64,000 nucleotides of DNA from Microbulbifer halophilus (lineage in GTDB: Bacteria > Pseudomonadota > Gammaproteobacteria > Pseudomonadales > Cellvibrionaceae): the NCBI RefSeq assembly GCF_026183675.1, contig NZ_JAPIVK010000005.1, positions 62,001 through 126,000 on the forward strand, given 5' to 3'. Below the pieces are notes generated by a model. It did no database searches, was not told the origin of the DNA, and was given only the letters and a program-made list of their open reading frames with translations. Positions 1 through 64,000 of the stretch are shown piece after piece. The position numbers and the translations under genes were made by a program. Within the stretch, counting starts at the first letter, position 1; the number at the start of each line of letters is the position of its first letter.

Positions 1-1
1 T

Positions 2-727
2 AAATACGGCCACCGGATTCACTTCTGGGATCTGCGCAAGCGCCGCCTGCAACAGAGTATCGATATCGGCAAAGAACACCAGATGCTGCTGGAGCTGCGC
101 CCGGCCCACGATCCCACAAAACAGTACGGCTTTGCCGGCGTGGTGGTCAGTACCGAGGATCTGTCGGCCTCGGTCTGGGCCTGGCGGCGCCGGGGCGGGG
201 AATGGCAGATGGAGAAAGTCATCACCATTCCACCGGTACCCGCGGAAGAGGATGTGCTGCCGGAGGCGCTGAAACCCTTCAAGGCGGTGCCGCCGCTGGT
301 CTCGGATATCGACCTGTCCCTCGACGACCGTTTTCTCTACGTAGCCTGCTGGGGCACCGGTGAGCTGCACCAGTACGACGTCAGCGATCCGTTCAAGCCA
401 CAGCTCACCGGCAAGGTGGAGATCGGTGGCGTCGTCAACCGGAAGGGGCACCCCAAAGCCGAGGGCGAATTGCTGGGCGCGCCGCAGATGGTGGAAATCA
501 GCCGCGACGGTCGCCGTGTCTATTTTACCAACTCTCTCTACAGCAGCTGGGACGACCAATTCTATCCCGGTGGCATGAGCGGCTGGATGGTGAAGGTCAA
601 TACCCGTCCGGACGGCGGTATGGACATCGATCCGGACTTTTTTGTCGACTTCGGCAAAACCCGCGTACACCAGGTAAGGCTGGAGGGGGGCGACGCCTCC
701 ACCGACTCCTACTGTTACCCCTCGTGA
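2..727 (+). CDS. Selenium-binding protein / methanethiol oxidase (SBP56 family), C-terminal part
   Basis: The frame is open from the window edge, so the N-terminus lies upstream. About 241 residues remain, roughly the last half of a family usually near 460 residues. Typical SBP56 segments are visible: LRPAHDPTKQYGF, VVVSTEDLSASVW, DIDLSLDDRFLYV, CWGTGELHQYDVSDP, FTNSLYSSWDDQFYP and the family end RLEGGDASTDSYCYP. Relatives form a beta-propeller; bacterial members (MtoX) oxidise methanethiol to formaldehyde, H2S and H2O2 and need a metal, probably copper. The stop overlaps the start of the following membrane protein (GTGA), so the two are translationally coupled. Family assignment is firm; the substrate is inferred from the family. 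Confidence 0.9.
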   Translation, partial: KYGHRIHFWDLRKRRLQQSIDIGKEHQMLLELRPAHDPTKQYGFAGVVVSTEDLSASVWAWRRRGGEWQMEKVITIPPVPAEEDVLPEALKPFKAVPPLVSDIDLSLDDRFLYVACWGTGELHQYDVSDPFKPQLTGKVEIGGVVNRKGHPKAEGELLGAPQMVEISRDGRRVYFTNSLYSSWDDQFYPGGMSGWMVKVNTRPDGGMDIDPDFFVDFGKTRVHQVRLEGGDASTDSYCYPS

Positions 728-1362
728 CGCCCTGGCTGGCGATGCTCGCGTTCGGCGCTTTTCACGGTCTGAATCCGGGAATGGGCTGGCTGTTTGCCCT
801 GTCGCTGGGACTGCAGCAGCGCAGCGAGCGTGTGATCTGGTATTCACTGTTGCCGATTGCCGCCGGCCACGCCGCGGCGATTGTCGCCGTGGTACTGCTG
901 GTAATGGCGGGCCTGCGCTTCGTGCCGCTGGAACTGGTGCGCTGGCTGACGGCGGCCGCCCTGCTGGCACTGGGAATCTACAAGCTGTTCAATTACTACC
1001 GCCACCCGCGCTGGGTGGGAATGAAGGTGGGCGCGCTCGATCTCTTCTGGTGGTCCTTCCTGATGGCCACTGCCCACGGCGCCGGGCTGATGCTGGTGCC
1101 GGCGCTGCTGGGCGTGGCCGACGGGGCGGACAGCCATCGCGGCCACGCGGGCATGGCCGCATCCGCAAACGGCGCCATGTTGCTGGCAGTCGGTGTGCAC
1201 ACCCTGTCGATGCTGGTTGTCATGGGCAGCTGCGCCTGGCTGATCTACCGCAAGTTCGGGCTCGCGGTGTTGCGACAGAAATGGATCAACTTCGACCTGA
1301 TCTGGGCGGTGGCGCTGTTGCTGGTGGGTATCGTTGCGCTGCTGATGGCCGGCTCGGCATAG
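724..1362 (+). CDS. Polytopic membrane protein coupled to the selenium-binding protein gene
   Basis: A 212-residue integral membrane protein with about six hydrophobic segments. The GTG start overlaps the stop of the SBP56 gene by four bases. Histidines sit at or near helices: HGLNPGMGW near residue 14, GHAAAIV near 48, ATAHGAGLMLVPALL near 116 and a VGVHTLSMLV segment near 157. That layout recalls NicO/RcnA-like or LysE-superfamily metal exporters, whose first helix carries a conserved His motif, but I see no canonical H-x4-D motif and do not assign a substrate. Coupling to a copper-dependent SBP56 protein makes metal supply or export of a reaction product plausible; this is inference only. 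Confidence 0.7.
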   Translation: MTPWLAMLAFGAFHGLNPGMGWLFALSLGLQQRSERVIWYSLLPIAAGHAAAIVAVVLLVMAGLRFVPLELVRWLTAAALLALGIYKLFNYYRHPRWVGMKVGALDLFWWSFLMATAHGAGLMLVPALLGVADGADSHRGHAGMAASANGAMLLAVGVHTLSMLVVMGSCAWLIYRKFGLAVLRQKWINFDLIWAVALLLVGIVALLMAGSA

Positions 1363-1473
1363 ATGCCTGCAGACCGTTTGCCAGTATACCGACTCCCCCG
1401 ATAGATTTTGCCCCTATTTTGCGCTATCAATCCGCTGAGGTTGGATCAACCATTACAAAGCCAGGAGTCACGC

Positions 1474-1989
1474 ATGACCAGATTACCAATTTCCGTTCTC
1501 GCAGTCCTGCTCGTCGCCACTCCCGTTCTGGCGCAAAAGCCGGATTCTGCCGACAAGGGCAAACCCGATCGGGAGGAGATGGAAACACGCCGGGAGGCGA
1601 TGAAAAACAGGGCCGCAGACGAAGCCGCGAAGCGCCGCGAGGCGGCCGTCGAAAAACGTGCCGAGGCCGAGGAGCGCCAGCGGAAAACAGAGGAGCACCG
1701 CCGGGAAGCAGAGGAGCGCCGCGGGGAAGCGGAGAAAAAAAACGACGAGATAAGGCATGAGATGAATCGGGCGTCCGAAGCGAAAGAAAAGGCTGTCGGG
1801 GAAGACGCTGCAGCAGCGGAGAAAAAGCACGGGAAGCAGCGGCGCAAAGGGGAAAAAGAGCGCAGTGGCCTGGAAAAACAGGCGGAGAAAAAGTCCGCGC
1901 AGGTCCACAAAGAGGCGGATAAAGGTTCGCAGCAGGGACAGGAAGCCCGTGAGGAGAACAGCAAGAAGTGGTGGAAATTCTGGGAGTAG
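1474..1989 (+). CDS. Exported, extremely charged coiled-coil protein of unknown function
   Basis: The ATG at 1474 is chosen because AGGAG lies just upstream and the first 21 residues form a clean signal peptide ending in PVLAQ. The mature part (about 150 residues) is almost entirely Lys, Arg, Glu, Ala and Gln, with a long run of heptad-like EER/RRE/AEE repeats that should form one continuous charged alpha-helix. The last residues, KKWWKFWE, are an abrupt aromatic tail that could touch membrane or a partner. No catalytic motif is visible. It resembles TolA-like or lipoprotein-like periplasmic spacer helices only in composition. I cannot name a family. Confidence 0.7.
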   Translation: MTRLPISVLAVLLVATPVLAQKPDSADKGKPDREEMETRREAMKNRAADEAAKRREAAVEKRAEAEERQRKTEEHRREAEERRGEAEKKNDEIRHEMNRASEAKEKAVGEDAAAAEKKHGKQRRKGEKERSGLEKQAEKKSAQVHKEADKGSQQGQEAREENSKKWWKFWE

Positions 1990-2017
1990 CCCGGCATTGA
2001 GCCATAACCGCTAAACC

Positions 2018-2039
2018 GCCGCCGCCCGCGGGCGGCGGC
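2018..2039. terminator. Perfect 22-bp GC palindrome between convergent genes
   Basis: The sequence is self-complementary around position 2028/2029 (GCCGCCGCCC then GC then GGGCGGCGGC). It lies between the stop of the charged protein and the converging DUF4197 gene, where a bidirectional stop is expected. There is no U-run, so intrinsic termination is uncertain. Confidence 0.4.
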
Positions 2040-2060
2040 CATCCAGCCGCGCGGGGCGCT

Positions 2061-2771
2061 TTATTGCCCCTGCGTGGCGCCGAATACCTGTCCGATCAAC
2101 ACACTGCCCCGTGCAACCGGGTCTTTCCGAATCAGCGTTTCCGCTTCACCGATACGGCCGAAGAGCGTGGTCATGCTGCTGTCGATCACATGGCTCTCCA
2201 GGTCCATGTCGGGTTTGTTGGCGATGGGCAGGTTTTCGTAGATCGACAGCACTTCCCGGTACTGATCGTAGAAACCGGTTTTGCGCAGGTTGGCTTCCAC
2301 AATCGGCTGGTAGCGCTGGCGCAGGGCATTTTCGGTACGGCCGCGGAAGTAGTCTGTGGCGGCGGTGTTGCCGCCGCGCACGATACCCAGGGCGTCGTCG
2401 ACGCTCATGCCGGTAATCGCCCGCTTGAATACCGGTGCCGCCTCGGCCACGGCCTGTTCCGCGCCGCGGTTCATGGCGTTTTCCAGTTGGTCCACATGGC
2501 TGCCGAAGCCCAGCTGGCGCATGCTGTCGGCCAGCGGCTGGACCGATGCCGGCAGCCGCAGGTGGAAGGCGCCGGTCTGTGACAGGCTGCTGCTGGCGCG
2601 GTCGGTGCTGGTGTGCAGGACCTCCTTGATACCGCCGGCGATTCGGGAATCGGTATCGTAGCCCGCGTTCCTGGCCACCTGGTTGCCCACATCGACCCAG
2701 GGGGCCACGGCATCCATATTCTGGCAGCCGGCCAGCGCCAGCATCCCGGTCAGTAGCCAACAGTGTTTCAT
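2061..2771 (-). CDS. DUF4197 family lipoprotein
   Basis: A 236-residue protein with a lipobox (LLTGMLALAGC, Cys near residue 16), so it is likely anchored to a membrane facing the periplasm. The rest matches DUF4197: an amphipathic region around LPASVQPLADSMRQLGFG, ENAMNRGAEQAV, PVFKRAITGMSVDDALGIVRGG, TAATDYFR and a QRYQPIVEANLRKTGFYDQY segment. The function of the family is unknown. It stands alone, convergent with the gene before it and followed by a separate phosphoesterase upstream on the same strand. No regulation is visible. Confidence 0.85.
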   Translation of the reverse strand: MKHCWLLTGMLALAGCQNMDAVAPWVDVGNQVARNAGYDTDSRIAGGIKEVLHTSTDRASSSLSQTGAFHLRLPASVQPLADSMRQLGFGSHVDQLENAMNRGAEQAVAEAAPVFKRAITGMSVDDALGIVRGGNTAATDYFRGRTENALRQRYQPIVEANLRKTGFYDQYREVLSIYENLPIANKPDMDLESHVIDSSMTTLFGRIGEAETLIRKDPVARGSVLIGQVFGATQGQ

Positions 2772-2870
2772 GGGGAATTCTCCTCGGTTGCAGATGCGGC
2801 AATGCTACCGCATCTGCCCGGGGCGGGAAGTGACGGGTTTCCCCTTCCCGAGGAGCCGGTTTTTGAACGC

Positions 2871-5222
2871 TCAGTTGCAGTGGCTTTCCAGCTTCAAAAG
2901 CGGGCCCTGCCCGGTTTCCCGGGAGCTGATATCCACGCCGTCGGAGCCGCTCTCGGGGGCGATCACCAGCCCGGTGTTGCCGCCGGCGAGCCAGCTGTCG
3001 ATCAGGCCGGACGATTGCAGGTCGATCTGGCGAGTGCCGGTGGAGGAGGGGACAAAGGTGGCCGCCCGGGGGCCGAGCATGTCGGCGCCGCTGATGGAAT
3101 TCCAGGTAGCCGATTCCTCCTGCCAGTCGCTGTTTGCCAGGTAGATGCCGTAGCTCTTGTCCGAGCGGTTGGTGATATCCAGCTCCAGGGTGGCGTTGCT
3201 GTAGCTGGAGCAGGCCAGGTCCGACAGGTCGAACTTGACCAGGGTGTAGAGTTCCCCGTAGATGAAATCCCAGCCGTCCGCGAGCAGGCCGTCGCTGTGG
3301 CCGTCAAAGTTATCGCCGCTCCGGTAGGAGGAGACAAACACATCGTCGCTACTCACGCGGGAGAGCTGTTGGCCGCCGCCGGAACCGTCGCAGTCGGCAT
3401 CCACCCGGATGACCGGGCTGAGGCCCGTCTCTTTGGAGGTCATGTCCACGCCGTTGCTGCCGCCCCGCGAGGCGATCACCAGGCCGGTATTGGCGCCGTC
3501 CAGCCAGTCGTCGAGCAGGCCGGGGGATTGCAGGTGGATGGCGGCGATACCGGTGGAGGAGGGCGTGAAGCTGGTGGCGAGACCGCCGAGAATGCCGCTG
3601 CCGCCGACGGAATCCCAGGTGGCGCTGCCTTCCCGCCAGTTGCCTGCGGCTCGGTAGATGCCGTAGTTGTCGCCGGAGACGTTGGTGATATTCAGCTCCA
3701 GGCTGGCGCCGTTGATCGAACAGCCCGCCAGTTCGGACAGGTCGAATCGGATCAGCGTCATCATCTCGCCGAAGGTGCTGTCGCTGCCGTCCGCCAGCAG
3801 GCCGTCACTGTGGCTGTCGAGATTGGTGGCGCTCTGGCTGGAGGAGACGAATACATCGTCGGTCGCTGCCAGTGCAATGTCCGGGTCACCGTTGCCGGAA
3901 CCGCCGTCTATCACGCTGCGGTTGGCGCTGTTGCGGGTGATGGTCACGGCCTCGCCCACCTGGTTGGCGGACCACCAGTTGACCCCGGCCGGCAACAGCA
4001 GCGGGTCGGCGTCGCGCTCGGCGCGGCTGAGGGTGGCGGCGGAGCTGTCGAACTGCGCGGTGCGCACTACCAACTGGTCGGGGCGCACCTGGATCACCTT
4101 GAACTGCTGGATGCTGGCCAGGTCGATGGTCCAGGATTTCGGGTCGTTGGCGGAGCGCGCCGGTGCGCCCCAGCTGCCCTCGCCGGTATAGACGGTGCCG
4201 CCGCTGGTGGTTGCGGCAAAATCGTTGCCGTCGGGAATCAGCGACTGGGTCAACTTGGTCATATGGGTGTCGGATTCCACCACCAGGTTCACGGCGTAGT
4301 CGTAGAAGGATTGTGCCCACCAGCCGAACAGGGTTTCGTTTTCCGATTTGCCGGTGTAGTGTGGGAACATGGGCTTGTGGTACTGGGCCAGGCGCCAGTC
4401 CGCGGCGCTGCCGGAAGCGGACAGGTCGCTCTGCAGCCAGTTGTTCATGGCCTGGGCATAGGAAGACCAGCCGCTGTCCTTGAACTGGCTGTTGAGGGTG
4501 TAGATGCGTAGCAGCGGGGAAACCTGCACCGCGCCGTAGGTGTCGTGTGGGTTGCAGTTGCCGTCGTCGTTGAAGTCCACACCGAAAACCTGGCAGAGGG
4601 TGGAGTAGTTGCCGTCCTCGTGGTTGCCGTGGGTGGGAATCAGCGGGTAGATGCGCTTGTAATCGTAGCCATCGATCTGGTCGCTGGAATAGGTGAGCGT
4701 CCAGTCGTCGAGAAACGCATCCATTTCCCAGGCGCTGTTTGCGTTGGTGAAGTCGCCGCCGTGCATTACGGCAAGCGGGCGCACCTTGGCCAGCAGGCGG
4801 TTGCCTTGGCGGCGGTTGGTGTGGCCGGTGCGGGTGTCGCCGCCGGCGACCACCACGTAGGGATCACTGTCGGCCGGTGCCGTCCGGAACCAGAAGCGCT
4901 GGCCGCAGCCGTCCTGGTCGCAGACGCGGAAATAGATTTCGGAGTCCGCATTGAGATTGGAAAGCCGCACGAAGTGGCTGGTAATAGAGCCGTCAAAGGT
5001 TTCGGTATTGTCCACCTGCGCGGAAGACCAGCTCCCCTCGTCGGTGGAGTAACCGTATTTCACTGTGGGGTTGTTGCTGCTGCCGTCGGGAGAAAAACCG
5101 ATGACCGCGCTATTGCTGCCGTCGCCGTCCCAGCTCAGGCGATGGTGTTTGGTCGCGGCGGAAATATCGGCGGCGACCAGGCATGCCGACGCGAACAGCA
5201 TACCTCCGAGAAACTGTCTCAT
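2871..5222 (-). CDS. Secreted calcineurin-like phosphoesterase with two C-terminal DNRLRE repeats
   Basis: A 783-residue exported protein (signal peptide of about 22 residues ending near ADISA). Residues about 25-115 are fibronectin-III/purple-acid-phosphatase-like. Residues about 125-420 are the metallophosphoesterase core: VVAGGDTR, MHGGDFTN, PTHGNHEDGN, then a later AQYHKPMFPHY and ESDTHMTKL, which supply the Asp/His/Asn ligands of the di-metal site. Two repeats follow, about residues 452-610 and 622-780, each starting DDVFVSS..S..N.D.HSDGLLADG and matching the DNRLRE/CBM96-type beta-sandwich found in secreted polysaccharide-active proteins. The two repeats are clearly paralogous. It probably hydrolyses phosphate esters outside the cell, tethered to a glycan; the substrate is unknown. 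Confidence 0.85.
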   Translation of the reverse strand: MRQFLGGMLFASACLVAADISAATKHHRLSWDGDGSNSAVIGFSPDGSSNNPTVKYGYSTDEGSWSSAQVDNTETFDGSITSHFVRLSNLNADSEIYFRVCDQDGCGQRFWFRTAPADSDPYVVVAGGDTRTGHTNRRQGNRLLAKVRPLAVMHGGDFTNANSAWEMDAFLDDWTLTYSSDQIDGYDYKRIYPLIPTHGNHEDGNYSTLCQVFGVDFNDDGNCNPHDTYGAVQVSPLLRIYTLNSQFKDSGWSSYAQAMNNWLQSDLSASGSAADWRLAQYHKPMFPHYTGKSENETLFGWWAQSFYDYAVNLVVESDTHMTKLTQSLIPDGNDFAATTSGGTVYTGEGSWGAPARSANDPKSWTIDLASIQQFKVIQVRPDQLVVRTAQFDSSAATLSRAERDADPLLLPAGVNWWSANQVGEAVTITRNSANRSVIDGGSGNGDPDIALAATDDVFVSSSQSATNLDSHSDGLLADGSDSTFGEMMTLIRFDLSELAGCSINGASLELNITNVSGDNYGIYRAAGNWREGSATWDSVGGSGILGGLATSFTPSSTGIAAIHLQSPGLLDDWLDGANTGLVIASRGGSNGVDMTSKETGLSPVIRVDADCDGSGGGQQLSRVSSDDVFVSSYRSGDNFDGHSDGLLADGWDFIYGELYTLVKFDLSDLACSSYSNATLELDITNRSDKSYGIYLANSDWQEESATWNSISGADMLGPRAATFVPSSTGTRQIDLQSSGLIDSWLAGGNTGLVIAPESGSDGVDISSRETGQGPLLKLESHCN

Positions 5223-5276
5223 GGGAGACTCCTCAAGGAAATTTGAACAGTGGTTGTGCGTTTGTGTTTATTACTC

Positions 5277-5454
5277 AACTCAAGTTTCGGGGTTCAGTTC
5301 AGGGAGCTGGAGCGGGGTGCGCCTTTCTGGGACACGCCGTAAATACATCCCTGTAGGCTTGTCTGCGAGGTCCCTCTCGCAGACAGTCCCAGAAAGGCGC
5401 ACCCCGCTCCAGCTTGTGCCAATCGTAGGCACCACGAACTCTGAAACTCGAGTT
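5277..5454. repeat. Hairpin mobile-like element, copy A
   Basis: A 178-bp element with imperfect 19-bp terminal inverted repeats (5277-5295 and 5436-5454, 16 of 19 matching; core CTCAAGTTTCGG). Inside lies a perfect 29-bp inverted repeat, 5305-5333 paired with 5386-5414, enclosing a 52-base loop that holds a further 9-bp hairpin (5361-5369 with 5376-5384) and the motif ATCCCTGTAGGCT. Copy B is at 52075-52262. No coding capacity. It lies between the phosphoesterase and DUF1566 genes. Confidence 0.8.
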
Positions 5455-5455
5455 G

Positions 5456-5487
5456 TTCAAGTTTCGGGGGTAGTTTCGACACTTGAA
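5456..5487. repeat. Relic of the same hairpin element
   Basis: Directly after copy A the sequence repeats the terminal motif TTCAAGTTTCGGGGG and ends with ACTTGAA, giving a 32-bp minimal dyad. It looks like a remnant of a second insertion, or a solo end, of the same family. Confidence 0.45.
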
Positions 5488-5504
5488 TTATTACTGCACA
5501 CTCA

Positions 5505-6146
5505 TTATTTCCGAAGTTGATGACAGGCTTTTGAAGCGTCGGCCACGAGGCGCACAAATGCCGCATTGCGGTACGGAATTGTGACCTGTTCCCCGGCGAT
5601 AAAATCGATGGCTACGGCGCCGTGTTTCAAATGGCGGTAAACGCCTTGTAAAGGTTTCTCGCCGTCGCGGGTCCAGTAATCGCCGCGCCGGGTTTTTGGA
5701 AAATAATCGGTATCGATCAGCGGGGCGCCTTCCTTTGCCTGCGGATATAGCAGTGTCTGCAATTCGGCGCTGGCGGGCAGGCGCCAGTTGTCGGTGCCGC
5801 AGAGTCGTTCGCGGTTGCTGCGGCGGATCAGGTCGCGAGTATCGCAGCGTTCCTCTTCGAAATAGCAGTCGCCGTTGTTTGGAACCCCGAAGTCCTCCCG
5901 ATACCAGGAATAACTCCAGTCACCGTGGTGGATACCTTCGTCGTCGGTTTTCACTTCCCACAAAAGGCCGGTGCGGGCATCGCAGACGCAGGCCCAGGGG
6001 CCGGACCAGGCGCCCATAGCTTCGCCGTTGCGATCGATCTTGCCCAGGTGGTATTCCACCGGTGTGGGCGGGGGTTGCTGGTGCAGTATCGCGACGAGCA
6101 GCACGCAGGCCGGCGGGGCGAATAACAATAGGGCGCGGCGCCACAT
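5505..6146 (-). CDS. DUF1566 (Lcl C-terminal-like) protein with N-terminal membrane anchor
   Basis: 213 residues. The ATG at 6146 is preferred because GGAG precedes it at the end of the upstream gene, only four bases away; longer in-frame starts would run through that gene. One N-terminal hydrophobic segment (LLLFAPPACVLLVAIL) anchors it, with the rest outside the cytoplasm. The body shows DUF1566 features: TGLLWEVKTDDEGIHHG near residue 55, CGTDNWRLPASAELQTLL, TDYFP, YWTRDG and a terminal FVRLV. There are several cysteines (CVCD, DCYFEEERCD, LCG) that could make disulfides. It is co-transcribed with the cytochrome b / EB-dehydrogenase-like gene and may be its partner; that is inferred from the spacing. 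Confidence 0.75.
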   Translation of the reverse strand: MWRRALLLFAPPACVLLVAILHQQPPPTPVEYHLGKIDRNGEAMGAWSGPWACVCDARTGLLWEVKTDDEGIHHGDWSYSWYREDFGVPNNGDCYFEEERCDTRDLIRRSNRERLCGTDNWRLPASAELQTLLYPQAKEGAPLIDTDYFPKTRRGDYWTRDGEKPLQGVYRHLKHGAVAIDFIAGEQVTIPYRNAAFVRLVADASKACHQLRK

Positions 6147-6150
6147 AAGA

Positions 6151-7746
6151 TCACTCCAGCTCCAGCCGGATGGGCCGGTTGTGGCGGGTATGTGCCACCT
6201 GGGCGCGATCGAAAGCGGACACCCATAGACAGGTGCCGGTGTGAATGGCCACGTCTTTTGCCGAACCCGTATCCAGCGGGCGCGCCAGTTCCAGAGTCCA
6301 GCGCCCGTCCCGCCAGCGCGCGCGGGCGCGCACATCGGCCCTGTCGCCCTCGAAGCGGTTGGAACTGTAAATCACCGAGGGCATCAGCGTGCCCTCCGGG
6401 AAGTCATCGTTCTCCGCCGCATAGGGAGCGAAATCGAACCAGGGAATGACCCAGTCGCTATCGCCTCCGGCGCTCTCGTAGCGCGCCAGTTGTTCCGCCA
6501 GGCGGGGCAGGCGTTTGGGAATCACGGTGTCGGGCCTGTACCACTGCCAGTTCATTACGTAGGAACCGGATTCCTTGCCATCCTTCCGGTAGCCGGCGGT
6601 GTAGCGGCGCCGACCGGGCCGCCGGATATCCGGCGGGCCGATAAAGTTGTCGTCGGCGAGATACATATCGTTGGTACGCACGGCCTTCCAGTGCCAGAGA
6701 TCGTGAATCCGGTCCGAGTCGCTGTAGTGGTAGCCGTGGCCGTGCCAGTTGGCCGGTTTGTTGTCGAGCGGTTTGCGGCCCAGGTGCGCGGTGCCAGCGG
6801 CGCCGAAGTCGCAGGCGTCGGACAGCAGCACGGCGAACTTGTCCTCGTAGTAGCGGGTTTCGTCGAAGCGGTGAAAACCGTCCTGCTGTACCTGCCAGCC
6901 GTTTTCGGTTTTCCGCAGTGGCAGGTGTGTCAGGCTCTCGGTGGGATCCCGCCAGGAAATCAGGAAATAGATTTCCCGGGTATTGTGCAGGGCGCGCAGT
7001 GTGACCGGGGTGTTGCCGTTCGCGAAGTTGGCGCCGCCCTCTGTGCTGAGAGTCAGTGGCTGTGCACTGGTCCACTCGGTTTCGTCCGCGGCGCCGTCGA
7101 TATGAATCGGCGTCGACACGGAAACCCTGAGCACAGGCAGGGAATGCTGCGCGCTGCCGGCAATAAAATGCCAGCCGCCGAGCACCACACCGGTGGCGAC
7201 AGCGGCGCTCGCCAGCAATCGCCCGCCGGGTTGGCGGGTGGGGCGCAGGATCAGCAGCAGCGCGCGCCTGCCGTACTGCAGCAGATAGCTGCCGCCATGA
7301 AAAAACAGATAGAGCAGCATACCCAGCGCGGCGGCAAAGTGCAGTTCCCGGGGCGAGCCCAGCGCCGCGGTATCGGACAGAAGGAGCCAGCCGCTGGCCA
7401 GCGAGACTGCCAGCACCGCGCAGCCGCCCCAGATCACGCAGCGGTGATAGTCGAAGTTTTTCCAATCCAGTGAGCGAAAGCCACCGCGGATTAGCGTGTA
7501 GAGACGGAACAGCAGATAGGCGCAGGCGATGGCGGTGAGGGCGCAGGCCCCGAGGAAATGCAACTGGTGGACGCGGCCGTCGGGCAACAGCTCGGCGATC
7601 TGAGCGATGGCTGGTCTGCGCAGGGTGGCAATGCGCAGGCCGCTGGACAGGTTCACCAGCAGCGCGAGAACGGCAGCGGTGTGGAAGAGTATCCAGAGGT
7701 TGCTCTTGGAATACTTCGTCACGGCGGAGTCCCAAAAAGTCACCAC
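6151..7746 (-). CDS. Membrane cytochrome b fused to an ethylbenzene-dehydrogenase-related haem domain
   Basis: 531 residues from a GTG start; no strong ribosome site is visible, so the start is uncertain. The N-terminal 210 residues carry about five transmembrane helices with histidines placed like b561-type cytochromes (LFHTAAV, VHQLHFLGACA, FDYHRCVIWGG, LHFAAALGM, FFHGGSYLL). After about residue 225 comes a periplasmic beta-sandwich resembling the haem-binding gamma subunit of ethylbenzene/DMS dehydrogenase (PF09459 type): HIDGAADETEWTSA, YEDKFAVLLSDACDF, HLWHWK-like segment DLWHWKAVRTN, and DVAIHTGTCLWVSAFD. The fusion suggests electron transfer between the quinone pool and a periplasmic haem. 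No molybdoenzyme is nearby, so the electron donor is unknown. Confidence 0.75.
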   Translation of the reverse strand: MVTFWDSAVTKYSKSNLWILFHTAAVLALLVNLSSGLRIATLRRPAIAQIAELLPDGRVHQLHFLGACALTAIACAYLLFRLYTLIRGGFRSLDWKNFDYHRCVIWGGCAVLAVSLASGWLLLSDTAALGSPRELHFAAALGMLLYLFFHGGSYLLQYGRRALLLILRPTRQPGGRLLASAAVATGVVLGGWHFIAGSAQHSLPVLRVSVSTPIHIDGAADETEWTSAQPLTLSTEGGANFANGNTPVTLRALHNTREIYFLISWRDPTESLTHLPLRKTENGWQVQQDGFHRFDETRYYEDKFAVLLSDACDFGAAGTAHLGRKPLDNKPANWHGHGYHYSDSDRIHDLWHWKAVRTNDMYLADDNFIGPPDIRRPGRRRYTAGYRKDGKESGSYVMNWQWYRPDTVIPKRLPRLAEQLARYESAGGDSDWVIPWFDFAPYAAENDDFPEGTLMPSVIYSSNRFEGDRADVRARARWRDGRWTLELARPLDTGSAKDVAIHTGTCLWVSAFDRAQVAHTRHNRPIRLELE

Positions 7747-7834
7747 GTTAGCGGCCCAGTATGGCAGCTTTATGAAGCGGCTCCCTGTGCTTTATCACTC
7801 TGGTTTCGGGGGTGTGAAAGTGACTATCGATGCC

Positions 7835-8487
7835 GCGAGCTGGAGCGGGGTGTGGACTTCTATCGCAGCGGGGAGGGGTGGCGTATCGCCGATCGCGTGC
7901 TCAGTTTCCAGACACCTTCCGGCGGCTGGCCGCAGAGCTTTCCCCTGCGCGGCGAATACCACGACCTGGTCACTTTCAACGACCGTCGTCGTCAGCAATC
8001 TGCTGCGCATCGTCAACGCCGTCGCCAGTGGCGATGCGCGCCTCGGTTTTCTCCCGGAATCGCTGCAGGCTCAGGCGCGGGACGGCCTGCGGCCCGGGCC
8101 TTCGAGCCGGTGGCCATGGCCACATCGGAAAGCGCCGACCTGCTGCTGTTCCTGATGGCGCTGGAGCAGCCGTCGGACGAGATCAAGCGGACAATAGTGA
8201 GCGCTCACAAGTGGTTTGCTGCGCACCGGATCCGCGGTTACCGCTGGGACAGGGGTGAGCATGACTACAAGGAACTGCTGGCGGATGTGGATGCGGACGC
8301 GCTCTGGGCGCGCTTCTACGAAATCGGTTCCGGTCGCCCGGTATTCGGCGACCGCGACGGCAGTGTCCACTACCGGCTGAGTGAGATATCCGCGGAGCGC
8401 CGGCGCGGCTACGGCTGGTATACGGAGCACCCGAACAAGGTCCTGAAGCGCATCGCGGATTGGCGGCGGAAGCATCTGGGCAGGTGA
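7835..8487 (+). pseudogene. Broken PL10 pectate lyase
   Basis: Fragments of a PL10 (PelA-type) pectate lyase occur in order but in different frames. From 7835 one frame reads GVDFY, QTPSGGWPQSFPLRGEYHDLVTFND; at about 7982 the match jumps to the next frame (SNLLRIVNAVASGDARLGFLPESLQAQARDG); near 8090 it returns to the first frame after skipping the segment that usually carries the W-x-AQ-x-D motif, and continues to the family C-terminus (LWARFYEIGSGRPVFGDRDG, YRLSEISAERRRGYGWY). The N-terminal third is missing. With one frameshift, one internal deletion and a lost N-terminus it cannot encode an active lyase. Confidence 0.8.
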
Positions 8488-8552
8488 TTCCGGGCCGGCC
8501 GCTGGCGGCCAATGGTCCTGGCCCTGCCTGTCCGCTAGTGGCTGTTCACCCG

Positions 8553-8804
8553 CTAATGGCTTCGATGACTGTCGGCGATACGGTGATAGAGCCAGTCTTT
8601 CAGGTGTGCGCGCTGGATCTTGAGGGCGTTGAAGTGATTGTCGTCTGTGGCGACGCCGCGTTCCTCCAGCCCCCGTATCTGCTTGTCCAGCCTGTGGTAG
8701 GTGTCGCTCTCCGTCTTGAACTGAAGGTCGTCTTCATTCAGGCGCTTGATGGTTTCTGAGTATTCGGGGAAATCCTTGTCCAGCGCATGAGAGGCGATCG
8801 ACAT
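8553..8804 (-). CDS. DUF465 (YdcH-like) small protein
   Basis: 83 residues from the ATG at 8804, which is preceded by GGAG at a good distance; upstream in-frame codons lack such a site. The sequence (HALDKDFPEY, IKRLNEDDLQFKTESDTYHRLDKQIRGLEERG, FNALKIQRAHLKDWLYHRI) is a classic DUF465 helical hairpin with a coiled-coil character. Family function is unknown. It is divergent from the TonB receptor gene and shares its upstream region. Confidence 0.85.
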   Translation of the reverse strand: MSIASHALDKDFPEYSETIKRLNEDDLQFKTESDTYHRLDKQIRGLEERGVATDDNHFNALKIQRAHLKDWLYHRIADSHRSH

Positions 8805-8886
8805 GGCGAGGTCTCCGGCTAGTGGTTTGTGCTTGTCCCCTCCAAGTGTAGTTGTCGGCGCCGCTACACCCAATCCATACAAATCT

Positions 8887-8907
8887 AAATGATAATTTAT
8901 TGTATTT
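8887..8907 (+). promoter_or_regulatory. Fur-box-like site upstream of the first siderophore receptor
   Basis: AAATGATAATTTATTGTATTT resembles overlapping Fur hexamers (GATAAT repeats) and lies 53 bases before the GTG start of the receptor. Iron-dependent repression is the expected control, and fur itself is in this window at 41671. Confidence 0.65.
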
Positions 8908-8959
8908 GGTTTTGTGTGTGCATAGAATGCGCGGCAAATTCACAAAGGGGGAAGGAATT

Positions 8960-11068
8960 GTGAGTCACTGCAAGCGTATACCTACTGGGCGCACTCTGCT
9001 GGCCACCGCTCTGGTGGCTGCCCACGCCGGCGCATGGGCGGAAAGCGAGCGCGAAGTCGAAAACGTCGAAGTCGTCGGCGAGCAGGTCGAGTCCTATCTG
9101 GTGGACGAGATGGATACGGCCACGGGGCTGGGCCTGAGCGGCCTGGAAACCCCGCAGTCGGTGTCCGCGCTCAGCCGCGTACAACTGGACGACTTCGAGC
9201 TGGACTCACTCAACCAGGCGCTGCTGGCGGTGCCCGGGGTGCAGGTGGAAAGCGTCGAGACGGACCGCACCTACTACACCTCCCGCGGTTTCGATATCAC
9301 CAACTTCCAGCTGGACGGCGTCGGTGTACCGGCGACCTACGGCAACAAGGAGGGCGAAACCGACACCTTCCTGTACGAGCGCATCGAAGTGGTGCGCGGT
9401 GCCAGTGGCCTGATGTCCGGTGCCGGCAACCCGTCCGCCACCGTCAACCTGGTGCGCAAGCGCCCCACCGAGGATTTCCGCTTGTCCCTGGGCGCCGAGG
9501 CCGGTTCCTGGGACAAGGCCCGGGTGGAGGGGGATGTCTCCGGCTCCCTGACCGACGGCCTGCGTGGCCGCCTGGTGGTGGCCAAAGAAGACCGCGAGTC
9601 TTACCTGGACAACTACGCCATGGACAAGACCATCGTCTACGGCGTGGTGGAAAAGGATCTGGGCGCCTCCACGCTGCTGACACTGGGCTCCAGTTACCAG
9701 ACCAGCTACGCCGACAGCCCGCTGTGGGGCGCCCTGCCGCTGAGCCATGCGGACGGCTCACCCGTGGACTACGACGCCTCTGTCAGCACCGCATCGGACT
9801 GGGCCTATTCCGACAAGGTCACCACCGATGCGTTCGCAGAGCTGAAGCACACCTTCGCCAACGGCTGGCAGGCCAAGGCCTACTACACCCACGCGGAAAG
9901 CGAGATCGACAGCGAGCTTTTCTATATGTTCGGCCTGCCGGATACGGAAAGCGGCGAGGGCCTGTTTGCCAACCCCGGTGTCTACGACCTGGAAGACCGG
10001 CACGACCTGGTGGATCTGCGCCTGACCGGCAATTTCCACTGGGCGGGCCGCGAGCACGACCTGCTGCTGGGTTACAACTGGTCCCGGGGCGACGTGGAGG
10101 ATATCTCCCTCTACCCGACCGCCTACCCCTCGATCGGCGATTTCGGCGAGTGGGACGGCAGCTTCGAGCGCCCCGAGTACAACGGCGGTACCGATGGCAG
10201 CGACTGGACCGACGAGCAGAGTGCCTTCTTCGCCGCCACCCGCCTGCAACTGACCGATGCCCTGTCGCTGATCGGCGGTGCGCGCGTGATCGACTGGGAA
10301 AGCGAAGGTTATAGCTACGGCAACAGCAACAACACCGAGGAGAGCGACCGCGTACTGCCCTACGCCGGTGTCGTCTACCGTATCGGCGACAACTACTCGG
10401 TCTATGCCAGCCGTACCGAAACCTTCATGCCGCAGGACGACCTGAGCGAAGAGCTCGTCCATCTCGATCCCACCGAGGGAATCAATGACGAAATCGGTGC
10501 GAAGGGGGAGTTTTTCGATGGGAAGCTGATCGCCTCCGTCGCTTACTACGAGACTGAGCAGGAAAATGTCGCTGAGTCTGCGGGCACTGTGGAGCACCCG
10601 GAAACCGGTGCGCAGATCCAGGTTTACGAAGAGCGCGACTACGACAGCAAAGGCTACGACCTGACTCTCAGCGGCCAACTGGCGCCGGGGCTGCAGGCGA
10701 ATTTCAGCTACACCAGGGTGGATATCGACAACCAGGACGGCGGCAGACAGCGAGACTTTGTGCCGGCCAATGTGGTGCGCCTGTTTGCCAGCTATCGCCC
10801 GCCGGCGATGGAACGGTTGAAAGTGGGTGGCGGTATCAACTGGCAGGACGATATCGAGCGGATCAACGAGGACTACGGCTATCCGATTGAACAGGAGGCC
10901 TATGCCACGGTGCGCGCCTTCGCCAGCTACGACGTGAACGAAAACCTGAGTTTCTCCCTGAACGGCAACAACCTGACCGACGAGAAATACATCAGCAGCC
11001 TCTACTGGGATCAGGGCTTCTACGCACCGCCGCGCAGCTTCACCGCCTCGGTGAACTGGCGCTACTGA
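8960..11068 (+). CDS. TonB-dependent siderophore receptor (FhuE/FpvA-like)
   Basis: 702 residues from the GTG at 8960, chosen because GGGGGAAGGA lies directly upstream and it opens with a signal peptide ending near AGAWAES; an ATG at 8927 is an alternative. The plug domain is residues about 55-165 (TATGLGLSGLETPQSVSALSR, DNALLAVPGV-like LNQALLAVPGVQVES, SRGFDITNFQLDGV, YERIEVVRGASGLMSGAGNPSATVNLVRKRP). The rest is the 22-strand barrel, ending in an aromatic residue after FTASVNWRY as outer-membrane proteins do. The FDITNFQLDGV pattern is typical of ferric hydroxamate/coprogen/pyoverdine receptors. A Fur-box-like site precedes it and a TetR gene converges on it. Confidence 0.9.
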   Translation: MSHCKRIPTGRTLLATALVAAHAGAWAESEREVENVEVVGEQVESYLVDEMDTATGLGLSGLETPQSVSALSRVQLDDFELDSLNQALLAVPGVQVESVETDRTYYTSRGFDITNFQLDGVGVPATYGNKEGETDTFLYERIEVVRGASGLMSGAGNPSATVNLVRKRPTEDFRLSLGAEAGSWDKARVEGDVSGSLTDGLRGRLVVAKEDRESYLDNYAMDKTIVYGVVEKDLGASTLLTLGSSYQTSYADSPLWGALPLSHADGSPVDYDASVSTASDWAYSDKVTTDAFAELKHTFANGWQAKAYYTHAESEIDSELFYMFGLPDTESGEGLFANPGVYDLEDRHDLVDLRLTGNFHWAGREHDLLLGYNWSRGDVEDISLYPTAYPSIGDFGEWDGSFERPEYNGGTDGSDWTDEQSAFFAATRLQLTDALSLIGGARVIDWESEGYSYGNSNNTEESDRVLPYAGVVYRIGDNYSVYASRTETFMPQDDLSEELVHLDPTEGINDEIGAKGEFFDGKLIASVAYYETEQENVAESAGTVEHPETGAQIQVYEERDYDSKGYDLTLSGQLAPGLQANFSYTRVDIDNQDGGRQRDFVPANVVRLFASYRPPAMERLKVGGGINWQDDIERINEDYGYPIEQEAYATVRAFASYDVNENLSFSLNGNNLTDEKYISSLYWDQGFYAPPRSFTASVNWRY

Positions 11069-11082
11069 TTCGGCAGGCATTT

Positions 11083-11109
11083 TAGGGATGGCGGGCTCCG
11101 CCATCCCTA
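11083..11109. terminator. Hairpin terminator between siderophore receptor and TetR gene
   Basis: TAGGGATGGCGG, loop GCT, then CCGCCATCCCTA makes a perfect 12-bp stem 15 bases after the receptor stop, followed by a short T-containing stretch. It probably serves both converging genes. Confidence 0.7.
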
Positions 11110-11159
11110 TTTGCATCCGGGATCGTGAAAACCGTCGACCGGGTCGGCTCCCGCCCCAT

Positions 11160-11852
11160 TCAGGCCGGGCTCAACTCCTCGGCGACGGCCAGTTGGCGGC
11201 GCTCCAGCAGCTCCCCCAGGTAGAGCTTCAGGTAGGCAATGGCCGCGCGGCGGCCCTCGGCCGCCATGGAGTTGGAGATCCGCCCGTGACGGGCATAGGA
11301 CAGGGACCAGAAGGCATCGTTGATGGTGATCGCCTGCAGGAAACGCTCCTCCCAGTCCTGCGAGGGCGGCAGCTCAAAGGCCTGTGCGAACAGGTCGCGC
11401 AGCGTGCGCGCCAGGCGACGGTTATTGTCCTGCAGCAGGTCCCGCACCGCCCAGCTTACCTCGGGGCCGAATTTCAGTTTTTTTACCGGTTCACTCGCCT
11501 CGTAATTCTCCCTTGTCCGCTCGCAGAAAAGCGTGATCAGGTCCTGCCAGTTGTTCCATTCCCGCGCCTGGGAGGGAATGTCGAGCTCTGCGCGGGAACT
11601 GTTGAAATAGCGATCGGCCAGGGCGGTAACGCCGGCGTCGCGATTGGGAAAGAAGTGGTAAACGGAGGCGGTGGGAACGCCGGCGGCTTCACTCAGGTCC
11701 GCCAGGGAAATATCGGCAACCTCCCTGGTTTTCAGCAGTGTCTCGAGTGTATCGAGCAGTTTTTCGTACTTTTCGCGACCGTTTTTGCGTTGAGGTTTTC
11801 GTGGCAGCGCGGCGGACCGACGGTCGCCAATCAGTTTTTCGGTCACAGTCAT
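11160..11852 (-). CDS. TetR family transcriptional regulator
   Basis: 230 residues from the ATG at 11852 (AGGG upstream); an upstream in-frame extension to 11963 has no better signal. The N-terminal region has the TetR helix-turn-helix: KYEKLLDTLETLLKTREVADISLADLSEAAGVPTASVYHFFPNRD at about residues 27-72. The C-terminal 150 residues are helical ligand-binding domain with no recognisable subfamily signature. It converges on the siderophore receptor and diverges from nothing; its own upstream region (11853-12130) is AT-rich and contains a short dyad. The target is unknown. Confidence 0.85.
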   Translation of the reverse strand: MTVTEKLIGDRRSAALPRKPQRKNGREKYEKLLDTLETLLKTREVADISLADLSEAAGVPTASVYHFFPNRDAGVTALADRYFNSSRAELDIPSQAREWNNWQDLITLFCERTRENYEASEPVKKLKFGPEVSWAVRDLLQDNNRRLARTLRDLFAQAFELPPSQDWEERFLQAITINDAFWSLSYARHGRISNSMAAEGRRAAIAYLKLYLGELLERRQLAVAEELSPA

Positions 11853-12075
11853 ATCCCTACGTCGTAACTCGGCGCGCCAATTCCCGGGCGCTGCAAAAAA
11901 ACGGGCCAGATGTGTTGGCATCTGGCGAAGTCTGATTATCGACGGGGGTTCTTCATTGTGCAAGCGTACTTTGTCACTACGTGAGCCAGTTCCATTTATT
12001 GAAAATGGGAAGCCGGTGATCTCAATTCATCAAGGAATAGTTTATCATTTTTTCAGGGAATAAACTGAATTTGCC

Positions 12076-12100
12076 CGCAACATGGTTTTACCCTGTTGCG
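12076..12100. promoter_or_regulatory. Dyad in the AT-rich region between tetR and cydB
   Basis: CGCAACA at 12076-12082 pairs with TGTTGCG at 12094-12100 around an 11-base spacer. It sits in the 280-bp gap upstream of the TetR gene, which otherwise holds AT-rich sequence with no gene. It may be the TetR operator or a weak terminator (followed by AAAATT). Confidence 0.35.
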
Positions 12101-12133
12101 AAAATTGAATAAAAATTCAAATAATACTGGCCG

Positions 12134-12162
12134 AAAATTCCGGGAGCACAAAGTACTCCCGG
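12134..12162 (-). terminator. Intrinsic terminator of cydAB
   Basis: Read on the minus strand, CCGGGAG, loop, CTCCCGG then AATTTT follows the cydB stop after eight bases. The stem is 7 bp with a modest U-tract. Confidence 0.7.
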
Positions 12163-12169
12163 CGGGTTC

Positions 12170-13189
12170 TCAATGGTACTCGAGATCCGTGGCTTTGCCG
12201 CTGAAAACGATATAGGAGTATGCGGTGTAGGCGAGGATTAGCGGAACCACAATCACTGCGCCGATCAGGATAAACATCAGCGACTCGGGCGCGCTGGCGG
12301 CCTCCCAGATGGTCAGTTTCCCCGGCACTATATAGGGGAAGAAGCTGAAGGCCAGCCCGGTAAAGCAAAGCAGGAATATCAGTACCGTGACAAAGAAGGG
12401 CACGCGGCAGTGGCGGTCACGCTCTTTTGGCAGGCGCGCCAGCAGCCGGTCGTTGAGTACGAAAGCCGCGAAACAGATGACGGGGATCAGCAGTACGAAC
12501 ATCACCAGTGGAAAGGTGAACCAGCGGCTGAATACCCCCGGGTTGACCAGTGGATTCACCAGGGATACCGCCACGACACCCAGGAAAGTAGAGCGGCCGG
12601 CCAGTTTGGCCCAGTTCACCGCGCGGCGCTGCAGTTTGCTTTCCGTTTTCATCACCAGCCAGTTGGCGCCGATATAGCTGTAGGCGGCGGTCACACCCAG
12701 GGCGCTGAGGCAGGAGAACAGCTGTGGCTGCCAGCCGGGATCAAACCCCATCACATACTGGCCCAGCATATAGCCCTGGGTCAGCGTCGTAAGCAGTGAG
12801 CCGATCTTGAAGGCCCTGTCCCAGGCCAGTTTGTGGGCCACTGCGGCCTTGGCGCGGAAGTCGAAGGATACGCCGCGCAGGATCAGGCCGATCAGCATGA
12901 TGGCGGCGGGAATATAGAGGTGTGTCAGTACCATGCTGTGGGCGCTGGGGAAGGCGATCAGCAGCAGGCCCACCGCCAGTACCAGCCAGGTTTCATTGGC
13001 GTCCCAGAAGGGGCCGATGGAGGCGATCATGGTGTCCCGCTGGGCCTCGTCCTCCTCGCCCATGGGCAGCAGTATGCCGACACCCAGGTCGTAGCCGTCG
13101 AGCATTGCGTAGATCAGTATCGCCAGGCCCATCAGGCCGATAAAGATCACCGGCAACCAGTCTGCAAAAGTCATTGCGCTCTCACTCAT
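12170..13189 (-). CDS. cydB: Cytochrome bd-type quinol oxidase subunit II
   Basis: 339 residues, eight or nine transmembrane helices. The N-terminus shows the CydB signature (LAILIYAMLDGYDLGVGILLP) and GPFWDANETWLVLAVG, plus LRGVSFDFR. It is the structural partner of CydA in the bd oxidase, which reduces O2 with quinol in the inner membrane. Its ATG overlaps the cydA stop (ATGA), the standard coupled arrangement, and a terminator follows. Length and sequence fit the cyanide-insensitive (CIO) branch. No cydX-like small gene is visible after it. Confidence 0.95.
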   Translation of the reverse strand: MSESAMTFADWLPVIFIGLMGLAILIYAMLDGYDLGVGILLPMGEEDEAQRDTMIASIGPFWDANETWLVLAVGLLLIAFPSAHSMVLTHLYIPAAIMLIGLILRGVSFDFRAKAAVAHKLAWDRAFKIGSLLTTLTQGYMLGQYVMGFDPGWQPQLFSCLSALGVTAAYSYIGANWLVMKTESKLQRRAVNWAKLAGRSTFLGVVAVSLVNPLVNPGVFSRWFTFPLVMFVLLIPVICFAAFVLNDRLLARLPKERDRHCRVPFFVTVLIFLLCFTGLAFSFFPYIVPGKLTIWEAASAPESLMFILIGAVIVVPLILAYTAYSYIVFSGKATDLEYH

Positions 13190-14571
13190 GCTTCACCTCC
13201 GTGAGTGCCCTTCGAGGATTGAGGCAGGTGCGTCAGGCTGCCGGCCTGGTCGGGTTCGGCGGTTTCGAATTCTTCCGTCCTGACCGCCTTCATCGCCATC
13301 ACCTTGAGTGTGCCGATATAGGCGGTCAGCAGCACCGCGTAGAGCAGCAGGTACATGGTCAGGGAGAAACCCACGTGGCCCGGCGGTACCGGTGTCACCG
13401 CATCGGCGGTTTTCAGGATACCGGTTGCCAGCCAGGGTTGGCGGCCGATCTCGGTCACGTACCAGCCGGCCAGCACCGCCACCCAGCCGGAGAAAGTCAT
13501 GCCCACCACCACTTTCAGGAACCAGCGCGGCGGCTCTCTGCGTTTGCGCAGGAAGTAGACCCCGGTCCAGGCCACCGCCAGCATCAGCAGGCCCACGCCC
13601 ACCATCAGCCGGAAACCGTAGAAGACCGGTTTCACCGGCGGGTGTTCTTCAAAATCGTTGAGACCGCGCACTTCGCCGTTGAAGGTGTGGGTCAGAATCA
13701 GGCTGGCGCCGTGGGGAATACCTACGGCCATCCGGTTGCTGCGCGATTTCTCATCCGGCACCGCGAACAGCAGCAGCGGCGCGCCGCGCTCGGTTTCCCA
13801 GACCGCCTCCATCGCGGCAATTTTCTGTGGCTGGTGCTCGAAAGTATTGAGGCCGTGCAGGTCGCCGACAAAGGCCTGGATCGGCGCCAGTACTGCCGCC
13901 AGCACCAGTCCGGTCTTCAGTGTCAGGCGCGGGGCCCGCTTTTCGTCGCCCTTGAGGATGCGGTAGGCGGAAATACCCGCTACAAAAAAGGCGGCCGTCA
14001 ACCCGGATGCCAGCAGCATGTGGGTAAAGCGGTAGGGAAACGAGGGATTGAAAATGACTTCCAACCAGTCGATGGCGTGGGCGACACCGTCGCGCATTTC
14101 GTAGCCCGCCGGTGTCTGCATCCAGGAGTTCAGCGCCAGAATCCAGAAGGCGGACAGCATGGTACCGATGGCGACGATCAGTGTCGCGAAAGTATGGACC
14201 TTGTTGGGGACCCGGTTCATGCCGAACAGCATGATGCCGAGAAAGGTTGCCTCGAGGAAGAAGGCGGTCAGTACCTCGTAGCCGAGCAGCGGCCCGGCGA
14301 TATTGCCGACAGTTTCCATATAGCCCGGCCAGTTGGTGCCGAACTGGAAGGACATGGTGATGCCGGTCACCACGCCCAGGGCAAAATTGAGTGCGAAAAC
14401 CTTGACCCAGAAGCGGTAGGCGCGCATCCACACCGGGTCGTTGGTCCGGTCGTGCTGCAGCTTGAAGAAGAAGAGGATCCAGCACAGGGCGATGGTGATG
14501 GACGGGAACAGGATATGAAAGCTGATATTGGCAGCGAACTGTATCCTCGACAGTATCAGAGTATCTAGCAT
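13186..14571 (-). CDS. cydA: Cytochrome bd-type quinol oxidase subunit I
   Basis: 461 residues with the CydA landmarks: a histidine in SRIQFAANISFHILFPSITIAL (haem b595 side), FALGVVTGITMSFQFGTNW, LEATFLGIMLFG, and the quinol-loop region (GLNTFEHQPQKIAAMEAVWE). The protein is about 60 residues shorter than E. coli CydA, consistent with the short Q-loop of CIO-type oxidases. It binds the haems and oxidises quinol. It is transcribed with cydB; the 190-bp upstream gap contains its promoter and a GbsR-like regulator gene lies beyond it in the same direction. Confidence 0.95.
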   Translation of the reverse strand: MLDTLILSRIQFAANISFHILFPSITIALCWILFFFKLQHDRTNDPVWMRAYRFWVKVFALNFALGVVTGITMSFQFGTNWPGYMETVGNIAGPLLGYEVLTAFFLEATFLGIMLFGMNRVPNKVHTFATLIVAIGTMLSAFWILALNSWMQTPAGYEMRDGVAHAIDWLEVIFNPSFPYRFTHMLLASGLTAAFFVAGISAYRILKGDEKRAPRLTLKTGLVLAAVLAPIQAFVGDLHGLNTFEHQPQKIAAMEAVWETERGAPLLLFAVPDEKSRSNRMAVGIPHGASLILTHTFNGEVRGLNDFEEHPPVKPVFYGFRLMVGVGLLMLAVAWTGVYFLRKRREPPRWFLKVVVGMTFSGWVAVLAGWYVTEIGRQPWLATGILKTADAVTPVPPGHVGFSLTMYLLLYAVLLTAYIGTLKVMAMKAVRTEEFETAEPDQAGSLTHLPQSSKGTHGGEA

Positions 14572-14759
14572 GGGTACCTCGGGGGGTCGGCTTAAAACTC
14601 AAGTTTGGAAGTTGGAGGTGCCTGCCAATGGCGCACCCGGCCCCGGCTCCCGAAACCGCCACCCAAGATTTGAGTGAAAAGACGGGTTTCGGTGCCGCAC
14701 CATTCTCAGCTCCGGGCTGTTGGGTTGTCGCTCGCGCCCGGCGCCGCCATCTGTGGCGC

Positions 14760-15308
14760 TTACCGCTTTCTGCTGCCGCTTTTGCCTTTCAGTTCGAGCA
14801 ACTTGCTGATTCCCGATCCCAACCTCATCAGTTTTAGCAGATCTTTCTGATCCAGCCGGCTCAGGGCGTTGGCGAAGCGGTCCAGCAGCTCCAGCAGGTC
14901 GTAGACTTCCTGCATGCGCTCCTGTGCCCCGGCCTCCTGTTCATCCTGCGGGTCGTTCAACAGCAACTGGCGCAGCAGTGTCAGGGTGGGGTCCAGCTCG
15001 CGCTTGCGGCGCTCTTCAAACACGGTCCGCGCCAGGTCCCAGATGGAACCGGCGGCGGTGAAATAATCCTTGCGGTCCCCCGGCAGGTGGTGCAGTTCTA
15101 CCAGCCGCCAGGCCTGCAATTCCTTCAGCCCCATGCTCACGTTGCCGCGGCTGATCTTCAGCGCCCGGGCCAACTGGTCGGCGTTGAGCGGCTCCGAGTG
15201 GACTGTCAGCAGTGCAAACATTTGTCCCACGGTACGGTTGAAGCCCCAGCGGCTTCCCATCTCGCCGAAGTGCAGTACGAATGCCTGGGTCTGGGAGGAG
15301 AGATTCAT
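14760..15308 (-). CDS. GbsR/MarR-superfamily transcriptional regulator
   Basis: 182 residues from the ATG at 15308. A longer form would need a TTG inside the palindrome upstream. The winged-helix region is residues about 20-90 (FGEMGSRWGFNRTVGQMFALL, LNADQLARALKISRGNVSMGLKELQAWRLV, GDRKDYFTAAGSIWDLART), which is the GbsR-type MarR pattern. The C-terminus is a helical, dimerising region. GbsR relatives repress solute or membrane-stress genes. Here the neighbour downstream is cydAB, so control of the oxidase is possible but unproven. Confidence 0.85.
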   Translation of the reverse strand: MNLSSQTQAFVLHFGEMGSRWGFNRTVGQMFALLTVHSEPLNADQLARALKISRGNVSMGLKELQAWRLVELHHLPGDRKDYFTAAGSIWDLARTVFEERRKRELDPTLTLLRQLLLNDPQDEQEAGAQERMQEVYDLLELLDRFANALSRLDQKDLLKLMRLGSGISKLLELKGKSGSRKR

Positions 15309-15317
15309 GGATTTACG

Positions 15318-15341
15318 AATTTTCAGAAATTTCTGAAAATT
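15318..15341. promoter_or_regulatory. Perfect 24-bp palindrome upstream of the GbsR-like gene
   Basis: AATTTTCAGAAA followed by its exact reverse complement ends nine bases before the start codon of the regulator. Perfect symmetry, AT-richness and position fit an autoregulatory operator for a dimeric winged-helix protein. Confidence 0.7.
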
Positions 15342-15490
15342 GTAAAGCAATCGGGACGGGTGTCAAATGAAGCGGGAACGAGTGGGGTCGATGTAGGTTG
15401 GATTAAGTGCAGCGAAGCCCAACAACGGAGTCGGGGAGGCTACCGGGCTCTCCGATGCCCTCTCCCCCGGCCCCTCTCCCGGTGGGAGAG

Positions 15491-15776
15491 GGGAGCTATG
15501 TCGGAAGCATCGGGGGAGAGTCGACCATCGAGCCTTCTCGAGCCCCATACCAGTTCTCTCTCCCTGGGGAGAGGATTAGGGTGAGGGGAGCTGTGTCGGA
15601 AGCATCGGGGAGAGTCGACCATCGAGCCTTCTCGAGCCCCATACCAGTCCCCTCTCCCTGGGGAGAGGATTAGGGTGAGGGGAGCTGTGTCGGACGCATC
15701 GGGGAGAGTCGACCATCGAGCCTTCTCGAGCCCCATACCAGTCCCCTCTCCCTGGGGAGAGGGTTAGGGAGAGGGG
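15491..15776. repeat. Three tandem 94-95 bp repeats
   Basis: Units begin at about 15491, 15586 and 15680. Each reads GGGAGCT(A/G)TGTCGGA then GTCGACCATCGAGCC, CATACCAGT, and a CTCTCCC/GGGAGAG hairpin. Units differ by only a few bases. The surrounding 490-bp gap (15342-15848) holds no gene. Related CTCTCCC hairpins occur at 49200-49306. Confidence 0.85.
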
Positions 15777-15848
15777 GCGACCCGGCCCCCATGTCTCCTA
15801 CTGCGCAGACCGGGGTGCGGGCACCGAGGTCCAACAAGGGCGCGACTG

Positions 15849-16715
15849 TCAGGGCAACCGTTCCAGCGCCGCCCGGTGCCACTGGTCGGGCACGATAAAG
15901 CCGCGCTCGATTTCGCGCCCGCCGTCCAGCGCGGCGGCGCAGACGGGGGTGTTCCCGCCTTCCCCCCGCAGCCTGCTCGCGAGCTCGTCGCAGCTTTCGC
16001 TGCCTCGCACCTGGCCGCGGAGCTCCGCCAGCCAGGTACGTTTGGGCAGAACCGCCCAGCGGAGCGGTTCGCGGCAGTAAGCCTGCCGGAATGTGTCCAG
16101 GGTAGCCCACCAGTATCCGGCTCCACTGGCGAGCGCCTCCCCCAGCGGCCGAAACAGCCGGCCGGGCATCAGCGTCCACTGGCGCTCGATCCGTATGCCG
16201 AGCCGCTGCAGAATTGTGTCAACCGGAGCTCGGTGGACGATCGGCAACTGGTGATCCCGCATCCGCGCCAGCTTGATATCCAGCCGGTCGCGCAGGCCGG
16301 GGCCGACCCAGTGTTCCGCATCCACCTGCAGGTAGAATTTGACCGCGATTTCCCAGTGTTCCATGGCCCCTGCGGGCAGGTGACGCACGATAAAATCCAG
16401 CTCCCCCAGCGTGCGGCCTTCGGCGCGCAGTGGCAGGTTGCGGTGCAGCAGCTCGTAATCTGGGTGATGGCGGAAGGCGAACTCCCAGAGATTCTCGAAA
16501 TAGGCGCCCAGCCTGGTATTTTTCTGCTGTTCGTCGTGGCGGTGCAGTGCGGACTCCAGTTCGGGCGCCAGCCTCTCGCGGACGTCGGTGCGGGAAAAAT
16601 ACGCAGTCAGTGACTCCCCTCGCTCATGGGGCAGCCAGGGCAGATCGCTGTCGCGGGCGATATCTTCCGCAGTCACCGCCCAGAGCAGGTTGTTCCAGTG
16701 ATCGGGTTCCGGCAT
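15849..16715 (-). CDS. DUF1853 family protein
   Basis: 288 residues beginning MPEPDHWNNLLWAV and carrying DUF1853 features: RLGAYFENLWEFAF near residue 70, then LGELDFIVRH and HWEIAVKFYLQV (about residues 104-130). The D/E-x-D ... E-x-K spacing in that stretch recalls PD-(D/E)XK nucleases, and some family members have been grouped with them; I cannot prove catalysis. Followed downstream by the tandem repeat array and preceded by a repeat-rich spacer before the thioesterase gene. Cytoplasmic, no signal peptide. Confidence 0.8.
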   Translation of the reverse strand: MPEPDHWNNLLWAVTAEDIARDSDLPWLPHERGESLTAYFSRTDVRERLAPELESALHRHDEQQKNTRLGAYFENLWEFAFRHHPDYELLHRNLPLRAEGRTLGELDFIVRHLPAGAMEHWEIAVKFYLQVDAEHWVGPGLRDRLDIKLARMRDHQLPIVHRAPVDTILQRLGIRIERQWTLMPGRLFRPLGEALASGAGYWWATLDTFRQAYCREPLRWAVLPKRTWLAELRGQVRGSESCDELASRLRGEGGNTPVCAAALDGGREIERGFIVPDQWHRAALERLP

Positions 16716-16750
16716 GAATGCACTCGTCTATTGGCTGATGGTCCTGCGAT

Positions 16751-16795
16751 GCAGGCGTTGCGGAGCTGGAGCTCCGCGTTCCCGGGTGCGCCTGC
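16751..16795. repeat. REP-like repeat, GCGGAGC family (copy 1)
   Basis: An inner hairpin GCGGAGC-TGGA-GCTCCGC (16760-16777) is enclosed by GCAGGCG (16751-16757) and CGCCTGC (16789-16795). The same composite occurs reversed at 42081-42118 and in variant form at 36633-36665. Confidence 0.7.
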
Positions 16796-16812
16796 TTTGC
16801 AGGCGGGGTGAA

Positions 16813-17601
16813 TCAGCCAAAGACCACCATACTCTGCCGGCTCAGCGCTACCGGCACGCCGCCCGGCCCCCACACGCGGCAGGACTGGTTGGTGTAGCCG
16901 TCCCGCGCCGCCAGCATACGGGCGTCGATGCGCCAGCCCTGCAGGGGCAGGGCGGCGAAGTCGTCGGTGAGGAATTCCAGCATCCAGGTGAGTGAGCTGC
17001 CGGCGGATATCTCTTTCAGCATGGACAGGGCCACCGGCGGCGGGAAGTCGGCGAGGGCGATGGCGTGCAGTTCGGAGGCCTGTTCGGAGGAGTCCTTGAA
17101 GTCCACCTCGATGACGGTTTCCGGCAGCTCGCTGCCGCTGAACGGCAGGCCGCCGCGCAGCCAGCGCGGGGTGAAGTGCTGCATGAAGGCCGGGGAGAGA
17201 TCGGGTATAAAGGGAAGCTCTTCCGCCTCGCTGTTATCGACGGGGGGTTGTTCCGGGGCGAGCCGTATTGTGGACTGGCGGCCGGCGCCGAAAACGCCGA
17301 TAGCGGTCATCAGGGTTTCGTTCCCCTGGACCAGACTTGCCTCCAGGTGGCGGGTATTCTTGCCACTGCGCAGGATCCGTGCCTGCGCAGATACCTCTCC
17401 CGCGGGCACTGGCGCCATGAATGTCACCTGCAGGGTGCGCAGTGGCAGTTCCGCCTCCACCAACCCGCGCATGGCGTAAACGGCCAGGGCGGCCTGCAGG
17501 CCGCCGAACAGACTGCGGCCCTGCAGCCAGTCGTCCGATACCTGCAGCCGGCTGGAACCTTCTTCGTGGGTTGCGGATTGCAATAATTCAGTAAAAAGCA
17601 T
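16813..17601 (-). CDS. Acyl-CoA thioesterase (TesB-like, double hotdog)
   Basis: 262 residues from the ATG at 17601 with AGGA upstream. An N-terminal hotdog (residues about 1-110) has LQVSDDWLQGRSLFGGLQAALAVYAMRG, TLQVTFMAPVPAGEVSAQARILRSGKNTRHLEASLVQG; a second hotdog ends with GWRIDARMLAARDGYTNQSCRVWGPGGVPVALSRQSMVVFG, the usual end of TesB-type or 'thioesterase family' proteins. It should cleave acyl-CoA to free acid and CoA in the cytoplasm; chain-length preference is unknown. An open frame continues upstream but belongs to another frame of the MFS gene. Confidence 0.85.
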   Translation of the reverse strand: MLFTELLQSATHEEGSSRLQVSDDWLQGRSLFGGLQAALAVYAMRGLVEAELPLRTLQVTFMAPVPAGEVSAQARILRSGKNTRHLEASLVQGNETLMTAIGVFGAGRQSTIRLAPEQPPVDNSEAEELPFIPDLSPAFMQHFTPRWLRGGLPFSGSELPETVIEVDFKDSSEQASELHAIALADFPPPVALSMLKEISAGSSLTWMLEFLTDDFAALPLQGWRIDARMLAARDGYTNQSCRVWGPGGVPVALSRQSMVVFG

Positions 17602-17729
17602 GGCGCCGAATCCTGTGCATGAAATAAATCCCCTCTGCGGGCTCCTGCAGCCGGGATCGACAGATGCTAGCAGACCGGTAGCGGGCCGGGATTGACGGAT
17701 TGTGCCGGCAGTCTTGCCCCGCGGGAAGT

Positions 17730-18971
17730 TCAATCGTGTTCGCGCACCCGCGACAGCAACAGCCCGCCGGCCACAAATAGCACGATCAGTGCCAGCATGG
17801 AATAGCGTATGCCGAACCAGGTGCCAAAGAGCCCGAACAGTGGTGGGCCTATGAGCGCGGCGAACTTTCCCATCAGGTTGTAAAAGCCGAAGAACTCGCC
17901 GCTGCGCCCGGCGGGAATCAGGCGGGCGTAGAAGGACCGGCTCAGGGACTGCACACCGCCCTGCACCAGTCCGATCAGTACCGCAATGGTAAAAAACTCC
18001 CAGGGTGAGCGGATAAAAGTGCCCCAGATACAGACCAGCAGGTAGACCGCCAGCCCCAGGTAGATACCGCGCCGGGGCCCGATGCGCTCGCCCAGGTGGC
18101 CGAAGGCAATGGCGGCGGGGAAGCCGACGAACTGCACCAGCAGCAGCGCCAGGATCAGGTTCGAACGCTCGAACCCCAACGCGCGGCCGTAGGCTACGGC
18201 CATGCGGATCACGGTCCCCACGCCGTCGATATACAGCCAGTAGGCGAGCAGGAAAACGGCGATAGTGCGGTGGTGGCGCAGTCGGCGCAGGGTCTGCCAG
18301 ACCTGGCCGATACTGTCCCGCCACAGGGAGCCGCCGGCAGTTTCCCGCAGTCGGCCAGGCTCCGGTACAAAGAGCAGCAGTGGCAGCGAGAAGACCGCCC
18401 ACCAGATGGCGGTGAGCGTGAAGGCGCCCAGCGCGGCCTCGGTGCTGTCCGACAGGCCGAACAGCTCCGGCCTGAGCGCTGCAGCGACGCAGACGAGATA
18501 CAGCAGACCGCCGCCCAGATAGCCGAGACCGAAACCCAGCCCGGACACCGAGTGCCAGCGCGCCGGCGGTGCGACCTGGACTAGCAGGGCGTCGTACAGC
18601 AGATTGGCCCCCAGGAAACCGAGGCTGGCGCAGACAAACAACAGCGACGCCGTTAGCCAGGCGCCCTCCGGCACAATGGTGAGCGCGGCGGTGGCGGCCA
18701 TGCCGGGTACGGCGAACAGGAAGAGGATGCGCTTGTGGGCGCCGGCGGCGTCCGCCAGGGCGCCCAGCAGCGGCGCGCTCAGCACCAGGACCAGCGAGGC
18801 GGCGGCGTTGGCCCAGCCGAGGCGCAGGTTGGCGATCTCTGCCGGGGCGCCGGCATTCCAGAAGTCCTGGAACAGCAGCGGGAAGAACCCCGCCAGCACC
18901 ACGGTGGCGAAGGCAGAATTGGCCCAGTCGTAAAAGGCCCAGCTCCAGACGGTGCGCCGGCTGCGGTTCAC
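17730..18971 (-). CDS. MFS transporter, UMF1 family
   Basis: 413 residues, about twelve transmembrane segments. The opening RTVWSWAFYDWANSAFATVVLAGFFPLLF is the signature of the UMF1 (Atg22/BtlA-like) branch of the major facilitator superfamily, repeated in GGVQSLSRSFYARLIPAGRSGEFFGFYNLMGKFAALIGP near residue 345. Family members are proposed effluxers of amino acids or other small solutes; the substrate here is not known. It is followed on the same strand by the thioesterase gene, about 130 bp away, so co-transcription is possible. Confidence 0.85.
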   Translation of the reverse strand: MNRSRRTVWSWAFYDWANSAFATVVLAGFFPLLFQDFWNAGAPAEIANLRLGWANAAASLVLVLSAPLLGALADAAGAHKRILFLFAVPGMAATAALTIVPEGAWLTASLLFVCASLGFLGANLLYDALLVQVAPPARWHSVSGLGFGLGYLGGGLLYLVCVAAALRPELFGLSDSTEAALGAFTLTAIWWAVFSLPLLLFVPEPGRLRETAGGSLWRDSIGQVWQTLRRLRHHRTIAVFLLAYWLYIDGVGTVIRMAVAYGRALGFERSNLILALLLVQFVGFPAAIAFGHLGERIGPRRGIYLGLAVYLLVCIWGTFIRSPWEFFTIAVLIGLVQGGVQSLSRSFYARLIPAGRSGEFFGFYNLMGKFAALIGPPLFGLFGTWFGIRYSMLALIVLFVAGGLLLSRVREHD

Positions 18972-19135
18972 GGTTCAGGCCGCCGGGTGCGGCTTGGTTG
19001 CGGGGCTGAAATCGTCATTCAAAACAAGGCACCGGGCACACGACACCCGGGGAAAATACCGGTTTGCAAATCGAGGTGACTCTAAAAATAGCAGCCCGGG
19101 CGGGAAGGAGCTGCGCCACGGTCGGGGGGGCGGGA

Positions 19136-19169
19136 ACAAAAACGCCGCCTGCCCGAAGGCAGGCGGCGT
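19136..19169 (-). terminator. Strong intrinsic terminator of the LPMO gene
   Basis: On the minus strand ACGCCGCCTGCC, loop TTCG, GGCAGGCGGCGT is followed by TTTTTG. A 12-bp GC stem with a stable tetraloop and a U-run, about 90 bases after the LPMO stop. The rest of 18972-19257 shows no gene. Confidence 0.85.
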
Positions 19170-19257
19170 ACGGGAGCGGGTTTCCCCGAAAGGACAGTCT
19201 GGACTGAATGACACCGTGCCGGCGTCATTCAGTTCTGACCATTTATACCGCTGTTTT

Positions 19258-20388
19258 TCAGTTACAGATGTCCCCGGTTATCTCCGGTACCTGAACATCG
19301 CTGCCGCCTTTGTCACCCTTCAGGCCGAAGGAGACAGTCTGGCCGGCACCGATGGTGTCGTTCCAGCCCACGCCGGTGGCCGAATAGGGATTGGTACCGC
19401 TGACCGCCGCATTCCAGGAGCTGCTGACAGAGCTGCCATCGGTGTATTCCCAATTGATATCCCAGCCGTCCACTGCGCTGCTGCCGGTGTTGGTCAGTCG
19501 GATTTCTGCAGTGAAACCGGAGTTCCACTCGTTGGAAACCACATATTCACAGGCAACGCCGCCGGAACCGCCGCTCGAGCTGCTGCTGGACGAGCTGGAA
19601 GACGAACTGCTGGAGGAGGAACTGCTGGACGAACTGCTACTGGAGGAGCTGCTCGAAGAAGAACTGCTCGACGAAGAGCTGCTGGATGAGGAAGACGAGC
19701 TGGAGCCGGTGCCCCCGCCGTCAAACTGCGCATCGATACAGCCGTGAAAGCGCTCGTCGGTGAAGTAGTTGCGGCCCCATTCGCCGTAAATGATATGGCG
19801 GCCGGAGCGCTCCGGAATTTCACAGGAGGTGTGGAACAGGTTCGCGCTTTTTTCCGCAACCACCGCGGGGTTTCCGTCGGGATTGGTGTCGTCGTAATTC
19901 AGTACGCAGAAGGGCTCCGCCTCGAAATCGCTCCAGGACAGGCTACCGCCCACCTGGTATTCGAATCCGGGACGGGTGATCCAGTACTTGAACTCCTCGG
20001 TATCATCCCAGTGCGGCCCCCAGCTGATGTTCCAGGTAATCGTCTGGGTACCGGAGTCCATGTCGGTGGTGGGCCAGTCCAACTGGTAATCCCACGGCGA
20101 GGGACCGCCACTCCAGGTCTCACTGTCGAACCCGCAGACATTGGTGCTGGTTCCTTCCGACTTGCCGCGTGTGTGGGTGAGTACGCTCATGAACTGGTAC
20201 ATACCGTTGGCGTCGATTTCCGCCGCCTCCACACAGGCGGGGGTGGTCGCCTGGTCGGCCTTTTCGTTCAGGCCGCAGTGGGCGTTGCGGGACGGGGGCT
20301 CGACCATCAGGCCGTGGCCGAATGCCACTCCCCCGGAAAGGGCCAGTACAAGCCCGGGAATAATGTATTTGAGGGATCTGATTTTCAT
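19258..20388 (-). CDS. AA10 lytic polysaccharide monooxygenase with polyserine linker and CBM2
   Basis: 376 residues from the third of three stacked start codons (GTG ATG ATG); AGGAA is best spaced for 20388. Signal peptide cleavage before His25 leaves the N-terminal copper-brace histidine (H-GLMVEPPSRNAHC). The second copper His is His126 in WGPHWDD. The AA10 domain runs to about residue 222 (ERFHGCIDAQFDGGG), then about 45 consecutive serines, then a CBM2 from ACEYVVSNEW to the end (GWDINWEYTDGSSV, GVGWNDTIGAGQTVSFG). It oxidatively cleaves crystalline chitin or cellulose outside the cell. The linker is coded by mixed serine codons, not by one repeated codon. Confidence 0.95.
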   Translation of the reverse strand: MKIRSLKYIIPGLVLALSGGVAFGHGLMVEPPSRNAHCGLNEKADQATTPACVEAAEIDANGMYQFMSVLTHTRGKSEGTSTNVCGFDSETWSGGPSPWDYQLDWPTTDMDSGTQTITWNISWGPHWDDTEEFKYWITRPGFEYQVGGSLSWSDFEAEPFCVLNYDDTNPDGNPAVVAEKSANLFHTSCEIPERSGRHIIYGEWGRNYFTDERFHGCIDAQFDGGGTGSSSSSSSSSSSSSSSSSSSSSSSSSSSSSSSSSSSSSSSSSSSSGGSGGVACEYVVSNEWNSGFTAEIRLTNTGSSAVDGWDINWEYTDGSSVSSSWNAAVSGTNPYSATGVGWNDTIGAGQTVSFGLKGDKGGSDVQVPEITGDICN

Positions 20389-20430
20389 CATCACGTTCCT
20401 TAGTCAATTTATTATTTTGACCGAAGCTGA

Positions 20431-20450
20431 GTTTCACCGCGTAGTGAAAC
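20431..20450. promoter_or_regulatory. Dyad upstream of the LPMO gene
   Basis: GTTTCAC, six-base spacer, GTGAAAC lies 43-62 bases before the LPMO start. The symmetry and position fit a repressor or activator site; the protein is unknown. Confidence 0.4.
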
Positions 20451-20987
20451 GGTTTTATGGATGGACCAGAGGTCGGTGCATCCTCGGTGTATCTGCATTG
20501 CCCGCCCGGATAGACGGCATCCGCCTGCGGGCGCGCGCTGGCTACAGATACAGTTCCGCCTGTTATGAGCCAGAAAAACAGCGGCTCTTATTGGTTTTTG
20601 TGCGGATTGGCATGCCCGGCGCAAGTGCCGGGTGGGGTGGTGAGAGCTTGTGAACTATTGAAACTTATTTTGTTATCGGCTGCCGCGAATCGGGGATTCC
20701 GGTGCAACCGTTTTTATTATCGGCGATCCCCGCGGGCTATGGGCGCTTGCCGGTAACGGCGCACTGCGATGGATCGCTGTCTGTATCGCGCCGAGACTAG
20801 CGGGGCATCCGCAGAGATTCGAGGGCATTGGGCGCCAAATCTGAATGTATCCGGAAGATTGAGAACCGGTACGCGCGCGGGTTACATCACCGGTTGCCAA
20901 AATTTCCGGTCCGGCAGGTGGCCTTCCCGATCGCGACACCGGGGCGGCAAGACACAGGGTGGCCTGGCAAATGAGCCGCGCGCCGGA
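20451..20987. other. Gene-free spacer between LPMO and second siderophore receptor
   Basis: About 540 bp with no frame showing recognisable protein similarity or a good ribosome site. It holds a short CCCGGC/GCCGGG hairpin at about 20616-20633 and the upstream region of the LPMO. I see no terminator of the usual form after the receptor gene. Confidence 0.5.
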
Positions 20988-23147
20988 TCAGAAGTTATAA
21001 CTGAATCTCAGGGTCGCATTGCGCGGTTTGCCGTAGTTGTACTGGTTGTAATAGCCGGCATTGAGATAGTTGTAATACGTCTCGTCGAGGGCGTTTTCCA
21101 CGTTCATCTGCAGGTACATATTGCTGCTGAGATCATAGCGCGCCATCAGGTTTACCAGGGAGAAGGCATCCTGCTCCAGATGGTTGCCCGAACCCTCCGC
21201 GTAGAAGCCGGACTGCCAATTGACCCCGCCGCCGACGCTCAGCGCCGGCAGGCTGTCGACGAACTGATAGGTGGTGAACAGTTTGAACTGCCTGCGCGGG
21301 GAGGTGGTGTTGACTTCCCTGCCTTGCGCATCTTCCGCTTCGAACCGGGAGTAGCCGGCGGAGATATCCCAGCCGTTGCCGATGCGCCCGATCACTTCGG
21401 CCTCGAAGCCGTCGCTGACCGTACCCTGGGCCGCGTAGTAGGCGGAGTCCTGCTCCGGGGTGGGCACAAACTCCGGGTCGGCGACGGCCAGGTTGTCCTG
21501 TTCGACGCGGAACAGGGCGATGGAAGTCTGCAGGCGGTCGTTGAGGAAACGGCTCTTCAGGCCCACTTCGGTGTTGGTGCCCGTCAGCGGATCCAGGTAG
21601 TCACCGCTGGCATCCTTGTTGTTCTGCGGGGTAAAGATTTCCGTGTAGCTGGCGTATACCCGGTGCCCGGCCGTCAGGTCGTAGAGGGCGCCGAAATAGG
21701 GGATCACCACGTCGTCGTCGCCGTAATTGCTGACGTCGCCGTAGTAGGTGCGCCGGCGATCCCAGCTGGCAACGCGGCCGCCGGCGATCACCTTGAGGTG
21801 GTCGCTCAACGACAGGCGGGTGGAAGCGTAGTAGCCGGTCTGGGAAGTTTCGTTGTCGTCGCGGACCGTGGCCGCCTCGGTCCAGTCGGGTTCCGGCAGG
21901 TCGCCCCACTGGTAGTAATTGCCCACCGCCACGGAGTCCCAGCCGGTATTGCCGCCCAGCGGATCCGGATCCCGGGTGCTGGTATCGCCCCGCTGTTCGC
22001 TGTGCAGGGCGCCGGTGACAAATTCGTGCTGTCGCCCGAACAGTTGGTAATCCCCCTTCAGCTGCAGGTCGTAGCTGTCCTGCTCGGTGGCACCGGAAGA
22101 GCGGTAGCGCTGGGCGTAGAGGCCCTCGCCGGTCTCTTTATCCAGCGCGCCGCTGAGCAGCACGAGGCGGGATGCCTTGTCGTAGGCCAGGTGGTTGTAG
22201 TTGATTTTCAGGTCCCAGCCGTTGTCGAACACATGGTTGATGCTGGCGAAGTGGTTTTCGCTGGTGGTTTCCCAGCGGGTCCAGTCCAGGCCGGTGGTCC
22301 TGGAGACGTCCCAGTCAGTTGCGGTGCCGTCGGAATAGAGTGCCGGCAGGGCGCCCCAGGTTGCGCCGCGCGGGTTCCTGTTCTGGTAGTGGCCGCCCAC
22401 CCGCAGCAGGGTGTTGGGGGTGAGGTCGCCTTCGATCACGCCGTAGAAAACGTTCTGCTGCTCCGAGAAATTATCCAGGTGGGATTCGCTGTCCAGGTAG
22501 CGGGCAACCATACGCGCCCTGACGGTGCCGGATTCGTTCAGGCCGCCGGCGATATCCGCGGTGGTCTGGGTTTTGCCCCAGCGGCCCAGGTCCACGTCCA
22601 TATAGCCGGCCAGGTCCGTGTGGTCCGCTTTCTTGCGCACCAGGTTGATGGACGCGGACGGGTCGCCGACACCGGTGAGCAGGCCGGTGGCGCCGCGCAC
22701 AAATTCCACCCGCTCGTAGATGGAGACATCGGCGGAGGTCTCACCGGAATCCCCGGCCAGGGACCAGGACAGCGGCACGCCGTCGATCTGGTAATTGCTG
22801 ATATCGAACCCCCGGGACTGGAGGGAGTTGCGGACATTGTCCAGCTGCGAGGAGGAGATGCCGACGGCGTTGTTCACCGTCTCGACAATGTTGCTGAGGT
22901 TCTGGTCCTTGATCCGCTCGGCGGTCAGCACTGTGACGGACTGCGGGGTTTCCCGCAGGGTCAGGCCCAGGCCGGTGGCGGTATCGATGGATTCGTCGAC
23001 GGTGTATTTCCCGGTCACGGTGACGGTTTCGATAGCCTGCTGTGACTGCTCCGGCCCTTTGTGAGTCTTTTCATCGGCGGCGAGGGCGGGCAGGGCGCCC
23101 GATGCCAGTGCAACTGCGGTGGCCAGGGTGCAAAAACGAGCACTCAT
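20988..23147 (-). CDS. TonB-dependent siderophore receptor (FhuE/FpvA-like), second copy
   Basis: 719 residues from ATG 23147; an ATG five codons upstream (23162) inside the Fur box is an alternative. Signal peptide ends near GALPALAAD. Plug domain: TATGLGLTLRETPQSVTVLTAERI, LSNIVETVNNAVGI, SRGFDISNYQIDGVPL, YERVEFVRGATGLLTGVGDPSASINLVRKK. The barrel ends in a terminal Phe (NATLRFSYNF). It is a paralogue of the receptor at 8960, with the same layout but diverged loops. Transcribed divergently from the PepSY membrane protein; both face Fur-box-like sites, so the pair is likely an iron-starvation unit. Confidence 0.9.
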   Translation of the reverse strand: MSARFCTLATAVALASGALPALAADEKTHKGPEQSQQAIETVTVTGKYTVDESIDTATGLGLTLRETPQSVTVLTAERIKDQNLSNIVETVNNAVGISSSQLDNVRNSLQSRGFDISNYQIDGVPLSWSLAGDSGETSADVSIYERVEFVRGATGLLTGVGDPSASINLVRKKADHTDLAGYMDVDLGRWGKTQTTADIAGGLNESGTVRARMVARYLDSESHLDNFSEQQNVFYGVIEGDLTPNTLLRVGGHYQNRNPRGATWGALPALYSDGTATDWDVSRTTGLDWTRWETTSENHFASINHVFDNGWDLKINYNHLAYDKASRLVLLSGALDKETGEGLYAQRYRSSGATEQDSYDLQLKGDYQLFGRQHEFVTGALHSEQRGDTSTRDPDPLGGNTGWDSVAVGNYYQWGDLPEPDWTEAATVRDDNETSQTGYYASTRLSLSDHLKVIAGGRVASWDRRRTYYGDVSNYGDDDVVIPYFGALYDLTAGHRVYASYTEIFTPQNNKDASGDYLDPLTGTNTEVGLKSRFLNDRLQTSIALFRVEQDNLAVADPEFVPTPEQDSAYYAAQGTVSDGFEAEVIGRIGNGWDISAGYSRFEAEDAQGREVNTTSPRRQFKLFTTYQFVDSLPALSVGGGVNWQSGFYAEGSGNHLEQDAFSLVNLMARYDLSSNMYLQMNVENALDETYYNYLNAGYYNQYNYGKPRNATLRFSYNF

Positions 23148-23166
23148 GATAATCGTTCTCATTATC
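23148..23166 (-). promoter_or_regulatory. Fur box at the start of the second siderophore receptor
   Basis: GATAATCGTTCTCATTATC (plus strand) matches the 19-bp Fur consensus at 15 or more positions and touches the start codon of the receptor. Confidence 0.85.
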
Positions 23167-23340
23167 GTTTTGTGGGTGGTGCGAAAGCTAGCACAGGAGC
23201 CAGGCCTTTGCACTACCCGGTGGGGCACCTTCTTCAGGCGGCTCGGGTAACGGTCGGGCGGGTATTTCCTCTGGTTTGGTTGAATCCTGAACGGTCCGGT
23301 GTGAAGCGGTGGGAAGATCGATGGGGTCGCTTTATTAAAT

Positions 23341-23359
23341 GCAAATGAGAATCTATTGT
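23341..23359 (+). promoter_or_regulatory. Fur-box-like site upstream of the PepSY gene
   Basis: GCAAATGAGAATCTATTGT matches about 12 of 19 Fur consensus positions and lies about 110 bases before the start at 23471. It could also serve the divergent receptor promoter. Confidence 0.55.
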
Positions 23360-23470
23360 GGTAACTTTCGCATCTTTTCGGGCCCTGGCCGGGCAGCGCT
23401 GCTTCTCCGACAGGGAGACGGCTCTGGCGGTCGGTTACCGACAGTTCTCTTTCGGCGAATACAGACATAC

Positions 23471-24598
23471 ATGAATAAATTCCTGTTCAAGCTGCACAGC
23501 TGGATGGCGCTTGTCGCCTTTGTGCCGCTGCTGGTCATCTGCGTGACCGGCAGTATCCTGGTCTTCAAGCACGAGATAGATGCCCTGCTGATCGAGGACC
23601 GGGTGCGGGTGGACCCGGCGGGGCGCGAGCGCATGAACCTGGACGCGCTGGCAGACTCGGTAAACAGCCACTTCCCCGGTTACGAGATCGTCGGCTGGGT
23701 GCTGTTCCAGGATCGCGGCCGCGCCGACCTGGTCTACACCATGGAGCGCGGCACCAGCGAGTGGACCTACGCGCTGCTGAATCAGTACACCGGCGAGCCG
23801 TTGCGCCCGCCCATGAGCACCACACACCACCTGACCGACTGGCTGCTGGAACTGCATTACACCCTGTTAATGGACGACACGGGCCTGTTGATCAGCAGTA
23901 TTTTCTCCATCCTGCTGTGCCTGCTGGGAATCTCCGGTTTCATCCTCTACCGGAAGTTCTGGAAGAACTTTTTTACCCTGCGCTGGAACGCGCGGTTGAT
24001 TGTCTATTTTTCCGACCTGCACAAGATGACGGGTATCATCGCCGCGCCGGTCCTGCTGATCCTCGGCTTTACCGGTGCCTGGTGGAATATCGAGCATTTC
24101 GCCCACGAGATGGAACACCACGCCGAAGGCGCCGAGCACTACAAAATGGCCGGGCGCCTGTACAACGATGATCTCTCCCTACAGGAACTGATGACCGATG
24201 CCGGTCGCCAACTGGACGATTTCGAGACCACCTACATCTCCTTTCCCTGGGAACCGGATACCAACTTCACCTTCTGGGGGGATGTGCACAGTAACAATCC
24301 GTTGCTGGACGAATACGCCAGCATGGTGACCTACAACGCCCGGAGCGGTGAGCATATGTCGAGCTACGATATTCGCGAGGCCACCCTGGGTGCCGCCATC
24401 GTGGCCAGCTACCGCCGCCTGCACTTCGGCAACTTCGCCGGTCTGGCGAGCAAGGTGATCTGGTGTGTGGCGGGGTTATCGCCGCTGTTGCTGTCGGTGA
24501 CCGGCATCTATATCTGGAACCGGCGCCGCAGCAAGCGCCGGGCCGCGCGGGAGAAGCGCCGGGCGAAGACGGTGCAACTGGCCGGGGCTGGCGCCTGA
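23471..24598 (+). CDS. PepSY-associated TM protein, iron-uptake type (PiuB-like)
   Basis: 375 residues. The start MNKFLFKLHSWMALVAFVPLLVICVTGSILVFKHEID is the standard N-terminus of PepSY_TM proteins, with a His in helix 1. Further helices: LLISSIFSILLCLLGISGFILY (about 140-165), MTGIIAAPVLLILGFTGAWWNIEH (about 185-210) and VIWCVAGLSPLLLSVTGIYIWNRRRSKRR near the end. Members are inner-membrane proteins next to TonB receptors and are thought to reduce or release iron from siderophores in the periplasm. The ribosome site is weak. Context and a Fur-like site support a role with the divergent receptor. Confidence 0.85.
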   Translation: MNKFLFKLHSWMALVAFVPLLVICVTGSILVFKHEIDALLIEDRVRVDPAGRERMNLDALADSVNSHFPGYEIVGWVLFQDRGRADLVYTMERGTSEWTYALLNQYTGEPLRPPMSTTHHLTDWLLELHYTLLMDDTGLLISSIFSILLCLLGISGFILYRKFWKNFFTLRWNARLIVYFSDLHKMTGIIAAPVLLILGFTGAWWNIEHFAHEMEHHAEGAEHYKMAGRLYNDDLSLQELMTDAGRQLDDFETTYISFPWEPDTNFTFWGDVHSNNPLLDEYASMVTYNARSGEHMSSYDIREATLGAAIVASYRRLHFGNFAGLASKVIWCVAGLSPLLLSVTGIYIWNRRRSKRRAAREKRRAKTVQLAGAGA

Positions 24599-24695
24599 CG
24601 GCAAATGTCTTCCCTGTGGCCGGGGCGGGCCTGCATTCGCGTCCGGGGAATGGACGTGAAAGTGGCCGCGTTTTCCCGGGCAGATCGCGGCCCCT

Positions 24696-25340
24696 TCAGG
24701 CGCCATAGAAAATGGCGACGATCAGCCCGGTTATAAAGACGCCCGCCAATATTAGAAGCGCGGTGACGGGCAGTGTCAGATTGAACATCAGGGCGAGGGT
24801 CCCGATGAACAGCGTGCCCCCAACTGTTAAGAGGCCGGCGATCTTTGCCCTGTCGTAAAGGGCGGCCCGCCGTTGCGCGCCGGGCGGGGTGCCGTGTATT
24901 CGCTGCCAATCGAACCAGTGCCCCCAGGCAGACTCGCAGAAGCGGTTGAATGCATCCAGATCGTGCTTACCCTGCTGGACGATCAGCGTCGCCCTGCCGG
25001 GCCGGTGCAGGGTAAGGAAACTCTGGTAGCGCATCTGATCGATCTCGGAGAACGGCACCCACCCGTGCCGCCCGAAGCGCAGCCCTCCGGCGTCTACGGA
25101 AACACTCTGGCGCATCGGCTGAAGTAACATCGCAAGCACGCCCGGCAGCACCATTCCCAGGCCGCCTACCAGGAAACACAGCCAGATGGGCAGCTGCTGC
25201 CGCTCGACCAGCGATAGCATCTGCCAGCCCGCCAGCGGACCTACCAGCAGAAAACCCAGAATCCCGGACAATTGATGCCAGCGGGTTCCCACACTGGCGT
25301 GGGGCAGGGCCGTGTTGGTGGGGTTCTTCGGTGTCGTCAT
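24696..25340 (-). CDS. Membrane protein of unknown function with PH-like soluble segment
   Basis: 214 residues from ATG 25340. Two hydrophobic hairpins flank a soluble segment: LSGILGFLLVGPLAGWQML and IWLCFLVGGLGMVLPGVLAMLL near the N-terminus, then VDAGGLRFGRHGWVPFSEIDQMRYQSFLTLHRPGRATLIV (about residues 85-125, resembling bacterial PH-like domains), and GLLTVGGTLFIGTLALMF plus ALLILAGVFITGLIVAIFYGA at the C-terminus. No enzyme motif. I cannot name a family. Confidence 0.6.
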   Translation of the reverse strand: MTTPKNPTNTALPHASVGTRWHQLSGILGFLLVGPLAGWQMLSLVERQQLPIWLCFLVGGLGMVLPGVLAMLLQPMRQSVSVDAGGLRFGRHGWVPFSEIDQMRYQSFLTLHRPGRATLIVQQGKHDLDAFNRFCESAWGHWFDWQRIHGTPPGAQRRAALYDRAKIAGLLTVGGTLFIGTLALMFNLTLPVTALLILAGVFITGLIVAIFYGA

Positions 25341-25592
25341 ATCTGAAATCCACTGGAGAAGCTTTTCACAGCTTTTATGTCTCGTATTCCGGAAGGTCGG
25401 GTGGCCCCTCTGCCAGCCGATCACTGCACGGCGGGCGATTCTGGAGGAGGCGACGGGGGAGGGCAAGTGGCCTGGACGGCCGGACGCGGCAGTAGGGTTG
25501 TTCAAAGATGGTTTGTGCCAGGTGTGGGGATAAACGAAAAAGGCCCGTCAAATGCCGAGCCTCCTGTAACTTTCTGCTTGCGGCTGGATAGA

Positions 25593-25677
25593 TTGGGATG
25601 GGCCAGAGAAGCAAAAGCCCCGAAAACACTGGGCTTTCGAGGCTTCTGTGGTCCGTCTGAGATGGCGGGAGTCGAAA
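25593..25677. other. Left attachment region of the ssrA element (duplicate ssrA 3' end and terminator)
   Basis: The 18-bp core at 25660-25677 (GAGATGGCGGGAGTCGAA) repeats exactly at 36139-36156, inside the T-arm and acceptor stem of ssrA. The 65 bases before it duplicate the ssrA terminator region at 36057-36125 with only a few differences. This is the far end of the element inserted in ssrA. It lacks the CCA-end stretch present in the intact gene. Confidence 0.85.
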
Positions 25678-25730
25678 AGAATTTCTAAGTGATTGATTTA
25701 CATTAACTATTTTTCGATTCTTAATCGAAA

Positions 25731-25752
25731 CCCGTCACAAAACCCGTCCAAC
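25731..25752. other. Putative integrase arm sites
   Basis: ACCCGTCA (25731-25738) and ACCCGTCCAA (25743-25752) stand in direct repeat just inside the left att core. Near the integrase end the same motif appears as AACCCGTCCAA reversed at about 36032-36042 and as CCGTCCA at 36001. Placement on both sides of the element fits arm-type binding sites of a tyrosine recombinase. Confidence 0.5.
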
Positions 25753-26104
25753 TGATTAAGCTGCCTTGATAAAGCTGCGGGGAGTATATTTCTCCGTCAC
25801 GCGCCCGTGACGGCTGTGTAGACGACCCCGTGTCTACAAATGCGTCTGGTGACGGGGTGGTTGACGGCAGCGGCGAGATCGGCGGATACTGAAGCTGCCG
25901 TGGCAAAATCTGCGGCCGGGATTGGTCCCCCGAACTTCACAGGCGCACAACTCGCGCTCGCGAGTTTTTTTGTGCTCGCTCATCTATGGTGGGCGATTTG
26001 GGGCCGCTTCGGCGGGCCGTTCCTGTGACGGTAGGACCAACCTCGAATCGCCCGCCTCCATTCAGCGGTACCGGTGGGGGCCTCCATCCAATAAGGAGCC
26101 CAGC
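25753..26104. other. Non-coding left end of the element, with one hairpin terminator
   Basis: About 350 bp without a convincing gene. It contains TGTAGAC ... GTCTACA (25817-25838) and, at 25949-25972, AACTCGCG-CT-CGCGAGTT followed by seven T residues, which has the form of a plus-strand intrinsic terminator. What transcript it would end is not clear; a small RNA beginning near 25800 is possible. Confidence 0.45.
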
Positions 26105-26293
26105 ATGGACACCACAATCGAAAAGATCTCCAGAACCATCGAGGATTTGTACACATTGTGCGCCGCAGTCATTGATTCCGAGGAAATTACTCAGGCGCGG
26201 GGCCTGGCAATTATCGGCAAGAATTTCGCCGACAAGGGTCGCGACCTTGTTGATGAATTGGACATCAAAAACAGAGGGGAGTCTGCGCAATGA
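26105..26293 (+). CDS. Small protein of unknown function, first of a coupled pair
   Basis: 62 residues (MDTTIEKISRTIEDLYTLCAAVIDSEEITQ...), with AAGGAG at ideal distance before the ATG. Predicted all-helical, acidic, no signal peptide or membrane segment. Its stop overlaps the start of the next small gene (ATGA). The pair is transcribed opposite to the rest of the element and ends at a good terminator, so it is an independent accessory unit. Function unknown. Confidence 0.7.
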   Translation: MDTTIEKISRTIEDLYTLCAAVIDSEEITQARGLAIIGKNFADKGRDLVDELDIKNRGESAQ

Positions 26294-26550
26294 ATGCTAA
26301 AGTTCAGAAAACTGCGTGCACTCCCGAAGAAGTTTTCGACATCGCCAGCACGGGAGAAGGCTTTTACGTTGACGCGCTGAATTGCGGACTCGAAAGATTA
26401 CACGGCACGGTCACGATGCTTTCGGCGCATTTTGAAGCGGATTGCGATCGCCTGAATGAAGAGATTGTATCTAACGCGCTATGGGCAGTTGAGGGGCAAG
26501 TTAACGACCTCAAGAAACTTCTTAGTCTTGCTACCGCCGAAAAGAATTGA
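26290..26550 (+). CDS. Small protein of unknown function, second of a coupled pair
   Basis: 86 residues (MNAKVQKTACTPEEVFDIASTGEGFYVDALNCGLERLHG...), overlapping the previous gene by four bases. Looks mainly alpha-helical, with heptad-like hydrophobics in the second half (LNEEIVSNALWAVEGQVNDLKKLLSL). The segment 'FDIASTGEGFYVDALNCGLERL' faintly recalls DUF3077-type small proteins, but I do not assign it. A terminator follows at 26572. Confidence 0.7.
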   Translation: MNAKVQKTACTPEEVFDIASTGEGFYVDALNCGLERLHGTVTMLSAHFEADCDRLNEEIVSNALWAVEGQVNDLKKLLSLATAEKN

Positions 26551-26571
26551 CCTCAAGAACAGGTGCAGATT

Positions 26572-26595
26572 AGCCCGCTTAAAGCGGGCTTTTTT
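26572..26595 (+). terminator. Intrinsic terminator of the small-gene pair
   Basis: AGCCCGCTT, one-base gap, AAGCGGGCT then TTTTT, 22 bases after the stop of the second small gene. Confidence 0.85.
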
Positions 26596-26604
26596 ATCAG
26601 TTGT

Positions 26605-27276
26605 TCAGGGCCTCGCCTTCGGTGCCGAAGGCATAGGCGTCTCTGGGCATCGTGTAACCTCGAACTGCCACTGGGGGATAGCCCCGCTCGTAGAGGTCAG
26701 GTTTTCGTTTTCCATTACCATATAGCAAGTGCCACGGTAAGCATGAACGTTCTCTGCGCTGAACGCCTCTTGCATCACCGGCGAGGGTTGTTGGTCGAAA
26801 TCCCCCAGATAAAGGGATGCTCTTTGTAAAAATGTTAAATCATTTGTTTCCAGAGTGGCGGTGTAGATTTCTGCCAGCTCTTGAGGAAGACCGTGCGCTA
26901 CTACGTAGACGTCATTAATGTAAACTTCAGGGTCGTGTACGTATATCAGTTCATTGTTTCTCCAGATACGTTCTACCCGGGTAACAGGGCCTTCGCAAAT
27001 GCGTATGGCATAAGTCCGGTATATCTCCCGGTGCTGGATCTTGATGTCAGGCCCAAACAAACCTCCAGACTTTCTCTCCGTCCATTCAACAATTTTTGGC
27101 TCGGTGGTAGCGATGATATTGCCTTTCACTGGCCTGACCGTGCCGAAAATGATAGGCCTCGGGACACCCGCCTTGCTGGTTTGTATTTTTACATCTACAG
27201 GCTGCGCGTCTATCTTGATGCTGCCAAATATCAATGATCCCACGGCGAGTACACCTCCACCAGCAGATGGCGCCAT
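26605..27276 (-). CDS. Truncated phage tail-tip protein (gp15/gpJ-like N-terminus)
   Basis: 223 residues that match only the N-terminal part of tail-tip/host-specificity proteins: PRPIIFGTVRPVKGNIIATTEPKIVEW, then HREIYRTYAIRICEGPVTRVERIWRNNELIY. Full-length proteins of this kind usually exceed 600 residues, so at least two-thirds is missing. The reading ends with PSAPKARP just before the terminator of the small-gene pair. It overlaps the NlpC/P60 gene by 46 bases, the normal order in siphophage tails. It is likely non-functional as a receptor-binding tail tip. Confidence 0.75.
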   Translation of the reverse strand: MAPSAGGGVLAVGSLIFGSIKIDAQPVDVKIQTSKAGVPRPIIFGTVRPVKGNIIATTEPKIVEWTERKSGGLFGPDIKIQHREIYRTYAIRICEGPVTRVERIWRNNELIYVHDPEVYINDVYVVAHGLPQELAEIYTATLETNDLTFLQRASLYLGDFDQQPSPVMQEAFSAENVHAYRGTCYMVMENENLTSTSGAIPQWQFEVTRCPETPMPSAPKARP

Positions 27277-27665
27277 CGTTTGTCGAGAACATGCTCGACG
27301 ACATTATGTTGAGCATGTGAGTGGACCAAGGAAAACCCGCCGTACCTATAATCAGCCAAGAAGCCAACATGGCAGGGGCCTCGGTTCTTAGCCTTGAACA
27401 TAGCCACGTCGCCAGGTTGCCATTGCTCTTCCGGAATCGGGTTCCCGAAACATTCTTGCAGGTGCTCCCTCAACCCATCTTTCCAGGGCTCTCTGCCATA
27501 GTACTTTTTATCTCCAACTTGCAGGCCTGCGGCCGCGCAAGAGAGAACAACGAGTCCCCAGCAATCCACTGCCCAGGGTTGGCGTCCCCGGTGTCGAAAC
27601 TTCACGCCAACCATAGATCGGGCATGTGACAGAGCGGCCTGCCTTTGTTCTTTGGTATCAATCAT
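27231..27665 (-). CDS. Phage tail NlpC/P60 peptidase
   Basis: 144 residues from ATG 27665, with a GGAGG upstream inside the preceding gene, which it overlaps by eight bases. The catalytic Cys is in WAVDCWGLVVLS near residue 34, with His in CHVGFL and a later HSHAQHNVVEH. NlpC/P60 proteins of this size sit beside the tail tip in lambda-like siphophages (gpK domain) and cut peptidoglycan during DNA entry or act in tail assembly. The catalytic residues look intact. Confidence 0.85.
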   Translation of the reverse strand: MIDTKEQRQAALSHARSMVGVKFRHRGRQPWAVDCWGLVVLSCAAAGLQVGDKKYYGREPWKDGLREHLQECFGNPIPEEQWQPGDVAMFKAKNRGPCHVGFLADYRYGGFSLVHSHAQHNVVEHVLDKRWRHLLVEVYSPWDH

Positions 27666-28053
27666 CGAAAAATTCATCCTCCTCGTCGTCTTTCTTCTCG
27701 GCGCGGTTGCGCTCATCGGTGAGGCCTAGCTCAGCCATGTACCCACGCAATTGGCTGTGCTTCGCCGCTTGGAAGCTAGCCGGATTAACCATCATTTCCT
27801 TCCAGAGCTCACAGAACGCGATCGCTGCTGGCTCTCGGCTGGCGTCGAGCCAGTACGCGGGCTCGATCCAGCGCTTCCAGGCCTTCGCCCCCTCTCCCTT
27901 CAGGCTCGGAGGCTTCTTCAGCGCTCCGAACGCGGAGCGATCTCGATCTGTGCGGGCCCGCTTCGAGGTCGCATCCCCATGACGGCCGGGCCGATGGGTC
28001 CCAGACACCAGATGAAGGCGCGCTGGCTTGGGTCTTCGCCCCTTTTTGGACAT
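27658..28053 (-). CDS. Phage terminase small subunit, P27 family
   Basis: 131 residues. The N-terminal RRPKPARLHLVSGTHRPGRHG and the segment SLKGEGAKAWKRWIEPAYWLD are typical of P27-type small terminases, which bind the packaging site and recruit the large subunit. The C-terminus is very acidic (KKDDEEDEFFDD). Its place is odd: it lies between the tape measure and the tail peptidase, and no large terminase gene is present anywhere in the element. Confidence 0.85.
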   Translation of the reverse strand: MSKKGRRPKPARLHLVSGTHRPGRHGDATSKRARTDRDRSAFGALKKPPSLKGEGAKAWKRWIEPAYWLDASREPAAIAFCELWKEMMVNPASFQAAKHSQLRGYMAELGLTDERNRAEKKDDEEDEFFDD

Positions 28054-28177
28054 TTTTTAACCTTTTTGCCGAAATTGAAAATCCGAAATTTAATTTTGGC
28101 AGTGCGAAAATTTGATTGGGGGCGCGGTGTCCGCTCGGTGCGAATATTTTTCGTTTACCTCCCCCCCCTGGATTACG

Positions 28178-30442
28178 TCATCGCCTCGAGCCCAACCTCC
28201 GTTCGACCATCCGCTGTCTCTGCGCCGCCTCCGCAGCCAGTTGCTGGCGCGTCCTGGGTGTAGGCTGCTCCTTCATATTGAAGTTGTTGTTCACCGTCAT
28301 TCCGCCGGGGCCGTTGCGGCCACTCATCCCGCGCTGAACGTCGTCCAGCGTGCGGTCCAGCTTGGCGGAGGTCTCGGCAGTGGTGACGCGCTCGCCCTGC
28401 TGTAACAGCCAGGTGCCGTCCTCCGGGACGGCGTCGATGCCGTCGTGCGCCATGCCGGTCACGCCGGCGGCAGCCACTGCGCCAGCGGCGTAGACTGTGC
28501 CGGCGGCGGTGGCGCCGAGAGCGGGGCCTACGTAGGGGATGGAGGCCAGGGCCTCGTAGGCGCCCATGGCGGCGCTGTGCGTGCTGGTGAGGATGCTCTC
28601 AAGCGCGTTGCGTTTTTTCTCGTCCAGCAGGGTCTGGCCGAGCTGGATGGCGGCGCGGGTGTAGGCCGCCTCTTCCCCCTCCAGCCCCTCGTAGTATTTG
28701 CCGGCCACATCGAGGATCGCGCTGTAGCCATCCAGCATTTGCTGGGTGCGTATTTCCTCGTTAGCTTTGGTGATCTCGGTCAGGCGGTTTTCGTATTCCT
28801 CCTGGAGGGCGAGTTCCTCCTCGTCCCAGGTGGTTTTGAGGTCGGCGCGCTCCTCGCGAAACTTGCGCAGCATGTCCAGCTGTTCGCCGTACCAGTCCTG
28901 CAGCTCCGTGCGGGCGGTGTCGATGCCCTCCATGCTGGAGACGCCGCCCAGCTCCGGGGCCTCCTCGGTGGCGTCGTCGGCGATGCGGCCCAGCGTCTGG
29001 TTGCGCTGGGCGTCAGTGATGTCCTGGACGGCATCGAGGACGGCCAGCCGCTCGCGGACCTGGTCGGTGAGTCGTTCCTCGTCGGTGCGGAGGTCCTCAA
29101 CCAACTTGTTATATGCCTCTTGCGCATCGCGTTGACGCTGTAACGCCGCCTCCCGAGCCTCCAGCTTCTCGATTGTCGAGTCGTACAGATTGTTGAACCT
29201 TTCGAGAGGATCAACAAAGGCCGCAATATTATCTGCGGTTTCGCCGGTCTTTTCGGCAACCGCCGCGGCGCCCGTAATCAAAGAATTGTCGAGCTCCGGG
29301 ATTACTCCCAGCGGCGGATCCTGAGCTTGCGAACCACCCCCAAGGCCGAAAAATTCTTCGCGCTGCGCCTGCAGAGATTTCAGCTTTTCTTCCAGGACCT
29401 CAACAGCTGTCCCCTGATGCAAAAATTCGCCCGTTGCCAGGCGCACGCCCGTCAGTAGCTTGCCGTCTGCAATAACCCCACTTTCCAGCGTCGATTGCAG
29501 TGAGTTGATAGACCGCTCAAGCGCCAGAACTTCCGGCTCCCCATGCACCAGCCGGGCCACACTTTCGGCAACTCCCTGTGTAAATTCTGTGATCTCCACC
29601 GTTGCCTTGACGGCGGCGGATGCGACTGTAATCAAGGCTTCCGCTACGTCACTGATAGCATCGATTGTTTTTGGGTCGCTCAGAAGTTCCGTCATATTAT
29701 CGATGGCCGGAACCGCGTTGACCGTTATTTCGTTTTGCAGACCAGTGATCGCATTTTGTAAATCGTCGATGTTTTCCTTGGCGTCCAGCAGGTTCTCCAG
29801 CTCGATTTCGGACAGGACCGCGCCCGCTTCCTCCGCCTTGTCACCGAATCTTTCGAGTTCACGACCGTTGTCCCGAAGTAGCGGCAACAACAAGGTGGCA
29901 TCGCTGGCGATAGCCTCCATATAGAATGTCATTTCATTTTGCGACAAATTCGCCTTTTCAAGGCTGTCTACATAAAGCCCAAGCGCGTCCGCGCCAGAAA
30001 GGTTTCGGAATTCATCGGCCGTCACCCCCACCTGCGGGGCGATGTTTTCGAAGAAGTCCGCCATCGGGCCGGCGCCCGTCTGGAGGAAATCCCCCACTCT
30101 GTCGGTGGTGTCCTTGAGAATGTCGGCCAGCTTATCCTGCTGGATGCCGACGCGCTCGGCGGCGAAGGCGAAGCGCTGGAAATCCTCTACGCCGGTGTTG
30201 GCCACATTGGAAAAATTTTCTATTTCCTTCGCATTGTTAATTACGCGCGTGGTCATTACGGCCAGTGCACCAGCGGCGACAGAGGCTCCTGCAGCAAATG
30301 CTTTACCGGCAGCCCGAACGTTTCGTTCTACCTCCTTGCGCCATTTCTGAGTGCGCTTTTCTGCTTTCCCCATACCCTGCTCGAAGCCGCCTATTTTGGC
30401 GACGAGATCCAGGGTCAGTGTGCCGAGTGAGCGAGTTGCCAT
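28178..30442 (-). CDS. Phage tail tape measure protein
   Basis: 754 residues from ATG 30442, with GGGGGAG upstream. Features: N-terminal LGTLTLDLVAKIGGFEQGMGKAEKR, an Ala-rich segment (AGKAFAAGASVAAGALAVMT), a long coiled-coil-rich middle, a hydrophobic stretch late in the protein (SIPYVGPALGATAAGTVYAAGAVAAAGV) and AHDGIDAVPEDGTWLLQQGERV near the C-terminus, typical of siphophage tape measures. It sets tail length and helps form the DNA channel. The gene is intact. The neighbouring tail tube and chaperone genes expected upstream are missing. Confidence 0.85.
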   Translation of the reverse strand: MATRSLGTLTLDLVAKIGGFEQGMGKAEKRTQKWRKEVERNVRAAGKAFAAGASVAAGALAVMTTRVINNAKEIENFSNVANTGVEDFQRFAFAAERVGIQQDKLADILKDTTDRVGDFLQTGAGPMADFFENIAPQVGVTADEFRNLSGADALGLYVDSLEKANLSQNEMTFYMEAIASDATLLLPLLRDNGRELERFGDKAEEAGAVLSEIELENLLDAKENIDDLQNAITGLQNEITVNAVPAIDNMTELLSDPKTIDAISDVAEALITVASAAVKATVEITEFTQGVAESVARLVHGEPEVLALERSINSLQSTLESGVIADGKLLTGVRLATGEFLHQGTAVEVLEEKLKSLQAQREEFFGLGGGSQAQDPPLGVIPELDNSLITGAAAVAEKTGETADNIAAFVDPLERFNNLYDSTIEKLEAREAALQRQRDAQEAYNKLVEDLRTDEERLTDQVRERLAVLDAVQDITDAQRNQTLGRIADDATEEAPELGGVSSMEGIDTARTELQDWYGEQLDMLRKFREERADLKTTWDEEELALQEEYENRLTEITKANEEIRTQQMLDGYSAILDVAGKYYEGLEGEEAAYTRAAIQLGQTLLDEKKRNALESILTSTHSAAMGAYEALASIPYVGPALGATAAGTVYAAGAVAAAGVTGMAHDGIDAVPEDGTWLLQQGERVTTAETSAKLDRTLDDVQRGMSGRNGPGGMTVNNNFNMKEQPTPRTRQQLAAEAAQRQRMVERRLGSRR

Positions 30443-30453
30443 GGGCTCCCCCT

Positions 30454-30726
30454 TCAATGTGTTTGTGTTGTCCCCGCGAAGTCCGCACGAAGCGCTTCGA
30501 CGAGAGCGGCAACGAATTTTTCGCTACAGCTTCTCGGCACCGCGACGCGGGCGGTCTCCTCCAGATCGAGGAACGCCACAGCAGCCACGATCTCAATCAT
30601 GCCGTCCTTAACTGTTCCGCTAAAAATTACATCACCGCTGTCGACCCCCAGAGATTCAGTAAAAAAGGCCACCCTTTCGGAAATTTCAACGCGCAGTGCA
30701 CGGCTCTTGTCTGTATCAAGGCTCAT
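30454..30726 (-). CDS. Small phage protein of unknown function
   Basis: 90 residues (MSLDTDKSRALRVEISERVAFFTESLGVDSGDVIF...), with GAGGATG before the start. It lies between prohead protease and tape measure and ends just before the tape measure start. Mixed alpha/beta, no membrane segment. The place would suit a tail tube or completion protein, but it is too short and shows no family signature. Confidence 0.6.
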   Translation of the reverse strand: MSLDTDKSRALRVEISERVAFFTESLGVDSGDVIFSGTVKDGMIEIVAAVAFLDLEETARVAVPRSCSEKFVAALVEALRADFAGTTQTH

Positions 30727-30730
30727 CGAT

Positions 30731-31291
30731 TCATCCTCTCTTCAAGCGAACGGCGCCGCGTCCGACGGTGTTCAGTTTTACAGCCTCGCCACGGCTGTAT
30801 TGTTTTCCGATCTTGGCGCCAGGGTTTGCCGGGATGCTGACCACGGAAATCTCTATCAGCTCCCATTCCGTGAAGCGCCGGCCGGTTTTTATTGGCTTTG
30901 ACTTGGTTCCGATAAACCCGATGGAGAAGCTATCCACCAGACCGGCCTCAAGCATTTTCCACACCTCGTCCGCGCGCGGGATTCCCTCGGCAATCTCAAC
31001 GCGGACGCGGACCCCGGAATCGGTGGCCGTCGCCTCGCGCACCCATCCGACCGGTTCGTCATGCCGGTGCATCCACAACAATGGAACCGGCAGCGACCAG
31101 TGCCCGCCTTTGGGCTCGACGATGTCGCCCATTCTGTCCACCTGTTTGGTACTGGCTATCCCAGTAACCACCCTTCTGCCGCCGCTGACAAATTTCTGCA
31201 CGTGGTCCAAGGCCAGATCCATTCTCTTGTGGCGCAAAGCCATCTCGAGATCAGCGACGCGGCGAGCCAGTTGATTTAATGTAACTGTCAT
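30731..31291 (-). CDS. HK97-family prohead protease
   Basis: 186 residues. The catalytic His region is LPVPLLWMHRHDEPVGWV (about residues 67-84) and the Ser region is GLVDSFSIGFIG (about 117-128), the usual H...S pair of the S78 prohead proteases, with the ISVVSIPANPGA end segment. It cleaves the scaffold or delta domain of the capsid protein during head maturation. It stands directly downstream of the capsid gene, the reverse of the usual order (protease before capsid). A separate scaffold is not seen. Confidence 0.85.
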   Translation of the reverse strand: MTVTLNQLARRVADLEMALRHKRMDLALDHVQKFVSGGRRVVTGIASTKQVDRMGDIVEPKGGHWSLPVPLLWMHRHDEPVGWVREATATDSGVRVRVEIAEGIPRADEVWKMLEAGLVDSFSIGFIGTKSKPIKTGRRFTEWELIEISVVSIPANPGAKIGKQYSRGEAVKLNTVGRGAVRLKRG

Positions 31292-31301
31292 CGCTACCCC
31301 C

Positions 31302-32294
31302 TTAATATTCCGCGCCAGTAACGAGGCTCACGGATCCTGCCCGGCGTACGGACCAGTTCGCGTTGCCGACAACGCGAAAGGCGATTGTGTTGGTATCGAA
31401 CAGGGAGACCACGTTGGTGCCGGTTGGTGTAGCGCTGGACATATTGGGATCATCGTCCATCTGCAGTGTGGTGCTATTGGATGAGGTGATGACGCCCGCC
31501 TCCCAGGCCAATTGAATACCAGCAGCGTCGGCCAGAACGATCACACCGTCGGGAACATTGCGGGAAGTTATCAGGGGGATCCCGGCGACCTCACCCCCAC
31601 GAGCGCCGGCCCCCTCGTAACCAGCGCCGTGCAGCGCGACCGCAAGAGCCGGGGTCGTGATGAGGAACGCAGCCCCCAGGTCGCCGTCAAAGTCGCCCAC
31701 CAGGGCGGTGATGTCGGCCTGCGGGTCAGCGGTTGCGGCAACCGGGGTTACTCCGTTGGTGATACTCGGCGGGATGACATCGGCAACGCCGGCGTTGTTC
31801 GGGTCGATGAACGTCGAGTCCACAGCGTCGATGGCGGCTCGCAAAAGGTCGTCACGGATAGTGTTTTCGAAGTTGTCGGCACGCAGCGAGTCCTTGCTCG
31901 CTACGGTCAGCCCCCCATAGGTGCGGATCGGCAAGCCTCCGGCGTCGAAATCAAATCCCGAGACAGGGATCGCATTACCCTCTGCGAAAAAAGCAGCAGT
32001 GGTGCCGGCAGTGACCTCCACCAGCACGGTTTCGAAAGGCACACTGCGGATGCCGGGCATCCGGCCGATTATGGACCGCTCCCGCACAAGGTTGAAAAAA
32101 TCAACAGCCTGTAAGTCGATGTCACCCAGGTCGCCGAATGTAGCGGCAGGCACAGCCGCCTTTGAGATTTCGATCCCCCAGCGGGATCGACCATAATTAA
32201 CCGCTGTGGTGTAGCCACCCTCCGCCAGCGCACCGGCAATGGCGGATCGGACGAAATCTCGCCCGCCGGTATTGCCCAACCGTACTGAACCCAT
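31302..32294 (-). CDS. Phage major capsid protein (HK97 fold)
   Basis: 330 residues if started at ATG 32294, which has GAGG seven bases upstream; an in-frame ATG at 32330 has none. Capsid features: an N-terminal helix region, then VRERSIIGRMPGIRSVPFETVLVEVTAGTTAAFFAEGNAIPVSGFDF (P-domain and E-loop type strands), LRADNFENTIRDDLLRAAIDAVDSTFI (spine helix), and a C-terminal A-domain with NTIAFRVVGNANWSVRRAGSV. There is no long N-terminal delta domain, so the protease has an unclear substrate. Expected partners portal and head-tail connector are absent. Confidence 0.8.
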   Translation of the reverse strand: MGSVRLGNTGGRDFVRSAIAGALAEGGYTTAVNYGRSRWGIEISKAAVPAATFGDLGDIDLQAVDFFNLVRERSIIGRMPGIRSVPFETVLVEVTAGTTAAFFAEGNAIPVSGFDFDAGGLPIRTYGGLTVASKDSLRADNFENTIRDDLLRAAIDAVDSTFIDPNNAGVADVIPPSITNGVTPVAATADPQADITALVGDFDGDLGAAFLITTPALAVALHGAGYEGAGARGGEVAGIPLITSRNVPDGVIVLADAAGIQLAWEAGVITSSNSTTLQMDDDPNMSSATPTGTNVVSLFDTNTIAFRVVGNANWSVRRAGSVSLVTGAEY

Positions 32295-32369
32295 ATAGAC
32301 CTCGCTTTGCTCATTGAATCCAATGGTCATTGTCCACACGAAACGTGCCGCAACCGTGCCGAAGGGAAA

Positions 32370-32651
32370 TTAAACGTGCCGACCCAACGCCTCCCGTACC
32401 GCCTCCGGGTCGAGCAACCACCTGCCTTCTGGTTTGATTGCCCCACCGGTGTGCGCCAGGCGCCGGGCCATTTTTCTGGCGTGGTCGTCGGTGATCCCGA
32501 ATCGGTGGACAATCACGTGGGTCTCCAACCACTCCGGCTGGGTATCGGGATCTAGAGCAGGCTCCCGCTGTTCTTCCTGCACCAGGGCTCGCAGCCCGTC
32601 CAGCTCTGCCTGCACGTTATCCACTGCCTGGAGTATGCGTTCACGATCCAC
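32370..32651 (-). CDS. Small putative DNA-binding protein upstream of the capsid gene
   Basis: 93 residues from GTG 32651, chosen because GGGGAGG precedes it. N-terminal coiled coil (MDRERILQAVDNVQAELDGLRALV), then VIVHRFGITDDHARKMARRLAHTGGAIKPEGRWLLDPEAVREAL, which looks like a MerR/excisionase-type winged helix. It may be a small-terminase-like or regulatory protein. No family name can be given. Confidence 0.5.
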   Translation of the reverse strand: MDRERILQAVDNVQAELDGLRALVQEEQREPALDPDTQPEWLETHVIVHRFGITDDHARKMARRLAHTGGAIKPEGRWLLDPEAVREALGRHV

Positions 32652-32741
32652 GACGCCTCCCCGAATACTCGATTTCGGTAACCGGGCGCTGTTGGACTGA
32701 TAGGTCCGCGAAATGTCCGCTTCCGATGCGGACATTGAACC

Positions 32742-33001
32742 GATAAGTAACGGTGGAATTACGATGAAGTAACGGTCGGATCGTTACCGAGACGAAAAGG
32801 CTTGTTGCCGACCACGCGACACATAGCGGTAAATAATAAATCAGGGAGAACCCCTGGTAATCTATAGAGGAGTTCAGTTTCTGAAGCAGGTCACCCCCGC
32901 CCATCGGTTCATTTTCTGAAGCGATGGGCGGGTTTCCCGGTGCTTGTGGATCTCCCATCGCTTCACTTTTTAAACCGATACGGTTCACTTTATGAAGTAG
33001 G
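32742..33001. other. Dyad/iteron array in the element (candidate origin or control region)
   Basis: A 338-bp gap (32652-32989) without a gene holds four related 20-bp units of the form GTTCA-nTTT-nTGAAGC: 32872-32891, 32907-32926, 32961-32980 and 32983-33001, the last overlapping the end of the helix-turn-helix gene. The second is flanked by an 11-bp inverted repeat CCCGCCCATCG/CGATGGGCGGG. Further left are two direct AGTAACGGT copies (32746-32754, 32768-32776) with a GTAACG/CGTTAC dyad, and an AT-rich stretch near 32830. This is the form of a plasmid- or satellite-type origin or a multi-site operator. Confidence 0.6.
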
Positions 33002-33436
33002 TTTTTTGATGCGCTCCAAGGAGAAGCTGCGCATCGGTGCTCTGGTCGGAGCGATCTCCAGCTTCCCGCGGCACTCGTCGATAGATTGCCAGGTGAGCGC
33101 GTAGAGCGCGCAGCAGCCTCCAGGCTTGAGGAAGCGCCCCTCCCTGGTCCGGACGACAAGGGCACGGTCCTGAAGCTCCTGCAAAGCTTTTGCGAGCGTG
33201 GCCGAACTGCCCACGCCCCATTCCCGCGCCTGGTTGAGCGTTGCGGAGAGGTCTCCATTGTTGTTACCGCGGTACTGGCGCAAGAGGCCCAGCAGCACCT
33301 TGATGGCACCCCCAGACAGCGAACGGAAGTCATCGCTATCCATGACGGCGTGAGGAAGTGCTGCGAATGTACCCGCCGGCTTGCGGCCCTTGGCTCTTTG
33401 TCGACTGATACCCACACGGTCACCCCCTCGCGCCAT
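32990..33436 (-). CDS. Helix-turn-helix replication/regulation-type protein
   Basis: 148 residues; ATG 33436 lies inside the end of the upstream gene, and a GTG eight codons later (after AGGGGG) is an alternative. The segment FAALPHAVMDSDDFRSLSGGAIKVLLGLLRQYRGNNNGDLSATLNQAREWGVGSSATLAKALQELQDRALVVRTREG is a winged helix like that of RepA/plasmid or phage replication-type proteins found beside AlpA in integrated elements. The iteron-like array begins at its 3' end, which fits a protein that binds it. Function inferred from position. Confidence 0.65.
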   Translation of the reverse strand: MARGGDRVGISRQRAKGRKPAGTFAALPHAVMDSDDFRSLSGGAIKVLLGLLRQYRGNNNGDLSATLNQAREWGVGSSATLAKALQELQDRALVVRTREGRFLKPGGCCALYALTWQSIDECRGKLEIAPTRAPMRSFSLERIKKPTS

Positions 33437-33746
33437 TCAGCGCTTTGGCAAGCTTTGTGCGGTCCTCATCAGTAGGGCGGTAGACGCCGCGGCGGCTGGA
33501 GATCCCGTCGCTCGTGATGAATGGCACCCGTATACAAGGGATTCTCACCCCCAGGCGCCGGCGCAACTGTCGGACGTATTCCGGCCCATTGCTGCAGGGC
33601 GTAGCGCGGTCTACGGCTTCCCGCGAGAGGCCTCCAACAGATGCCGAGAAGGCGCGGGCCAGGCGTTCCAGGCGGGAGGGTAGTTTGATAGGATTGGCGC
33701 TGTTCAGGGCGCTCGGCTGGTTCTTTGCTGGTCGGGCGTTTTTCAT
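33420..33746 (-). CDS. Winged-helix-domain protein of integrative elements
   Basis: 108 residues. The region LSREAVDRATPCSNGPEYVRQLRRRLGVRIPCIRVPFITSDGISSRRGVYRPTDEDRTKL is a small winged helix often found in integrative elements of Pseudomonas and relatives, where it follows an AlpA-type gene. It overlaps both neighbours (ATGA with the AlpA gene, 17 bases with the next), so the three form one translational unit. Role unknown, probably regulation. Confidence 0.65.
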   Translation of the reverse strand: MKNARPAKNQPSALNSANPIKLPSRLERLARAFSASVGGLSREAVDRATPCSNGPEYVRQLRRRLGVRIPCIRVPFITSDGISSRRGVYRPTDEDRTKLAKALNGARG

Positions 33747-33979
33747 TTTGCGTCCCCCATGCTGTTAACTTCAGCAATGAGGGCCCGCTTTAACTCCAGT
33801 AGGTAGGCGCCGTCCCATACGGTAGTTTTAGGACCGAGTTTAGTGCCGCGCTTGGCCTTTCCGGTTTTTACCCAATGCCACCACGTCGAGAGTCCTATGC
33901 CAAAGAAGTTGGCGCAGGTACGGGCTCGGTAGCTGGCATCGGGATTGATCGCAGAGGGAAGGTTTAGATTGTGTGGCAT
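33743..33979 (-). CDS. AlpA-like regulator/excisionase
   Basis: 78 residues: SYRARTCANFFGIGLSTWWHWVKTGKAKRGTKLGPKTTVWDGAYLLEL is a MerR/AlpA-type helix-turn-helix with the W-xx-V-KxGK..P..K motif. AlpA proteins in prophages and satellites switch on excision and early genes. First gene of the early cluster on this strand; overlaps the next gene by ATGA. The gap before it (33980-34063) is short. Confidence 0.8.
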   Translation of the reverse strand: MPHNLNLPSAINPDASYRARTCANFFGIGLSTWWHWVKTGKAKRGTKLGPKTTVWDGAYLLELKRALIAEVNSMGDAK

Positions 33980-34063
33980 GTATCAGCTCCTATGTGGGCT
34001 TGTTGAGGCTGATACGCACTTTATTTATATTTTCTCCCTGCCCGGGTCATCGGGATGGGTTGA

Positions 34064-34705
34064 TTATTTTTTGTTCTGCTGTTGCCTGTGGGCGCTTATT
34101 TGGTTTTTGAAGGTCTTGTAGGATATTCCGCTAGGGTTGCCATCCCAGATAATTCTGCTTTTATCTGTTGTTTTCCCGGTGGTTTCTGACGGGTTTAGTC
34201 TGTTCTCGTCAAGCCACGCGTAAAGCAAAGGCCATAATTCTGCTGTAGGTAGTGATCCCCAGTCGTCTTGCCGTTGTGCAAGTTCCTTTATTTTTTTATT
34301 CAATTCGCCACGATTCCCCCAGCGAGCTTGTGCTCCCTTATCTCCTTTGTCACTTTGCAAAGCTGAGTAGCTGGCTTCTCTGTGTAATCGGATATTCGTA
34401 CGCACAGTCTCGCAATTCGTGTCCAATAACATTATTGCCACAGTTAACCCATCGGCGTCACCGTTTGCTAGGCAATGTTTGGCATGACGCAACTGAGTTC
34501 GGAACAGCATTTCGAATTCTTCGCGGAGATTAGGTGGGAGTCGCGTAATGTCGTTAGGAATTTGAACTTCGGCTTTGCGCAACCATGCTTCTGGGTTTTG
34601 TGGCCATTTTCGCTCTCTCCAGTAGCGTTTTGCTCGGAGCTGAATTTCTTCTATATATTCATCCTCAGCCTTGAACTCTGCCATTAAAGTTTCAATTTCT
34701 TTCAT
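34064..34705 (-). CDS. AT-rich cargo gene of unknown function
   Basis: 213 residues from ATG 34705 (a longer start at 34741 overlaps the integrase stop). Base composition is clearly poorer in GC than all neighbours, suggesting separate origin. The protein is cytoplasmic, helical and charged: MKEIETLMAEFKAEDEYIEEI, RAKRYWRERKWPQNPEAWLRKA, then GDADGLTVAIMLLDTNCETVRTN, and a C-terminal WPLLYAWLDENRLNPSE and SYKTFKNQISAHR. No family recognised. It stands between integrase and AlpA, a common place for accessory or defence cargo. Confidence 0.65.
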   Translation of the reverse strand: MKEIETLMAEFKAEDEYIEEIQLRAKRYWRERKWPQNPEAWLRKAEVQIPNDITRLPPNLREEFEMLFRTQLRHAKHCLANGDADGLTVAIMLLDTNCETVRTNIRLHREASYSALQSDKGDKGAQARWGNRGELNKKIKELAQRQDDWGSLPTAELWPLLYAWLDENRLNPSETTGKTTDKSRIIWDGNPSGISYKTFKNQISAHRQQQNKK

Positions 34706-34715
34706 GTTTCTTGCT

Positions 34716-35945
34716 TTATTTCGTACCAAAATGAACGGCAACCACGTTGCCCGATCTCGCGTGCTCGCGTAGGTCGTCTAGGTAATCAGCCCACTTCTGC
34801 ATCATGGCCGCCCGCTGAGGCAGGTGCTTGGTGCGGTTGTAGGCGCGGCCCAGGGCATCTTTCACCCCGTGGGCTAACTGGTGCTCGATGTAATCCACCC
34901 GGCAGCCCAGCACTTCATCCAGCAGCGTGCGGGCCATTGCCCGGAAACCGTGGGCGGTCATGGTGTCGTTGTCGTATCCCAGGGAGCGCAGGGCGGTCCT
35001 GACGCCGTTGTCGGACAGGGGGCGGCTCTGGCCCCGGGCGGAAGGGAAAACGTACTTGCCGCGGCCGGTGAGGGGCTCGAGTTCCCGCAGCAGGGCCAGG
35101 GCCTGCTCTGCCAGCGGAATGATGTGTGGCTCGCCCATCTTCATCTTCTCGGCCGGCAGCTCTATCTGGCTGGCCTCCCAGTTGATTTCCGACCACTCCA
35201 ACTTGCGCAGCTCCCCAGGGCGGCAGAAGAGCAGCGGGGACAGCTTGAGGGCGGTTCTCACGGTCGGGGTGCCCTGGTACTCGTCGATTGCCACCATGAG
35301 CTTGCCTACCTCCGCCGGATCCGTGATCGCGGCCAGATGCCGCTTTCTCGTGGGCTTCATCGCGCCGGTGAGGTCGGTGGTGGGGTCGCGGTCGGCCTTG
35401 CCGGTGGCCACGGCGAAGCGGAAGACCTGGCCGGCTACCCGCTTTACCCGGTGGGCGGTTTCGAGGGCGCCGCGGCTCTCGATCCGGCGCAGGCAGCGCA
35501 GCACCTCCGGCGCGGTAATTTCGGCGATAGGGCGCTTGCCCAGGTAGGGCAGCAGGTCGCTATCCAGAGCGCGCTGGGCGCGGTCCCTGGAGGACTTGGA
35601 CAGATGGGCCATCTTGGCTGCGAACCACTCCTGGCTGACCGCGGAGAAGCTATTGCGATTGGCCTCGAGGGCGGATTCCTTGCGGGCGCGCTTCACGTCC
35701 CGGGGATCTATGCCGGCGGCCACATGCTGGCGTGCCTCGTCCCGAAGCGCTCGAGCGCGTTTCAGGGGTACATCAGGGTAGAGCCCCAGGGCCATCTCCG
35801 GCCGTTTGCCGTGGAGCCTGAAGCGGAACACCCAGCGCTTGGCGCCGCTGGGGGTCACTTCAATGGCCAGGCCCTTCTCGTCGACCTCGAGGTACTTCTT
35901 CCCGCGGGGCTTGAGTGCGCGGATCTTGGTATCTGACAGCGGCAT
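34716..35945 (-). CDS. Tyrosine integrase (P4/IntS-like) targeting ssrA
   Basis: 409 residues from ATG 35945, preceded by AGGAAGG. N-terminal DUF4102 arm-binding domain (LSDTKIRALKPRGKKYLEVDEKGLAIEVTPSGAKRWVFRFRLHGKRPEMALGLYPDV), SAM-like core-binding domain, then the catalytic domain: Arg in LLFCRPGELRKLEWSEI, HGFRAMARTLL (His and second Arg), HQLAHGV and Tyr in LGRAYNRTKHLPQR. It sits 190 bp from ssrA with the att core at the tmRNA 3' end, so it is almost surely the enzyme that inserted the element. Intact. Confidence 0.95.
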   Translation of the reverse strand: MPLSDTKIRALKPRGKKYLEVDEKGLAIEVTPSGAKRWVFRFRLHGKRPEMALGLYPDVPLKRARALRDEARQHVAAGIDPRDVKRARKESALEANRNSFSAVSQEWFAAKMAHLSKSSRDRAQRALDSDLLPYLGKRPIAEITAPEVLRCLRRIESRGALETAHRVKRVAGQVFRFAVATGKADRDPTTDLTGAMKPTRKRHLAAITDPAEVGKLMVAIDEYQGTPTVRTALKLSPLLFCRPGELRKLEWSEINWEASQIELPAEKMKMGEPHIIPLAEQALALLRELEPLTGRGKYVFPSARGQSRPLSDNGVRTALRSLGYDNDTMTAHGFRAMARTLLDEVLGCRVDYIEHQLAHGVKDALGRAYNRTKHLPQRAAMMQKWADYLDDLREHARSGNVVAVHFGTK

Positions 35946-36056
35946 GGCTGAGCCTTCCTCGCTGGATTTGGACGGGGTGGACGGTGCCGGCAGGCCCAAC
36001 CCGTCCACAAACCCGGCCAGTTGCGGTTAGATTTGGACGGGTTGAGTTAGATTAAC

Positions 36057-36156
36057 TGGGATGGGTCAGATAAGCAAAAGCCCCGAAAACACTGGGCTTT
36101 CGAGGCTTCTGTGGTCCGTCTGAGACGGTGAGTTGGTGGAGATGGCGGGAGTCGAA
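36057..36156. other. Right attachment region of the element
   Basis: Contains the 18-bp core at 36139-36156 within ssrA and, outside the gene, the terminator copy shared with 25593-25660. Between them lie 17 bases (about 36122-36138, including the CCA end) that are missing from the left copy. Confidence 0.85.
36073..36109 (-). terminator. Intrinsic terminator of ssrA
   Basis: On the minus strand AGCCTCGAAA, loop, TTTCGGGGCT is followed by TTTTGC, 25 bases after the tmRNA end. A second copy is at 25611-25647. Confidence 0.8.
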
Positions 36157-36523
36157 CCCGCGTCCGTCAGCACTCTGCCAGAGGCTCTACATGCTTAGTT
36201 CCGTCAATTGATTTAGCCGCTTACAGCCCGACGGGCAGGACGTAATTGGCGAGCCTGTTTAGGTTTTAGCCGATCCCCGACAGGCGCGGTTCACAGCGAT
36301 CCAGTTCTGTTTGACAGTCTGCAGCGCGGTACTGGCACCTTACTGAAGACCGCTAAGGGACGAACCCTTAGTTAGTGCTTCACAGGCTGCTTACGCAGCG
36401 AGTTGGGCACCGTAGTTGTCGTCGTTGGCAACTAATAGATTGCAGCTTTGGATTTACGTGATTGGCTGCCATCACGGCATGCACCCATGGTTTCGTCACC
36501 GGCGTCGAATCCAAGTCATCCCC
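36134..36523 (-). ncRNA. ssrA: Transfer-messenger RNA
   Basis: About 390 nt. The 5' end GGGGATGACTTGGATTCGACG pairs its first seven bases with CATCTCC before the encoded CCA at the 3' end (one G-U pair), and the T-arm GGGTTCGACTCCC is intact. The mRNA-like part encodes the tag ANDDNYGAQLAA followed by TAA (complement of about 36392-36430), preceded by the usual resume codon. It rescues stalled ribosomes together with SmpB, encoded 1.6 kb away. The 3' 18 bases are the attachment core of the integrated element, yet the gene remains complete. Confidence 0.95.
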
Positions 36524-36550
36524 GGTAGGAAACGCATTTGCGTGGAGCGG

Positions 36551-36577
36551 AGTATAACAAAATTCCCTGGGAGGCAA
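36551..36577 (-). promoter_or_regulatory. ssrA promoter
   Basis: Minus strand: TTGCCT (36577-36572), 15-base spacer, TATACT (36556-36551). The start would lie about 15-20 bases before the mature 5' end, leaving a short leader for RNase P to remove. Confidence 0.6.
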
Positions 36578-36632
36578 TAGGCGTCGCGGGAGTATTTGTG
36601 GTTGTCGGGTCAGTGGAGGGCCTGTGGGCTGT

Positions 36633-36665
36633 GCGGAGCTGGCGGCGGGCGCTCCCGAGCTCCGC
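36633..36665. repeat. REP-like repeat, GCGGAGC family (variant copy)
   Basis: GCGGAGCT (36633-36640) pairs with AGCTCCGC (36658-36665) around a GC-rich loop, between the ssrA promoter and the stop of the NSS transporter gene. It could also act as terminator for the latter. Confidence 0.55.
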
Positions 36666-36686
36666 GGTCCCGGAATGGCCCGGGGG

Positions 36687-38045
36687 TCACATGACCGACT
36701 GGGCGAAAGCGGTCAGGATAAGCAGCGGACAGACGATACGCACATACCAGGGCCAGATCTTCCAGAACAGGGTCTGCTCGATATCTTCGTGGCCCTTTTT
36801 CAGTTCCGCCAGCAGCTGGTCGCGGCGCCAGATCCAGCCGGCGAAGATGCACAGGGCGACGCCCAGCAATGGCTGGCCGAATTTGGTGGCGATGGTGACT
36901 ATCAGGAGGAACAGAGCTTTGAAATTGAAGATGATCAGGCTGCTGATGGCAAAGATGACCAGGCCGACCAGTGGAGTTGCCAGGCGGCGCGGTATTTTCA
37001 GGTTCTCGATGGTGAAGGCCACCGGTACCTCCAGCATGGAGATGGAGGAGGTGAGGGAGGCGATCACCATCAGGGCGAAGAAGGCGATGGCCACGAACAG
37101 GCCGGCGGTGCCCATGGTGTCGAACAGGGCGGGCAGCACTTGCAAAACCAGTTGATCTTCCGCGATCAGGTTGCCGGCCTTGTCAAAGATTTCCGTACCG
37201 GCTTCCCTGGCTACGTACATGGCAGGCAGTATCAGCAGGCCGGCGGTGAAGGCGATGCCCACGTCGATCAGGGTTACCAGTACGCCCAGGCGTGGCAGGC
37301 TTTCCTGCCGGCTGAGATAGGAGCCGTAGATCAGCATGGTGCCGACCCCCAGGGACAGCGAGAAAAACGCCTGGCCCATGGCATCAATCAACAGCTCCGG
37401 CAACAGTTCCGGCGATAGCTGGTTGAGGTCAGGGATCAGATAGACCTTGAGCCCCTCCATGGCGCCTTCCTGGGTCAGCACATAGACGATCAACAGCAGC
37501 AACAACACCATCAGCGATGGCATCAGCAGGGTGGACCAGCGCTCGATCCCCTTCTCCACGCCGCTGGCGATGATCAGCATGGTCAGGGCGCTGAAGAGGG
37601 CGGTGAAGGTCAGGTTGCGGGCGGTGCTGTTGGCGCTGAGCCACTCTGCGGTGCCCTCGACGCCGGCGAGGCTGAAGAAGGGCTCCGCCAGGTGCGCCAC
37701 CATCCAGCCGGCGACGATGGCGTAGAAACTGAGGATCAGCGAGGCCACCAGGATGCCGCCGAAGCCTGTCAGGCCGCCGAGAAAGCGGTTGATCGGCCCG
37801 GTGGCGATGCCGCGCAGTGCCTGCACCATATTGCGCCGCGCGTGGCGGCCGATGGTGAGTTCCGCCATCAGTACCGGATACGCGAGCAGGAAGGCCATGA
37901 TCAGATAGACCAGTACAAAGGCGGCGCCGCCGTTGGCGGCCACATTGGTGGGGAAGCCCCAGATATTGCCCAGGCCCACGGCGGAGCCGGCCGCGGCCAT
38001 CAGGAAACCGATATTGGAGCTGAACTGTCCTCGCGGTGCACTCAT
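36687..38045 (-). CDS. Sodium-dependent transporter, NSS/SLC6 family
   Basis: 452 residues, about 11-12 transmembrane helices. The NSS signature is clear: [41 protein letters not shown] in helix 1-2 (Na+ and substrate site), [23 protein letters not shown] in helix 6-7 and SLTSSISMLEVPVAF in helix 8. Such bacterial members import amino acids or related solutes with Na+, as expected in a marine species. Substrate unknown. It is 62 bp downstream of smpB on the same strand and a paralogue of the transporter on the other side of smpB. Confidence 0.9.
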   Translation of the reverse strand: MSAPRGQFSSNIGFLMAAAGSAVGLGNIWGFPTNVAANGGAAFVLVYLIMAFLLAYPVLMAELTIGRHARRNMVQALRGIATGPINRFLGGLTGFGGILVASLILSFYAIVAGWMVAHLAEPFFSLAGVEGTAEWLSANSTARNLTFTALFSALTMLIIASGVEKGIERWSTLLMPSLMVLLLLLIVYVLTQEGAMEGLKVYLIPDLNQLSPELLPELLIDAMGQAFFSLSLGVGTMLIYGSYLSRQESLPRLGVLVTLIDVGIAFTAGLLILPAMYVAREAGTEIFDKAGNLIAEDQLVLQVLPALFDTMGTAGLFVAIAFFALMVIASLTSSISMLEVPVAFTIENLKIPRRLATPLVGLVIFAISSLIIFNFKALFLLIVTIATKFGQPLLGVALCIFAGWIWRRDQLLAELKKGHEDIEQTLFWKIWPWYVRIVCPLLILTAFAQSVM

Positions 38046-38106
38046 TGTGATTCTCTTCGTTATTCTTATCTGTGCTTACGCCGAGCGTACTCTGTAGGAG
38101 CCCGGG

Positions 38107-38586
38107 TCAGCGGTACTCGTTGCGCATCAGACGCTGTTTCTCGCGGTTCCAGTCGCGCCGCTTTTCCGTCTCGCGCTTGTCGTGCTTGGCCTTGCCCTTG
38201 GCCAGCGCGATCTCGCACTTGATCAGGTGCTTTTTCCAGTAGATTGCGGTGGCCACCACTGTGTGGCCCTTCTGCTCGACAGAGGCGATCAGCTTGGCCA
38301 GTTCGCGCTTTTTGAGCAGCAGGCGCCGCGTGCGGTCGGGCTCGGTGACGAAATGGGTCGAGGCACTGGGCAGCGGCTGGATGCGCGAACCCAGAAGGAA
38401 GGCCTCGCCGCGCTTGAAAATCACGTAGCTGTCAGTGAGCTGCGCCTTGCCCTCGCGGCAGCTCTTGACTTCCCAGCCCTGCAACTCCAGGCCCGCCTCG
38501 AACCTCTCCTCGATGAAGTAATCGTGGCGGGCCCTCTTGTTCAGCGCGATGGTGCGGGAGGATTGTGCCTTTTTCTTTTTGGCCAT
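38107..38586 (-). CDS. smpB: SsrA-binding protein
   Basis: 159 residues of standard SmpB length and sequence: [62 protein letters not shown], and the basic C-terminal tail [25 protein letters not shown] that enters the ribosomal mRNA channel. It binds tmRNA (ssrA lies 1.6 kb downstream) for trans-translation. It is flanked closely by two NSS transporter genes on the same strand; ratA and rnfH beyond them are the usual gammaproteobacterial neighbours. Confidence 0.95.
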
Positions 38587-38606
38587 GGATACTACTGGTG
38601 CCCGAT

Positions 38607-40025
38607 TTAGAAGAAACTGTACCCGAAGTACTTGTCTGCCACCGTAATGATGAAGACCAGCAACAGGATCAGGGGGATAAAGGTCCCCAGGGAGAAGTTT
38701 ACGTACCTCTGGAAGAGGGAGCCGGCAAAACCGCTGTCACCCTGCTGCAGCTCCTTGTCGAAGTTGGCCCGTTTCCATTTGTAGATCACGAACAGGCAGA
38801 CCAGCAGGCCGTTCAGCGGCAGGATCGTAGAATAAAAGATCAGCTCTACCAGAGCAAAGAAAGAAGTGTCTTTGCCGGCCACCTGGACGAAGCTGGTCAG
38901 CCAGTCTGCCATACCGAAGGACATGGCGCAGCCGATGGCCAGCACGAGCTGGATTGCCGCCACTGTGTAAATGGACTTCTTGCGCCCCATGCCACCTTCG
39001 TCGCGCAGGGTGGCCAGCGGCACCTCGATGATGGACACCAGCGACGTGATTGCGGCCACCAGCACCAGGAAGAAGAAGGCCGAGGCGAAGGCGCTCGCGC
39101 CGAAATAGCCGATACTCTCCTGCAGGGCGAAGAAGATCTTGGGCAGAAACAGGAAGATCATGCCGGCGGAGGAGTCGCTGAGGGTGGTGGTATCTATCTG
39201 CGGATTGAAGTGGAAGATACTGGGTAGTATCAGCAGCCCGGCCGTGAAGGCAACCAGGGTGTCGGTAATGGCCACCGCCCGAGCCGAACCGGGGATCGAA
39301 TCCTGCTTTTTCATGTAGGAGCCGTAGGTGATCATGATGCCCATGCCCAGCGACAGGGAGAAAAACGCCTGCGCCATGGCGTTGTTCACGACCCTCGCAT
39401 CCAGCTGGGAGAAGTCCGGTATCAGGTAGTACTTGATGCCGACTATCGCGTTTTCGCGGGTGAGCACGAAGATCACCAGTCCCAGCAGCATCACGAACAG
39501 TGTCGGCATCAGGGTTTTCGCCGCGCGCTCGATGCCGTCCTTGACGCCCAGCGCCAGGATGCCGTTGATCCCCAGCATCACGATCACCAGGTAGAGAAAC
39601 ACGATCGGCGAATTGATGAACTGCTTGAAATGGGCCTGTGTGGCGAGCTGGTCCAGGTTGCCCCGCAGGGTTTCCACCAGGTAGCCGAGAATCCACACGG
39701 TCACCACCAGGTAGAAGACCGCAATCATGAAAGGGGTGATCAGGGCCAGCCAGCCGGGAATGCGCCACGGCCCGGAGCCGCCGGAGAGCTGGCGGTAGGC
39801 GCCCACCGGGTCCTTGTCGGACCTGCGGCCCAGGGACAGCTCGGCCATCATCACCGGCAGGCAGATAAAGAACACGAACAGCGCGTAAACCAGCAGGAAG
39901 GCGCCCCCGCCGCTCTTGGTGGCGGCTACCGGAAACGCCACCAGGTTGCCGATACCCACGGCGGAACCCGCCGCGGCCAGGACAAATCCGAGTCGCGATC
40001 CAAAGTGTTCTCTCGCTGCGGCCAT
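38607..40025 (-). CDS. Sodium-dependent transporter, NSS/SLC6 family, second copy
   Basis: 472 residues with the NSS pattern: [66 protein letters not shown] and [16 protein letters not shown]. Eleven or twelve helices. It ends 20 bp before smpB, so both may share a transcript. It is clearly related to the transporter downstream of smpB but diverged (N-terminal motif [10 protein letters not shown] against VGLGN-IWGFP), so the two probably carry different solutes. Confidence 0.9.
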
Positions 40026-40212
40026 AGTCTTCTCGCTCGCCTGTTATTCTTGTCTTTCGGATTGGTTGTGCCCGGCCGCCGCCGTGACCGGCCGGGTAAA
40101 AAGTGCGATTGTTGCAGGAATTGCCTTGCTTGAGTAGCGCCGGCTGTCAAAATTGCCGGCTCGCCGCCGATCGCAGGCAAAATGGCTCGAAGTATTGGAA
40201 TAGACAGCAGTA

Positions 40213-40665
40213 ATGACTGAAATAGAGCGCAGCGCGCTGGTGATGTTCAGTGCGGAACAGATGTTCGACCTGGTCAATGATGTGGCCAGCTACCCGCAGT
40301 TCCTGCCCGGTTGCCGCAGCGCCGAGGTTCTGTTCAGGGACGAACACATCCTCGAGGCGCGCCTGGAGCTGGCGCGGGCGGGGATTCACCAGACATTTGT
40401 GACCCGCAACGAACTGGAGCGACCGTTGCGCATGACGCTGACACTGGTTGAAGGGCCCTTTTCGGATTTTACCGGCCATTGGCATTTCACACCGCTGGCG
40501 GTGGATGCCTGCAAGGTGCGCTTTTCGCTGTCTTTCAGCCTGAAAAACCGGCTGGTTGCCGCCGCTGCGGGCAAGCTGTTCAGCGAGCTGGCCAATCAGA
40601 TGGTGGGGGTCATGAGTGCCAGGGCAGAGCAGGTTTACGGAGACAAGAGCGGGGAATCGCCATGA
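40213..40665 (+). CDS. ratA: RatA family START-like protein
   Basis: 150 residues with the ratA/COQ10 pattern: IERSALVMFSAEQMFDLVNDVASYPQFLPGCRSAEVL, then VEGPFSDFTGHWHFTPL and SLSFSLKNRLVAAAAGKLFSELANQMVGVM. The START-like fold binds a hydrophobic ligand; relatives support ubiquinone function or bind the 50S subunit. Its stop overlaps rnfH (ATGA). It diverges from the NSS transporter-smpB unit, the usual ratA/smpB arrangement. Confidence 0.9.
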   Translation: MTEIERSALVMFSAEQMFDLVNDVASYPQFLPGCRSAEVLFRDEHILEARLELARAGIHQTFVTRNELERPLRMTLTLVEGPFSDFTGHWHFTPLAVDACKVRFSLSFSLKNRLVAAAAGKLFSELANQMVGVMSARAEQVYGDKSGESP

Positions 40666-40997
40666 CGGAGAACAGGACGATTGCGGTGGAAGTGGTTTAC
40701 GCACTGCCCCACGAGCAGCGGCTGATGCGCCTGCTGGTCGCGCCCGGCACTACGGCACAGGAGGCGCTGGTGCGCTCCGGCATCCCGGAGGAGTACCCGG
40801 AGGTGGATCCGGCCACGGCAAAGCTGGGGATCTTCGGCCAGGCCCTGGGCACCAAGGGGTTGGCACCTGCGGACCAGTACGAATTGCAGCCGGGGGATCG
40901 GGTCGAGGTGTACCGCCCGCTGATCGCCGATCCCAAAGAGGCGCGCAGGCAGCGCGCAGAGAAGGCGAAGCGGCAGGCGCAGAAACAACAGCAGTAG
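40662..40997 (+). CDS. rnfH: RnfH family ubiquitin-like protein
   Basis: 111 residues, start ATG at 40662 overlapping the ratA stop. Ubiquitin-like beta-grasp: TIAVEVVYALPHEQRLMRLLVAPGTTAQEALVRSG, LGIFGQ, GDRVEVYRPLIADPKEARRQRAEKAKR. It has the long basic C-terminal tail typical of the family. Function is poorly known; it is always paired with ratA. Confidence 0.9.
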   Translation: MTENRTIAVEVVYALPHEQRLMRLLVAPGTTAQEALVRSGIPEEYPEVDPATAKLGIFGQALGTKGLAPADQYELQPGDRVEVYRPLIADPKEARRQRAEKAKRQAQKQQQ

Positions 40998-41013
40998 GCG
41001 CGATCCAGGCCGG

Positions 41014-41361
41014 TTACTCCGGCCAGCCCGCCGGCTGCCAGTCGCCGCTGGTGGCGATCAGGATGTCGCCATTGAAGTAGACGCTGAAGCGCTTTTGGGT
41101 GACTTCGTTTTCCGGGTCGCGCACGCGGTTGATGTAATCCCAGCGGTTGGGATTGAAAGTGTCCTCGATCAGCGGGGTGCCCAGTACGAAGCGCACCTGG
41201 CGGCGGGTCATGCCCGGCTTGAGCTGGTCGACCATCTCCTGGGTGACGATATTGCCTTGCTGTACCTCGATGCGGTGTACACCGGGGAACTTGAAAAGGC
41301 TGCAGGCCCCGAGCAGGGCGCTCAGGCCGACGACGGCGAGGATTCTCAGGCTAGACGGCAT
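41014..41361 (-). CDS. bamE: Outer membrane assembly lipoprotein BamE
   Basis: 115 residues with a lipobox (LSALLGAC, Cys near residue 20) and the SmpA/OmlA fold: HRIEVQQGNIVTQEMVDQLKPGMTRRQVRFVLGTPLIEDTFNPNRWDYINRV. BamE is part of the BAM complex that inserts outer-membrane barrels, here including the two TonB receptors. It is divergent from fur, the classic pair in gammaproteobacteria. Confidence 0.95.
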   Translation of the reverse strand: MPSSLRILAVVGLSALLGACSLFKFPGVHRIEVQQGNIVTQEMVDQLKPGMTRRQVRFVLGTPLIEDTFNPNRWDYINRVRDPENEVTQKRFSVYFNGDILIATSGDWQPAGWPE

Positions 41362-41670
41362 TCATTGCTCCATTATGGTTTCTCGGTCAGCATTGGCGGC
41401 CGGGTTACAGAATAGGCGCTCGCCGGCGGCGAAAGTTCCACAGCCGGGCGCCATCGGCCGCCAATGCGACCGGAAAGTGCCCCGGGGTTCCGCTGACTCC
41501 GCTGGGCGTGGATAATACCCGAAGTATTGGCCCGCTGACAGGGACCCCTGCGGAGTCCGGGCACGGCCCTGTCGCGGGTCGTTGTCGAGTCGGCCGGCAG
41601 TCTGCGGGCTGCGCGAGCGAGCCTCTGAAAGTGAACAATCCACCGAAATCCTGTCGGGAACTATTTATTC
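41362..41670. other. Divergent promoter region of bamE and fur
   Basis: 309 bp with no supported gene. It must carry both promoters, but I see no strong Fur-box match or hairpin that can be placed with confidence. Confidence 0.5.
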
Positions 41671-42075
41671 ATGTCTACTGAGAATCAGGAACTGCGCAAA
41701 GCGGGCCTCAAAGTCACCCTGCCGCGGGTGAAGATCCTGCAGCTGCTGGAAAGCTCCAGCGAGCCGCATCTGAGCGCCGAAGATGTCTACAAGCTGCTGC
41801 TGGAGGCGGGCGAGGACGTCGGCCTTGCCACTGTCTACCGGGTGCTGACCCAGTTCGAGGGGGCGGGTCTGGTGATACGCCACAATTTCGACGGCGGTCA
41901 CTCGGTGTTCGAGCTGGACCGCGGCGAGCACCACGACCACATGGTCTGCACTGATACCGGCAAGGTGATCGAGTTCCACAACGAGGAAATCGAGCGCCTG
42001 CAGGAGCAGATCGCCGAAGAGCACGGCTACGAACTGACGGGCCACAGCCTGGTGCTCTACGTGAAGAAAAAGTGA
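41671..42075 (+). CDS. fur: Ferric uptake regulator
   Basis: 134 residues. Winged helix in the first 80 (LRKAGLKVTLPRVKILQLLESS, HLSAEDVYKLLLEAGEDVGLATVYRVLTQFE), then the metal-binding region GHSVFELDRGEHHDHMVCTDTGKVIEF. Only one Cys is present there and the C-terminus is YVKKK, so the structural CxxC zinc sites of E. coli Fur are missing, as in Pseudomonas Fur. It represses iron uptake; likely targets in this window are the sites at 8887, 23148 and 23341. Confidence 0.95.
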   Translation: MSTENQELRKAGLKVTLPRVKILQLLESSSEPHLSAEDVYKLLLEAGEDVGLATVYRVLTQFEGAGLVIRHNFDGGHSVFELDRGEHHDHMVCTDTGKVIEFHNEEIERLQEQIAEEHGYELTGHSLVLYVKKK

Positions 42076-42080
42076 TCCCG

Positions 42081-42118
42081 GGAGTGCGGAGCTCCAGCTC
42101 CGCTTGCAGGCCGCAGGC
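42081..42118. repeat. REP-like repeat, GCGGAGC family (copy 2)
   Basis: GGAG head, GCGGAGC (42086-42092), TCCA, GCTCCGC (42097-42103), then a GCAGGCC/GGCCTGC hairpin. Opposite orientation to 16751-16795. It fills the space between the fur stop and the convergent acyltransferase stop. Confidence 0.7.
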
Positions 42119-42148
42119 CTGCCGGACTGGGCTCCGGCGCGACCGGCA

Positions 42149-42742
42149 TCAGGCCGGTGGCGTATAGCGTTCGGGAAACTTGCCAACTTTGTCCGCGTAA
42201 AAGTCCCGAAAGCGCTCCAGTTCCGCCTTCAGGTTCTCCCCCATCTCCATGGCCATCCCCATTCCCACTTCCTTTCTGGGATAGTTGATAAAGCCGCACA
42301 CCACCGGTACCACCGCGCCGCGGGCGATGTAGTAGAAACCGGTTTTCCAGCGTTCCTTGCGGCCGCGGGTGCCCTCCGGCGGCACCGCCACGACCAGCTC
42401 GCTACTTGCGTTGAACTGGTCGACGGTGCCCTGCACCAGGTTGTTGGCCCTGCTGCGGTCCACGGCAATACCGCCGAACCAGCGCATTGCCCCGCCGAGC
42501 GGGAATGTGAACAGCTTGTCCTTGCCCATCCAGTGGGGTGTCAGCCGGAGCTTGAGTGCGGCGAGGATAAAGTAGTAGCCATCCCAGTTGCTGGTGTGGG
42601 GCGCGCCCAGCAGTACGTACTTTTTCAGTTTCAGCGCCTGCTGGTCGGCGACCACGCGCCAGCCGTGCAGTCTCAACAGCAGGCGGGCGCCCTGACGCAG
42701 GAGCGGGGTGAGAATGGGGGTGTTGAATATGGTTCTTCGCAT
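42149..42742 (-). CDS. PlsC-like 1-acylglycerol-3-phosphate acyltransferase family protein
   Basis: 197 residues from ATG 42742; the ribosome site is weak. The acyltransferase H-x4-D motif is HTSNWD (near residue 50), followed by GKDKLFTFPLGGAMRWFGGIAVDRS and the ExTR-like PPEGTRGRKERWKTGFYYIA, as in the small PlsC proteins that acylate lysophosphatidic acid or related lipids at the inner membrane. Slightly shorter than housekeeping PlsC (about 240), so it may act on another lipid. Convergent with fur. Confidence 0.85.
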   Translation of the reverse strand: MRRTIFNTPILTPLLRQGARLLLRLHGWRVVADQQALKLKKYVLLGAPHTSNWDGYYFILAALKLRLTPHWMGKDKLFTFPLGGAMRWFGGIAVDRSRANNLVQGTVDQFNASSELVVAVPPEGTRGRKERWKTGFYYIARGAVVPVVCGFINYPRKEVGMGMAMEMGENLKAELERFRDFYADKVGKFPERYTPPA

Positions 42743-42930
42743 GGATAGTGCCGAGATTGTTACTTCTGGTGGCGCAGCAGTATAGGTGAAGTTTACTGCC
42801 ATTCCCGGTCATTTTCGGCCCATTGGCCGGTCGGTGCGAGGCCGCCAAGGATGCGGGGTGCCGCCCAGCGGTCATGCAGAAAACGCATGGAGCAGTTGTC
42901 TGCCACGGCGCACCTCACTGAGTCCCCCAG

Positions 42931-44598
42931 TCAACTCCGCTCCAGCATCTCCCCGGCGTGGGCCAGGGACTGGGCGGTGGTTTCGCCGCCCAGCATACGC
43001 GCGATTTCCTCGCGGCGCTCGCTGTCTTTCAGCTCCCGCAGGGAGACGAACGCGGCCTCGCCGTCGCTGTGTTTTTCCACCAGGTACTGTTTGTGGGCCC
43101 GGGCTGCCACCTGTGCCAGGTGGGTGACGCAGATCACCTGTCCGGCGCGCTCGTTGCGGCGCTCGCCCAACTGGCGCAGCAGGCGACCGACCACATCGCC
43201 GGTGACGCCGCCGATGCCCACGTCCACCTCGTCGAACACCAGCGTCGGCGTGCGCGAGGTCTGTGCGGTGACCACCTGGATCGCCAGGCTGACCCGCGAC
43301 AGCTCGCCGCCGGAGGCGATCTTGCCCAGCGGCCGCGGCGGCTGGCCGGGGTTGGTGGAAATCAGTATCTCCACTTCCTCCAGGCCACTGGCGCTGGGCT
43401 TCTCCTGCGGTTGCAGTGCCAGTTCCACCCGCGCGTGGGGCATGGCCAGATCCGAAAGCTGCGCGTTGACCGCCTCCGCCAGCTCCGCGGCGGCTTCTGT
43501 GCGCAGATCGCTCAGTTTGCCGGCGGTGGCGCGGAAGGTCTGTTCCAGCTTTTCGCACTCGGCCGCCAGGCGATCGAGGGTGTCCGGTGCGCCGATATCG
43601 TCCAGTTCCGACTGCAGTTGCTGTTGCAGATCCGCCAGTTCGTGGGGTTGCACCCGGTGCTTGCGCGCCGCCTGGTAGATGGCACTGAGGCGCTCCTCCA
43701 CCTCGGCCAGGCGCTCCGGGTCCATCTCGAAGCGGTCGATATGGCGCGACAGGGTGCCGGCCGCCTCGTCCACCTGGATGCGCGCGCTGTCGAGCATCTG
43801 CGCCACCTCCGCCAGTGCCGGCGACTGCTCCGGCATCGCCGTCAGCAGTTGCAGTGCGCGGTGCAGGTGTTCGGCGATATCGCCCTCGCCACCGCTCAGC
43901 ATCGCCGCCAGCTGGTAGCTGCCGCTGAGTATCTGGCCGGCGTTGGCCAGTTGGCGCTGCTCGCTCTCCAGTTCCTCGATCTCGCCGGGCTGCAGGTCCA
44001 GTTGTTCCAGTTCCTCCAACTGGTATTCCAGCAGGTCGCGGCGCGCCTGGGTTTCCTCGGCGCTGTCGGCCAGGGAGCGATAGCGGCGGTACTGGTCCCG
44101 CCAGGTCTTGAAATGGATGCGGGTCTCGGCGGCCAGCTCCTGGGCATGGGCGAACTCGTCCAGCAGGCGCCGGTGGGTGTCCTTTTTCAGCAGCGACTGG
44201 TGCTCGTGCTGGCTGTGGATATCGATCAGCTGCTCGCCCAGGGCGCGCAACTGCAGCAGTGTCACCGGCTGGCCGTTGATATAGGCCCGCGAGCGGCCGT
44301 CGGCGCCGATCACGCGCCGGAGGATGGCCTCGGGCCCGGCGTCCATCTCCTGCTCCTCCAGCCAGGCCGCCGCCTCCGGATGGTCGCTGATATCGAAGGT
44401 GGCGTGGATGTCGGCGCGCTTGGCGCCGGCGCGCACGAGTTCGGCGTTGCCGCGGTCGCCCAGGGCCAGGCCCAGGGCGTCCAGGGTGATGGACTTGCCG
44501 GCGCCGGTCTCGCCGGTGAGGGCACTGGTGCCGGAACCGAACTCTAGCTCCAGCTGGTCCACCAGGGTGAACTGGCTGATCGACAGGTGCAGCAGCAT
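42931..44598 (-). CDS. recN: DNA repair ATPase RecN
   Basis: 555 residues. Walker A GETGAGKS near residue 30, zinc-free coiled-coil arms in the middle (rich in Leu/Gln/Glu, about 150-360), the ABC signature KIASGGELSRVSLAI and Walker B PTLVFDEVDVGIGG near 450. SMC-like protein acting in double-strand break repair with RecA. It sits in the conserved fur-recN-grpE neighbourhood, divergent from grpE. I see no strong LexA-type site upstream (the 470-bp gap is occupied by repeats). Confidence 0.95.
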   Translation of the reverse strand: MLLHLSISQFTLVDQLELEFGSGTSALTGETGAGKSITLDALGLALGDRGNAELVRAGAKRADIHATFDISDHPEAAAWLEEQEMDAGPEAILRRVIGADGRSRAYINGQPVTLLQLRALGEQLIDIHSQHEHQSLLKKDTHRRLLDEFAHAQELAAETRIHFKTWRDQYRRYRSLADSAEETQARRDLLEYQLEELEQLDLQPGEIEELESEQRQLANAGQILSGSYQLAAMLSGGEGDIAEHLHRALQLLTAMPEQSPALAEVAQMLDSARIQVDEAAGTLSRHIDRFEMDPERLAEVEERLSAIYQAARKHRVQPHELADLQQQLQSELDDIGAPDTLDRLAAECEKLEQTFRATAGKLSDLRTEAAAELAEAVNAQLSDLAMPHARVELALQPQEKPSASGLEEVEILISTNPGQPPRPLGKIASGGELSRVSLAIQVVTAQTSRTPTLVFDEVDVGIGGVTGDVVGRLLRQLGERRNERAGQVICVTHLAQVAARAHKQYLVEKHSDGEAAFVSLRELKDSERREEIARMLGGETTAQSLAHAGEMLERS

Positions 44599-44728
44599 AG
44601 CAATCGTGGCCGTTGTTATTGGGTCAGGTTTCGGGGTTCAGTTTCGGCGGCCGGGGCATTCCCGGCGCTCGAATCAGTGTTTATTTATACAGTAATCCCG
44701 TGGGGTTAGCCAGCCGGGCGGGGCGACA

Positions 44729-44893
44729 CTAGTGTGGTGTAACGTACTAAATGCACTTATCAGAGCCCCCCAAATCGTCCACAGCGGCGTTGCCGCTCTT
44801 GCAAATGGAACCACCATTCCCTGCGAGCGGCGCCTTGCTGTGAACAATTTGGGGGGCTCTGATAAGTGCATTTAGTACGTTACACCACACTAG
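44729..44893. mobile_element. 165-bp palindromic MITE upstream of grpE
   Basis: Perfect 47-bp terminal inverted repeats (44729-44775 and 44847-44893, beginning CTAGTGTGGTGTAACG) continue with few mismatches almost to the centre, so the whole element is one imperfect palindrome with no coding capacity. CTAG occurs at both tips; a CTAG or TA target duplication is possible. It ends 75 bases before the grpE heat-shock promoter. No matching transposase lies in the window. Confidence 0.85.
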
Positions 44894-44968
44894 CCTGCCC
44901 AGAGGCTGCGCCGCCGCCGCGGCAGCGGGCTCTTCGCGGACCCAATCGGTTCCGCGGCGAAAAGTCCA

Positions 44969-44997
44969 CTTGAACTGTGGGGGTGGGGCCCCATATA
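44969..44997 (+). promoter_or_regulatory. Sigma-32-type promoter of grpE
   Basis: CTTGAAC (44969-44975), 13-base spacer, CCCCATATA (44989-44997), very close to the heat-shock consensus CTTGAAA / CCCCATNT. About 66 bases before the grpE start. Confidence 0.85.
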
Positions 44998-45062
44998 GGT
45001 TGGCAGTGCCCGCCCGACGGGCAATTTTGTTGAAACTGACAGTCGACGCGACGGAGAAAGCA

Positions 45063-45713
45063 GTGGCCAAAGAGCGCAGCGAAGAAGATCAGATAGAAGA
45101 GCCCTCAGTTGGGGGGGAAGAGCCCGAGGCACTGACCGAAGAGGCAGCCGCAACCGAGGAGGAGGCCTCCGCGGAAGTCGAGGAGCCGACCGAAGAGGAA
45201 CAGCACCAGGCCGAGGAAGCCCTGCACGCTGAGGACGAAAGCTCCGACGCACTGCACGAAGAGATCGTCAAGCTGCAGGAACAGCTGTCGATCCAGAAAG
45301 ACCTGGCCATGCGCGCCCAGGCCGAGGCGCAGAACGCCCGCCACCGCGCGCAGCAGGATGTGGAAAAGGCGCACAAGTTCGGTGTGGAGAAGCTGCTGCA
45401 GGACCTGCTGCCGGTGGTGGACAACCTGGAGCGGGCGCTGTCCACCATCGACACCGACGATGAGGCCAACAAGGCGATTGTCGAGGGTATCGAGCTGACC
45501 CACAAGTCTTTCGTGGACACCCTGGCGAAATACTCGGTGGAGGCCGTGGACCCGGCCGGCGAACCCTTCGACCCGGAGCTGCACCAGGCCATGACCCAGG
45601 TGCCCAACGGCGATGTGGAGCCGAACACGGTGCTGGAAGTGTTCCAGAAGGGCTACCGCCTGCACGGCCGCCTGGTGCGCCCGGCGATGGTGGTGGTCAG
45701 CAAGGCACCCTAG
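45063..45713 (+). CDS. grpE: Nucleotide exchange factor GrpE
   Basis: 216 residues from the GTG at 45063 (VAKERSEED), with GGAG upstream; extending to 44970 would start inside the promoter. Residues 1-75 are an unusually long, very acidic extension (many Glu), then the coiled coil ([63 protein letters not shown]) and the beta-wing ([42 protein letters not shown]). It releases ADP from DnaK. Confidence 0.95.
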
Positions 45714-45739
45714 GGATCTGCACTGAAGTGTGAAGACCG

Positions 45740-45768
45740 GGAGGCGGATCGCTTTCCGGTCCGCCTCC
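45740..45768 (+). terminator. Hairpin between grpE and dnaK
   Basis: GGAGGCGGA and TCCGCCTCC form a 9-bp stem. No U-run follows, so read-through or partial termination is likely; dnaK also has its own promoter just after. Confidence 0.5.
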
Positions 45769-45809
45769 TGCATCTCGACAAGAGTTCCGGAGGATCGGGC
45801 AAAAAGCCC

Positions 45810-45839
45810 CTTGAAATTGTAAGGCCGGCACCAATATAG
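45810..45839 (+). promoter_or_regulatory. Sigma-32-type promoter of dnaK
   Basis: CTTGAAA (perfect -35) at 45810-45816, 14-base spacer, CCAATATAG at 45831-45839, followed 76 bases later by the dnaK start. Confidence 0.85.
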
Positions 45840-45915
45840 CTGGCATCACCGAATGCAAACGCGCAGCGGGCCCGCTCGACGCGGTCGGCGCGCAACAAAA
45901 GCGAGGATTCTACAG

Positions 45916-47856
<1,941 letters not shown>

Positions 47857-47884
47857 AAGGTAAGCGTCAGCTTACTCCTCTTAT

Positions 47885-47940
47885 GTAGGGGCTTGCCTCG
47901 CAGGCAAAAAAACAAAGCTGCATGCAGGGCAGGCTCCTAC
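47885..47940. repeat. REPIN-like pair between dnaK and dnaJ
   Basis: GTAGGGGCTTGCCTCGCAGGC (left, hairpin GCTTGC-CTC-GCAGGC) faces a reversed partner ending GGCAGGCTCCTAC. Arms are related but diverged in sequence. It occupies the 175-bp gap between the two chaperone genes. Confidence 0.6.
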
Positions 47941-48031
47941 AAATAGCTCGCAAGGCGCGACGGCAATTCTGCGGAAAAGCCGCCGCGCCTTACGCCGTTA
48001 AGAAGTGCCGTCAAAAAAGAACACTCCTGAT

Positions 48032-49156
48032 ATGTCCAAGCGCGATTATTACGAAGTCCTCGGTGTCGACCGGGACGCTTCGGAAAAAGACCTCAAGAGA
48101 GCCTACCGCCGGGTGGCGATGAAGTACCACCCGGACCGCAATCCCGACGACGTCGAGGCGGAAAACAAATTCAAGGAGGCCAGCGAGGCCTACGAGATCC
48201 TGTCCGACCCGCAGAAAAAGGCGGCCTACGACCAGTTCGGCCACGCCGGCGTGGACGGCCAGATGGGCGGCGGCGGTGCCGGAGCCGGCGGCTTCGGCGG
48301 TTTCTCCGATATCTTCGGCGACGTGTTCGGCGATATTTTCGGCGGCGGGGGTGGCCGCCGCGGCCCGGCGCGGGGTTCCGATCTGCGCTACGACCTGGAA
48401 CTGGACCTGGAAGACGCGGTGCGCGGTACCAACGTGAAGATCCGTGTGCCCACCCTGGCGGCCTGCAATACCTGCGACGGCTCCGGCGCCAAGCCGGGTT
48501 CGCAGCCGCAGACCTGTGGCACCTGTGGTGGTATCGGTCAGGTGCGCATGCAGCAGGGTTTCTTCTCGGTGCAGCAGACCTGCCCGAATTGCCGCGGGCG
48601 CGGCAACATCATCACCGACCCCTGCGGTAGCTGCCACGGCCGCGGCCGCGTGGAAGAGGCCAAGACCCTGTCGGTCAAGGTACCGCCGGGCGTGGACACC
48701 GGCGACCGCATCCGCCTTTCCGGCGAGGGCGAGGCGGGGCCGGACGGCGGCCCGCCCGGGGACCTGTACGTGCAGGTGGTGGTCAAGGAGCACGAGTTGT
48801 TCCAGCGCGATGGCCGGAACCTCTACTGCGAGGTGCCCATCAGCTTCGCCACTGCCGCGCTGGGCGGCGAGCTGGAAGTACCGACCCTGGACAACAAGGT
48901 CAAACTGAAGATTCCCGCCGAGAGCCAGACCGGCAAACTCTTCCGCCTGCGCGGCAAGGGCGTCACCCCGGTGCGCGGCGGCCCCCCCGGCGACCTGCTG
49001 TGCCGCGTGGTGGTGGAAACGCCCGTGCATCTGACCAGCAGGCAGAAAGAGCTGCTGGAAGAGTTCTCCAATACCCTCAGCGAAAAGAAAAACTCACCGC
49101 GCCAGACCGGCTGGTTTGAAGGGGTGAAGAATTTCTTCGGGGATATGAAGTTGTAA
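48032..49156 (+). CDS. dnaJ: Co-chaperone DnaJ
   Basis: 374 residues. J domain ([39 protein letters not shown], with the HPD triad), Gly/Phe-rich linker ([27 protein letters not shown]), and four CxxCxGxG zinc motifs: [32 protein letters not shown], then the C-terminal substrate domain. Start MSKRDYY is standard; the Shine-Dalgarno is weak. Stimulates DnaK ATPase. Confidence 0.97.
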
Positions 49157-49199
49157 GTTTGGGACTCGGAACCCGAAAAGAAAGCTCCCCTCTCTCTAA

Positions 49200-49306
49200 C
49201 CCTCTCCCAGCGGGAGAGGGGACTGGCACGGGGTCGAACGAGGCCTCGCAGGCCGATCCACCCCCGCCGCTTCCGACTAAGCTCCCCTCTCCCACCGGGA
49301 GAGGGG
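49200..49306. repeat. Two CCCTCTCCC/GGGAGAGGG hairpins
   Basis: CCCTCTCCC-AGC-GGGAGAGGG (49200-49220) and CCCCTCTCCC-ACC-GGGAGAGGGG (49284-49306), in the 375-bp gap between dnaJ and dapB. They are the same hairpin motif as in the tandem array at 15491. Confidence 0.7.
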
Positions 49307-49457
49307 CCGGGGGAGAGGGACCCGCCGCGCCCCGGAACCCGGACGCCCCACCAGTCCAGCCCGCATTGCATCGCCAGCCACCTCTGCTTGAATTGTCCCA
49401 GTTGTGCGTTTTCCATGGCCGCGGCCCGGCGGGTTTATTGCTGTTCGCGCCGTGTAA

Positions 49458-50354
<897 letters not shown>

Positions 50355-50447
50355 TTCTGCCCGGTGGGAGCCCGCCCCGGATCGCGTCCGGGTCGGGCCC
50401 TGCCGGAGGACCGGGACGCAAAATCTCCACGAGCAAGGGAAGCGAAA

Positions 50448-51848
50448 TTGGAAAACAAACTGATTGTCGGCAGTGAAGAGTGGTGCGGCCTGCCCTCCCT
50501 GGGGGTGCCCGCGATCAAGGCGCGAGTGGACTCGGGAGCCAAGACCTCCTCGCTGCACGCCTATAACATCCACACCTTCAAACGCGACGGCGAAGCCTGG
50601 GTCAGCTTTGAGGCGCATCCCCTGCAGCACCAGCGCCGGCCGACGGTGCGCTGCGAAGCCAAACTGCTGGACAAGCGCACCGTGCGCAGCTCTTCCGGCG
50701 AGAGCGAGCGGCGCCCGGTGATCCGCACGGGACTGTCCATCGGCGGCAGCGTCTGGGATATCGAGCTGACCCTGACCAACCGCGACACCATGGGCTACCG
50801 CATGCTGCTGGGACGCGAGGCGATGCTGGGGCGCATGATGGTGGATCCGTCGGAGACTTTCTGTCTCGGCGATGTGCGCCCCAGTGAGCTGGAAGAGTAT
50901 TACCGCGACGAGCACCATATGGCCGGTACCGGCCTGCGCATCGGGCTGCTGGCTTCCAACCCGGACCTGTACAGCAACCAGCGCATCATGGAAGCGGGGG
51001 CCGAGCGGGGACACCGCATGAGCTTCCTGGATATCCGCCAGTGTTATATGAAACTGGATGCCAACGATCCGGAAGTGCACTATCGCGACGGGCGTATCCT
51101 CAACAACCTGGATGCGGTGATTCCGCGCATCCGCCCCAGCCAGACCTTCTACGGCTGTGCCCTGACGCGCCACTTCGAGAGTATCAGCGTGTTCGCGCTG
51201 AACGGCTCCTCTTCCATCAGCCAGTCGCGGGACAAGCTGTTCTCCCTGCAGTTGCTGCAGCAGGCCGGGCTGAATATCCCCACCTCCGGTTTCGCCAACT
51301 CGCCGGTGGACACCAACGAACTGATCGAGATGGTCGGCGGCGCGCCGCTGATTGTGAAGCTGCTCGAGGGCACCCAGGGTCGGGGCGTGGTGCTGGCGGA
51401 GACGCGCAAGGCCGCGGAGTCGGTGATCAACGCCTTCAAGGCTCTGAAGGCCAACCTGCTGGTGCAGGAATTCATCCGCGAGGCGGAGGGCAAGGACCTG
51501 CGCCTGTTCGTGATCGAGGGCAAGGTGGTGGCCTCGATCCAGCGCGAAGCCGCGCCGGGTGAGTTCCGCGCCAATATCCACCAGGGCGGCACCGCGTCCG
51601 TGGTCAAGGTGACGCCGGACGAGAAGCGCCTGGCGGTCAAGGCGGCCAAGGCGCTGGGGCTCAAGGTGGCCGGTGTCGATATCATCCGCTCGAAGAAGGG
51701 GCCGCTGTTGCTGGAGGTCAACTCCTCGCCGGGCCTCGAGGGCATAGAGAGCGCCACCCGCAAGGATGTGGCGGGCTCCATGATCGCGTCGATCGAGAAG
51801 GCGCTGAAATGGCGCCCCGCCGCCAACAACGGCGCCGCGGATCGCTGA
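50448..51848 (+). CDS. RimB-like protease domain fused to a RimK ATP-grasp ligase
   Basis: 466 residues from a TTG at 50448 preceded by AAGGGAAG; no in-frame ATG is better placed. Residues 1-150 match the 'ATP-dependent zinc protease' (RimB, PF05618) family, with the aspartyl-protease-like ARVDSGAKTSSLHAY, RRPVIRT and YRMLLGREAM. Residues about 165-455 are a RimK-type ATP-grasp: SRDKLFSLQLLQQAGLNIPTSGF, PLIVKLLEGTQGRGVVLAE, LLVQEFIREAEGKDLRLFVI and GVDIIRSKKGPLLLEVNSSPGLEGIE. RimK adds glutamates to ribosomal protein S6 or makes polyglutamate; RimB cleaves or regulates. They are separate proteins in many gammaproteobacteria. The fusion would tie both activities together. Confidence 0.85.
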   Translation: MENKLIVGSEEWCGLPSLGVPAIKARVDSGAKTSSLHAYNIHTFKRDGEAWVSFEAHPLQHQRRPTVRCEAKLLDKRTVRSSSGESERRPVIRTGLSIGGSVWDIELTLTNRDTMGYRMLLGREAMLGRMMVDPSETFCLGDVRPSELEEYYRDEHHMAGTGLRIGLLASNPDLYSNQRIMEAGAERGHRMSFLDIRQCYMKLDANDPEVHYRDGRILNNLDAVIPRIRPSQTFYGCALTRHFESISVFALNGSSSISQSRDKLFSLQLLQQAGLNIPTSGFANSPVDTNELIEMVGGAPLIVKLLEGTQGRGVVLAETRKAAESVINAFKALKANLLVQEFIREAEGKDLRLFVIEGKVVASIQREAAPGEFRANIHQGGTASVVKVTPDEKRLAVKAAKALGLKVAGVDIIRSKKGPLLLEVNSSPGLEGIESATRKDVAGSMIASIEKALKWRPAANNGAADR

Positions 51849-52074
51849 AATCCCCGCAATGAAGGTAACCGCCTGCACAACCGGCCCCTGCGGCCGTGGC
51901 GAAGCCATATCCCCGCGACTAATCTTTTCTTTGGTGGGCCGCAGCGGCGTTCCGGCGCGGCTTTCCGCGCAGGTTTGATCGGAACGACTGGTCGCCAGGA
52001 ACGGCGAGCGGGCAGTGCCATCGGCGACGACTGCCCCGGTGGCCAGATGGTGAGAACCATAGGGCTATTATGAT
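51849..52074. other. Gene-free spacer before repeat element B
   Basis: About 225 bp with no supported gene and no clear terminator after the RimK fusion. Confidence 0.5.
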
Positions 52075-52262
52075 CTCAAGTTTCGGGGGTCGGGCCGGAG
52101 GTGCCGGGTGGCGCGGCCCTTTGCGGGACACGAGCTAGGCGCCCCCCAGCAAGTACGTCCCTGTAAGCTCTAATCGACTTCCCTGTCTCACAAGGTCCCG
52201 CAAAGGGCCGCGCCACCCGGCTCTGTGCCAATTTTCAAGGATTCTCAACTCCGAAACTTGAG
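52075..52262. repeat. Hairpin mobile-like element, copy B
   Basis: Same family as 5277-5454. Terminal inverted repeats CTCAAGTTTCGG (52075-52086) and its exact complement (52251-52262). A perfect 27-bp inverted repeat, 52103-52129 with 52195-52221, encloses a 65-base loop containing ACGTCCCTGTAAGCT. About ten arm positions differ from copy A and every change is matched in the partner arm. Its right end touches the start codon of the YfiR gene. Confidence 0.8.
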
Positions 52263-52264
52263 TT

Positions 52265-52852
52265 ATGATGAAGCGCCGATTCCCCAGCTTTCTGACCCTG
52301 CCCGGCCTGCTCTCCGGGCCTCTGGCGGTGTTGCTGCTGGTGGCGCTGGCCCCCGGTGCACAGGCCGTCGGCCAGCTGTCCGATTCTGCCGCCGGCCGTC
52401 AGGTCATGGTCGACTACATCGTGCATTTCGCCCACCACCTGCAGTGGCCTATCGAGGTCTTTTCCGGTGCCGATGCCCCGTTTCGTATCTGCGTGATGGG
52501 CGGCGAGGCGCTGCTCGAGCCCCTGGCCGAGCGCCTCGACCGGCACCGGGTGAAGGACCGCTGGGTCGAACTCGAAAGCGTCAACGACGGTGAGACGATG
52601 CGCGCGCGCAGCTGCCAGATAATCGTGTTCGGCGCCATGAAGCGGTCGGAACTGCTGGAGGCGGTGGGTGCGCTGGAGTTTTTCCCCGTCCTGACCGTGA
52701 GCGATGCCGACCGCTTTGTCGCCACCGGCGGCATGGTGGAGTTCGCCGGCAGCGGTGCCAATGTCGCCCTGCAACTGAACAAGACGATGCTCGAGCGCGC
52801 CGACCTGAAAATCGGCAGCAGCCTCTTCCGCCTGAGCCGGGAGGTGGATTGA
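52265..52852 (+). CDS. YfiR family protein
   Basis: 195 residues with an N-terminal signal (about 34 residues, ending near GAQAVG). The mature part follows the YfiR/DUF4154 pattern: MVDYIVHFAHHLQWPIE, FRICVMGG near residue 80, VTVSDADRF-like TVSDADRFVATGGMVEF, and NKTMLERADLKIGSSLFRLSREVD at the end. YfiR proteins are periplasmic repressors of diguanylate cyclases (YfiN), but no cyclase gene is adjacent. Copy B of the hairpin element lies directly before it, so it has no visible native promoter. Confidence 0.8.
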   Translation: MMKRRFPSFLTLPGLLSGPLAVLLLVALAPGAQAVGQLSDSAAGRQVMVDYIVHFAHHLQWPIEVFSGADAPFRICVMGGEALLEPLAERLDRHRVKDRWVELESVNDGETMRARSCQIIVFGAMKRSELLEAVGALEFFPVLTVSDADRFVATGGMVEFAGSGANVALQLNKTMLERADLKIGSSLFRLSREVD

Positions 52853-52958
52853 ATGCGGAGTGCGGAATAGCCCGGGCTTCGGGGCGACCGGGTCGGCGGG
52901 CGCTCGCGGCAGGCGCTGCAGATACTTTCCCCACAGCCCTGTTCCGCTCCGCATTCAA
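52849..52958. repeat. Inverted repeat flanking the end of the YfiR gene
   Basis: TTGAATGCGGAGTGCGGAA (52849-52867) and TTCCGCTCCGCATTCAA (52942-52958) form a near-perfect pair with a 74-base interval. The left arm contains the TGA stop codon of the YfiR gene. Confidence 0.65.
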
Positions 52959-53271
52959 AAGAACTGGCACAAGCCGGCGGATTCGCGTAGAATCTGCGCC
53001 CGGTTTGGGTCGGCCCCGCGGCCCGTCAACGCCGGCGGCAATCGCCGGCCACAGAGTGAGAGCCGCGCGTGAATAACCGAAAAGAGCGAGATGGAGCCGT
53101 GGAGTTTCATCTCGCTTTTTTATAGGGCGAGCAAGTGCGCCCTGGCCGTTGGGCGGCTCTCGCCGCGCCGAGCCGCTCCCGGCGGTTTGGATGCAATTGG
53201 AGCCCGCAAAATCCGCCCGCTAGCGACTGGAGATCAATTTGACTAAGACTGTCCCCACGCCGGAGTCCTCG
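52959..53271. other. carA leader region
   Basis: About 310 bp between the repeat and the carA start. It contains the attenuator-like hairpin at 53085-53122 and, just before it, a possible tiny reading frame GTG AGA GCC GCG CGT GAA TAA (about 53056-53076) that includes two arginine codons. No other gene. Confidence 0.5.
53085..53122 (+). terminator. Attenuator-like terminator upstream of carAB
   Basis: AGCGAGATG (53085-53093) pairs with CATCTCGCT (53108-53116), followed by TTTTTTA. A 9-bp stem with U-run 150 bases before carA fits transcription attenuation of the carbamoyl-phosphate synthase operon by pyrimidines or arginine. Confidence 0.7.
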
Positions 53272-54423
53272 ATGTCCCACGACTTTATGCAGAGTACAAC
53301 CCCGGCCCTGCTGGTGCTGGCAGATGGCAGTGTTTTTGAGGGGTGCGCGATCGGTGCCCACGGCAGTGCCATCGGCGAAGTGGTCTTCAATACTTCGATG
53401 ACCGGCTACCAGGAAATCCTCACCGATCCCTCCTACGCCCGACAGATCGTCACGCTCACCTATCCCCATATCGGCAACACCGGTACCAATACGGAGGACG
53501 AGGAGTGCGCAGATATCTGGGCCGCCGGACTGGTGATCCGCGACCTGCCACTGCTGGCCAGCAGCTTTCGCAAGGAGCAGTCGCTGGACGACTACCTGCG
53601 TGCGCGCAACGTGGTGGGTATCGCCGATATCGACACCCGCCGCCTGACCCGCCTGCTGCGGGACAAGGGCGCCCAGAGCGGCTGCATCGTTGCCGGAGAA
53701 AACATAGATCGCGAGGCAGCGCTTGCCAGAGCGAAGGAATTCGCCGGCCTGAAAGGGATGGACCTGGCGAAGGTCGTCTCCACCGAAAAGAGCTACCCCT
53801 TCAACGAGGGTACCTGGGTACTGGGGCAGGGCTACCGGCCGGCGCCGGCGGAACAGCCCTTCAGGGTGGTGGCCTACGACTACGGCGTAAAGCGCAACAT
53901 CCTGCGCATGCTGGTGGACCGTGGCTGCGAAATCACCGTGGTGCCGGCGGAGACCCCGGCGGCCGAAGTGCTGGCGATGAATCCGGACGGTATCTTCCTG
54001 TCCAACGGCCCCGGCGACCCCGAGCCCTGCGATTACGCGATCGAGGCGATCAAAACCTTTATCGACAGGGGCATTCCCACCTACGGCATCTGCCTGGGCC
54101 ACCAGTTGCTGGGCCTGGCGGTGGGCGGGCGCTCGATGAAAATGAAGTTCGGCCACCACGGCGGCAACCACCCGGTTCAGGACCTGGACAGCGGCAAGGT
54201 AATGATCACCGCCCAGAACCATGGCTTTGCGGTGGATGCGGATACGCTGCCGGACAATATCGAGGTGACCCACAAATCCCTGTTCGACGGCACGCTGCAG
54301 GGCATCCGTGTGAAAGACAAGCCGGTCTTCAGCTTCCAGGGTCACCCGGAAGCCAGCCCGGGCCCGCACGATGTGGCGCCGTTGTTCGACCAGTTTGTCG
54401 AAATGATGCAGGCGCGCCGCTGA
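53272..54423 (+). CDS. carA: Carbamoyl-phosphate synthase small subunit
   Basis: 383 residues from ATG 53272, chosen because GGAG is seven bases upstream; a TTG at 53239 or ATG at 53287 are alternatives. N-terminal CarA domain ([52 protein letters not shown]). C-terminal class-I glutaminase with the catalytic Cys in [16 protein letters not shown] and His/Glu in [12 protein letters not shown]. It supplies ammonia to CarB, for pyrimidines and arginine. Confidence 0.97.
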
Positions 54424-54432
54424 GTGTGATCT

Positions 54433-54503
54433 GTAGGATGGGCAAAGCGCAGCGTGCCCATCTGTTCGGTGGCGATGGGTACGCTGCGCTTTGCCCATCC
54501 TAC
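54433..54503. repeat. REPIN between carA and carB
   Basis: Two 30-base REPs in inverted orientation: 54433-54462 and 54474-54503, with one mismatch. Each has a GTAG head followed by GATGGGCA ... TGCCCATC. They fold into one long hairpin inside the 135-bp gap of the operon. Confidence 0.8.
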
Positions 54504-54558
54504 GCCTGACACAGTTACTCTACCTACCGGCAAGCGACCGGAGCAAAACGGAAGAAAG

Positions 54559-57500
54559 ATGCCCAAACGCACAGATATCAAAAGCATTCTGATCATAGGC
54601 GCGGGCCCGATCGTCATCGGCCAGGCCTGTGAATTCGACTATTCCGGTGCCCAGGCCTGCAAGGCGCTGCGGGAAGAGGGCTACCGGGTGATCCTGGTGA
54701 ACTCCAACCCCGCCACCATCATGACCGACCCGGCCATGGCCGACGCCACCTATATCGAGCCGGTGGAATGGCGCAATGTGGCCAAGATCGTCGAACAGGA
54801 GCGCCCGGACGCGATCCTGCCCACCATGGGCGGTCAGACGGCGCTGAACTGCGCACTGGACCTGGACAGGCACGGGGTGCTGGAAAAGTTCGGCGTGGAG
54901 CTGATCGGCGCGGATAAAGACGCGATCGAGAAGGCCGAGGACCGCGACCTGTTCGACAAGGCGATGGAAGCCATCGATCTGGAAACCCCGCGCGCCAAGA
55001 TCGTCCACTCCATGGAGGAGGCAAAAAAGGTACCGGAGGAATTCGGTTTTCCGGTAATCATCCGCCCCTCTTTCACCATGGGCGGTTCCGGTGGCGGCGT
55101 GGCCTACAACTGGCCCGAGTTCGAGGAAATCTGCAAGCGCGGTCTCGACCTGTCCCCCACCAACGAACTGCTGATCGACGAATCCCTGCTCGGCTGGAAA
55201 GAATACGAGATGGAGGTGGTTCGCGATAAGAACGACAACTGCATCATCGTCTGTGCCATCGAGAACTTCGACCCCATGGGGGTGCACACCGGCGATTCCA
55301 TCACCGTGGCGCCGTCGCAGACCCTGACCGACAAGGAATACCAGATGATGCGCAACGCCTCCATTGCGGTGTTGCGCGAGATCGGTGTGGAGACCGGCGG
55401 CTCCAACGTACAGTTCGGTGTCTGCCCGGACACCGGCCGCATGGTGATCATCGAGATGAACCCGCGGGTATCCCGCTCCTCGGCGCTGGCCTCCAAGGCC
55501 ACCGGCTTCCCCATCGCCAAGGTGGCGGCCAAGCTGGCGGTGGGCTACACGCTGGACGAGCTGCAGAACGAAATCACCGGCGGCGCCACGCCGGCCTCCT
55601 TCGAGCCCAGCATCGATTACGTGGTCACCAAGATTCCGCGCTTCACCTTCGAGAAGTTCGGCGAGGCGGACGCGCGCCTGACCACGCAGATGAAATCCGT
55701 GGGCGAGGTGATGGCCATCGGCCGCACTTTCCAGGAATCCCTGCAGAAGGCCCTGCGCGGCCTGGAAGTGGGCAGTTACGGCCTGGAAAGCCGCATCGAC
55801 CCGGGCGAGGAGGGCGCCAAGGAGCGCCTGCGCCGCGAGCTGTCCGTGCCCGGTGCCGAGCGCATCTGGTATATCGGCGACGCCTTCCGCATGGGCATGA
55901 GCGTGCAGGACGTCTACGAACTGTCCGGCATCGACCCCTGGTTCCTGGTGCAGATCGAGGAGCTGATCCGGATCGAGGAGCCTCTCAAGACGATGCCCAC
56001 CTCGGCGATAGACGCCGTCGCCATGCGTTTCCTCAAGCGCAAGGGGTTCTCCGATATTCACCTGTCCGATCTGCTCGGCGTGAGCCAGAAAACCGTGCGC
56101 GAATTCCGCCACAAGCTGGGGGTCTTCCCCTCCTACAAGCGGGTGGATACCTGTGCGGCGGAGTTTGCCACCAGCACCGCCTATATGTACTCCACTTACG
56201 ACGAGGAGTGCGAATCGAACCCGTCCGACCGGGAAAAGATCATGGTACTGGGCGGTGGTCCCAACCGTATCGGCCAGGGCATCGAGTTCGATTACTGCTG
56301 CGTACACGCGGCGCTGGCGATGCGCGAGGATGGCTACGAGACCATCATGGTCAATTGCAACCCGGAGACCGTGTCCACTGACTACGACACTTCCGACCGC
56401 CTCTATTTCGAGCCGGTGACCCTGGAAGACGTGCTGGAAATCGTGCGCAAAGAGAAGCCGGCGGGCGTGATCGTGCAGTTCGGCGGCCAGACGCCCCTGA
56501 ACCTGGCGCGCTTCCTGGCCGCCGAGGGAGTGCCGATTATCGGCACCACCCCGACCCAGATCGACCGCGCCGAGGACCGCGAGCGCTTCCAGCAGATGAT
56601 TGTGCGCCTGGGCCTCAAACAGCCGGAGAACGCCATAGTGCGCTCCGTTTCCGAGGCCATCCAGGCCGCCAAGGAAGTGGGCTACCCGCTGGTGGTGCGC
56701 CCCTCCTATGTGCTGGGCGGCCGCGCCATGGAGATCGTCTACAAGGAAGACGAGCTGCTGAACTACATGAAAGAGGCGGTGGAAGTTTCCGAGGATTCGC
56801 CGGTGCTGCTGGACCACTTCCTGAACGCGGCGATCGAGGTGGATGTGGACGCGGTTTCCGACGGCGAGAATGTGGTGATCGGTGCCATCATGCAGCATAT
56901 CGAGCAGGCCGGTGTACACTCCGGCGACTCCGCCTGTTCCCTGCCGCCCTACAGCCTGTCGGCGGACGTGCAGGACCGGATGCGCGAGCAGATAAAAGCC
57001 ATGGCCCGCGAACTGGGCGTGGTGGGCCTGATGAACACCCAGCTGGCCTACCAGGATGGCGAGATCTACGTGATCGAGGTGAACCCGCGCGCTTCCCGCA
57101 CCGTGCCCTTCGTCTCCAAGTGCATCGGCACCTCCCTGGCCAAGGTGGCCGCGCGGGTACAGGCCGGCATCAGCCTGAAAGAGCAGGGCTTTACCGAGGA
57201 AATCGTGCCGGATTACTTCTCCGTGAAGGAATCGGTGTTCCCGTTCAACAAGTTCCCGAAAGTCGACCCGATCCTCGGCCCGGAGATGAAGTCCACCGGC
57301 GAGGTGATGGGCGTGGGCGCGACCTTTGCCGAGGCCTTCGACAAGGGCCTGCTGGCCGCCGGCGACAGGCTGCCGGAGTCCGGCAAGGTGTTCATCTCGG
57401 TGCGGGATTCCGACAAGCCCGAGGTGGTGAGTGTGGCGCGGGACCTGGTCGGTCTCGGTTTCGAGCTGGTGGCCACCCGCGGCACCGCCAAAGCCTTGCA

Positions 57501-57789
57501 AGATGCCGATATTCCCGTTACAACCGTCAACAAGATGAGCGAGGGCCGCCCGCATATCGTCGATATGATCAAGAACGACGAGATCGCACTGGTGGTGAAC
57601 ACCACCGAGGGGCGCCAGGCCATCCGCGATTCCGCCGGTATCCGCCGCAGTGCGGAGAATCACCAGGTGTGCTACACCACCACGCTGGCCGCAGCCGAGG
57701 CCATGGCCTTGGCGATGCAGTTGGGCGAGCCGCTGAAAGTGCGCCGCCTGCAGGATCTGCACCAGCAGGTGGTCAAGCTGCCGGAATAG
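54559..57789 (+). CDS. carB: Carbamoyl-phosphate synthase large subunit
   Basis: 1076 residues from ATG 54559 (GGAAG upstream). Two ATP-grasp halves: N-terminal opening [57 protein letters not shown] and second half [19 protein letters not shown] near residue 565, with a C-terminal MGS-like allosteric domain (about 940 to end). It makes carbamoyl phosphate from bicarbonate, ATP and the CarA ammonia. Intact and of standard length. Confidence 0.98.
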
Positions 57790-57911
57790 CGCCGGCGCGC
57801 ATGCGAGGCCCGGGAGCGGGTCCCCGCATCCATATCGAATTGTGAATACCGACCGGGCTGCGCCGACTGGCGAGGCCGGGTTTGCTAATGAATAAATCTG
57901 GAGGTCCCACA

Positions 57912-58388
57912 TTGAACCGGGTACCAATGACCGTTGAAGGCGCCGACTCCCTGCGCGCCGAACTGGAGAACCTGAAAAAGGTAGAGCGGCCGGCGGTGGT
58001 ACAGGCCATCGCCGAGGCGCGCGAGCACGGCGACCTGAAAGAGAACGCCGAGTACCACGCCGCGCGCGAAAAGCAGGGTTTTATCGAGGGCCGCATCCAG
58101 GATATCGAGGGCAAGCTGTCCCACGCGCAGATCATCGATGTGAAAGCCATCGAGCCCAGCGAGAAAGTGATCTTCGGCACTACCGTCACCATCATCCATA
58201 TGGACAACGACGAGGAAGTGACCTACAAGATCGTCGGCGACGACGAGGCCGATGTGAAAGATCGCAAGATCTCCGTCAACTCGCCCATCGCCCGTGCCCT
58301 GATCGGCAAGGAAGTGGGGGACGTGGTGGAAGTGCACACGCCTTCCGGCGCGGTGGAATACGAGATCGACTCCGTAGAGCATATCTGA
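57912..58388 (+). CDS. greA: Transcription elongation factor GreA
   Basis: 158 residues from TTG 57912, which has GGAGG seven bases upstream and gives the usual N-terminus ([56 protein letters not shown]). Coiled-coil finger with the acidic tip DLKENAEY, then the FKBP-like domain ([36 protein letters not shown]). It rescues backtracked RNA polymerase. A strong terminator follows. Confidence 0.97.
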
Positions 58389-58410
58389 TCCCGCATTCCT
58401 TTTCCGCGGG

Positions 58411-58451
58411 CAAACGAAGAAGGGCGGCCTCTGGCCGCCCTTCTTCGTTTG
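58411..58451. terminator. Strong bidirectional-type terminator after greA
   Basis: A 19-bp perfect stem (CAAACGAAGAAGGGCGGCC and its complement) with a TCT loop, ending in CTTCGTTTG. It closes the carA-carB-greA transcript. Confidence 0.85.
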
Positions 58452-58611
58452 CGCCACAGCCTGCGGGTCCCGAGCTGTCCCATTGGGGAGCCCATGCCTA
58501 TCTCGCTCGATGGTGCAACATGCGGCAATGCAAAATGTGAACTGGAAGGCGATTGCGCTGCCTACTACTGATAGGATGGGTAAAAACCAATAAATTCGAG
58601 GAGGCAACACC

Positions 58612-60021
58612 GTGACCGGACTTCTGGATAGCCTGCCGCTCTGGCTGTGGTTTGTGCTGGCGCTGGTGGCCCTGTTTGTCGCACGCAGACCGGTGCATCA
58701 GGGCATCTTCTCCCTGGCGCGTTTTTTTCACCAGTCCCTGCGACTGGGCGCCAGTGCGGTGTCCGCGGCGGAGCTGCGCCTGCAGGAGCGCAATCGCGAG
58801 GTGTTGCTGGCGGTGGGGCGCGAGGCGGCCGAACGGCACGTGGAGCGCGAGTTCGACCGTATCGAAAGCACCATGAAGAAAGAATTGGCGCAATATCCCA
58901 CATTGCATCGCCACCTGTGCGAGCAGCTCACCGCCATCGACGAGGACTATGTGCGCAGCGCCGAGGTACCGCCGGAGCCCACCAACTGGGCCAAGGCGAT
59001 CAAGGCGGTAGCGGATATCCCGGCCAAGCAGGACCCGGTGGTGGGCGATGTGCTGGAGACGATCCACAACTCGATGCGCAAGGCGGAATCCAAGGCGCTG
59101 GAGGTCTACCGGGAATCGGCGCGGGAGCGCCACCAGCTGCTGAAACGCATGATGCCCCACTGGCGCTCCATGCTGACCACGCTGGGGCGCGTCAACAAGA
59201 GTGTCGACTCGGTGATCCGCCGCGCCGGGGCCATCGACGGCCATATGGAGCGCTACGAGGAAATCCAGGCCGGCAGCGAGCGCGCCCGGCGCATGCTCTC
59301 CTCCTCTTCCCTGAGTCAGTTCTTTATTTCCGCGTTTGTGCTGACGATCGCCGTCGGCGGCGCGCTGATCAATTTTCATTTAATCGCCCGGCCCATGACC
59401 GAGATGGTGGGCGGCACCAGCTATATCGGCAGCTTCAAGATCGCCGATATCTCGGCACTGGTGATCATCCTGGTGGAGATCACGATGGGGCTCTTCGCAA
59501 TGGAGTGCCTGCGCATCACGCGGCTCTTTCCGGTGATCGGCTCGCTGAGCGATAAACTGCGCACGCGCATGATGTGGGCCGCGTTTGTGCTGCTGTTTTT
59601 CCTCGCCACGGTGGAGGCGGGACTCGCCTTCATGCGCGAAATACTGATGCAGGAAGACCTGGCGGTCAGCGCGCAACTGCGCGGCGACGAGGTGGCGGCG
59701 ACCAGCGGTGGTGTCTACTGGATCACCACCGCGGCGCAGATGGGGATGGGCTTTATCCTGCCGTTTGCACTGACTTTCGTCGCCATTCCGCTGGAGAATT
59801 TTATCGCCTCGGCGCGCACCGTGATCGGCGTGGTCACCGCCTTCCTGTTGCGTATCCTGTCGGTGACCCTGCGCCTCGCCGGTACCGCGGCGCTGCGCGC
59901 CGGCACCATGCTGGTGCGGCTCTACGATATCGTCATCTTCTTTCCCCTGTGGCTGGAAAACAAAGTGCTCGACTGGCGCGCCCGTACCGGCGGGTCGAAA
60001 AGTGTGGAGAAAGCCTCATGA
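58612..60021 (+). CDS. Multi-TM membrane protein of unknown function coupled to a VWA lipoprotein
   Basis: 469 residues from GTG 58612, with GAGGAGG upstream. One N-terminal helix (LWLWFVLALVALFVA), then about 200 soluble, charged, mostly helical residues (LRLQERNREVLLAVGREAAERHVEREFDRIE; KALEVYRESARERHQLLKRMM), then about five helices (FISAFVLTIAVGGALINFHL, ISALVIILVEITMGLFAM, MMWAAFVLLFFLATVEAGLAF, AAQMGMGFILPFALTFVAI, VVTAFLLRILSVTL). No enzyme motif. Its stop overlaps the start of the VWA lipoprotein gene. Probably a membrane platform for that partner; unknown family. Confidence 0.7.
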   Translation: MTGLLDSLPLWLWFVLALVALFVARRPVHQGIFSLARFFHQSLRLGASAVSAAELRLQERNREVLLAVGREAAERHVEREFDRIESTMKKELAQYPTLHRHLCEQLTAIDEDYVRSAEVPPEPTNWAKAIKAVADIPAKQDPVVGDVLETIHNSMRKAESKALEVYRESARERHQLLKRMMPHWRSMLTTLGRVNKSVDSVIRRAGAIDGHMERYEEIQAGSERARRMLSSSSLSQFFISAFVLTIAVGGALINFHLIARPMTEMVGGTSYIGSFKIADISALVIILVEITMGLFAMECLRITRLFPVIGSLSDKLRTRMMWAAFVLLFFLATVEAGLAFMREILMQEDLAVSAQLRGDEVAATSGGVYWITTAAQMGMGFILPFALTFVAIPLENFIASARTVIGVVTAFLLRILSVTLRLAGTAALRAGTMLVRLYDIVIFFPLWLENKVLDWRARTGGSKSVEKAS

Positions 60022-60668
60022 AAATTGTATTCCCGAGTATGGCGGTGCTCGCCTGCAGCCTGTTGCTGAATGCCTGTGGTGAGCCGGTGGCGCGCAACCA
60101 GGGCGTCTATATGCTGATCGACACTTCCGGTACCTACACCCGGGAGCTGGACAAGGCGCAGCAGGTGATCAACTTCACCCTGGCGAAACTGAACCCGGGC
60201 GATACCTTCGCCGTGGCCAGCATCAATACCGGCAGCTTCAGCGAGAAGAACATCCAGGCCAAGGTCACCTTCGACGATCGCCCCAGCGTGACCAACAAGC
60301 AGAAGCGGGCCTTCCAGGAGTCCATCCAGCAGTTTGTGGAGGAAACGGAAGCGGCCGCCTATACCGATATTACCGGCGGCCTGCTGCAGGCGGTGGAATA
60401 CCTCAACGAAAAACGGCCAGGCACCAAGACCATCCTGATCTTTTCCGACCTGAAGGAGGAGATCAAGGAGGGTTACAACCGCGACGTGCCGCTGGCCCTG
60501 GACGGCTTCAACCTGGTGGCACTGAACGTGACCAAGCTGCGCAGCGACAATATCGATCCCACCGAATACCTGGGGCGGCTGGAGGACTGGCAGGGCCGGG
60601 TGGAGCAAAGCGGCGGCAGTTGGCGGGTCATCAACGACCTGGAACGGCTGGAAAAAATCCTACCGTAG
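60018..60668 (+). CDS. VWA-domain lipoprotein
   Basis: 216 residues, start ATG overlapping the previous stop. Lipobox SLLLNAC with Cys near residue 18. Then a von Willebrand A fold with a MIDAS-like site: VYMLIDTSGTYT (DTSGT, near residue 34), T in YTDITGGLLQAV, and ILIFSDLKEEI as the third metal loop. It should be a periplasmic metal-dependent protein-protein interaction module anchored to a membrane. Its TAG stop lies in the GTAG head of the following REPIN. Confidence 0.75.
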   Translation: MKIVFPSMAVLACSLLLNACGEPVARNQGVYMLIDTSGTYTRELDKAQQVINFTLAKLNPGDTFAVASINTGSFSEKNIQAKVTFDDRPSVTNKQKRAFQESIQQFVEETEAAAYTDITGGLLQAVEYLNEKRPGTKTILIFSDLKEEIKEGYNRDVPLALDGFNLVALNVTKLRSDNIDPTEYLGRLEDWQGRVEQSGGSWRVINDLERLEKILP

Positions 60669-60737
60669 GGTGCGCCGTTTGCACCATGATTGTTGGGTGG
60701 ATACCGCAACCGGGCCGGTGCGCACGGCGCACCCTAC
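60665..60737. repeat. REPIN after the VWA gene
   Basis: Two 21-base REPs, 60665-60685 and 60717-60737, in inverted orientation with two mismatches; each has a GTAG head and a GGTGCG/CGCACC stem. The left GTAG includes the TAG stop of the VWA gene. Confidence 0.8.
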
Positions 60738-60760
60738 CTGTTTATTGAACAAGGCTTCAG

Positions 60761-61630
60761 ATGCTCTGGCTGGCACTTTTCGCAATCGTCGTTTTCCTAC
60801 TCTGGTGCTACGCCACCGCGCGTCCCGCACCGCTGACCTCGCTCTCCCTGTCCCACAGACAGAGCCCGCTGGTCATCTCCCACGGCGATGAGGCCGGCAA
60901 TGGCCTCTACCCCGGCAATACACTGCTCTATCTGCAAAAAATGGTGGAGTTGGGGGTAGATGCCATGGAGATGGACCTGAATCTCACCGCCGACGGTCAT
61001 CTCGTGCTGATGCACGACAACACCGTCGATCGCACCAGCGACCGCAGCGGCGCCATTATCGGGATGACGCTCGACGAGTTGCGTTCGCTGAATGTGGCCC
61101 ACCATTGGCGCGGCGACGGCGGGAATTATCCCTATCGCGACAGGCCGCTGCGCATCGCCACCATCGATGAGGTCTTCGCCGCACTGCCGCAGACGCCCAT
61201 GATCATCGAACTGAAAAACGACGATCCCTTCGCAGCCCGGGTACTCAGCAGTGCGATAGCCGAGGCCGGTTGTGAGGCGCGCGTGATCGTATCGTCTTTC
61301 CACCGCGGCGTGATCCGCGAGTTCCGCCGCCTGTCGCCGTGGGTGGCCACCGGGGCCAGCATGCCCGAGGCGCTGCTGTTCTTCCTGGCCCAGTGGTTTT
61401 TCGCCGAGCGGCTGCTGAGCCCCGCCTACCAGACAATGCAGCTGCCGATGCACTACTACGGCATCCCGGTTTTCTCGCCGCGCTTTGTGCGCGCGGCGCG
61501 CAACTGCGGGCTGCATATCTCGGTGTGGACCGTGGACCGGGAAGCGGACATGCGCGACTATATCGACCTGGAACTGGACGGTATCGTCACCAACCGGCCG
61601 GACAGGCTGCTGTCGCTGCTGGAAGAATAG
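60761..61630 (+). CDS. Membrane-anchored glycerophosphodiester phosphodiesterase
   Basis: 289 residues. One N-terminal helix (LWLALFAIVVFLLWCYATA), then the GDPD barrel: VISHGDEAGNGLYPGNTLLYLQ, EMDLNLTADGHLVLMHDNTVDRTSD, IATIDEVFAALP, VIVSSFHRG and HISVWTVDRE at the end. It lacks the usual HRG-x-PENT form: the metal-ligand Glu of PENT is replaced by Gly (PGNT), seen in some relatives. It would hydrolyse glycerophosphodiesters from lipid turnover in the periplasm or at the membrane. Flanked by REPINs on both sides. Confidence 0.8.
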   Translation: MLWLALFAIVVFLLWCYATARPAPLTSLSLSHRQSPLVISHGDEAGNGLYPGNTLLYLQKMVELGVDAMEMDLNLTADGHLVLMHDNTVDRTSDRSGAIIGMTLDELRSLNVAHHWRGDGGNYPYRDRPLRIATIDEVFAALPQTPMIIELKNDDPFAARVLSSAIAEAGCEARVIVSSFHRGVIREFRRLSPWVATGASMPEALLFFLAQWFFAERLLSPAYQTMQLPMHYYGIPVFSPRFVRAARNCGLHISVWTVDREADMRDYIDLELDGIVTNRPDRLLSLLEE

Positions 61631-61643
61631 CGGCACTGAAACC

Positions 61644-61735
61644 GTAGGGGCGAACCTTGTGTTCGCCCTGTTTGAGACCGGCACTGCAGGTTTTCCGGGG
61701 CATTCCGCCCGGGCGAACACAAGGTTCGCCCCTAC
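61644..61735. repeat. REPIN between GDPD and RND genes
   Basis: Two perfectly complementary 25-base REPs, 61644-61668 and 61711-61735 (GTAG head, GGGCGAAC/GTTCGCCC stem), separated by 42 bases. The right GTAG contains the TAG stop of the RND gene on the minus strand. Confidence 0.85.
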
Positions 61736-64000
61736 ATTTCCCCGACAAGCTCCCCCTGTCGAATCGGTTTGTGTTCGGTTTCTTCGCCACTCTCCTCCCG
61801 GACCCGGAACCAGGCCGCGTAGAGTGCCGGCAGGAACAGCAATGTCAGTGCCGTGGCCACAATCAACCCACCCATGATCGCCACCGCCATGGGGCCGAAG
61901 AAGTCGCTGCGCGACAGCGGGATCATTGCCAGCACCGCGGTTAGCCCCGTCAGCACAATCGGCCGAAAGCGACGCACGGTGGATTCGACAATCGCCTCCC
62001 AGGGCGCCAGCCCCTGTTTGATGTCCTGCTGAATCTGGTCCACCAGAATCACCGAGTTGCGCATGATCATGCCCGCCAGCGCGATGGTGCCGAGCATGGC
62101 GACAAAGCCGAACGGCTGGCGGAAAAACAGCAGGAACAGGGTCACGCCGACAATTCCCAGCGGTGCGGTGAGAAACACCATGGTGGACAGGGAAAAGCTG
62201 CGCAGCTGCAGCATCAGCAGTGTGATCACCACCAGTACGAACAGCGGCATACCGGCGTTCACCGATTCCTGGCCGCGCGCCGATTCCTCCACCGCACCGC
62301 CGATTTCCAGCAGGTAGCCCGGCGGCAGTACCTCGCGCAGTTCGCCCAGCCGCGGCCAGACTTCGTTGACCACCGTGGCCGGTTGCTGTTCGCCGTAGAT
62401 ATCCGCGCGCACGGTCACCGTCGGCAGCCGGTCCCGGTGCCAGATCACCCCCTCCTCGAAGCCGTATTCCAGAGTCGCTATCTGGTTCAGCGGCACGCTG
62501 CGGCCGCTCTCCGTCTGCACCGCCAGGTTGTCCAGCCGCCCGAGTGCGCTGCGCTCGCTGTCGTCGCCGCGCACCTTTACGTCGATCAGTTCGTTGTCCT
62601 CCCGGTACTGGCTGACGGCGATACCGGACAGGGAGCTCTGCAGGGCGCGCGACAGATCGGCGCTGGTTACGCCCAGGGCGCGGGCACGCGCCTGGTCGAT
62701 ATTCAGTTGTACCGCCTTGCTGGGCTCCTGCCAGTCCAGGTGTACATTGTTCACCGCCGGGTTTTCCCGCACCTTGTCCGCCACTTCGCGGGCGATTTTT
62801 CGCACTTCGGGAATATGTTCGCCGGAGACGCGGAACTGCACCGGGTAGCCCACCGGCGGGCCGTTTTCCAGCCGCGAGATACGCGAGCGCACCGTGGGAA
62901 ATTCCTCGCGCATTGTCGAGATCAGCCAGCTTCGCACTCGCTCGCGCTCCTCGATCGAGCGGGTCAGCACCACAAACTGGGCGAAGCTGGCCGCCGGTAA
63001 TTGCTGGTCCAGCGGCAGGTAGAAACGCGGTGAGCCGGTGCCCACATAGGCCACGTAGTTTTCCACCAGCTCGTTGCCGGCCAGCATTTTTTCCAGCCGC
63101 GCGGCCTGCTGTTCGGTGGCCTCCAGCGATGCGCCCTCGGCCAGTTTCAGGTCCACCATCAGTTCGAGGCGTGCGGAAGAGGGGAAGAACTGCTGCGGTA
63201 CAAAGCGGAACAGTGCCAGCGAGCCGACGAAGACCAGCAGTGTCAGCGCGATCACTGTTTTACGGTAGCGCAGACACCAGTGCACCAGCCGGCGGAAGCG
63301 CCGGTAAAAGGGCTTTTGGTAGGGATCCTGCACCGTGCCGCTGCTGTCGCGCCGGGTGAGATCGGGCAGCAACCGGTCGCCCAGGTAGGGGACGAATACC
63401 ACCGCCGCTACCCAGGAGGCCAGCAGTGACAGGGTCACCACCTGGAAAATCGAACGGGTATATTCCCCGGTGCCGGACTGGGCGGTGGCGATGGGCAGAA
63501 AGCCGGCGGCAGTGATCAGGGTACCGGTGAGCATCGGAAAGGCGGTGCTGTTCCAGGCCGCGCCCGCGGCCTTGAGACGGCTGAAACCCTGTTCCATCTT
63601 TATCGCCATCATCTCCACGGCGATGATGGCGTCGTCCACCATCAGCCCCAGGGCCAGTACCAGTGCGCCCAGGGAAATCTTGTGCAGGCCGATATCGAAG
63701 TAGTGCATCAGGGCGAAGGTCATCGCCAGCACCAGCGGTATCGACAGGGCCACCACCAGGCCGGTGCGCATGCCCAGCGAGAAAAAGCTCACCAGCATCA
63801 CGATCGCCAGCGCCTCCGCCAGCACCTTGACGAATTCGCCCACGCTGCGTTTGACCGCCGCCGGCTGGTCGGAGACCTTACTCAGTTCCAGCCCCAGCGG
63901 CAGGTCCTGTTGCAGCCGGGTGAATGCCGCGTCCAGGTTTTCACCCAGCTCGAGAATATCGCCGCCGGCTTTCATGGAGACGGCGATACCGATGGCGTCG
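61732..64000 (-). CDS. RND efflux pump inner-membrane subunit, C-terminal part
   Basis: The frame runs off the window, so the N-terminus (at least 250 residues) is missing; about 755 residues remain of a family near 1,020-1,050. Visible features: ISLGALVLALGLMVDDAIIAVEMMAIKMEQG (helix 4 with the paired Asp residues of the proton relay), FRFVPQQFFPSSARLELMVDLKLAEGAS, the porter domain, and the second helix bundle (VLVVITLLMLQLRSFSLSTMVFLTAPLGIVGVTLFL, MRNSVILVDQIQQDIKQG). HAE/heavy-metal-independent branch; substrate unknown. Its TAG stop is supplied by a REP. No membrane-fusion partner gene is visible in the window. Confidence 0.9.
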   Translation of the reverse strand, partial: DAIGIAVSMKAGGDILELGENLDAAFTRLQQDLPLGLELSKVSDQPAAVKRSVGEFVKVLAEALAIVMLVSFFSLGMRTGLVVALSIPLVLAMTFALMHYFDIGLHKISLGALVLALGLMVDDAIIAVEMMAIKMEQGFSRLKAAGAAWNSTAFPMLTGTLITAAGFLPIATAQSGTGEYTRSIFQVVTLSLLASWVAAVVFVPYLGDRLLPDLTRRDSSGTVQDPYQKPFYRRFRRLVHWCLRYRKTVIALTLLVFVGSLALFRFVPQQFFPSSARLELMVDLKLAEGASLEATEQQAARLEKMLAGNELVENYVAYVGTGSPRFYLPLDQQLPAASFAQFVVLTRSIEERERVRSWLISTMREEFPTVRSRISRLENGPPVGYPVQFRVSGEHIPEVRKIAREVADKVRENPAVNNVHLDWQEPSKAVQLNIDQARARALGVTSADLSRALQSSLSGIAVSQYREDNELIDVKVRGDDSERSALGRLDNLAVQTESGRSVPLNQIATLEYGFEEGVIWHRDRLPTVTVRADIYGEQQPATVVNEVWPRLGELREVLPPGYLLEIGGAVEESARGQESVNAGMPLFVLVVITLLMLQLRSFSLSTMVFLTAPLGIVGVTLFLLFFRQPFGFVAMLGTIALAGMIMRNSVILVDQIQQDIKQGLAPWEAIVESTVRRFRPIVLTGLTAVLAMIPLSRSDFFGPMAVAIMGGLIVATALTLLFLPALYAAWFRVREESGEETEHKPIRQGELVGEM

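What the first reader, a model, noticed from the sequence alone, without database searches (positions are those of the whole stretch)
25660..36156. A 10.5-kb capsid-bearing element in ssrA without large terminase or portal
Between exact 18-bp repeats in ssrA lie integrase, AlpA, winged-helix genes, an iteron-like array, capsid, prohead protease, tape measure, P27 small terminase and a tail peptidase. Large terminase, portal, connectors, tail tube and lysis genes are absent, and the small terminase sits between tail genes. Either a prophage with several tidy deletions or a helper-dependent element that keeps head and tail parts. Intact frames in most genes argue against simple decay.
Basis: partly seen in the sequence, partly recalled or inferred. 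Interest (0 to 1): 0.72.

Follow-up and report, generated by a model that had tools for sequence, protein, structure and literature searches.

The report
Phage satellite with capsid and tape-measure
A 10.5-kb DNA element parked in a bacterial tmRNA gene carries a virus shell gene and a tail-ruler gene but no recognisable DNA-packaging motor or portal; relatives with the same odd gene set can keep one shell gene while exchanging the tail-ruler, which suggests a parasite of phages that builds hybrid particles.

Summary
A 10,480-bp element lies between exact 18-bp repeats at the 3' end of ssrA. It carries integrase, AlpA-like gene, p148 (replication-initiator-like) with a four-site array, capsid, S78 protease, tape measure (TMP), weak P27 TerS, NlpC/P60 and a hub N-domain; no portal, large terminase (TerL) or connector was found. 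I add an isrK/C4 RNA pair and a carried ssrA terminator copy.

Best read as a helper-dependent phage satellite. The int-p148 backbone also carries complete cf-PICIs; among 50,697 phage records p148 matched only one, without structural genes. Capsid + TMP without portal or TerL recurs in eight of 298 Pseudomonadaceae genomes and one viral contig (homologous capsids), in G642, and in three further lineages. In four of those nine, capsids are 94-98% identical but TMPs 26-53%: TMP was exchanged; other pairs kept theirs.

The window's exact cargo was seen once, and its hub gene is truncated. Satellite TMPs and chimeric tails are published (PLE, Nature 2026, which also maps tmp genes in cf-PICIs). 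The set without portal/motor and the TMP exchange were not met in my searches. Induction, particles and transfer are untested.

The parts
25659..25676 (.). attR: 18-bp core, copy of the ssrA 3' end
   Evidence: exact repeat
36139..36156 (.). attL: 18-bp core inside ssrA
   Evidence: exact repeat
36134..36523 (-). ssrA (tmRNA), integration target, kept whole
   Evidence: ARAGORN; Rfam RF00023
36050..36128 (-). copy of the sequence downstream of ssrA (terminator-like hairpin by eye) carried by the element; the other copy is at 25587-25665 outside attR
   Evidence: 79-nt repeat, 92% identity; function inferred
34716..36008 (-). tyrosine integrase (430 aa)
   Evidence: Pfam; 78-88% near-full-length relatives beside ssrA in 12 of 20 selected congeners
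34064..34741 (-). 225-aa protein of unknown function
   Evidence: no family; 44% over 103 aa to a gene in satellite L243
33743..33979 (-). AlpA-like regulator (78 aa)
   Evidence: 51-73% matches in 12 of 20 selected ssrA islands; no family match of its own
33420..33746 (-). winged-helix-like protein (108 aa); the name is an inference
   Evidence: 35-52% relatives in related islands; no family match
32990..33436 (-). p148, replication-initiator-like protein
   Evidence: phrog_18020 E 2.6e-4; backbone marker, 34 of 390 genomes
32873..32997 (-). four-site array at and after the p148 stop (CTTCATAAAGTGAA, GTTTAAAAAGTGAA, CTTCAGAAAATGAA, CTTCAGAAACTGAA), spacings 22/54/35; putative origin or operator
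   Evidence: function inferred
32370..32735 (-). 121-aa protein upstream of the capsid gene, HTH-like by eye
   Evidence: ORF; no credible family match
31302..32339 (-). major capsid protein, HK97 type (345 aa)
   Evidence: phrog_617 E 2.5e-28; tree
30731..31291 (-). prohead protease, S78 (186 aa)
   Evidence: PF04586 E 3.5e-14
30454..30726 (-). 90-aa protein before TMP; tail assembly chaperone by position only
   Evidence: ORF; AF2 model pLDDT 75, no fold match at E 0.001
28178..30457 (-). tape measure protein, D3-like (759 aa)
   Evidence: phrog_2854 E 1.5e-144; phage hits
27658..28053 (-). small terminase, P27-like (131 aa), weak
   Evidence: phrog_83 E 0.013
27231..27716 (-). NlpC/P60 tail-tip peptidase
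   Evidence: PF00877 E 4.4e-10; phages
26605..27276 (-). N-terminal piece (223 aa) of a megatron-type baseplate hub
   Evidence: NF048004 E 1.2e-22; phrog_4271
26290..26550 (+). 86-aa protein behind C4, antirepressor candidate by position only
   Evidence: ORF
26106..26293 (+). 62-aa protein behind C4
   Evidence: inner start of the 25922-26293 ORF; start chosen by eye
25982..26062 (+). C4 antisense RNA
   Evidence: RF01695 59 bits (cut-off 45)
25897..25970 (+). isrK RNA
   Evidence: RF01394 65.9 bits (cut-off 50)

Best explanation
A helper-dependent phage satellite of about 10.5 kb. Shown from sequence: an integrase element in ssrA with the gene kept whole, a p148 replication-type gene with a phased array, an isrK/C4 RNA pair, and open capsid, protease, TMP, TerS and NlpC genes without portal or motor. 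Inferred: an infecting or induced siphophage supplies large terminase, portal, connectors, tail tube, the rest of the tail tip and lysis. The satellite supplies its own shell protein and protease, either as a whole shell or mixed into the helper shell like SaPIbov5 Ccm. It also supplies its own TMP and entry parts, so that the helper tail is finished around a satellite TMP, as PLEs do. TerS would steer packaging to satellite DNA. TMP is the part matched to the helper and can be exchanged when the helper changes.
For: Same deficit elsewhere: eight of 298 genomes of the Pseudomonas family (E below 1e-190) plus one IMG/VR contig carry a homologous capsid with TMP and no portal or TerL match. Other lineages: Litchfieldella (capsid call weak, phrog_6538 E 7e-4), Billgrantia, viral contig L147 with protease-capsid-TerS-TMP. 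The p148 backbone carries complete cf-PICIs and is absent from known full phages at tblastn E 1e-3 (1 of 50,697 records, without structural genes). Purifying selection between the G204 and L091 cassettes: dS about 1.3 for capsid and TMP, pN/pS 0.27 and 0.32, HNH 0.17. TMP exchange: six capsid comparisons 94-98%, the same six TMP comparisons 26-53%, with a DNA breakpoint about 90 bp into TMP and identity resuming at HNH. The window capsid joins TMP-bearing G642 with support 100/99, apart from the cf-PICI capsids (both branches long). C4 RNA in the window and 13 of 24 related loci scanned. p148 arrays in 31 of 42 loci against 10 of 840 shuffles and 54 of 805 other segments, phased at 10.55 bp. 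PLE precedent for satellite TMPs in chimeric tails: PMC12987554, passages read.
Against: The window's exact cargo was found once; besides itself no genome in 58 relatives and only four distant capsid hits in 390 order genomes. The hub gene is truncated, which fits decay at the attR end. TerS is weak. No helper seen in the genome: no second D3-like TMP and no PF04860 portal (other portal families not searched). TMP was not always exchanged: G581 and G485 share TMP at 98%, G204 and G468 at 75%. G1143 has capsid plus a portal-like gene and no TMP hit, so the deficit is not uniform. No expression, induction or particle data.
Confidence: 0.72

Rival explanations
1. A decayed prophage: a siphophage that lost portal, TerL, connectors and lysis by several deletions and keeps a few open frames by chance.
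For: Truncated hub gene; the exact set is unique so far; TerS sits between tail genes; no helper seen in the genome.
Against: Capsid precedes protease as two genes, whereas the two related prophages examined have one 650-660 aa frame with protease first, so plain deletion does not give this order. The left arm is that of satellites and islands. The same deficit recurs under purifying selection in relatives.
Confidence: 0.17
2. A capsid-forming PICI that lost its portal-HNH-TerL block and picked up tail genes; formerly autonomous for heads, now dead or in transition.
For: Same backbone and capsid-then-protease order as the complete cf-PICI L048; the capsids of both match phrog_617.
Against: The window capsid is far from the cf-PICI capsids (L048: 26% over 78 aa, E 8e-4; best of six E 6e-11) and nearer to G642 (37%, E 2e-51) and to prophage capsids; in the tree the six cf-PICI capsids form their own clade at 100/100. 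The deep forks of that tree are only 80/82. Odds lowered from 0.12 to 0.08 after these two calls.
Confidence: 0.08
3. A defence island: capsid and TMP act as decoys that poison assembly of an infecting phage rather than building satellite particles.
For: Islands at the same ssrA site with the same integrase carry other cargo; PLE11 Rta shows that tail assembly can be a defence target (PMC12987554, passages).
Against: Protease, TerS, replication-type gene with array and C4 RNA are those of a mobile element that expects to be packaged.
Confidence: 0.1

Closest known systems
[quoted passage not shown]
   Same: integrase, p148-like gene, HK97-type capsid, protease, TerS; C4 RNA in L048 and L146
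   Different: no portal, TerL, HNH or connectors in the window; adds TMP, NlpC and a hub piece; capsid from another group. Some cf-PICIs are reported to carry putative tmp genes (PMC12987554, legend of Extended Data Fig. 10)
PLE satellites of Vibrio cholerae
   Same: own TMP with a hub protein, proposed chimeric tail
   Different: sequence kinship not tested; PLE11 particles contain the ICP1 capsid protein (passage), here a capsid gene is carried
SaPIbov5-type PICI with Ccm
   Same: a capsid homologue of similar length (Ccm 355 aa) encoded by the satellite (PMC8569155 passages)
   Different: staphylococcal island; Ccm alone makes no shell and was the only satellite protein found in the capsids (same passages); no TMP mentioned there
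Pseudomonas phages PAJU2 and D3
   Same: TMP of the D3 group; capsid 33% to PAJU2 over 77%
   Different: full-size phage genomes; helper candidates only by similarity

Membership tests
cf-PICI | capsid and head maturation protease | tested here: met
   definition from PMC10690885 introduction (passage)
cf-PICI | portal and head-tail connectors | tested here: not met
   no match among the proteins scanned and no room
cf-PICI | large and small terminase and HNH | tested here: not met
   TerL and HNH not found; TerS present but weak
PICI (generic) | integrase, AlpA-type regulator and replication module in a small island (list recalled) | tested here: met
   AlpA only by similarity to island genes
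PICI (generic) | induction and packaging by a helper phage | not testable with these tools
   needs induction experiments
PLE | own TMP incorporated in chimeric tails | tested here: inconclusive
   TMP gene present; incorporation untested
P4-like | alpha primase, sid, psu, delta set (recalled) | tested here: not met
   no primase or such match among the window proteins scanned; sid, psu and delta not sought by their own models
decayed siphophage prophage | left arm shared with a full siphophage | tested here: not met
   p148 matched 1 of 50,697 phage records, a 16-kb one with no structural gene annotated; the integrase was not searched there

The most novel reading that the evidence does not exclude
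A widespread satellite kind that owns shell and tape measure but neither portal nor motor, and builds doubly chimeric particles. TMP is an exchangeable, helper-matching module moved between a conserved capsid block and an HNH gene. Sister islands on the same backbone carry podovirus ejection proteins (P22 gp7-like) instead, so the common trait is that the satellite brings the proteins that travel with its DNA into the next cell.
Probability: 0.45. Interest if true: 0.78.

Novelty: new variant of a known kind. Interest (0 to 1): 0.63.

Why it matters
It fills the gap between satellites that only resize helper heads and cf-PICIs that make whole heads. It also points to the tape measure as a part that satellites replace, which makes helper choice by satellites open to test: natural satellites with nearly identical capsids but different TMPs can be compared for which phages mobilise them.

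Tried and rejected
Tried without gain: capsid query in viral contigs gave no relative; two-row p148 alignment in viral contigs none; protease query only four distant loci at 31%; window TerS and p90 found nothing in phage records and TerS nothing in solved structures; the p90 fold had no match with E of 0.001 or less, so the chaperone label rests on position. p90 showed no significant similarity to the small genes before TMP in L061, L045 and L007. The att repeats of the tRNA-borne elements were not resolved. The class-wide capsid search found two distant hits besides the window. L061, best TMP match at 60%, is a tail operon fragment with tube and chaperone genes, not a satellite. Of five further capsid regions one is a cf-PICI with p148 (L265), one an ordinary phage (L266), L262 has capsid plus portal-like gene, L263 and L264 capsid-like genes without TMP, portal or TerL match.

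Considered and dropped: shorter satellite tails (TMPs of 659-956 aa; phage TMP lengths were not measured); gene transfer agent (integrase, no motor).

Rows dropped: in the spacing test related loci were merged by hand into 26 groups, loci with fewer than three sites were left out except L152 and L211 type groups with two spacings, and the fourth L007 site was left out; L055 and L057, probably spurious, were kept. The 42 loci are partly related. In the capsid tree L265 was left out because its match held a stop, and L163 and L147 are long branches.
Full report
What is there. Between two exact 18-bp repeats (25659-25676 and 36139-36156) lies a 10,480-bp element whose right end is the 3' part of ssrA. 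A 79-nt stretch just downstream of ssrA inside the element (36050-36128) is 92% identical to one at the other end, 25587-25665, just outside the repeat. It holds a hairpin with a T-rich flank by eye. I read it as a replacement ssrA terminator brought by the element, with the host copy displaced. Genes on the minus strand, in order: integrase, a 225-aa protein, AlpA-like, 108-aa, p148, 121-aa, capsid, protease, 90-aa, TMP, TerS, NlpC/P60 and a 223-aa hub N-domain. On the plus strand next to attR are isrK and C4 RNAs followed by two small genes and a terminator-like hairpin. No minus-strand ORF apart from integrase, capsid and TMP exceeds 260 aa, so portal and TerL have no room.

The backbone is a satellite backbone. 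A profile of p148 matched 34 of 390 genomes of the order, the window's included. I fetched regions from 20 of those 34 genomes, 17 named loci from the genome collection (partly the same genomes) and 13 viral contigs. Integrase and often AlpA-like genes stand before p148. The cargo differs. Complete cf-PICI sets (capsid, protease, portal, HNH, TerS, TerL, adaptor) are in L048 and in L142, L146, L148 and L149; L151 lacks only an adaptor match and L153 a TerS match, so six of 13 viral contigs. Of the 20 fetched regions, three showed phage structural genes in my searches: L041, L045, L048. Others hold large non-phage ORFs, for instance what look like type I restriction genes in L050 and L052, by eye only. 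Ejection proteins occur in Alloalcanivorax gelatiniphagus (L041/L154; phrog_598, E 8.8e-33) and Vibrio proteolyticus (P22_gp7, E 1.1e-11). In the phage collection p148 matched 1 of 50,697 records at E 1e-3: PP003913, 16,187 bp, 73% identity, annotated with integrase, 'replication protein O', primase and Rhs genes and no structural gene.

ssrA is a hotspot in this genus. All 48 genomes searched, the window's own included, gave an ssrA match. Of 20 ssrA regions that I chose from the 47 others, 12 carry a near-full-length integrase of 78-88% identity next to ssrA together with an AlpA-like gene; four of the 20 also carry p148; none gave a capsid, TMP, portal or TerL match to my query set. The PepSY gene flanking the window's left end lies 12.7 kb from ssrA in congener G016 at 89% identity, so the site is syntenic; between them G016 shows only integrase fragments of the query set.

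The deficit recurs. The capsid alignment of two Pseudomonas-type elements matched 12 of 298 genomes of the family of G204, which is Pseudomonas nicosulfuronedens. Eight have E below 1e-190 (G204, G581, G468, G546, G573, G485, G450, G478). With IMG/VR contig L091 these make nine elements with a homologous capsid and a TMP gene, and an HNH gene in eight of nine; in G478 the contig ends 1.3 kb after TMP. TerL and portal queries found nothing in them, while the same queries found portal in G487 and portal and TerL in G597, ordinary prophages with a fused protease-capsid frame. Six of the seven regions fetched lie beside a tRNA-Leu or tRNA-Phe gene. G642 is a tenth, more distant case with TMP and HNH whose capsid is nearest to the window's (37%; 39%); G467 was not resolved. 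Outside that family, Litchfieldella qijiaojingensis has capsid-95-TMP-79 (capsid call weak, phrog_6538 E 7e-4), Billgrantia zhangzhouensis a phrog_247 capsid and a TMP, and viral contig L147 protease-capsid-TerS-TMP. Halomonas elongata 153B has a TMP and a DUF5681 protein but no capsid was recognised. Against uniformity: G1143 has capsid plus a portal-like gene (41% over 391 aa) and no TMP hit, and G1160 a capsid-like gene without TMP hit.

Genes are kept and TMP moves. Between the G204 and L091 cassettes dS is 1.34 for capsid and 1.26 for TMP with pN/pS 0.27 and 0.32; HNH 0.17; the weakest is p158 at 0.56. Among L091, G581, G468 and G546 the six capsid comparisons give 94-98% identity while the six TMP comparisons give 26-53% (identity of the shorter sequence). 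Not all pairs differ: G581 and G485 have TMP 98% with capsid 90%, G204 and G468 TMP 75% with capsid 76%. At DNA level G581 and G468 match at 87% up to about 90 bp into TMP, not through TMP, and again at 81% from the HNH gene. The closest phage TMPs differ too: PAJU2 48% over 71% for G581, phi1 and D3 55% over 82-83% for G468, FBPa47 58% over 54% for G546. The window fits this: its capsid is nearest to G642 but its TMP is nearer to G204 (38% global) than to G642 (25%).

Capsid tree. In a tree of 26 capsids the window joins G642 at 100/99, the nine Pseudomonas-type capsids form a clade at 100/100, and six cf-PICI capsids another at 100/100. The deep forks have only 80/82 support and the tool warns that the window and G642 are both long branches. 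Direct comparison of window and L048 capsids gives 26% over 78 aa, E 8e-4.

Control elements. Within 230 bp after the p148 stop, 31 of 42 loci have three or more copies of a 14-mer at up to three mismatches, against 10 of 840 shuffles and 54 of 805 other segments of the same loci. The 66 spacings of 26 hand-merged groups cluster at multiples of 10.55 bp (R 0.786; best of 2000 random sets 0.367); related loci are not independent, so this is not a strict probability. The motif differs between groups while the spacings stay on the helical repeat, which suggests that p148 and its sites evolve together. C4 RNA is found in the window and in 13 of 24 loci scanned: L007, L238-L244, L048, L146, L167, L157, L203; not in L091 (no integrase on the contig), L147, L160, L163, L245, L154, L041, L204, L206, L208, L214. 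IsrK was studied in the Gifsy-1 prophage (PMC4825925, search listing and start of abstract only); C4 as a phage immunity RNA is recalled.

How it probably works. Shown: the parts above. Inferred: on helper infection or induction the C4/AlpA switch opens, the integrase excises the element, p148 starts replication at the array, and the capsid-TMP genes are expressed. The helper provides motor, portal, connectors, tube and lysis. The shell may be wholly the satellite's (the window brings a protease) or mixed with helper capsid as for Ccm of SaPIbov5 (PMC8569155, passages). TMP, NlpC and the hub piece replace the helper's entry parts, as PLE11 does with TMP and hub (PMC12987554, passages). The 80alpha neck structure resolves TMP and DNA in the tail of SaPI1 particles (PMC11661146, abstract), so a satellite may gain from owning that part.

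What is known. cf-PICIs are described by a full set of head and packaging genes (PMC10690885 introduction, passage), which the window fails on portal, connectors, TerL and HNH. TMP in satellites was reported in March 2026 for PLEs, with putative tmp genes in some cf-PICIs (passages); I could not see those maps, so some of the elements here may be among them. Searches whose listings showed me no account of capsid+TMP satellites lacking portal and motor, or of TMP exchange; none for ejection proteins with phage satellite; none for C4 antisense RNA with satellite. Other papers seen in passages: PMC13230959, PMC10803314, PMC4936722, PMC12846349. The library lacks most subscription journals, including the cf-PICI paper itself.

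Verdict. A real, probably functional kind of satellite; the window is a divergent and possibly end-damaged member. New variant of a known kind.

Noticed in passing
L154 11295-15934; L157 10585-15344: Islands on the same p148 backbone carry P22 gp7-like ejection proteins and two further large genes (possible gp20/gp16 counterparts by position and size, recalled) without portal or TerL match in Alloalcanivorax gelatiniphagus and Vibrio proteolyticus.
   Followed up: partly
L143 5908-10190: p148-bearing viral contig with a 577-aa phrog_3003 protein and an 855-aa phrog_684 virion structural protein, perhaps another ejection-type satellite.
   Followed up: no
window 25897-26062: isrK and C4 antisense RNAs at the attR end, shared with cf-PICIs and many capsid-TMP elements.
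   Followed up: partly
window 32873-32997 and 31 of 42 p148 loci: Helically phased site array right after the p148 gene; the motif varies between groups, the spacings stay on the helical repeat.
   Followed up: yes
L262 8994-11722: Island in the Litchfieldella family with primase, capsid and a portal-like gene but no TerL or TMP match: another partial head set.
   Followed up: no
window 36134-36523 and L202-L221: ssrA is an island hotspot in this genus; 12 of 20 selected regions share the integrase type with different cargo.
   Followed up: partly
L147 6456-6537: Proteo-phage-1 RNA (RF03044) behind the capsid gene of a capsid-TerS-TMP satellite.
   Followed up: no
L267 1-16187 (PP003913): A deposited 16-kb 'phage' record has the p148 backbone and no structural genes annotated; it looks like an island of this family rather than a phage.
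   Followed up: partly
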